DNA of 32,068 bases from Eubacterium sp. (GTDB lineage: Bacteria > Bacillota > Clostridia > Oscillospirales > Acutalibacteraceae), in contig JALEZT010000015.1 of assembly GCA_022772725.1 (NCBI GenBank), positions 1-32,068 on the forward strand. The letters run 5' to 3'. The first letter of the stretch is position 1, and the number at the start of each line of letters is the position of its first letter. Below are positions 1 to 32,068 of the stretch, piece by piece. Below the pieces are notes generated by a model that was given only the letters and a program-made list of their open reading frames with translations, did not search any database and was not told where the DNA came from. Made by a program: the position numbers and the translations under genes.

Positions 1-777
1 TTTAAGATAGGGCTTAAAGGAGTGGTTGTGTATCCACCAGTCAAAATACATAATTTGAGGCTGATATTTGTCTATTAGCTCACAGGTGCGAACAAGCCAA
101 TCTTCAAGATATTCCTTGCTTGCACCTCGTGTATATGTATCGGCAGTTGTTTTGTGAATTGTGCCCGAGTCAAATTCGGGACAGTAAAATGCAGGGCCGT
201 AGAAATCTGCATATTCTTCATCATTCACATCGCTGTCAAAGGTTCTGCCCATATTCATAAAGAAATAGTGCTCTGCTCTGTGAGTTGAGGCACAAAAGGT
301 TAAGCCGTTATCATCACAGGCCTTTTTAAGCTCGCCTGCTACATCTCGACAGGGTCCCATATCCTTCGCGTTCCAACGGTTAAACTCTGTGTCATACATA
401 GCGAAGCCGTCGTGATGCTCGCAAACAGGCATAACATATTTTGCACCCGATTTTTTGAAAAGCTCTGCCCATTCTGTTGCGCTGAATTTTTCAGCCTTAA
501 ACATCGGGATAAAATCCTTATAGCCGAATTTATCCTGTGTGCCGTAGGTCTTTATATGGTGCTCAAATTCTCTGTGGTTTTTGTCATACATCGCTCTTGC
601 ATACCATTCGTTGCCGAAGGCAGGTACGCTGTAAACACCCCAATGAATGAAAATGCCGAATTTTCCGTAGGTAAACCAATCGGGTGTTTTGTGATGGGAT
701 AAGGACTGCCAATTATCCTTATATTTTCCTTTTGCGATAACCTCATCAATTTGAATTAAATACTGTTCCTTTTTCAT
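1..777 (-). CDS. alpha-L-fucosidase (GH29), partial, C-terminus beyond left edge
   Basis: Manual reverse-strand translation is open from ATG at 777 to the window edge: MKKEQYLIQIDEVIAKGKYKDNWQSLSHHKTPDWFTYGKFGIFIHWGVYSVPAFGNEWYARAMY...KYVMPVCEHHDGFAMYDTEFNRWNAKDMGPCRDVAGEL...MYFDWWIHN. FGIFIHWG and HHDGF motifs are typical of GH29. RBS AGGAGGAAGT lies directly upstream. Absent from the supplied ORF track because it has no stop in the window. Confidence 0.93.
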   Translation of the reverse strand, partial: MKKEQYLIQIDEVIAKGKYKDNWQSLSHHKTPDWFTYGKFGIFIHWGVYSVPAFGNEWYARAMYDKNHREFEHHIKTYGTQDKFGYKDFIPMFKAEKFSATEWAELFKKSGAKYVMPVCEHHDGFAMYDTEFNRWNAKDMGPCRDVAGELKKACDDNGLTFCASTHRAEHYFFMNMGRTFDSDVNDEEYADFYGPAFYCPEFDSGTIHKTTADTYTRGASKEYLEDWLVRTCELIDKYQPQIMYFDWWIHNHSFKPYLK

Positions 778-953
778 TTTACTTCCTCCTAAATTTCATT
801 TAGTAAGTGTATCTTGAAAATTTATTCTCCATACTGAACTATTTTAAATTCGTATCCGTTCCATTAAAAATCTATCATTTCATCATCGATTACAGTTTAC
901 CACGCAGATGACATTCTGTAAAGAAAAACGTCATATAAAATCGCACTGCCTAG

Positions 954-982
954 TTGATTTAGCTTTTTGGAAATATTATACT
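954..982 (+). promoter_or_regulatory. sigma-A-type promoter for the alpha-galactosidase gene
   Basis: TTGATT (954-959), 17-nt spacer, TATACT (977-982), followed by RBS TTGGAGAAAAAAT and ATG at 1011. Confidence 0.5.
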
Positions 983-1010
983 GTAACTATAAATATATTG
1001 GAGAAAAAAT

Positions 1011-2852
1011 ATGAATTTTGGATTTCAGATAAAGCTTCGTGGCGATGATTTCAACGGTCATTTCACAAACGGTTTATCAATGGCAAACAGCCAAAGTGTC
1101 CGTAGATGTAAAAAAACATTTGAGGAAAATGACAAAACTGTTTTTGAGGCAGAGGAATATAGGATAACGGCATATCACATTAAAAGAGATGATGCTTATG
1201 AATGTTATACCGTGTTTGAAAACACATCAAATCACGATTTGACGCTTGATATGTTAGCATCTTTTTGTATTGAAAATATTGATGCCGATATTATTCACAG
1301 AGCAACCTCCTTTTGGAGTGCAGAGGGCAAGCTGTTAACTCAAAGCTTAGTTGATATAAATATGGAGAGATCTTGGAGCGGCCACGGAACAAGAATTGAA
1401 AAGTTCGGACAGATTGGCTCAATGCCTGTTCGCAAATGGTTCCCGTTTATTGCTCTTGAAAATTCAAAGACAAAGGAATTTATCGGCATTCAACTATATT
1501 GTGCGTCAAGCTGGCAAATTGAGCTTTTCAGGAACAGGGACCCATTAACTCTTTCGGGAGGACTTGCAGATTTTGATTACGGTCATTGGTGCAAAACAGT
1601 TAAGGCAGGAGATAGCTTTACTTCGCCAAAGGCTGTTGTTGCGTTTGGCAATTCGCTTAATGATGTTTGCGACAGGCTTGTTAAAGCACAAAATCCGAGA
1701 ATTTCAAATGTTGATAAGGATATGCCTGTAATATTCAACGAATATTGCACAACCTGGGGCAATCCTACAAAAGAAAATATTGAGAAAATTGCAAAGAAAA
1801 TCAGTGGCAGCGGAATAAAATATCTTGTAATTGACAGTGGCTGGTACAAAAAGCCCGAAGAGGATTGGTGGGCAACAATCGGTGATTGGAACGAAAGCAA
1901 GGAGCTTTTCCCCAACGGAATTAAAGAGGTTTGCGATTTGATTAAATCCTACGGATTAATTCCCGGAATTTGGTTTGAATTTGAAAAGGTTGCTTGGCTT
2001 TCAGATGTATATAACAAAACGGAGCATCTGCTGAAAAGGGATGGCGTACCCGTTTCGGTTGACGGTCAGCGTTTTCTGGATATGAGAGATAGATGGAGCA
2101 TTGATTATTTAACCGAAAAGGTTATTGATTTTCTTCGCGACAACGGCTTCGGCTACATAAAAATAGATTATAACGATTCTATCGGTGTTGGCTGCGACGG
2201 AGCAGAAAGCCTTGGAGAAGGACTGAGGCAAACAGTTTTAGGGACGCAAAAATTCTTCAAAAGGATTAGTGACGAGCTACCCGATTTAGTTATTGAAGGC
2301 TGTTCAAGCGGTGGTCATAGATTGGAGCCGTCAATGATGGAGCTTGTTTCTCAGGCAAGCTTTTCCGATGCCCACGAGTGCTTAAGTATTCCGTTGATTG
2401 CCGCAAATGTTCAAAGATTGATTCGCCCCGAGCAGAGTCAAATTTGGGCAGTATTAAGAGAAAAAGACGATATTCACAGAATCAATTACAGCTTAACCGC
2501 AGGCTTTCTCGGCAGGCTATGCCTCAGCGGAGAGATTTTTGATTTGAAGGATGAGTATTGGAATAATGTAATTGATGCTATTACTTTTTACGACAAAATC
2601 AAGGATATAATTAAAAACGGCAAAACAACAATTATTGAAAGCACCGCAAGGGATTATAACAACCCAACAGGCTATCAGGCTGTTTTGAGAGAGTATGATA
2701 ATAAAGCCTTGCTGATTATTCACACCTTCAAAAACGGTGCAAATCCTCCGATAGATAAATATTTGAACAGTTGGAATATTGCCGATTCCTTCGGAAGCGA
2801 GCTTGACAGCGATTACAGAGGCAAAGCATTTTTGCTGAAAAATATGGTTTGA
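1011..2852 (+). CDS. alpha-galactosidase-like glycoside hydrolase (GH36/GH-D clan)
   Basis: 613 aa; GIKYLVIDSGWY, GDWNESKELFPNGIKEVCDLIKSYGLIPGIWFEFE, GYIKIDYND, EGCSSGGHR and SDAHE motifs of GH36-type alpha-galactosidases; RBS present. Confidence 0.88.
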   Translation: MNFGFQIKLRGDDFNGHFTNGLSMANSQSVRRCKKTFEENDKTVFEAEEYRITAYHIKRDDAYECYTVFENTSNHDLTLDMLASFCIENIDADIIHRATSFWSAEGKLLTQSLVDINMERSWSGHGTRIEKFGQIGSMPVRKWFPFIALENSKTKEFIGIQLYCASSWQIELFRNRDPLTLSGGLADFDYGHWCKTVKAGDSFTSPKAVVAFGNSLNDVCDRLVKAQNPRISNVDKDMPVIFNEYCTTWGNPTKENIEKIAKKISGSGIKYLVIDSGWYKKPEEDWWATIGDWNESKELFPNGIKEVCDLIKSYGLIPGIWFEFEKVAWLSDVYNKTEHLLKRDGVPVSVDGQRFLDMRDRWSIDYLTEKVIDFLRDNGFGYIKIDYNDSIGVGCDGAESLGEGLRQTVLGTQKFFKRISDELPDLVIEGCSSGGHRLEPSMMELVSQASFSDAHECLSIPLIAANVQRLIRPEQSQIWAVLREKDDIHRINYSLTAGFLGRLCLSGEIFDLKDEYWNNVIDAITFYDKIKDIIKNGKTTIIESTARDYNNPTGYQAVLREYDNKALLIIHTFKNGANPPIDKYLNSWNIADSFGSELDSDYRGKAFLLKNMV

Positions 2853-3100
2853 AATGAGTGCTTTTGAAATCAATTCTTGCACTATGAGCCTATTTTGACG
2901 GCTACGCAGGAGAAAGAGGGTGCAGAAACAATGCGCCAAGTGAAAATTCGGCAAAATAATCGGACAAAAAAAAGACCGATAAACTTTGAAAAGTTTCAAA
3001 TGCGGGTTTTATTAACAATTCGGTAAATATTTTTAAGTTGAATAATGCGGCTGGTTATGATATTATTAAAATACTATATTTTATGAATAGGAGATTAACT

Positions 3101-4963
3101 ATGAGCGAAAAAATGCCTAATATGGATTTTGATGCCGATGAAGTTATCAGCGACTTCAAATCAAAATTCAGCTGGGGCAAATCAAATGAGGTTGAGGTTG
3201 TTGCCGCTCCTCCGAGGGTTTGGCTTAGGCTGATTTTAAGCGCAATTTTAACAATTATCGGCGGAGGAATTGCATATTATATGATGCTTCCGGCGCTGAA
3301 TTTTCATGACAGTCAGTTTTATTCCTTTGTGATACTGCTTATTGTTTTGTTTATGGCGTTCTTTGCGCTTTTTTGCAAGGCAAACAAAAGGATTGAAAGA
3401 AAAGAATACATAAAGAAAAAATCGCTTGTGCCGATTATTATTGTTATTGCGATAATCGTTATAATGGCAATCGGCTGGCTTTGCGGAGCAACAATTTTCA
3501 GAGCAGGCTCTTACAGTGAGCTTATGACCGTTACAAACAGTGATTTTGAAACAGACTTTGACGAAATCGGCATAGACACCGTTCCGAGAATTGACGAATC
3601 GAGAGCGCTTACTCTTGCCGACCAGCAGCTTGGCTCACTTGCGGAATACAAGAGCCAATATGTTGTTTCAAACACAACAACAATGATTAACTACAACAAC
3701 CGCCCCGTCAGAGTTGCATATCTTGAATATGCAGATGTGTTTAAATGGTTTAACAACACAAAGGAGGGCTTGCCCGCCTATATGATTATTGACCTTATTT
3801 CTCAAAAGGTTACTGTTGTTAACTGCAACGAGAAATTCGGAAGCGGAATAAAATACAGCCCGACGGAGCTTTTCAACGAAAAGCTTGTCCGCCATTTGCG
3901 TTTTCAGTATCCCACCGAGCTGCTTGACACGCCTAATTTTGAGATAACCGACGACGGCAGACCCTACTGGATTACTCCCGTGCTTGACAAAACAATAGGT
4001 CTTTTCGGCGGAACAGATGTTAAGGGAATTATTTTAACAGACGCATTAACAGGCGAAAGTCAATATTATTCAATTGACGATGTTCGCAACAACAGCGACC
4101 TTGCGTGGATTGATGTTGCGTTCTCGGAAAACCTTGTTATTCAGCAATACAATTATTACGGAAAGCTCAAAAACGGCTTCTGGAACTCACTTATTTTCCA
4201 AAACGATGTTAACCTTACCTCGCAGGGCTTCGGCTATGTTGCCATGGCAGACGATGTTTGGGTTTACACGGGTGTAACCTCATCAGAGGCAGACTCCTCA
4301 AACTTTGGATTTATCCTTTGCAACCAGAGAACGAAGGAAACAAGATATTATCAAAACGGCGGTGCAATCGAAGCGGCGGCTCAATCCTCTGCGGAAGACG
4401 CTGTTCAAAACTATATGTACAGAGCAACCTTCCCGATTTTGCTTAACATTGAGGGTCAGCCAACCTACTTTATGAGCCTATACGGCGACAGTAACACCGT
4501 TAAGGGCTATGCGCTTGTTAGCCTTGCCGATAAAACGATAGTAGGCACAGGTCTTCTTGACAACGAAAAGAGCGACGAAAAGGCACTTAACGCGGCTGTT
4601 GAGAACTACATTGAGGCGCTTATGGATAAGGGCGTTGTTGACAATGATGTTGATGTTGACGAATATCTTGTAGGCGGCGAAGAGGATAAGCCCGACAATG
4701 CTACACCTCCTCAAAGCAATGAAACACCAAGCAACACGGCAACAAGCGGAGATACTGTTTCGGGAACGGTTTCCTCAATCAAGACCTCCGTTAATAACGG
4801 CAACACATATTACTATTTTGAGATTAACTCAACATATTACTATATTGCAGTTTCCGACTGCATGGAAGCGCTTCTTATCGAAAACGGCGACAATGTTACC
4901 GTTACCGTAAGCGGCGAAGCAGACGGAGTGTTTGTTCCGATTTCAAGCATTTCGGCTGATTAA
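3101..4963 (+). CDS. multi-TM N-terminal membrane protein of unknown function
   Basis: Track ORF starts at 3038, but the likely start is ATG 3101 (MSEKMPNMDFDADEV...) preceded by AGGAG. Several hydrophobic segments in the first ~150 aa, a long extracytoplasmic-looking region, a low-complexity Pro/Thr/Asn/Ser linker, and a C-terminal beta-rich segment that may be OB-like. Confidence 0.75.
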   Translation: MSEKMPNMDFDADEVISDFKSKFSWGKSNEVEVVAAPPRVWLRLILSAILTIIGGGIAYYMMLPALNFHDSQFYSFVILLIVLFMAFFALFCKANKRIERKEYIKKKSLVPIIIVIAIIVIMAIGWLCGATIFRAGSYSELMTVTNSDFETDFDEIGIDTVPRIDESRALTLADQQLGSLAEYKSQYVVSNTTTMINYNNRPVRVAYLEYADVFKWFNNTKEGLPAYMIIDLISQKVTVVNCNEKFGSGIKYSPTELFNEKLVRHLRFQYPTELLDTPNFEITDDGRPYWITPVLDKTIGLFGGTDVKGIILTDALTGESQYYSIDDVRNNSDLAWIDVAFSENLVIQQYNYYGKLKNGFWNSLIFQNDVNLTSQGFGYVAMADDVWVYTGVTSSEADSSNFGFILCNQRTKETRYYQNGGAIEAAAQSSAEDAVQNYMYRATFPILLNIEGQPTYFMSLYGDSNTVKGYALVSLADKTIVGTGLLDNEKSDEKALNAAVENYIEALMDKGVVDNDVDVDEYLVGGEEDKPDNATPPQSNETPSNTATSGDTVSGTVSSIKTSVNNGNTYYYFEINSTYYYIAVSDCMEALLIENGDNVTVTVSGEADGVFVPISSISAD

Positions 4964-4986
4964 TTTAATCAAAAAATTGCAAAGCA

Positions 4987-5027
4987 AAAGGCACCGCAGA
5001 AGCATACGCTTTTACGGTGCCTTTTTT
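4987..5027. terminator. Rho-independent terminator
   Basis: AAAGGCACCG...CGGTGCCTTTTTT between convergent genes. Confidence 0.75.
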
Positions 5028-5041
5028 AAATATTTAAAGAA

Positions 5042-5413
5042 TTAAAGCTCTGCGATAACCTCTACCTCGCAGAGAACGCCCTTTGGCAAATCCTTAACTG
5101 CAACACAGCTTCTTGCAGGCTTTGAAGTAAAGTATTTTCCGTAAACCTCATTAAACTCTGCAAAATCCGCAATGTCGGCAAGGAAGCAAACTGTTTTAAC
5201 CGCCTTATCAAGACCTGTTCCCGCCGCCTCGCAGACTGCTTTAAGATTTTCGCAAACCTGCGTTGCTTGCTCGGCAATTGTTTTTGCCTCAACGGTGTTT
5301 GTTTTCGGGTTTATGGCAATCTGACCGCTTGTGAAAAGAAAGCCGCCTGCCTTAACCGCCTGACTGTATGGGCCTATTGCGCCCGGAGCATTTTTTGTTG
5401 CAACATATTCCAT
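5042..5413 (-). CDS. ridA: RidA family enamine/imine deaminase
   Basis: 123 aa; KNAPGAIGPYSQAVKAGGFLFTSGQIAINP, ARSCVAVKDLPKGVLCEVEVIA - classic RidA/YjgF signature. Confidence 0.96.
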   Translation of the reverse strand: MEYVATKNAPGAIGPYSQAVKAGGFLFTSGQIAINPKTNTVEAKTIAEQATQVCENLKAVCEAAGTGLDKAVKTVCFLADIADFAEFNEVYGKYFTSKPARSCVAVKDLPKGVLCEVEVIAEL

Positions 5414-5435
5414 AATATATCAACCTTTCATAAAA

Positions 5436-6638
5436 TTATTTATCGCAAACCTCGAAGCCTGCTTCGCGCAGAGCCGATTTGATTGCAACTATATGGGCAA
5501 AATCTCTTGTTTCAACATCAATACGAAGATAGCAATCCGTTATGTTCATATCAAGGTCTGTGCTGTCATAATTAATACTTGTTACATTCGCGCCCGTTTT
5601 TGCAATAATATCCGAAACCTCGGCAAGCTGACCGGGTCTGTCTGAAAGAGCGATTGTTATATTCGCCGTTCTGCCGCTCATTTTAAGTCCTCTTTCAATA
5701 ACCCTTGAAAGAACGGTTACATCAACATTACCGCCCGAAACGAGACAACAGATATTTTTGTCGTCTATATCCGGAATTTTTCCTGCAAGAACTGCGGCAA
5801 CAGGAACCGCGCCTGCACCCTCTGCAATAAGCTTTTGCTGTTCAAGAAGCGTTAAAATTGCAAGAGCGATTTCATCATCGGAAACGGTTACAATTCCGTC
5901 AACATATTCCTTAACCAAATCGTATGTAAGATTTCCCGGAGTTTTAACCGCAATACCGTCTGCAATAGTCTGCACCTTGGGGAGCGTTTCAATCTGCCCG
6001 TCATTAATTGAGTTTTCCATACTCGGAGCACCCTGCGCCTGAACGCCGTACACCTTACAGTTTGGATTAATCTGCTTTATTGTGTAGGCAACGCCCGAAA
6101 TAAGACCGCCTCCGCCGATAGGCACAATAACTGCATCAACATTCGGAAGCTGCTCCATAATTTCAAGACCGATTGTTCCCTGACCTGCAATAACATCGGG
6201 ATCATCAAACGGATGAATAAAGCAATAGCCGTTTTCATCGCGAAGCTCAATGGCTTTTTTATAAGCGTCATCATAAACGCCCTTAACCATACAAACCTCT
6301 GCGCCGTAGCGCTTTGTTGCCTCAACCTTTGAGATGGGTGCACCGTCAGGCAGGCAGATGATACTTTTTATCCCGCTTCTTGTTGCGGCAAGCGCAACGC
6401 CCTGCGCGTGATTTCCTGCCGAGCAGGCAATAACGCCCTTTTCCCTTTCCTCCTCGGAAAGCTGGCTTATTTTGAAATATGAGCCCCTAACCTTAAACGA
6501 ACCCGTTACCTGAAGATTTTCCGTTTTAAGATAGATATTTGTTCCCTTTCTGATATTGGGAGCAAGAATCATATCCGTTTCTCTTATAACATCCTTTAAT
6601 ACTCTTGACGCTTTATATACTCTGTCAAGCGTTAGCAT
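5436..6638 (-). CDS. ilvA: threonine ammonia-lyase (PLP-dependent, C-terminal ACT domain)
   Basis: 400 aa; [16 protein letters not shown] (PLP lysine), [21 protein letters not shown]-terminal ACT-like segment [29 protein letters not shown]. Confidence 0.93.
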
Positions 6639-6727
6639 AATACCGCCCTCTTATATATTTATTATTGAAATATTCTAATACTTAATTATTCATTTGTCAA
6701 ATAAACAGACAAAGAAAAGTTTATATA

Positions 6728-6756
6728 TTGACTTTATTATTAAGATGATTTAAAAT
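6728..6756 (+). promoter_or_regulatory. sigma-A-type promoter
   Basis: TTGACT (6728-6733), 17-nt spacer, TAAAAT (6751-6756) upstream of the solute-binding lipoprotein gene. Confidence 0.5.
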
Positions 6757-6793
6757 TATAGTGTTCTAAACTTCTTTGAGGAGGATTTTTACA

Positions 6794-7651
6794 TTGAAAA
6801 AAACTAAAAAAATATTATCCGTGCTTCTTGCGGTTTTACTTATCGGTGCTCTTTTTACAGGCTGTTCGCAGAAAAGCGGCATTGCTGAGGAGATAACCGA
6901 AGACACAATGCTTATTGCCTACACCGAGGAGTGTGAGCCGTTCCTTTACACTAATGCAAACGGCGAGCTTGACGGCTTTGAGGCAAAGCTTGTTGAAAGC
7001 ATATTTGATTCAATCAAGGGCGAATACAAAAACTATAAATTCGTTAAGGTTGATGCCGATTATGAGCTTGACGAAAACGGCGCATACACAGACGCAGACG
7101 GCAATGAATACAAGGCTGTTATGCTTTGCGGCGCAATGCACAAAAACACAGGCACCGTTAATGAGGACTATGTTTGGAGCGAAAACATTATTGAAAACAA
7201 TATCATAACCGTTGTTCCCTCAGGCAGTTCAATTACGGCATACAATAACATTCAGGGCGCACGCGTTGGTGTTTATTCTCAGCTTTGCTCGGATGCACTT
7301 GATAAGCAGGCAACCATAAAGAATTCCCTTGCATCTGTTACGGCTTATAATTCCGCCGAGGAGCTTCTTGCCGCTCTTGACGCAGGAGAAATTGACGCGG
7401 CGGTTATTGATGATTTCAGCTTCCGTCCGCTTGAAGGCGCAAGCGCATACACCGTTTTAAACGGCGCTCTTGACACGGTTGAATACGGCTTTGCTTTTGC
7501 AAGGTCTAACGATTTTTCGGAAACCTTTAACGAGGCTGTTAAGGAAATGCTTTCACCCGATTACGGCGACGGCGACACGCTTACTCCGCTTGTTACGGAA
7601 TATTTCGGATATCCCGAGGCGTGCGTTTTCGATTACGGCACAGAGGAATAA
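6794..7651 (+). CDS. family-3 extracellular solute-binding lipoprotein (amino-acid ABC transporter type)
   Basis: Likely TTG start at 6794 after GAGGAGG, rather than the track's TTG at 6776. Lipobox LIGALFTGC; LIAYTEECEPFLYTNANGELDGFEAKLVESI and the ARVGVYSQ..DALDKQA..YNSAEELLAALDAGEIDAAVID pattern. Confidence 0.85.
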   Translation: MKKTKKILSVLLAVLLIGALFTGCSQKSGIAEEITEDTMLIAYTEECEPFLYTNANGELDGFEAKLVESIFDSIKGEYKNYKFVKVDADYELDENGAYTDADGNEYKAVMLCGAMHKNTGTVNEDYVWSENIIENNIITVVPSGSSITAYNNIQGARVGVYSQLCSDALDKQATIKNSLASVTAYNSAEELLAALDAGEIDAAVIDDFSFRPLEGASAYTVLNGALDTVEYGFAFARSNDFSETFNEAVKEMLSPDYGDGDTLTPLVTEYFGYPEACVFDYGTEE

Positions 7652-7674
7652 TTTAATAAGAGTACCCCAAAAAA

Positions 7675-7710
7675 GGTTCGGATAAGTTTTTCTTATCCGA
7701 ACCCTTTTGT
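7675..7710. terminator. Bidirectional Rho-independent terminator
   Basis: GGTTCGGATAAG-TTTTT-CTTATCCGAACC followed by a T-rich tract; between convergent genes. Confidence 0.8.
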
Positions 7711-7713
7711 TTT

Positions 7714-8359
7714 TTAATATCCGAGATTTTCGTTTACGAGAATAACCTTTATTCTGTCCTTATGCCTTTGCTTTGCGCTGACAACAAAATTACAGCATAT
7801 TCTCTGCGGGCTTTCACAGCCGTCGCACATCAAAGGATTTTCGCCGTCAAGGCTTATGCAATGACCTGTTACCGCGCAGGGAGTTTTGCAGGAGAGCCTT
7901 TGTGTGTTCGGCGGAGCGGCAGTTGTTTTTACTCTTTCAATTGCCTCGTTTATATCGGAAACAATTTTATTTACACCTGCAACAATGATAACCTGACGGG
8001 GACCGTAAACTATGCAGGCAACTCTGTTTGAATTGCCGTCAACATTATAAAGCTCGCCGTTTTCCGTTATGGCATTTGAGGAGCAGAAGAACGCGTCGCT
8101 ACCGAAGGATTTTATATAGCACTGCCTAACCTCCTCGCCGTCAAGCCCTCTTCTGTCTATAAAATCATAAATTCCGCTTTCAAGCAGAGAGATAACTCCC
8201 GTTTGTTTAAGCGTTTCGCTTCCGCCGTTTGCAACCGAGCTGCCCTCGGGAACAAGCGTTTTAATAAGAGGAACAACCTCCTCCTTTGTTTCGACAAAAA
8301 ACGCTTTCATATTGTTTTTTTCAAGGTTTTCCATTGTTTTTTTAATTCGTTCGTTCATT
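7714..8359 (-). CDS. LUD-domain (LutC/YkgG-like) protein
   Basis: MNERIKKTMENLEKNNMKAFFVETKEEVVPLIKTLVPEGSSVANGGSETLKQTG...NVDGNSNRVACIVYGPRQVIIVAGVNKIV; C-terminal cysteine cluster CKTPCAVTGHC..CDGC..CC. Start chosen at the internal ATG; the track ORF extends to 8379. Confidence 0.85.
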
Positions 8360-8360
8360 G

Positions 8361-9908
8361 CTATACCTCCGACTGCCAATATTTTCGATCAAGGCTTCTG
8401 TACTGAATAGCCCTTGCAACATGGCGCGTTTCTATATTTTCACAGCCGTCTAAATCGGCAATTGTTCTTGAAATTCTTAAAATTTTATCATAGGCACGGG
8501 CTGAAAGTCCAAGCCTTTCAAAGCTCATACGAAGCAAATCGGAAGCCTCGTCGGACAGAATGCAATATTCCTTTGTCATTGCAGGGCTCATTTTTGCATT
8601 GCAGGTTACGCCCGTTCCCTCAAATCTTTTGCGCTGAATTTCACGGGCCTTATTAACTCTTTCCCTTATCTGCGCAGAGGATTCCTCCTTTTCCCTTGAA
8701 GCAAGACGGTCATATTCAACAGGCTCAACCTCAATATGTATATCAATTCTGTCTAAAATAGGACCGCTGATTTTATCACGGTATCTCTTTTTAGCGGCAT
8801 CCGTGCAGGTACATTCCCTTGACGGATGACCGTAATAACCGCACGGGCAGGGATTCATTGCCGCAACAATCATTAAATTTGACGGATATGAAACGGTGCC
8901 GTTACTGCGCGATATTGTTATTTTTCCGTCCTCAAGCGGCTGGCGGAGTGATTCCTTTGAGCGTCTGTCAAACTCGGGAAATTCATCCATAAACATAACG
9001 CCGTTGTGCGCAAGGCTGATTTCGCCGGGGCGCAGGTTTGCTCCGCCGCCCGTTAAGCCTGCTGCTGAAACCGTGTGGTGCGGACTTCGAAACGGTCGCT
9101 TCGTTATAAGCTGAACATTATCGGGAAGCTCGCCCGCTATTGAATAAATTTTTGTTGTTTCAAGCTCCTCTTCAAAGCTCATCTCCGGCAAAATTGACGG
9201 AAGCCTTTTTGCAAGCATAGACTTTCCTGTTCCGGGAGGGCCGACCATTATGCAATTGTGGCCGCCTGCCGCCGCAATTTCAAGGGCATATTTTGCATCC
9301 TCCTGCCCCTTAACATCTGCAAAATCAAGCGTTTCATTTTCTGTTTCAAGAAGCTGTGCAGGAGTGTAGCACGGCTCAATAAGCTCCTCGCCGCTTAAAT
9401 GCTTTATAACCTCTTTTATATGCTTAACGGGGAAAACATCAATTCCGTTAACAACGCTTGCCTCCGTTTTGTTATCAAACGGAACAAAGGCGGCGGGTAT
9501 TCCCTCCTCCTTCGCCTTTAAAAGCATAGGCAAAACACCGTTGCACCTTCTTATTTCTCCGTCCAGCGAAAGCTCACCGACGAAGGCATAATTTTCTAAA
9601 TCCCCTGCAATCTGCGAGGAAGCCTTTAACACGGCAATAAGGATGGGCAAATCATAAACAGAGCCCTCTTTTTTGATATCGGCAGGAGCAATATTAACCG
9701 TTATACGCGAAACGGGATAATCATAAGAGCAGTTTTTTATACTTGCCCTAACTCTTTCCCTGCTTTCCTTAACTGCCGCATCGGGCAGACCGACAATATC
9801 AAACCGGGGCAAGCCCTTGCTTAAATCCGCCTCAATAACAACGCTGAAAGCCTCCATTCCGAAAACTCCGAGGCTTTTTGCCTTTGCAAACATAATTTCA
9901 CCTGCCAA
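8361..9908 (-). CDS. YifB family Mg-chelatase-like AAA ATPase (ComM-like)
   Basis: 515 aa; GLPRFDIVGLPDAAVKESRERVRASIKN, VGPPGTGKSMLAKRLPSILP, FRSPHHTVSAAGLTGGG, MNPCPCGYYG. Confidence 0.95.
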   Translation of the reverse strand: MAGEIMFAKAKSLGVFGMEAFSVVIEADLSKGLPRFDIVGLPDAAVKESRERVRASIKNCSYDYPVSRITVNIAPADIKKEGSVYDLPILIAVLKASSQIAGDLENYAFVGELSLDGEIRRCNGVLPMLLKAKEEGIPAAFVPFDNKTEASVVNGIDVFPVKHIKEVIKHLSGEELIEPCYTPAQLLETENETLDFADVKGQEDAKYALEIAAAGGHNCIMVGPPGTGKSMLAKRLPSILPEMSFEEELETTKIYSIAGELPDNVQLITKRPFRSPHHTVSAAGLTGGGANLRPGEISLAHNGVMFMDEFPEFDRRSKESLRQPLEDGKITISRSNGTVSYPSNLMIVAAMNPCPCGYYGHPSRECTCTDAAKKRYRDKISGPILDRIDIHIEVEPVEYDRLASREKEESSAQIRERVNKAREIQRKRFEGTGVTCNAKMSPAMTKEYCILSDEASDLLRMSFERLGLSARAYDKILRISRTIADLDGCENIETRHVARAIQYRSLDRKYWQSEV

Positions 9909-9981
9909 TCAAGATAGCTTTATTATACTCAATAATTTTTAAGTGTGCAATAATATTCACGAATTTAAGAATAAAAATAAT

Positions 9982-10020
9982 GCTCCGCAGAAAGCCTTAA
10001 ACCTCTGCGGAGCTGTTTTT
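9982..10020 (-). terminator. Rho-independent terminator
   Basis: GCTCCGCAGA...TCTGCGGAGC, with a T-rich tail (ATTATTTTTATT) when read on the minus strand, downstream of the 32-aa ORF. Confidence 0.6.
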
Positions 10021-10022
10021 AT

Positions 10023-10121
10023 TTATTGAAATATAGCCCAAAGGCCTACTCCGAGGCCGCTTCCCGCCATTAAAACAGCAAGCACGATAGCCGTTACCTT
10101 AACCCAAGTTCTGTTATACAT
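10023..10121 (-). CDS. 32-aa single-pass membrane miniprotein candidate
   Basis: Manual minus-strand translation MYNRTWVKVTAIVLAVLMAGSGLGVGLWAIFQ*; GGAGG RBS about 7 nt upstream, overlapping the end of the mutase gene; terminator directly downstream. Below the ORF-track cutoff. Confidence 0.6.
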   Translation of the reverse strand: MYNRTWVKVTAIVLAVLMAGSGLGVGLWAIFQ

Positions 10122-10123
10122 CC

Positions 10124-11842
10124 TTAAACCTCCATAAACGCATCAGCCTGTTCGGTCAGCCTTTCGGCAAGCTCCTGCGAAGCCGCTTTACTGCTTCCGA
10201 TAGCCGTTATATACGCCTTGATTTTCGGTTCTGTTCCGCTTGGACGAACGATTATTCCGTTGCCCTTATCGGTTTTATAAGCAAGAACATTTGATTTGGG
10301 CAAATCAATTTTGCTTTCTGTTGCATCATCAAGATTATAGGCAACGCTCTTTTTGTAATCGCCGATATAAACAACCCTTTCGCCTGCAAGCTCCTTGGGC
10401 GGATTTTCGCGCAAAGAGGTCATAATTTTATCCATCCTTGCCATTCCTGCTTCGCCCTCAAACTGATAGCTCTTAACCTGATTGCAATAATAGCCGAACT
10501 CATCATAAATATCATTCATAACATCAACAAGCGTTTTGCCCTGCATTTTATAATAAGCCGCCATTTCGCAGATAAGCATTGAGCCGACTACCGCGTCCTT
10601 ATCTCTTGCGTGGGTGCCTGCAAGATAACCGTAGGACTCCTCAAAGCCCATAACAAAATCATCTGCTCTGCCCTCTTTTTCAAGATTTGTGATAAGCTCG
10701 CCGATATACTTAAAGCCTGTTAAAAGGTTTTTAAAGGTGCAATTATATTTTTTTGCAATTGCTTCTGCAAGGTCTGTTGAAACAAAGGATTTAACGGCAA
10801 CGGAATTTGCCGAAAGAGAGCCGTTTGCCTTCTTTTGAGAAAGAAGATAATTAAGAAGCATTGCTCCAACTTCGTTTCCGCTCATTAAAACATATTCGCC
10901 GTTTGCTCCCGGAACCGCTATTCCCACTCTGTCGCAATCAGGGTCTGTTGCAAGAAGAATATCTGCTTTGATATCCTTTGTCATTTCAAGCGCACATTCA
11001 AACGCCTGCTTAATTTCGGGATTCGGGAACGGGCAGGTTGGGAAATTACCGTCCGGAAGCTCCTGCTGAGGAACAACATAAACATTTTTAATGCCTATTC
11101 TGCTCAAAATTTTTCTTACAGGCTTATTTCCCGTTCCGTTAAGCGGAGTATAAATAACCTTTAAATCCGCCTCGGCACAGGCTTTTTTATTTATGCACTG
11201 CTTTTCAACCTCATCAAGAAAGCTTTCGATAACCTCCTCGCCCATATACTCAATAAGTCCCTTTTCAACAGCTTCATCGAAGTCCATTGATTTTATACCC
11301 GTGAAATAATCAACCTTTTGAATATAGCCGTAGGTTTCCTCTGCCTCATCATCAGTCATTTGATAGCCGTTTGAATCATAGCATTTATAGCCGTTATACT
11401 TACCCGGATTATGAGAAGCGGTTAAAATGATACCGCCCGAGGTTTTAAATTTTCTGATTGCATAGGAAAGGCACGGAGTTGGTTGAAGCTCATTGAAAAG
11501 ATAAACCTTAACTCCGTTTGCGGCAAGAGTTTTTGCCGATTCAATTGAAAAATAATCGCTTTTTATTCTTGAATCATAGCCGATAGCACAGCTTGGATTT
11601 TCAAAATGAGCATTAAGAAAATCCGCAAGTCCCTGCGTTGCGCGGCAAACGGTGTAAACATTCATTCTGTTTGTGCCGGCGCCGATAACGCCTCTTAAAC
11701 CTGCCGTGCCGAATTCAAGGCTTCTGTAAAACCTATCCGATATTTCCTCTGCGTTTCCTTTTATGCTTTCAAGCTCTGCCTTTAAATCGGGATCTGCCGA
11801 AGCCTTTGAAAGCCACTCTTCATAAAGAGAATTTATATTCAT
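10124..11842 (-). CDS. phospho-sugar mutase (alpha-D-phosphohexomutase superfamily)
   Basis: 572 aa; FGTAGLRGVIGAGTNRMN, LTASHNPGKYNGYKCY, ATDPDCDRVGIA, GFEESYGYL, VRPSGTEPKIKAY. Confidence 0.95.
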   Translation of the reverse strand: MNINSLYEEWLSKASADPDLKAELESIKGNAEEISDRFYRSLEFGTAGLRGVIGAGTNRMNVYTVCRATQGLADFLNAHFENPSCAIGYDSRIKSDYFSIESAKTLAANGVKVYLFNELQPTPCLSYAIRKFKTSGGIILTASHNPGKYNGYKCYDSNGYQMTDDEAEETYGYIQKVDYFTGIKSMDFDEAVEKGLIEYMGEEVIESFLDEVEKQCINKKACAEADLKVIYTPLNGTGNKPVRKILSRIGIKNVYVVPQQELPDGNFPTCPFPNPEIKQAFECALEMTKDIKADILLATDPDCDRVGIAVPGANGEYVLMSGNEVGAMLLNYLLSQKKANGSLSANSVAVKSFVSTDLAEAIAKKYNCTFKNLLTGFKYIGELITNLEKEGRADDFVMGFEESYGYLAGTHARDKDAVVGSMLICEMAAYYKMQGKTLVDVMNDIYDEFGYYCNQVKSYQFEGEAGMARMDKIMTSLRENPPKELAGERVVYIGDYKKSVAYNLDDATESKIDLPKSNVLAYKTDKGNGIIVRPSGTEPKIKAYITAIGSSKAASQELAERLTEQADAFMEV

Positions 11843-12101
11843 AAAAGCATCTCCTTTGATTCTTCTTACATTTAAATTACCTATATTTTAATATTATTAA
11901 AAAGCGTTGTCAATATAACATAAATATTTAAAGGATATTTTTTCCTCATAATATCGTCGAAAAAAATTGACCGTTTTGGATTTTTATCGTTATTTCACAA
12001 AAATCTTCGTTATTCTTTTATTTTTTTATACAAAAGTATAGATTTATAAATAATTTTATGTTAAAATGAGATGTCTAACTATCATTTTGAGGGGGTAAAA
12101 T

Positions 12102-12610
12102 ATGGACAATTTATTATTTGACGAAACCCGCGAGCAAAGAGAGGCTTTGCAGGCGGTTTTTGAAAAGTACAAGGATGTTCCCGGCAGACTTATGCCCGTT
12201 TTGCAGGAGGCGCAGGGAATTTACGGATATCTTCCCTATGAGGTTCAGCAAAGAATCGCACAGGCACTTGATATTTCAATTTCCGAGGTTTACGGAGTTG
12301 CAACCTTTTACAGCCAGTTCAACCTGACTCCAAAGGGAAAGCACAGAATTTCGGTTTGTCTCGGAACTGCCTGCTATGTTAAGGGCGCGGATAAAATTCT
12401 TGCAAAGATAGAAGAACGCCTTGGCATTAAAAACGGCGAATGTACGCCCGACAGGCTTTTCAGCATTGATTCCTGCCGTTGCATAGGCGCGTGCGGACTT
12501 GCTCCGGTTATGATGATTGATGATGAGGTTTACGGTAATCTTACCGAAGAAAAGGTTGACGCCATTCTTGAAAGCTACATAAAAACCGACGACGGAGAGG
12601 AGCAGAAATA

Positions 12611-12611
<1 letters not shown>
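12102..12611 (+). CDS. hydC: NuoE/HydC-type [2Fe-2S] subunit of NAD-linked [FeFe]-hydrogenase
   Basis: 169 aa; LMPVLQEAQGIYGYLP, VYGVATFYSQF, VCLGTACYVKGA, SIDSCRCIGACGLAPVMMI thioredoxin-like 2Fe-2S pattern; RBS GAGGGGG. Confidence 0.92.
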
Positions 12612-14503
<1,892 letters not shown>

Positions 14504-14518
14504 GGAGGGAAGCGAAAT

Positions 14519-16234
14519 ATGGTTACACTTAAAATTAACGGTATTCCCGTTCAGGCGGAAGAAGGCACAACTATTATTGAAGCGGCAAGGCTTGCCGGAA
14601 TAGACATTCCCTCTCTCTGCTATCTTAAAGATATAAACTGCATCGGCGCGTGCCGAGTTTGCGTTGTTGAGGTTAAGGGCGCAAGAAGCCTTGTTGCCTC
14701 CTGCGTTCACCCCGTTGAAGAGGGACTTGAAGTTTGGACAAACACACCGAAGGTTCGCCAGTCAAGGCAAACAACTCTTGAGCTTTTGCTTTCGGAGCAC
14801 CACAAAAAATGCCTTTCCTGCGTTCGTTCAAGCAGATGCGAGCTTCAAAAGCTTTGCAAGGACTACGGTGTTGACGAGGACCGCTTCCCCGACACAGATA
14901 CTCTTCAAGAGGTTGACCTTTCCTCCTCTTATCTTGTTAGAGACAACAATAAATGTATTCACTGTATGCGTTGCACGGCGGCGTGCAAAAATCAAACAAT
15001 AGGCGTTATCGGCCCAAGAAGAAGAGGCCACAACAAAACCATCGGCTGTGCATTTGATATGCCGCTTCAGGAAACAGCGTGTGTTGGCTGCGGTCAGTGC
15101 GTTGTTGCCTGCCCCGTTGGTGCGCTTTATGAAAAGAGCGCAATACCTGCCGTTTGGGAGGCAATTGCAGACCCAAGCAAACAGGTTGTTTTCTTTACCG
15201 CGCCTGCAATTCGCGCAACGCTCGGCGAGGAATTTGACCTGCCGATAGGAACAAATGTTGAAAAGAAGCTTCCTGCGGCAATAAGAAGGCTTGGCGCAGA
15301 CGCCGCATTTGATATGGATGTTACCGCCGATTTAACTATTCTTGAAGAAGCAAACGAGCTTGTTAACAGAATTAAATATCACAAGCCGCTTCCTATGTTT
15401 ACCTCCTGCTGTCCCGGCTGGGTTAAGTTTGCAGAGCACAATTTCCCGAATATGCTTGCTCATCTTTCAACCTGCAAATCTCCTCAGCAGATGTTCGGTG
15501 CGCTTCTTAAAACATACTACTGCGAGAAAAACAATATTAATCCCGAGGATTTATTTGTTGTTTCCGTTATTCCCTGCACGGCAAAGAAATTTGAGCACAC
15601 GCGCGAGGAAATGGCAGGAGATGTTGATGTTGCATTAACAACCCGTGAGCTTGCGCAGATGATAAGCGGTGCGGCAATCAACTTTAATATGCTTCCCGAC
15701 GAGGAATTTGATTCTCCGTTTGATGTTGCTTCGGGCGCAGGCGTTATCTTCGGCGCAACGGGCGGTGTTATGGAGGCCGCATTAAGAACTGCGGCTAATA
15801 TTCTTGACGGCGAATTTTCACTTGTTGATTTCGGCGAGGTTAGAGGAATTAACGGTGTTAGAGAAGCAACATATAATGTTGCCGGAATGGAAATCAAGGT
15901 TGCCGCCGCAAGCGGACTTGCAGACGCAAGAAAGCTTTGCGAGCAGGTTGAAAACGGCACCTCGCCATATCACTTTATCGAGATTATGGCTTGCCCCGGC
16001 GGTTGCATTAACGGCGGCGGACAGCCCATTCAAAAAGACGCAACGCGCAATTCCGTTCCTATCAGAGAGCTTCGCGCAAAGGCACTTTATGATGAGGACG
16101 CTTCACTTGATTTAAGACGCTCACACGATTCGCCCGTTATAAAAACGCTTTATGACGAGTTCTTCGGCAGTCCTAACAGTGAAAAGGCACATCATATTTT
16201 GCATACAAAATACACACCGAGAAAATTATATTAA
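14519..16234 (+). CDS. hydA: [FeFe]-hydrogenase catalytic subunit (HydA/HndD type)
   Basis: 571 aa; N-terminal 2Fe-2S and 4Fe-4S clusters, H-cluster motifs TSCCPGW, IPCTAKKFE, MACPGGCINGGGQP; RBS AAGGAGGGAAG. Confidence 0.96.
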   Translation: MVTLKINGIPVQAEEGTTIIEAARLAGIDIPSLCYLKDINCIGACRVCVVEVKGARSLVASCVHPVEEGLEVWTNTPKVRQSRQTTLELLLSEHHKKCLSCVRSSRCELQKLCKDYGVDEDRFPDTDTLQEVDLSSSYLVRDNNKCIHCMRCTAACKNQTIGVIGPRRRGHNKTIGCAFDMPLQETACVGCGQCVVACPVGALYEKSAIPAVWEAIADPSKQVVFFTAPAIRATLGEEFDLPIGTNVEKKLPAAIRRLGADAAFDMDVTADLTILEEANELVNRIKYHKPLPMFTSCCPGWVKFAEHNFPNMLAHLSTCKSPQQMFGALLKTYYCEKNNINPEDLFVVSVIPCTAKKFEHTREEMAGDVDVALTTRELAQMISGAAINFNMLPDEEFDSPFDVASGAGVIFGATGGVMEAALRTAANILDGEFSLVDFGEVRGINGVREATYNVAGMEIKVAAASGLADARKLCEQVENGTSPYHFIEIMACPGGCINGGGQPIQKDATRNSVPIRELRAKALYDEDASLDLRRSHDSPVIKTLYDEFFGSPNSEKAHHILHTKYTPRKLY

Positions 16235-16253
16235 TACATTTATACTACGGCTT

Positions 16254-16284
16254 ATCCCCGTGCATTTTGCACGGGGATTTTTTA
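16254..16284 (+). terminator. Rho-independent terminator of hydrogenase operon
   Basis: ATCCCCGTGCA-TTT-TGCACGGGGAT followed by TTTTTT. Confidence 0.85.
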
Positions 16285-16435
16285 TGCCCTTTTTAGGCTA
16301 TTGAAAAAAATTTTTTGGAAAACTTTTTGAAAATATAGTTGCTTCACGCTATTAAGGTGCGTTTTTCGGCTTTAAGGATGAAGAGGCCGACGCAACTGCA
16401 ACAGCCTCTATCAATTGTAATCGGAGGAACAATCT

Positions 16436-16768
16436 TTGGGAAGAAAAAAGAAAACGGCAAAGGACGAGGTGCGCGAAGGCTTAAAGCGCCTTGCTTTCGG
16501 AGAAATACAGGACGCGGTGCTTCTTCTTTTTGCCGACGAAGAGGAAATCGAAAAAAGACTGCCTGAGCTTAATCTTTACAACATAAGCGAAATCAAGAGA
16601 CCCAAGGGCGGAGGAATGGAGATTAAGTTTTTTGACAGGATAAAGGCACTTGAAAAGCTGAGCGCGCTTGACTCGGAGCAAACGGCAGAGCCTCTTAATT
16701 TTTACAGGGCGTTAGAGGAAAGCGCAAAAAGCGTTAAATCTGTTTTTGAAGAGGATTTGAATGAATAG
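16436..16768 (+). CDS. phage terminase small subunit-like protein (short form)
   Basis: 110 aa, TTG start after CGGAGGAAC; FDRIKALEKLSAL segment resembles the C-terminal part of PBSX-type TerS; immediately upstream of and overlapping TerL. Confidence 0.6.
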   Translation: MGRKKKTAKDEVREGLKRLAFGEIQDAVLLLFADEEEIEKRLPELNLYNISEIKRPKGGGMEIKFFDRIKALEKLSALDSEQTAEPLNFYRALEESAKSVKSVFEEDLNE

Positions 16769-18017
16769 CTTTGTTCCCTTTTCAAAAAAACAGCTCGCGG
16801 CTTTAACCTGGTGGTGTCCGCAAAGCCCTGCGCACAATAAAAACGGCATTATCTGCGACGGAGCGGTTCGTTCGGGCAAAACGCTTTGTATGAGCATTTC
16901 CTTTATCAGCTGGGCGTTTTACTGTTTCAGCGATACCTCCTTTGCCGTTTGCGGAAAAACCATCGCTTCACTGAGGCGAAACGTTATAACGCCGCTGATA
17001 CCGCAGCTGACTTCCCTTGGCTTCAAATGCGATTACAAAATAAGCCGGAATTATTTAGAGATTGAAAAGGGAGGATGCACAAACCGCTTTTACCTTTTCG
17101 GCGGAAGAGATGAATCCTCCGCATCTCTGATTCAGGGTATGACCCTGGGAGGAGTGCTTCTTGACGAGGTTGCGCTTATGCCCCGCTCCTTCGTTGAGCA
17201 GGCACTTGCAAGGTGTTCTCTTGAAAATTCAAAATTCTGGTTTAACTGCAACCCCGAGCATCCTTTTCATTGGTTTTACAGAGAATGGATACTTAAAAAA
17301 GAGCAGAAAAATATGCTTTATCTTCATTTTACAATGGACGATAATCCATCTCTTTCCGAGCAGGTGAAAAGCAGATACAGGCAGCTTTATTCGGGAGCAT
17401 TTTACGAACGCTTCATAGATGGGCGATGGGTTGCGGCAGACGGGCTTGTTTACCCGATGTTTAACGGGGAACGGCACATTAAAAAGAGCAACGGCGCATT
17501 TTCCTTATACTATTTATCCTGCGATTACGGAACCGTTAATCCCTTTTCGCTGGGACTGTGGGGAAAGGCGGAGGACGGCTGGTATCGAATTGACGAATAC
17601 TACCATTCAAGCAGAGACACGGGAGTTCAGCTTACCGACGAGGAATATTACGAGGAGCTTTGCAGGCTTGCGGGAAATCGCAAAATTGAAGCACTTGTTA
17701 TTGACCCCTCTGCCGCAAGCTTTATCGAAACTGTTAAGCGCAAGGGAAAATACAGGGTTATAAAGGCAGACAATGATGTTTTAAAGGGCATAAACCTTGT
17801 TTGCTCCGCGCTTAAAAACGAGGAGATATTCTTTTATCCCTGCTGCACCGATATTATCCGTGAATTTTCCGTTTACCGCTGGGATAACGGTATAAAAAAG
17901 GATGCGCCGCGCAAAGAAAACGATCACGCAATGGATGACCTGCGATATTTTACGGCAACCGTTTTATATGCCGAGGAGAGCGGCGCAGGCTACACCTTTG
18001 CAGTGGAAAGGAAGTGA
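16761..18017 (+). CDS. phage terminase large subunit (PBSX/Terminase_3 type)
   Basis: 418 aa; Walker A GAVRSGKT, Walker B VLLDEV, nuclease-like acidic residues in SCDYG, VIDPSAA and HAMDDLRY. Confidence 0.93.
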   Translation: MNSFVPFSKKQLAALTWWCPQSPAHNKNGIICDGAVRSGKTLCMSISFISWAFYCFSDTSFAVCGKTIASLRRNVITPLIPQLTSLGFKCDYKISRNYLEIEKGGCTNRFYLFGGRDESSASLIQGMTLGGVLLDEVALMPRSFVEQALARCSLENSKFWFNCNPEHPFHWFYREWILKKEQKNMLYLHFTMDDNPSLSEQVKSRYRQLYSGAFYERFIDGRWVAADGLVYPMFNGERHIKKSNGAFSLYYLSCDYGTVNPFSLGLWGKAEDGWYRIDEYYHSSRDTGVQLTDEEYYEELCRLAGNRKIEALVIDPSAASFIETVKRKGKYRVIKADNDVLKGINLVCSALKNEEIFFYPCCTDIIREFSVYRWDNGIKKDAPRKENDHAMDDLRYFTATVLYAEESGAGYTFAVERK

Positions 18018-18021
18018 AAAC

Positions 18022-19152
18022 TTGGGCTTATTCAGCAACAAAAAGGCAAAAAAGGAGGAGGCAGGCGTTGCCGCCGTTCAAACAAGTGCACAAAGCCGCC
18101 ACCCTTACAGCCTTTTAAGCTCTTACGCACCGCTCGGTATGAACGGCAGAATATACGCCTCCCTGCGAGAAAGCGTTCCCATTATTGATTCCGCCGTTTT
18201 AAAGATTATCAGGCTTGTTAACGATTTCAGGTTTGAAACGGGAAACGAGAAAACAGACGGGCAAATAAACGCTTTTTTTGATGAAATAAACGTTGGCGGA
18301 AACCAAACGGGCATAAGCGCATTTGTTTCCTGCTATCTATCACAGCTTTTAACCTACGGAAGCGCCGTTGGCGAAATGATTGCAGACGACAGAGGGCTTT
18401 ATGCGCTTTATAACGGCGAGCTTGAAGCTCTTGAAGTTAAAAGAGCACCCAACGGGCTTGGAATTGAATTTTACAATTCGGGAACTAAAATTGAAAATCA
18501 AGAGCTTATTCTTTTTTCCGCGCTTAATCCAAAAGCGGGAGAAATACTCGGAACGAGCCTGCTCAGCGGCTTGCCGTTTATTTCCGACATTTTGCTGACT
18601 GTTTACAACACAATCGGCGAAAACTGGAAGCACGCGGGCAATCTGCGATATGCCGTTACATATAAGCCTAACGGCGATATGAGCGACGCACGCCTTGCAA
18701 AAGAAAGGGCGCAGGAGATAGGCAGGGCTTGGCAGGAAGCGATGAGCTGCACCGACGCGGTTAAGGATTTTGTTGCCGTGGGCGATGTCAGCGTTAAGGT
18801 TATCGGGGCAGACAACAATGTTTTATCAAGCGAAATACCCGTTCGCCAGCTTCTTGAACAAATCGTTGCAAAAACGGGAATACCGCCCTATATGCTCGGC
18901 TTATCTTGGAGCACAACGGAGCGAATGAGCGTTCAGCAGGCTGATATGTTCACAACAGAGCTGAGGGCATACAGAAAGATATTAACGCCCGTTCTTTTAA
19001 AAATTGCAAACAAATACGCACAGATAAACGGCATTTACACACCGATAAAGGTTTCCTGGAACGAAATTCTGCTTCAAGATGAAACGGAGCACGCAAGAGC
19101 GCGTCTTTATAACGCTCAGGCAGACAGTATTTTAAAGGAGGTTTCCGATTGA
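18022..19152 (+). CDS. phage portal protein
   Basis: Likely TTG start at 18022 (LGLFSNKKAKKEE...). GMNGRIYASLRESVPIIDSAVLKIIRLVNDF..., C-terminal GIPPYMLGLSWSTTERMSVQQADMFTTELRAYRKILTPVLLKIANK; gene order after TerL. Confidence 0.85.
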   Translation: MGLFSNKKAKKEEAGVAAVQTSAQSRHPYSLLSSYAPLGMNGRIYASLRESVPIIDSAVLKIIRLVNDFRFETGNEKTDGQINAFFDEINVGGNQTGISAFVSCYLSQLLTYGSAVGEMIADDRGLYALYNGELEALEVKRAPNGLGIEFYNSGTKIENQELILFSALNPKAGEILGTSLLSGLPFISDILLTVYNTIGENWKHAGNLRYAVTYKPNGDMSDARLAKERAQEIGRAWQEAMSCTDAVKDFVAVGDVSVKVIGADNNVLSSEIPVRQLLEQIVAKTGIPPYMLGLSWSTTERMSVQQADMFTTELRAYRKILTPVLLKIANKYAQINGIYTPIKVSWNEILLQDETEHARARLYNAQADSILKEVSD

Positions 19153-20111
19153 CAGACGGATTTATCAGCAAGGGCTACTCCCCTACCGATTCTGATTATG
19201 AAAAAATCAGACAGTTTACCCGAAAGGAATTTGCAAAGGATGAGCTTTATGTTTTTGAAGCGGTTCTTTGCAGTAACGACATAGACAGAGATTATGAAAA
19301 ATTCTCCGTCAGCGCTCTTAACGAGCTTGCAAGGCTTTTTAACGGCAAAACGGGTATTCGCGACCATTCAATGAAATCCACCGACCAGGCGGCAAGAATT
19401 TTTGAAACAAGAGTTGAAAAAGAGGACGGCAGAAAAACGGCTGACGGAGAGGATTACTATGTGCTCAAAGCAAAGGCATATATGGTCAGAACAGACGAAA
19501 ATCAATCGCTTATCAAGGAGATTGACGCAGGAATTAAAAAAGAGGTTTCCGTTTCCTGCCGAGTTAACGAGCGCATTTGCTCTGTTTGCGGTGCAGACAA
19601 GGCAAAGGAATACTGCAACCACATTGCAGGAAGAAAATATGACGAAAAAATGTGCTTTATAACCTTAAACAATGCTACCGACGCTTATGAATTTTCGTTT
19701 GTTGCGGTTCCGGCACAGCGCGACGCAGGCGTTGAAAAAGCATTCGGCAACACGCACCGCACCGACGCTGAGAGCATTGAAAAGCAGCTTAAAGAGGGCG
19801 AAACGCTTCTTTCCGCACAGGAGGCGCAGACGCTTTTTGACTATATCGGCAGTCTTAAAGAGAACGCAAGGCTTGGAGAGGATTACAAAAAATCTCTTGA
19901 AAAGGAAATTTTATCGCTTTGCAGAAAGGCATTGCCCGAAATGGATATTGAAATTTTTTCGGGTGTTACTGCCGTTATGACCGCAAAGGAGCTTCTTGCC
20001 TTTAAAGCGGCCTTTGAAAAGAAAACAGCATCTCAAAGCATACCTGCTCCGCAGCTTGCAAAGGCACCGAGCACAAAACACAAGGCTGATTTCAGCCAAT
20101 TCAGAATTTAA
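19149..20111 (+). CDS. phage capsid maturation protease, probably fused to scaffold
   Basis: 320 aa; VLCSNDIDRDYEKFSVSALNELARLFNGKTGIRDHS...IDAGIKKEVSVSCRVNERICSVCGADKAKEYCNH...YEFSFVAVPAQRDAGV with His and Ser in expected places; charged helical C-terminal half. Confidence 0.8.
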   Translation: MTDGFISKGYSPTDSDYEKIRQFTRKEFAKDELYVFEAVLCSNDIDRDYEKFSVSALNELARLFNGKTGIRDHSMKSTDQAARIFETRVEKEDGRKTADGEDYYVLKAKAYMVRTDENQSLIKEIDAGIKKEVSVSCRVNERICSVCGADKAKEYCNHIAGRKYDEKMCFITLNNATDAYEFSFVAVPAQRDAGVEKAFGNTHRTDAESIEKQLKEGETLLSAQEAQTLFDYIGSLKENARLGEDYKKSLEKEILSLCRKALPEMDIEIFSGVTAVMTAKELLAFKAAFEKKTASQSIPAPQLAKAPSTKHKADFSQFRI

Positions 20112-20123
20112 GGAGGACAAACA

Positions 20124-20465
20124 ATGTCATTAAGTTACAAGGGCTTTAACGAGCAAATTCTTACATTCAAAGCATTTCAGGCAAGCAAGGGCTATCCCGT
20201 TACCATCAACACACAGGGAGAGGTTACAAACTGTAATTCAGGCAGTGAATTCGCAGGAATTTGCACCTCACTCAGAAACGACCTTGCAACAGTTCAGGTA
20301 AGCGGCTACGCAGAGCTTCCGTGCTCAGACGCAAGCCCAAGCTACGGCATCTCTTATCTTGTTGCCGACGGCTCCGGCGGAGTTAAAGCCGCCGCAAGCG
20401 GAAAGAAAGCCTGCCTGATTGTTTCAATCGACAAGGTTAACAAAAAAATCGGCTTTATTATGTAA
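20124..20465 (+). CDS. small capsid decoration-like / DUF2190-like protein
   Basis: 113 aa; beta-rich, Gly/Ser-rich; position between protease and MCP; RBS AAGGAGG. Confidence 0.55.
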   Translation: MSLSYKGFNEQILTFKAFQASKGYPVTINTQGEVTNCNSGSEFAGICTSLRNDLATVQVSGYAELPCSDASPSYGISYLVADGSGGVKAAASGKKACLIVSIDKVNKKIGFIM

Positions 20466-20483
20466 AAGGAGGAATTATTCACT

Positions 20484-21473
20484 ATGGCATTTGACAACAT
20501 TAAACTTGAAAAAGGACTTTATGCAACATCAAAGGGCTTTACGGCTTCTCTTGAAGAGCTTGACCCCTCCGAAAACTATATAGGAACGGAGCTTGAAGGG
20601 CTTGACGCCTATCAGCGACAGTTAAAGCGCTTCGGAATTAAGGTTTCGGGAGAAAATTCAGACAGCGTTATGAAATTCTTTAACACTACCGATTCAGCCG
20701 CGCTTTTCCCCGAATATGTTTCAAGAGCAGTTAAGCAGGGTATTGAGGAATCCGATGTTCTTTCAAGCATTGTTGCAACAACAACCGTTATTGATTCGCT
20801 TGATTACAGGTCTGTTGAAAGCATTCCGGGCAATGACGAAAAAGAGCTGAGCCAGGTTGCAGAGGGTGCATTCATTCCGCAGACAACCGTTAAAACAAAG
20901 GAAAGACTTACAAAGCTTCAAAAGAGAGGCAGAATGCTTGTTGCCTCCTATGAAGCAATTAAATTCCAAAAGCTCGACTTATTCACCGTTATGCTCAAAC
21001 AGATCGGCGCATACATTGCCAAGAGCCAGCTCGACGACGCAGTTATTTCGCTTATTGAAAGCGAAGACGATTTCAGAGCAACAAGCGAAACGGCTTTAAC
21101 ATATAATCATTTCATTGAGCTTTGGAACAGCCTTCAACCGTATGAACTTTCAACTATTATTGCTCCGTCTGCTTACATAATGCAGATGATGAATATGAGC
21201 GAATTTAAGGATTCAAACGCAGGCCAAACCTTCCACGGCACAGGCAAAATGATTACCCCGCTCGGAGCCCAAATCGTTAGAAGCGAGGTTCTTCCCGATT
21301 TTGTTGTTGGGCTTGACAAACGCTTTGCGCTTGAAAAAATTCAGGCAGGCGATGTTGTTACGGAATATGACAAGCTTATTGACCGTCAGCTTGAAAGAGC
21401 AACGATAACCTCAATTGCAGGCTTTTCAAGAATAACAAACGGCGCCGTTAAGGGAATTCATTTTGAAGCGTAA
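20484..21473 (+). CDS. phage major capsid protein (HK97-fold)
   Basis: 329 aa; RGRMLVASYEAIKFQKLDLFTVMLKQIGAYIAKSQLDDAVISLIE and C-terminal LDKRFALEKIQAGDVVTEYDKLIDRQLERATITSIAGFSRI; position after protease. Confidence 0.85.
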   Translation: MAFDNIKLEKGLYATSKGFTASLEELDPSENYIGTELEGLDAYQRQLKRFGIKVSGENSDSVMKFFNTTDSAALFPEYVSRAVKQGIEESDVLSSIVATTTVIDSLDYRSVESIPGNDEKELSQVAEGAFIPQTTVKTKERLTKLQKRGRMLVASYEAIKFQKLDLFTVMLKQIGAYIAKSQLDDAVISLIESEDDFRATSETALTYNHFIELWNSLQPYELSTIIAPSAYIMQMMNMSEFKDSNAGQTFHGTGKMITPLGAQIVRSEVLPDFVVGLDKRFALEKIQAGDVVTEYDKLIDRQLERATITSIAGFSRITNGAVKGIHFEA

Positions 21474-21497
21474 TAATTCCCGAGAGGAGGTATCGGC

Positions 21498-21851
21498 TTG
21501 ACCGACAAAAGCAAGGTTTCTGAATATCTTATTCAGATTTCAAAAAAGAGCGAGGAGGAGCTTGAAGCCTTTTCGGGCATTATTGATTTCGGCATAAAAA
21601 CCGTTTTTGAAATGCTCAAAAGCAGTGAATACGAAAATGATGAGCGCATTTTATTTTTTACTGCGGCTTTTATAAACACCTTTATTTCCGAATGCTCCGA
21701 CGGCTCTGCGCAGATAACCTCTTTCAGCGCAGGAGATGTTTCGATAACACAGAGTGCCGCAAGCTCATCGGCTGATGAAATATACAAAAAAGCATACGAA
21801 GCGGCTTCGGGCTTAATAAATGACGGCGCATTCGCATTTATGGGAATTTAA
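21498..21851 (+). CDS. head-tail connector-like protein (gp6/YqbG position)
   Basis: 117 aa; helical protein directly after MCP; TTG start with GAGAGGAGG RBS. Confidence 0.5.
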   Translation: MTDKSKVSEYLIQISKKSEEELEAFSGIIDFGIKTVFEMLKSSEYENDERILFFTAAFINTFISECSDGSAQITSFSAGDVSITQSAASSSADEIYKKAYEAASGLINDGAFAFMGI

Positions 21852-21866
21852 CCTACGCAAAAGCAT

Positions 21867-21894
21867 CGCCCGTGCAGAAAAATCTGCACGGGCG
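21867..21894. repeat. 12-bp perfect inverted repeat (stem-loop) inside the phage operon
   Basis: CGCCCGTGCAGA-AAAA-TCTGCACGGGCG; no T tract follows. Confidence 0.9.
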
Positions 21895-21932
21895 AGCAAT
21901 AACAACTAAGCGAAAGGAGCGGTTTTACGGAC

Positions 21933-22295
21933 ATTGTTATTAATAAAAGAAACGAGATAAAAGGCATTTTAAAGGCTTGCGGAAACACCGTTTATCTTGC
22001 AGACGGAGAATGGCGCTCAACGCCGTTTTTTGCCGTTATTGAGCAGAGATGGAAGAGAAACAAATCAAACTTTGAGGAAACTCAAACCGAAATCGGCTCC
22101 GTGAGTGCCGATTATTTCACATATATAGGCCCGTTTGACAGAGATATTGATGCGCTTTCCGAAAAGGGATATGTTATCTGCGACGGCAGAGAATACACAT
22201 TCAAAAAGAAGCAAAAGGTTTCGATAGGCGACAAGGTGCAGTTTTACTGGGCAGTATTAAGGCAGAAAACAGAGGGCGGCTATGATAATATTTAA
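21933..22295 (+). CDS. head-closure/head-tail adaptor-like protein with apparent non-canonical start
   Basis: Frame is open from stop TAA at 21900 through 22295: IVINKRNEIKGILKACGNTVYLADGEWRSTPFFAVIEQRWKRNKSNFEETQTEIGSVSADYFTYIGPFDRDIDALSEKGYVICDGREYTFKKKQKVSIGDKVQFYWAVLRQKTEGGYDNI. No ATG/GTG/TTG in frame before GTG 22101; ATT at 21933 or ACG at 21927 follow AGGAG. Track reports only 22101..22295. Confidence 0.6.
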   Translation: MVINKRNEIKGILKACGNTVYLADGEWRSTPFFAVIEQRWKRNKSNFEETQTEIGSVSADYFTYIGPFDRDIDALSEKGYVICDGREYTFKKKQKVSIGDKVQFYWAVLRQKTEGGYDNI

Positions 22296-22680
22296 AAATC
22301 TTATTGAAGAAACGGTTGAAGCAATTAAGGCAAATCCGTTTTTTGCAGATAAAAAAATAACGGTTTCATATCCTTATGTAAAAAAGCCGACCTTTCTTGA
22401 AAATCCCGTTATTGCCGTTGGGCTTTTCGATATGAATTTATATGCAGAGCATCTTGGAGAGGACGCTCCGGCAGGAACGGTTAAGGTTTTTTGCGATTGC
22501 TTTTTTCCTTATGAGTTCAACGCTTCGAGCAGACAGGAGGTTTTATCCGAGGTTTGCAAAAGTGTTATTCAGGCAGGCGCGCTTGCAGTTTATGCAGACG
22601 AGCCTGCTTCAAGCAAAGCAACCGCCTGCATTATCAGACGGCTTATTTTTACCTTTAAGGATGAAACCGATTTTAATTAG
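22282..22680 (+). CDS. phage neck / tail-terminator-like protein
   Basis: 132 aa; position after the adaptor, before the baseplate genes; ATG overlaps end of preceding frame. Confidence 0.45.
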   Translation: MIIFKNLIEETVEAIKANPFFADKKITVSYPYVKKPTFLENPVIAVGLFDMNLYAEHLGEDAPAGTVKVFCDCFFPYEFNASSRQEVLSEVCKSVIQAGALAVYADEPASSKATACIIRRLIFTFKDETDFN

Positions 22681-22691
22681 CGGAGGTCAGT

Positions 22692-22781
22692 ATGGAAAAC
22701 TATGAAGAAATAAGGGAGCTTTCCGAATATCTTATGCTTGATTCAAAGCGGTACGACTCCTCACAGCAGGAGGAGGAATAA
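22692..22781 (+). CDS. 29-aa acidic ORF at head/baseplate junction
   Basis: MENYEEIRELSEYLMLDSKRYDSSQQEEE*; CGGAGG RBS, stop overlaps next start (TAATG). Below ORF-track cutoff. Confidence 0.6.
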   Translation: MENYEEIRELSEYLMLDSKRYDSSQQEEE

Positions 22782-23296
22782 TGCAGCTTATAAAAATGAG
22801 ATATAAGGATTTTGAATTTGAAAAAAATCCTTATTCCGTTGAAATATCAAAATCAAAGAAAATAAGCAAGCGAACTGTTTTCGGCAAGGGCGAAAGCGTT
22901 TGCGAAACGGCACAAAACGCAGAAATCATTACCGTTAAGGGCAGGCTTTACGGAGAAGATGCAAACGAAAGAGCGCAATCGCTCAAACGGCTCCAAAGGC
23001 AATCGGGCTCAGGAATGCTGCTTTTGCCCGACGGCGACTGCATTTGCGCCTTTTTATGCTCGCTTCAACTGAAAAGCGAAGCAAGGGAGGGCTATATTGA
23101 ATACTCAATCGAGTTCACGGAGGACGCCTCAAAGCGAGGAACGCCGGAAATAAACTACGGCTTTACCTATGCGCTTGACGGCGAAAACGCCTTTGATATT
23201 GCAAAAAGGTGCAACACAACCGTTGAAAGCATTATGAAAAACAATGAAATTAAAACGCCGTTTGACATTAAAGCAGGCGAAAGGCTGGTGATTTGA
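22781..23296 (+). CDS. XkdP-like LysM-containing baseplate hub protein
   Basis: 171 aa; C-terminal LysM-like ALDGENAFDIAKRCNTTVESIMKNNEIKTPFDIKAGERLVI. Confidence 0.75.
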   Translation: MQLIKMRYKDFEFEKNPYSVEISKSKKISKRTVFGKGESVCETAQNAEIITVKGRLYGEDANERAQSLKRLQRQSGSGMLLLPDGDCICAFLCSLQLKSEAREGYIEYSIEFTEDASKRGTPEINYGFTYALDGENAFDIAKRCNTTVESIMKNNEIKTPFDIKAGERLVI

Positions 23297-24243
23297 TGAA
23301 ATTTCTATTCAAATGCCTTTCGGGGAAGGAATTTTCTCCCGAGCAAATAACATCATTTGAGCTTTCGGGCGAAACCTCTGCGGCGTGCTGGGGACTGCGA
23401 ATTAATTTTATTTGCGAGAAGGCACCCGAGGAAATCGTTGAGGTTAAAGCCTTTGCAGATGATAAAATGATTTTCAGCGGCTACTGCGATATGCAAAGAG
23501 CCACCTGCAATTCAAACGGCATTTCCGTTTTTGTTTATGCGCGAAGCTCCGCCTGCCTGCTTGTTGACAACGAAGCACTCCCCTGCGAATACTATATGCC
23601 AACCTCGCGCCAGCTTTGGATACAAAACGGCAGAGAATTCGGCTTTGAATACGGACTGCCGAATCTTACAGGCGAGGGCACATACAGAGTTTTAAAGGGA
23701 ACAAGCCGCTTCGGTGCGATAAATGATTTTGTTTGTGAAATCCACGGCAGAGGAATTTATGTTTCGCCCGACGGAATTATTAAGGCCTACGAAATGAGCA
23801 GAGATTTAAAATCGCTTCCCGAAAACGATATTATCAGCGCCTCGTTCACTTACAAAAGAAGCAGTGTTTTAAGCGCAATTGACTATAAAATTGATTCGGG
23901 CGAGAAATACAAATATCATCTTGAAAGCGTGATTGCGAAAGAAAACAATATAACGCGCAAAAAGCTGATTAATCTTTCCTCTCTTCCCTCTTGGCAGAGA
24001 AAGGCGCGCGCAAAGCGGCAGATACAAACCTCTTTGAAAAGCTACACGGCGGTTGAAATTTCACTTTCAGGTATTCACGCCTATTCGCTTTACGACAGAG
24101 TGTTTGCCGATTTGCCTTTGCTTGATGCCTGCGGAGAATATTTTGTTGATGAAATTGTTTACCGCGCAGGCGCAAACGGATTTTCAACCTCGCTTATTTT
24201 AAGGCAGGAGGCAAAGGAGGAATTTAACAATTATGTGGCTTAG
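23293..24243 (+). CDS. XkdQ / late control D-like baseplate hub protein
   Basis: 316 aa; SACLLVDNEALPCEYYMPTSRQLWIQNGREFGFEYG..., and hub-like position between LysM protein and spike. Confidence 0.75.
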   Translation: MMKFLFKCLSGKEFSPEQITSFELSGETSAACWGLRINFICEKAPEEIVEVKAFADDKMIFSGYCDMQRATCNSNGISVFVYARSSACLLVDNEALPCEYYMPTSRQLWIQNGREFGFEYGLPNLTGEGTYRVLKGTSRFGAINDFVCEIHGRGIYVSPDGIIKAYEMSRDLKSLPENDIISASFTYKRSSVLSAIDYKIDSGEKYKYHLESVIAKENNITRKKLINLSSLPSWQRKARAKRQIQTSLKSYTAVEISLSGIHAYSLYDRVFADLPLLDACGEYFVDEIVYRAGANGFSTSLILRQEAKEEFNNYVA

Positions 24244-24712
24244 CAAAAAGGGTGCTTCAAGAGAAATCTCTGCGGCAGAGGAGGGCACGCTGACAGTCAG
24301 CTCGCAGGGGTGCACAGAGGCAACGGGAACGCTTCAATCAAGAAGCGCAAAAGCATATTCTCCGTTTGGATATTCCTACTGCGCTCCTGCCGGAGAACGG
24401 GTTTTGATTATCAACGGCTCCTCGGGAGCGGCTTACGCGGGAGTTGAAATGGAAGACAATTCACTTTCCCCCGGAGAAATAAAAATATCCTCGCCGACAG
24501 GCTCGCAGATTTTTCTTAACGGAAACGGAGATATAAAAATGCTTTCTTCCTGCGGCTCCGATATTCAGCTTAACGGCAACGGCGAGATAAATATGTCCTC
24601 GCCGACGGGAGCATATATTAATATTAACGGCGACGGGGATATCATTATGAACGGCGTTACTATAATGCAAAACGGAGTTATTCTTAATGCAGACGGAGAT
24701 GTTATTTTTTAG
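24233..24712 (+). CDS. Mu gp45-like baseplate spike protein with repetitive C-terminus
   Basis: 159 aa; AYSPFGYSYCAPAGERVLIINGSSGAAYAGVEMEDNSLSPGEIKI resembles Mu gp45 family; followed by about 18-residue N-G-(N/D)-G-(D/E)-I repeats. Confidence 0.7.
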   Translation: MWLSKKGASREISAAEEGTLTVSSQGCTEATGTLQSRSAKAYSPFGYSYCAPAGERVLIINGSSGAAYAGVEMEDNSLSPGEIKISSPTGSQIFLNGNGDIKMLSSCGSDIQLNGNGEINMSSPTGAYININGDGDIIMNGVTIMQNGVILNADGDVIF

Positions 24713-24746
24713 TTTCAAAAAATAATTTACCGAAGGATTTGAAAAA

Positions 24747-25079
24747 ATGAATGAAATAATTAAAAACGGAGATTATGCTTTGGAAAACGGAGCCGTTCTT
24801 CAAGGCGAATACAGTGAAGCGGTGCTTCAAGACATAGCAAGGGCAATTAAAACACGGCTCGGCGAGTTTTATCCCGATAAGAATTACGGCTCGCGGCTTG
24901 ATGAAATCAACAGCGAGCCTGCGCTTCTTTATGCGCTTTGCTTTGCACGGTGCGCCGTTTACTGTATGGACGGAGTTTACATAACGAAGGTTGATGCCGT
25001 TCAGGGCGGCTTTAATTTTTCCGTTTCAATAAACAACGAGGAAAAGGAGGTGTTTGTTGAATTTGAGCATAACCTATAA
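24747..25079 (+). CDS. baseplate wedge protein (gp25 / Mu gp46 / DUF2634-like)
   Basis: 110 aa; VLQDIARAIKTRLGEFYPDKNYGSRLDEINSEP typical of the gp25-like family. Confidence 0.8.
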   Translation: MNEIIKNGDYALENGAVLQGEYSEAVLQDIARAIKTRLGEFYPDKNYGSRLDEINSEPALLYALCFARCAVYCMDGVYITKVDAVQGGFNFSVSINNEEKEVFVEFEHNL

Positions 25080-26130
25080 TGAAATTCTTGAAAAAATGAA
25101 GCTTGCCTTCTTTAACGAAAGTGGGCAAAGCATAAAAAATATGTCTGACCTTGAACTGCGGTTTAAAGCGGCGGCAACGGAAATATATTCTGCCTATGCA
25201 AACGCGGATTTTGTTTTAAGGCAGGCATTTGCGCAAACGGCAACGGGCGAATATCTTGATATGCACGCGCAGTTAAGAGGCATTGAAAGAAAGAAGAGCG
25301 CAAGGGCGCACGGCGCGTTAACCTTTTTCGTTTCCGAGCCTCTTGAAGAGCAGATAATTATTCCTGCGGGAACAATCTGCTCCAACGAAGGCAATCCGCA
25401 GATACAGTTTGAAACAGACGCACAGGCAACCCTGCCGGCAGGCGAATTATCCTGCACGGTTGCGGCAACGGCGGTTACACACGGAAGAGAATTTAATCTT
25501 TCGCAGGGCGAGGTTACGGTTATGGTTAATCCGCCCGAATACATTGAGGGCGTTATAAACGATACGGCATTTACGGGCGGCTGTGATGACGAGAGCGACT
25601 CCTCACTGCGCGAGCGCATTATATCGTCTTACAGTGTTACTTCAAACGCCGTAAACAAGAAATCAGCCGAGGAGCTTGTTATGACGCTTGACGAGGTTAG
25701 GGACTGCAACATTTCACTTGATGAAAGCTCAGCTCTTACCGTTTGCGTTAAAACGGCTGACGATAATGTTTCGCAGGAGCTTTGCGACGAAATAACAAAC
25801 CTTTTGGGCTTTGCGGCATTATGCGGAGTTGAGATAAACTCCGTGCCTGCTTCAAAGGTTGATTTTTCGATACGCGCGGCAGTTAAAATCAAACGCGGCT
25901 ACAACAGAGAAGCACTTGAAGCAGAGCTTCTTGAAAAAATCAGGGAGGCTTGCTCGCAGGAAAAAATCGGCAAAAGCATTAAAGCCTCCGAAATCACTCC
26001 TGCACTTTACGGCACGCAGGGAGCAGAGCTTATTGAGCTTGCTCTTTCGCCGGGCGCAGAGGGAGTTGCCGCCTGCGGCGCAAGGGAATATCTTGTTTTA
26101 ACAGACGCAAGGGTGGATTTTTATGAATAA
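25054..26130 (+). CDS. baseplate J protein (gpJ / Mu gp47 / XkdT-like)
   Basis: 358 aa; ATGEYLDMHAQLRGIERKKSARAHGALTFFVSEPLEEQIIIPAGTICSN, FTGGCDDESDSSLRERIISSY. Confidence 0.93.
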   Translation: MLNLSITYNEILEKMKLAFFNESGQSIKNMSDLELRFKAAATEIYSAYANADFVLRQAFAQTATGEYLDMHAQLRGIERKKSARAHGALTFFVSEPLEEQIIIPAGTICSNEGNPQIQFETDAQATLPAGELSCTVAATAVTHGREFNLSQGEVTVMVNPPEYIEGVINDTAFTGGCDDESDSSLRERIISSYSVTSNAVNKKSAEELVMTLDEVRDCNISLDESSALTVCVKTADDNVSQELCDEITNLLGFAALCGVEINSVPASKVDFSIRAAVKIKRGYNREALEAELLEKIREACSQEKIGKSIKASEITPALYGTQGAELIELALSPGAEGVAACGAREYLVLTDARVDFYE

Positions 26131-26677
26131 CAAAATCTTTTCAAGGCTTTGTGCGCTTATGGAAAAACTTGGCTTTTCCGCCGAGGACAAAGGAATAACG
26201 CGCGGAGAAATAGCAGGCTATGCCGAGGGAATTTCCTTTGCGGATGAAATGCTTTCTCAAACGCTGAATGAAATTTTTATTTCAACTATGAGCGGCTTCG
26301 GAATTGAACGCCTTTGCGATTTGCTTAACATTGAAAGAAAAGATGCAGACGAGGAAACAAGGCAGGCAATTCTAAAAAAAGCGGCTCAGGGCAGTCATCA
26401 AATTTCCGTTAGAGAATACAACGAAGCAATGGCGCAAATGGATTTTTACAGCGAAACGCAAACAGACGACGGAATAGCATATAAAATCTCGCCCGTTACA
26501 AAGGAAAACCTTGCGGCGCTCGGCGAATTTATTGAAAACTATTTCCCCGTTTACAGAAAAGCGGTTTATGACGGAAACGGTGCAGACTGGGATTTCTTGG
26601 AGTCGCTTAATTTTTACTGGTATGAAATTGATGCGTCGGGCTTTTCGTTTGATATATTTGAATCCATTGAGGCTTAA
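26123..26677 (+). CDS. YmfQ/XkdU-like baseplate protein (DUF2313, Mu gp48-like)
   Basis: 184 aa following gpJ; GFGIERLCDLLNIERKDADEETRQAILKKAAQ. Confidence 0.75.
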   Translation: MNNKIFSRLCALMEKLGFSAEDKGITRGEIAGYAEGISFADEMLSQTLNEIFISTMSGFGIERLCDLLNIERKDADEETRQAILKKAAQGSHQISVREYNEAMAQMDFYSETQTDDGIAYKISPVTKENLAALGEFIENYFPVYRKAVYDGNGADWDFLESLNFYWYEIDASGFSFDIFESIEA

Positions 26678-26745
26678 TGCTTTTCATTGGATAAAGCCGG
26701 CAGTCCGCTCCGGCTGAAACGGCGGACGGAAAGGTTAAGATTTTT

Positions 26746-27222
26746 ATGAGTTCAACAAACAAAACAACTTATTTGGGCTTGAACAGCTGGCTTGGCACCG
26801 ACAAGCCGCAGAGAGCCGATTTTAACACAGACAACGAGCTTATTGACACGGCTATCGGCGAGCATTTTGAAGATGAAACGCGCCATATTACAGGCGAGGA
26901 AAGAGACACCTGGAACTCTCCCTATTTTATCGGAACTTATTTCGGAAACGGAGAAACACCGCGCACAATAACAACAAAATGCCCGTTTGAGCCGTCAATT
27001 GTTATTGTTTTTGCAAACAGCTTTACGCCGACCGTTACGAGCTTTTCCGCTTCAACGGTTAGGCATTATTTCGGCTTTGCAACAAAAAGAGGCTCAACCA
27101 TGGATTTTTCCTTTGACAAGAAAAATCTTATTATCAAGAGCACAACAGACGGAACAAACGGAAACGAATATGTTATGCTCAATCAAATCGGAAAAACTTA
27201 TATTTACATTATGATAAGATAA
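26746..27222 (+). CDS. short tail-fibre-like protein
   Basis: 158 aa; N-terminal NKTTYLGLNSWLGTDKPQRADFNTDNELID attachment motif, HITGEERDTWN, C-terminal GTYFGNGETPRTITTKCPFEPSIVIVF. Confidence 0.75.
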   Translation: MSSTNKTTYLGLNSWLGTDKPQRADFNTDNELIDTAIGEHFEDETRHITGEERDTWNSPYFIGTYFGNGETPRTITTKCPFEPSIVIVFANSFTPTVTSFSASTVRHYFGFATKRGSTMDFSFDKKNLIIKSTTDGTNGNEYVMLNQIGKTYIYIMIR

Positions 27223-27238
27223 TCCGATATAATAAAAA

Positions 27239-27274
27239 ATGCTTCGGAGGCTTTGTGCTTCCGAAGCATTTTTG
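27239..27274. terminator. Bidirectional Rho-independent terminator
   Basis: ATGCTTCGGA...TCCGAAGCATTTTTG, preceded by AAAAAA; between convergent fibre and M28 genes. Confidence 0.85.
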
Positions 27275-27288
27275 TTTATGTAATTATA

Positions 27289-28599
27289 TTATTCGCAAAC
27301 GCCCTCACAGCCGTTTTTATCAAACATACAAAGGGCTTCAATCATAATGTTTATACCTGCTTCAATTGCATCCTCGCGAAGATTTTCGGGATTATCGAGG
27401 CGGGTGTGATAATATCTCGGCGGAGCCGGATCCATTGCGGCAAAGCCTGTTGCGGGGATACCTCTTTGAGTAAACGCCGCAGCGTCGCAGCCGCCGATAT
27501 AAATTGATTCGTATTTAACATCAAAGCCGCAGTTTGCGCAGGCGTCGTGCATAAGCTCCTTAACGCCCTTATGATGTTGAAGCGTGCCGGAGAGGTCTCT
27601 GTCGTAAACCGCCATTGTTTCAAGATCGCGGAAGGTATCCATGGCAACAACGATAGTTGGAGTTTTTTTCATTTCCTCCTCGTGAGCCTTTGCATAAGCC
27701 TTTGCGCCTCTTAAACCTGCTTCCTCAGAGCCCGAGCAAATCATAACAACCTCGGTGTTTTCAAAGCGAACCTTTGCCTCGTCAAGAGCCTTTATTGCCG
27801 CCATTCCAACATAACAGCCCGAAAGATTATCCGAAGCACCGGGAACTGATTTGGTCCAGCTTTGGAAGAAAAGGAATGCAAATTCAAACGGAATGAAAAC
27901 GCAGGAAACAACAAATAATGCTATAAAGAACCATCTTGCGCTTTCGATATTCACAGCGGCTGTGCCCTTGCCGACAATAATGCAAACAAGCGCAAAAACC
28001 GTTTGAACAACAAGGCCGACAACTGCGGGAATTTCAACAAAAAGCTTTGCCTGCAAGCCGCCGATTAAGTAATTAAGAGTCCATTCAAACTGCGAATCCG
28101 AATGGCCTATCATAATAAATCTTTTTTTGATTTCGCCTGTTGGCTTTCTTGAAGCAATCATATTGTGGGAGATTTGCTTTGGGAAAAGAAAATCATCAAA
28201 CTGCTTATACATAAGAAATTCAAAAACAAGCGGAACAAACGCCAAAACGCAAAGCACAAGCGCCGCAATGGGACTTGCAAACCAGTTTATGAAAACGCTT
28301 GCAATACCGCAGGCAACCGTGAACGGAATAAAGCCCATAAAGCCCTGACGGTGAATTTCAAATTCTTCAATATCAGTTTTTTCGCAATAGTTTTTCATAT
28401 CCTTTTGGAACCACTGCTGAGCGCGAAGCTCCTCGGGAGAGCCCGGCTTACGAGGGCCTATTCTTTTGCAAACCTTTGTTATGCCCTTCATTGCATATTC
28501 GGTTTGACGCTTAATGTCATAATCATTGCTGTATTCAAGTGCAACCTTCATATTCTTCGCCTTTCCGCACGCAAAAGCAATTGAGCCCTTGCCTGCCAT
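27289..28599 (-). CDS. M28 family zinc peptidase with internal TM segments
   Basis: 436 aa; FIMIGHSDSQFEW, GASDNLSGCYVGMAAIKAL, CSGSEEAGLRGAKAYAK, HTRLDNPENL; hydrophobic segments in the middle. Confidence 0.85.
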   Translation of the reverse strand: MAGKGSIAFACGKAKNMKVALEYSNDYDIKRQTEYAMKGITKVCKRIGPRKPGSPEELRAQQWFQKDMKNYCEKTDIEEFEIHRQGFMGFIPFTVACGIASVFINWFASPIAALVLCVLAFVPLVFEFLMYKQFDDFLFPKQISHNMIASRKPTGEIKKRFIMIGHSDSQFEWTLNYLIGGLQAKLFVEIPAVVGLVVQTVFALVCIIVGKGTAAVNIESARWFFIALFVVSCVFIPFEFAFLFFQSWTKSVPGASDNLSGCYVGMAAIKALDEAKVRFENTEVVMICSGSEEAGLRGAKAYAKAHEEEMKKTPTIVVAMDTFRDLETMAVYDRDLSGTLQHHKGVKELMHDACANCGFDVKYESIYIGGCDAAAFTQRGIPATGFAAMDPAPPRYYHTRLDNPENLREDAIEAGINIMIEALCMFDKNGCEGVCE

Positions 28600-28675
28600 A
28601 TATAATTATTATAATTTATTTTATCATAATATTACTGATTTTACAAGAATTGTATCTAAATTTTACAAAATGCAA

Positions 28676-29914
28676 TCAGTCTAAATGATGAATGAAAACG
28701 CCCGAAAGAAGCTTTGGCTCAAACCATGTTGATTTCGGTGGCATAATCAGCCCTGCATCTGCAATATCCATTAAATCCTTAACGGTTGTGGGGAACATTG
28801 AAAAAGCAAGCTTCATATCAGTTGCCGTGCGCCTTTCAAGCTCTTCAAGACCTCTTATTCCGCCGATAAAATCAATGCGCTCATCATTCTTTGGATTTTC
28901 AATTCCCAAAACGGGAGCAAGCAGATTATCCTGCAAAACGGAAACATCAAGCCTTTTAACCGGGTCGCCTTCATCAATAAATTCCTTTTTTGCTTCAAGG
29001 CGATACCACTGACTGCCGATAAGCATACCGAAGGTGTGCCTTTTATCCGGCTTAACCCTTTGAGCAGATTTTTCAACATTAAAGCATTTTGAAATTTCGC
29101 TGATAAATTCCTCTTCGCTTTTGCCGTTTAAATCCTTAACAACACGGTTATAATCCATAATTTCAAGGTCGCAATCGGGAAAAGCAACGGCAAGAAAGAA
29201 ATTGAATTCCTCGCTTCCGTTATAATTCGGATTTTGCTCACGCCTCATCTGACCTACTCTAACGGCGGATTCGCATCTGTGGTGCCCGTCTGCAATATAA
29301 AACGCGCCTGCTTCGGCAAAAAGCTCCGAAAGGCGGGAGATGATTTTTTCATCATCAACCACCCAAACAAGCTGCCTAACTCCGCCAGACACAAAATCAT
29401 AAACGCTTTCGCAATTCTTTGTATATTCCTCTGTTATTTTGCAGATTTCGTCATTTTTTCTGTAAGTTAAAAAGATGGGTCCCGTGTTTGCATTAGTTAT
29501 ATTAACATGATTAATACGGTCGCGTTCCTTCTTTTCAAGTGTTTTTTCGTGCTTTTTGATATTGCCGTTCATATAATCGTCTATTGAGGCACAGCCTGCA
29601 ATACCCGTTTGCGCTCTGCCGTTCATTATTTGGCGGTAAATATAAAAGCACGGCTTTGAATCCTGAACAAGTGCTCCGCTTTTTTCGAGTGCTTCAAGAT
29701 TTTCCTTTGCTTTTTGATAAATTTGCTCAGAGTACTGGTCTGTTCCGACGGGGAAATCAACCTCTGCCCTATCCGTGTGCATAAACGAAAGCGGCTTGCC
29801 CTTAACATATTCGCGAGCCTCCGCGCTGCTCATAACATCATACGGAAGCGCAGGTATATCCGCCTGATGCTCTTTACTTGGTCTGAATGCTTTAAATGCC
29901 CTGAAAACTGCCAT
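28676..29914 (-). CDS. DUF1015 family protein
   Basis: 412 aa; FRAFKAFRPSKEHQADIPALPYDVMSSAEAREY, IADGHHRCESA, VDDEKIISRLSELF characteristic of DUF1015. Confidence 0.92.
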   Translation of the reverse strand: MAVFRAFKAFRPSKEHQADIPALPYDVMSSAEAREYVKGKPLSFMHTDRAEVDFPVGTDQYSEQIYQKAKENLEALEKSGALVQDSKPCFYIYRQIMNGRAQTGIAGCASIDDYMNGNIKKHEKTLEKKERDRINHVNITNANTGPIFLTYRKNDEICKITEEYTKNCESVYDFVSGGVRQLVWVVDDEKIISRLSELFAEAGAFYIADGHHRCESAVRVGQMRREQNPNYNGSEEFNFFLAVAFPDCDLEIMDYNRVVKDLNGKSEEEFISEISKCFNVEKSAQRVKPDKRHTFGMLIGSQWYRLEAKKEFIDEGDPVKRLDVSVLQDNLLAPVLGIENPKNDERIDFIGGIRGLEELERRTATDMKLAFSMFPTTVKDLMDIADAGLIMPPKSTWFEPKLLSGVFIHHLD

Positions 29915-30684
29915 TACTTTTTCTGCTCCCTGTTTCTTTCATAAATTATACGCAAGCCGTCAAGCAAAAGATTTTCATCAACTATAACCTCTCGCCTAAC
30001 CGCCTTTGAGATTGCTTTTGAAAGGCCGCCCGTTAAAACTATTGTTGCCTTTTCGCCGAGCTCCTCCTCAAACCTTTCAGCCATACCCTCTATCATAGCC
30101 GCCGTGCCGATAACGGAGCCGCATTTCATTGCGTCTATCGTGTTTGCTCCGATAATTTTTGACGGTGCGGAAATATCAATATGGGGCAAAAGCGAGGTTG
30201 TGCTTGCAAGGGCATTGATAGCCGTTTTAACACCGCACATAATTGCTCCGCCGAGATGAGCACCCGTTTTATCCAAAACAGACGCCGTTGTTGCCGTTCC
30301 TATATCAAACAATATTGCGGGAAGCGGATATTTATTAATAACCGCAACATCGCCAACAACTATATCTGCACCCGTTTCTGCAGGGTTATCAAGCTTTATG
30401 TTAAGACCTGTTTTTATACCGGGGCCGACAACAAGCGAGTCCACGCCGCAAACGGTTTTTATGCTTTTTTTGAGTGTTCTTACGAGAGCGGGAACAACGC
30501 TTGAAATAATTGCGCCCTCAACAGAGGCTACACCGTATATTTCAAGGAAGGTTTTAAGCTTCATTGAATATTCAATTTCCGTTTCATGAGTGTTTGTTGC
30601 AAGCCTTCCCGAGCAGACAAGCCTTTCGCCGTCAAGCACGCCGAGAACAATATTTGTGTTGCCCACATCAACTGCAAGTATCAT
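29914..30684 (-). CDS. coaX: type III pantothenate kinase
   Basis: 256 aa; MILAVDVGNTNIVLGV, ISSVVPALVRTL, DIGTATTASVLDKTGAHLGGAIMCG. Confidence 0.97.
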   Translation of the reverse strand: MILAVDVGNTNIVLGVLDGERLVCSGRLATNTHETEIEYSMKLKTFLEIYGVASVEGAIISSVVPALVRTLKKSIKTVCGVDSLVVGPGIKTGLNIKLDNPAETGADIVVGDVAVINKYPLPAILFDIGTATTASVLDKTGAHLGGAIMCGVKTAINALASTTSLLPHIDISAPSKIIGANTIDAMKCGSVIGTAAMIEGMAERFEEELGEKATIVLTGGLSKAISKAVRREVIVDENLLLDGLRIIYERNREQKK

Positions 30685-30747
30685 ATATTAAACCGCCTTT
30701 CACATATTCTAAACTATTATATTATAATTTGTTTTTAATGTAAAGAA

Positions 30748-30785
30748 AAAACGCTTCGGAAGCAGCGAATTTCCAAAGCGTTTTT
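30748..30785. terminator. Rho-independent terminator
   Basis: AAACGCTTcGGAA...TTTCCaAAGCGTTTTT with flanking A and T tracts. Confidence 0.6.
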
Positions 30786-31114
30786 ATACTAAATCTAATC
30801 AAGAGTGTATCTGCCTGTTGATTTATCCGTTATGGAACGCCGAGACGGCGTTCCTTGAAAGGTTTGATTGATTTTTGGAGTGTCGAGGTCGCCACTCCCT
30901 ACAAAAAATATCATTTAGGTTTTTATACACCCCGTAGGGAACGCCGTCCTCGGCGTTCCGTAAAAAACGGGTCGGCGTGGAAACCGACCCCTACAAAATA
31001 TCATTAAGGTTTCATATTCCCCGTAGGGCAGGGGGTTATTCCCCTGTTAGGGGAAATGTCTGCGAAGCAGACAAAAGGGTCTGCCGAATCGCAGATTTGC
31101 TCCTGCCGAAAAAC

Positions 31115-31198
31115 GGAGTGTCGAGGGTGCGGGTGTCCGGTGGACACCTCTGCGTCAGCAGAAGCACCGACCGAATCGACAGGTGAGACCGCCACTCC
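31115..31198. repeat. 84-bp nested-palindrome repeat, copy 1
   Basis: GGAGTGTCGAGGGTGCGGGTGTCCGGTGGACACCTCTGCGTCAGCAGAAGCACCGACCGAATCGACAGGTGAGACCGCCACTCC; 83/84 identical by eye to copy 2. Confidence 0.95.
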
Positions 31199-31448
31199 CA
31201 ACGAACATATATTTAAATTGTTATATAACCTAAATGCAACACCGTAGGGGAGAACTGTGTTCTCCCGTTTAATCGGGATGGGCAACTGTATAGTGTAATA
31301 AGATAGTTTACAAAATGTGTAAGAACATAATTTACAAAAGCGGGCGAACGCAGTTCGCCCCTACGGGATATTATTGTTTTTTTTGCGGTTGTAAAGCACA
31401 AAAAAAGGAACGCCGAGACGGCGTTCCTTTAAGGCTTGATTGATTTTT

Positions 31449-31532
31449 GGAGTGTCGAGGGTGCGGGTGTCCGGTGGACACCTCTGCGTCAGCAGAAGCA
31501 CCGACCGAAACGACAGGTGAGACCGCCACTCC
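31449..31532. repeat. 84-bp nested-palindrome repeat, copy 2
   Basis: Same sequence as copy 1 except GAAACG for GAATCG. Confidence 0.95.
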
Positions 31533-31546
31533 CTACAAAAAATGTT

Positions 31547-32068
31547 TTATTTTGCTGCTGTGCCGGTTGACCAAGAGCCGTAAACATAGCCTGTGTCCCA
31601 ATTGCGCCAAGCGCGAACTCGAACATAATATGTTTGATTTGAATTAATGCCTGTTATTGTGTAATTGTTTACGCTATGGCCTGTGATATATTTACTGCTT
31701 ACGCCTGTTTTAAAGGTTGGATCTGTTGACCACATTACAACATATCCGTGTGAGCCAACGATTTCCCAATTAACCTTTATTTGACTGCCGCTCTTTGCAA
31801 CTGTCGGTGCCTTCATTGTTTCGCAAGCCGCACAGGTGTGGAGCCTTTCACTCGGTACTCCTTCTCTGCCGTCCTCTACTGCCGCTACTCTGAAAATATA
31901 TTCATATCCGGGTGTTGTTGGGCTGATATATTTATTTGTTGTTACATTGCCTAACAGTGTCCAGCTGTCATTTGCTTTGTTATAGCCATAAACATTATAG
32001 CTATCCGCTGCTGCCTGTGCATTCCAGGATATTGTTAGATTTACTCCGTTTGCTCCTCTTGCAGAGGT
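31547..32068 (-). CDS. fibronectin type III domain protein, partial, N-terminus beyond right edge
   Basis: Reverse-strand frame is open to window edge: SARGANGVNLTISWNAQAAADSYNVYGYNKANDSWTLLGNVTTNKYISPTTPGYEYIFRVAAVEDGREGVPSERLHTCAACETMKAPTVAKSGSQIKVNWEIVGSHGYVVMWSTDPTFKTG...NQTYYVRVRAWRNW. Two FN3-like modules. The track's 89-aa ORF is only the C-terminal part. Confidence 0.85.
   Translation of the reverse strand, partial: TSARGANGVNLTISWNAQAAADSYNVYGYNKANDSWTLLGNVTTNKYISPTTPGYEYIFRVAAVEDGREGVPSERLHTCAACETMKAPTVAKSGSQIKVNWEIVGSHGYVVMWSTDPTFKTGVSSKYITGHSVNNYTITGINSNQTYYVRVRAWRNWDTGYVYGSWSTGTAAK

Follow-up and report, generated by a model that had tools for sequence, protein, structure and literature searches.

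How a phage-derived head module can be joined directly to a contractile-type baseplate is the question raised by a gene cluster from Eubacterium sp. (Oscillospirales; Acutalibacteraceae). The stretch of DNA analyzed here, referred to as the window, comprises 32,068 nt of assembly GCA_022772725.1 (contig JALEZT010000015.1, positions 1 to 32,068, forward strand). Within it, 17 tightly packed ORFs on one strand (positions 16436 to 27222; 10.8 kb) encode a head module, a neck, and a contractile-type baseplate (Table 1). An earlier reading, made from the sequence alone (the sequence-only reading), had counted about 15 genes; its gene order, from a TerS-like gene to a fiber gene, was confirmed by Pfam and phrog matches. 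As that reading had also stated, the cluster lacks genes for the tail tube, its sheath, the assembly chaperone, and the tape measure, and a 29-amino-acid (aa) ORF alone stands in their place. Two alternatives had been offered, a capsid docked directly on a baseplate or a split system with its tail genes elsewhere; our results favor the first, by inference, and speak against the second.

Table 1. Features of the cluster and its chromosomal neighbors in the window
Feature	Coordinates	Strand	Evidence
[FeFe]-hydrogenase subunit, chromosomal upstream neighbor; kept in nearest relatives	14519..16234	+	
TerS-like small terminase, TTG start	16436..16768	+	PF03592 8e-5; orthologues in genus
TerL large terminase, catalytic residues intact	16761..18017	+	PF03237 1e-13; phrog_2 1e-48
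Portal protein	17902..19152	+	phrog_30703 8e-119
Head maturation protease/scaffold, conserved H73 and S134, Cys-rich knuckle	19149..20111	+	phrog_16951 5e-93
Decoration-like head protein	20124..20465	+	phrog_4588 1e-25
Major capsid protein (MCP)	20484..21473	+	phrog_3922 8e-78; PF25209 2e-14
Neck 1, head-tail adaptor-like	21498..21851	+	phrog_541 0.03; synteny; conserved in order
Neck 2, stopper-like, ATT start near 21936	21936..22295	+	Position; conserved in order
Neck 3 (con3), tail terminator	22282..22680	+	AF2 fold; PDB matches
29-aa peptide, ISEYLxLDSKRYD-type motif	22693..22782	+	Homologues at same junction; dN/dS 0.03-0.35
LysM baseplate protein, XkdP-like	22781..23296	+	PF01476 4e-7
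Baseplate hub, gpD/XkdQ-like	23293..24243	+	phrog_177 5e-5
Spike/gp45-like protein	24233..24712	+	phrog_25991 1e-10
gp25-like wedge subunit	24747..25079	+	PF10934 0.013; phrog_120 6e-6 (weak matches)
Baseplate J (gpJ)/gp6-like wedge	25054..26130	+	PF04865 2.5e-33
YmfQ/gpI-like baseplate protein	26123..26677	+	phrog_521 0.016 (weak match); synteny
Short fiber; domain fused to terminator in tail-less relatives	26746..27222	+	phrog_33092 8e-7
M28 peptidase, DUF1015, CoaX, chromosomal downstream neighbors; same three follow cluster in relatives, opposite orientation	27289..30684	-	

Profile searches assigned only structural and packaging functions to the cluster, with the terminase, portal, protease, and capsid set intact, and detected no phage replication, integration, excision, or lysis genes among the 17 ORFs. 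The Walker A and B motifs and nuclease Asp and His residues of TerL, which the sequence-only reading had judged to be kept, are invariant across about 93 loci, and its candidate protease His and Ser residues are likewise conserved. The true start of the portal gene probably lies within the overlap with TerL. Terminator-like hairpins flank the operon on both sides; a promoter scan of the operon returned nothing else.

Of 36 genomes from the window's genus, 33 have a TerL orthologue (72 to 81% identity); the cluster is missing from the other three, two of which are 97% complete. The same gene order recurs in related genomes: the full cluster with an identical gap occurs at 44 loci of the window's lineage, in which the MCP-to-LysM span is 1158 to 1288 bp long (1308 bp in the window) and holds no ORF longer than 172 aa. 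It is single copy in 68 of the 69 positive genomes in an order-wide sample, and conserved chromosomal neighbors lie beside it in relatives. The head-gene tree and the tree of flanking chromosomal genes have 7 of 7 splits in common, whereas random trees (n = 2000) share at most 5; the cluster is vertically inherited with the host chromosome. Purifying selection acts on each of the 17 genes, with dN/dS values of 0.03 to 0.44, a range that leaves out a con3 value of 0.68 from one pair in which a fiber gene had been wrongly paired as con3; the values near 1 considered in the sequence-only reading were not seen across the cluster. The tail genes are fast-evolving, with a mean identity of 37% versus 65% for the head genes. 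Four relatives were found on contigs of faecal origin that had been submitted as phage sequences, and among GenBank phages a related portal was found only in faecal-sample contigs and in one distant Microcystis phage.

Across the order, the tail architectures form a graded series. Deeper relatives of one type possess a sheath (PF04984, PF17482, phrog_279) and a tube (recognized by fold) at the gap position, together with a very short tape measure; those of a second type possess only a tube, often fused to the terminator, and include two cultured bacteria, Clostridium sporosphaeroides DSM 1294 and Scatolibacter rhodanostii. The window genus has no tube and keeps the baseplate, and a tail-less type has no baseplate in 27 of 27 genomes and commonly carries a terminator-fiber fusion. 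Relocation of the baseplate in these head-only relatives was ruled out, as baseplate J occurs nowhere in the 27 genomes. Tape-measure length falls along with the tail in this series, and related lineages tend to share one architecture (10 changes on the tree versus 44.5 when shuffled), with the window lineage forming one clade. Because relatives with tail genes at the gap occur only in deeper lineages, the tail reduction is old and fixed in the genus and is not the remnant of a simple, recent deletion.

The 29-aa ORF at the gap is itself a conserved gene under purifying selection. It matches the C-terminus of the protein in the tape-measure position in relatives, and its profile placed ORFs at the same junction at the top of the 15,858 ORFs searched. 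Judged by these matches, it is a remnant of that C-terminus. Neither this origin nor a likeness to gene transfer agents (GTAs) had been part of the sequence-only reading.

In our view, the cluster is probably a phage-derived locus that was domesticated and is now passed on vertically, and it most likely builds a GTA-like particle. Its gene content, the conserved and inherited gap, the purifying selection, and the terminator fusions in relatives (to the tube, to an XkdP/LysM-type hub adaptor, or to the fiber) suggest that the capsid may dock via the terminator almost directly on the baseplate. In such a particle, TerL would pack DNA into the capsid, and a terminator hexamer would close the neck and, without a tube, seat on the hub either directly or via the LysM protein, while the 29-aa peptide would retain the hub-binding end of the former tape measure. 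The baseplate and fiber would attach to a related cell, with DNA exiting via a stub instead of a contracting tail, and lysis and release would depend on genes outside the cluster. Gene transfer by the particle is suggested by its likeness to known GTAs.

The conservation, selection, and synteny described above would suit any useful particle, including a domesticated one with another job, which packages DNA or assembles and yet kills or signals like PBSX, with no gene transfer. PBSX does have the same kind of baseplate set (XkdP to XkdU), but it kills by means of a contractile tail, of which sheath and tube are gone here. Moreover, it is the baseplate that the tail-less relatives have lost, whereas the packaging head persists in them, so that selection seems to act to preserve the head. 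Even allowing for the statement, in the discussion of PMC12946183, that PBSX packages host DNA without injecting it, we regard such a role as unlikely.

We find it more doubtful that a tube-like ring persists, with the terminator or an unrecognized host protein serving as a one-ring tube. Terminators and tubes have related folds, and the single terminator-tube chain of some relatives would yield exactly one ring. However, the only ORF in the cluster that could have been a cryptic tube, neck 3, is just 132 aa long with one domain, and its AF2 model (pLDDT 86) folds as a tail terminator, with lambda gpU, T5 p142, and the pyocin R2 collar as top PDB matches; the hidden tube for which the sequence-only reading had allowed was not found, and the span at the gap contains no other ORF.

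The split system, in which another locus or a resident prophage supplies the tube and sheath, has a precedent in FpGTA, itself spread over two operons 125 kb apart as described in PMC12946183, and one genus genome (G010) does have a sheath and an XkdM tube outside the cluster. It is nevertheless very improbable: among 41 genus genomes, of which 27 reach a completeness of 90% or more, a sheath was found in 1, an XkdM tube in 2, and the family-specific tube in none, and the rest of the window's own 1.62-Mb assembly (89.8% complete) contains no Phage_sheath_1, XkdM tube, or family-specific tube. Least tenable of all, and refuted at the genus level, is a decaying, non-functional prophage minus its middle tail genes: the sheath, tube, and chaperone are gone, as is most of the tape measure, and the TerL of one relative carries two stop codons, but the window genes are all open, the low dN/dS extends to the 29-aa ORF, and one architecture with invariant catalytic residues is fixed across a divergent genus.

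Returning to the GTA-like particle, we lean towards the view that the window represents a new, ancient Oscillospirales family of such particles, separate from FpGTA, whose contractile tail was dismantled stepwise; in the window genus, a vestigial tape-measure peptide would hold the neck directly on a contractile-type baseplate, with no tube between them. Such a body plan has not previously been described for a virion. If this view is right, these bacteria have a home-made, gene-carrying particle, which in the window lineage has only a bare baseplate left of its tail. To our knowledge, few GTAs are known outside Alphaproteobacteria. The family occurs on at least 570 contigs from a single order and passes down with the chromosome, which makes it a candidate source of the packaging of host DNA by gut and rumen bacteria. 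Further, since the tape measure shortens with the tail, the stepwise series that leads from a contractile tail to a bare neck allows two tests: whether tail length is set by the tape measure, as the rule has it, and what minimum is needed for a capsid to dock on a baseplate.

Our literature search found one related report, that of FpGTA I and II in Faecalibacterium (Borodovich et al. 2026, PMC12946183). This first GTA of gut Clostridia dates from January 2026, and a gene cluster is missing for most taxa with packaging; the particles are reported to be podovirus-like, about 40 nm in size with no visible tail, and to package 8.4 to 8.9 kb of random host DNA. The window family shares with FpGTA the bacterial order, a widespread head operon, a baseplate, and a fiber. 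However, FpGTA has two operons, the second with holin and endolysin, whereas in the window cluster baseplate and fiber directly follow the head and baseplate J is single copy in the assembly. The TerL profile of the window family (A3) matched none of nine Faecalibacterium-type genomes at E <= 1e-3 in a search run without a positive control, the genus having been assigned by two 16S signatures, one of them V4. Judged from these nine genomes, the two families therefore appear to be separate.

Within the window's genus, the nearest outgroup for TerL is formed by siphophage prophages (L029 to L033; 51 to 53% identical). These five were rejected as intact versions of the cluster: their loci lack homologues of its other genes, and the two examined in detail, L030 and L031, are ordinary siphophage prophages whose portal and capsid genes are unrelated to those of the cluster and which encode a tail tube and a 930- to 972-aa tape measure.

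PBSX of Bacillus subtilis, which is domesticated and packages host DNA, resembles the cluster in its baseplate order XkdP-XkdQ-spike-gp25-gpJ-YmfQ, matched here by LysM-gpD-spike-gp25-gpJ-YmfQ. PBSX also has a sheath, a tube, a chaperone, and a long tape measure, all of which are missing from the window cluster. RcGTA and other alphaproteobacterial GTAs are, like the particle proposed here, encoded by a conserved operon of head and tail genes that is inherited vertically and is free of phage replication genes. Those GTAs belong to a different phylum, and their tail is siphovirus-like, with a tube and a tape measure but no contractile baseplate, whereas the window lineage has kept the baseplate and dispensed with the tube.

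Profile searches recovered the gene order proposed by the sequence-only reading, running TerS, TerL, portal, protease, decoration, capsid, three neck proteins directly after the capsid, LysM, hub, spike, gp25, gpJ, YmfQ and fibre, with nothing but a 29-aa ORF separating LysM from the last of the neck genes. The contig (C194) is part of a 1.62-Mb assembly with a completeness of 89.8%.

Features of the cluster and its surroundings in the window
Feature	Position	Observation
Hairpin	16254-16278	Immediately ahead of the operon; same CCCGTGCA/TGCACGGG core as the repeat at 21866-21895
Cluster	16436-27222	17 same-strand ORFs; neighbours: [FeFe]-hydrogenase operon on one side, M28 peptidase on the other
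Head protease	19149-20111	Possible metal site: Cys/His knuckle (C137, C144, C147, C156, H158) kept in 96 loci
Inverted repeat	21866-21895	Perfect, 13 bp, 4-base loop; between first and second neck genes
Second neck gene	21936-22295	Frame opens at ATT; likely start without ATG, GTG or TTG
Terminator-like gene	22282-22680	132-aa product
M28-DUF1015-CoaX block	27289-30684	Inverted relative to other genus genomes
Direct repeat	31115-31175 and 31449-31509	About 60 bases, spaced 334 bases; window's right end

Of 36 genomes of the genus, 33 have a TerL orthologue (72 to 81% identical), and 44 loci of the window's lineage share the cluster together with its gap; the capsid-to-LysM span in these loci is 1,158 to 1,288 bp and holds no ORF longer than 172 aa. 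For close pairs, dN/dS is 0.03 to 0.44 for every cluster gene and 0.03 to 0.35 for the 29-aa ORF. The TerL Walker A/B and nuclease residues, as well as protease H73 and S134, are invariant in more than 90 loci. Given the orthologues, the common gap, the low dN/dS and the invariant residues, the cluster is not a remnant. In a separate observation, the TerL of one close relative (L039:10001-11251) is interrupted by two in-frame stops, one at the position of a Gln and the other at that of a Trp, reflecting either a pseudogene or metagenome-assembly errors.

A tail hidden within the cluster or encoded elsewhere in the genome was also considered. The gene at 22282-22680 was the only tube candidate; a structure prediction of its product using 30 relatives (pLDDT 86) led to its rejection, since the solved structures it most resembles are those of phage tail terminators (lambda gpU, T5 p142 and the pyocin R2 collar). 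Searching the whole assembly for Phage_sheath_1, the XkdM tube and the relatives' tube returned none, and baseplate J is single copy there. Among 41 genomes of the genus, Phage_sheath_1 is present in one, the XkdM tube in two and the tube of the element's own relatives in none. One genome (G010, contig C1, 11995-13229) carries a sheath and an XkdM tube in what is apparently a separate contractile prophage.

Related loci show graded tail loss. A sheath (PF04984 and PF17482; phrog_279, 6e-28) occupies the gap position in members of two other families (L126-L128; L134-L136 and L142) and in faecal contig L120. At the same place these loci also encode a tube-like protein and have two further ORFs, one chaperone-like and one of just ~130 to 195 aa at the tape-measure position. 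The tube-like model (pLDDT 84) matches tubes of contractile systems (phage 812, PVC and AFP) and of RcGTA. A second set (L115, L116, L121 and L122) has the tube without the sheath, and in several loci (L138, L140, L141, L143 and L144) tube and terminator are fused in one chain. The window's genus has neither sheath nor tube at this point. In a fourth set the terminator is the last gene and often carries a fused fibre domain, and baseplate J was found nowhere in the genome (0 of 27). In one genome, L125, an XkdP-type hub adaptor is fused to the terminator and only the hub comes after it. On the TerL-portal-capsid tree, the sheath forms branch deepest and the loci of the window's lineage group into a single clade (support 100). 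The architectures require 10 changes versus 44.5 with shuffled labels; the exact number of tail losses is uncertain because the tree came from a quick search and was rooted by siphophage TerL only.

Loci outside the genus supplied 15,858 ORFs, which were searched with a profile of 38 distinct genus peptides of the 29-aa ORF (..ISEYLRLDSKRYD..). The best five matches are small ORFs at the same junction (L141, L118, L144, L121 and L140, with L118 and L144 being the same organism; E 3e-4 to 2e-3). Ranks 6 to 9, each insignificant alone, comprise three tape-measure-position ORFs (L142, L135 and L120) and one junction ORF (L116), and in all four the match lies at the C-terminus. From these similarities, we read the 29-aa ORF as the putative hub-proximal end of a tape measure. 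Tape measures span about 1.5 angstrom per residue; 29 residues would span at most about one tube ring, and 130 to 195 residues about a handful.

We propose that the terminase would fill the capsid with DNA, that the terminator ring, with no tube in between, would sit on the hub and LysM proteins, that the 29-aa peptide may help dock the hub, and that fibre and baseplate would bind a cell. The main argument for direct docking comes from the fusions: joining the terminator in one chain to tube, fibre or hub adaptor implies that the two parts lie close together in a fixed one-to-one ratio.

The cluster is inherited with the chromosome. Among genus loci whose flank is long enough, most have CoaX, DUF1015 and M28 after the cluster, and across ten loci the head-gene tree reproduces all 7 internal splits found in the tree built from those three genes (of 2,000 random trees, none shares more than 5 and nearly all share 0 to 2), with head-gene and flanking-gene distances correlated (r = 0.92). 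The capsid gene is present in 34 of 43 sampled genomes of the window's family and 69 of 394 of the order, in one copy each save in one genome. A GTDB genome scan found at least 570 relatives, many of them from the guts of ruminants and other animals, with named carriers including Clostridium sporosphaeroides and Scatolibacter rhodanostii. Four faecal-sample records in GenBank labeled "Bacteriophage sp." (L119-L122; MT835508, MT835769, MT835952 and MT836604) contain the head cluster; one of them, L119, bears Rnf and ribosomal-protein operons that mark it clearly as chromosome, and is therefore host DNA deposited as phage. At least 368 contigs listed as viral in IMG/VR carry relatives of the capsid gene; the 80 fetched (L159-L238), mostly 4 to 17 kb, look like fragments of the chromosomal family, not phage genomes.

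The nearest published system is FpGTA of Faecalibacterium, which is encoded by two operons, forms ~40-nm capsids that contain 8.4 to 8.9 kb of host DNA and lack an identifiable tail, and was described as podovirus-like (PMC12946183). By analogy, the element is FpGTA-like in its probable mode of action, and we infer that particles of this family may transfer genes. It does not appear, however, to be of the FpGTA family, a distinction drawn from the FpGTA description and from a search, run without a positive control, in which none of nine Faecalibacterium-type genomes, chosen by two 16S signatures, matched this family's TerL profile at E<=1e-3. GTA-like packaging was also seen in Ruminococcus callidus, CAG-115 and Onthomonas (PMC12946183), and we would guess that the window's family could be behind it in any of these.
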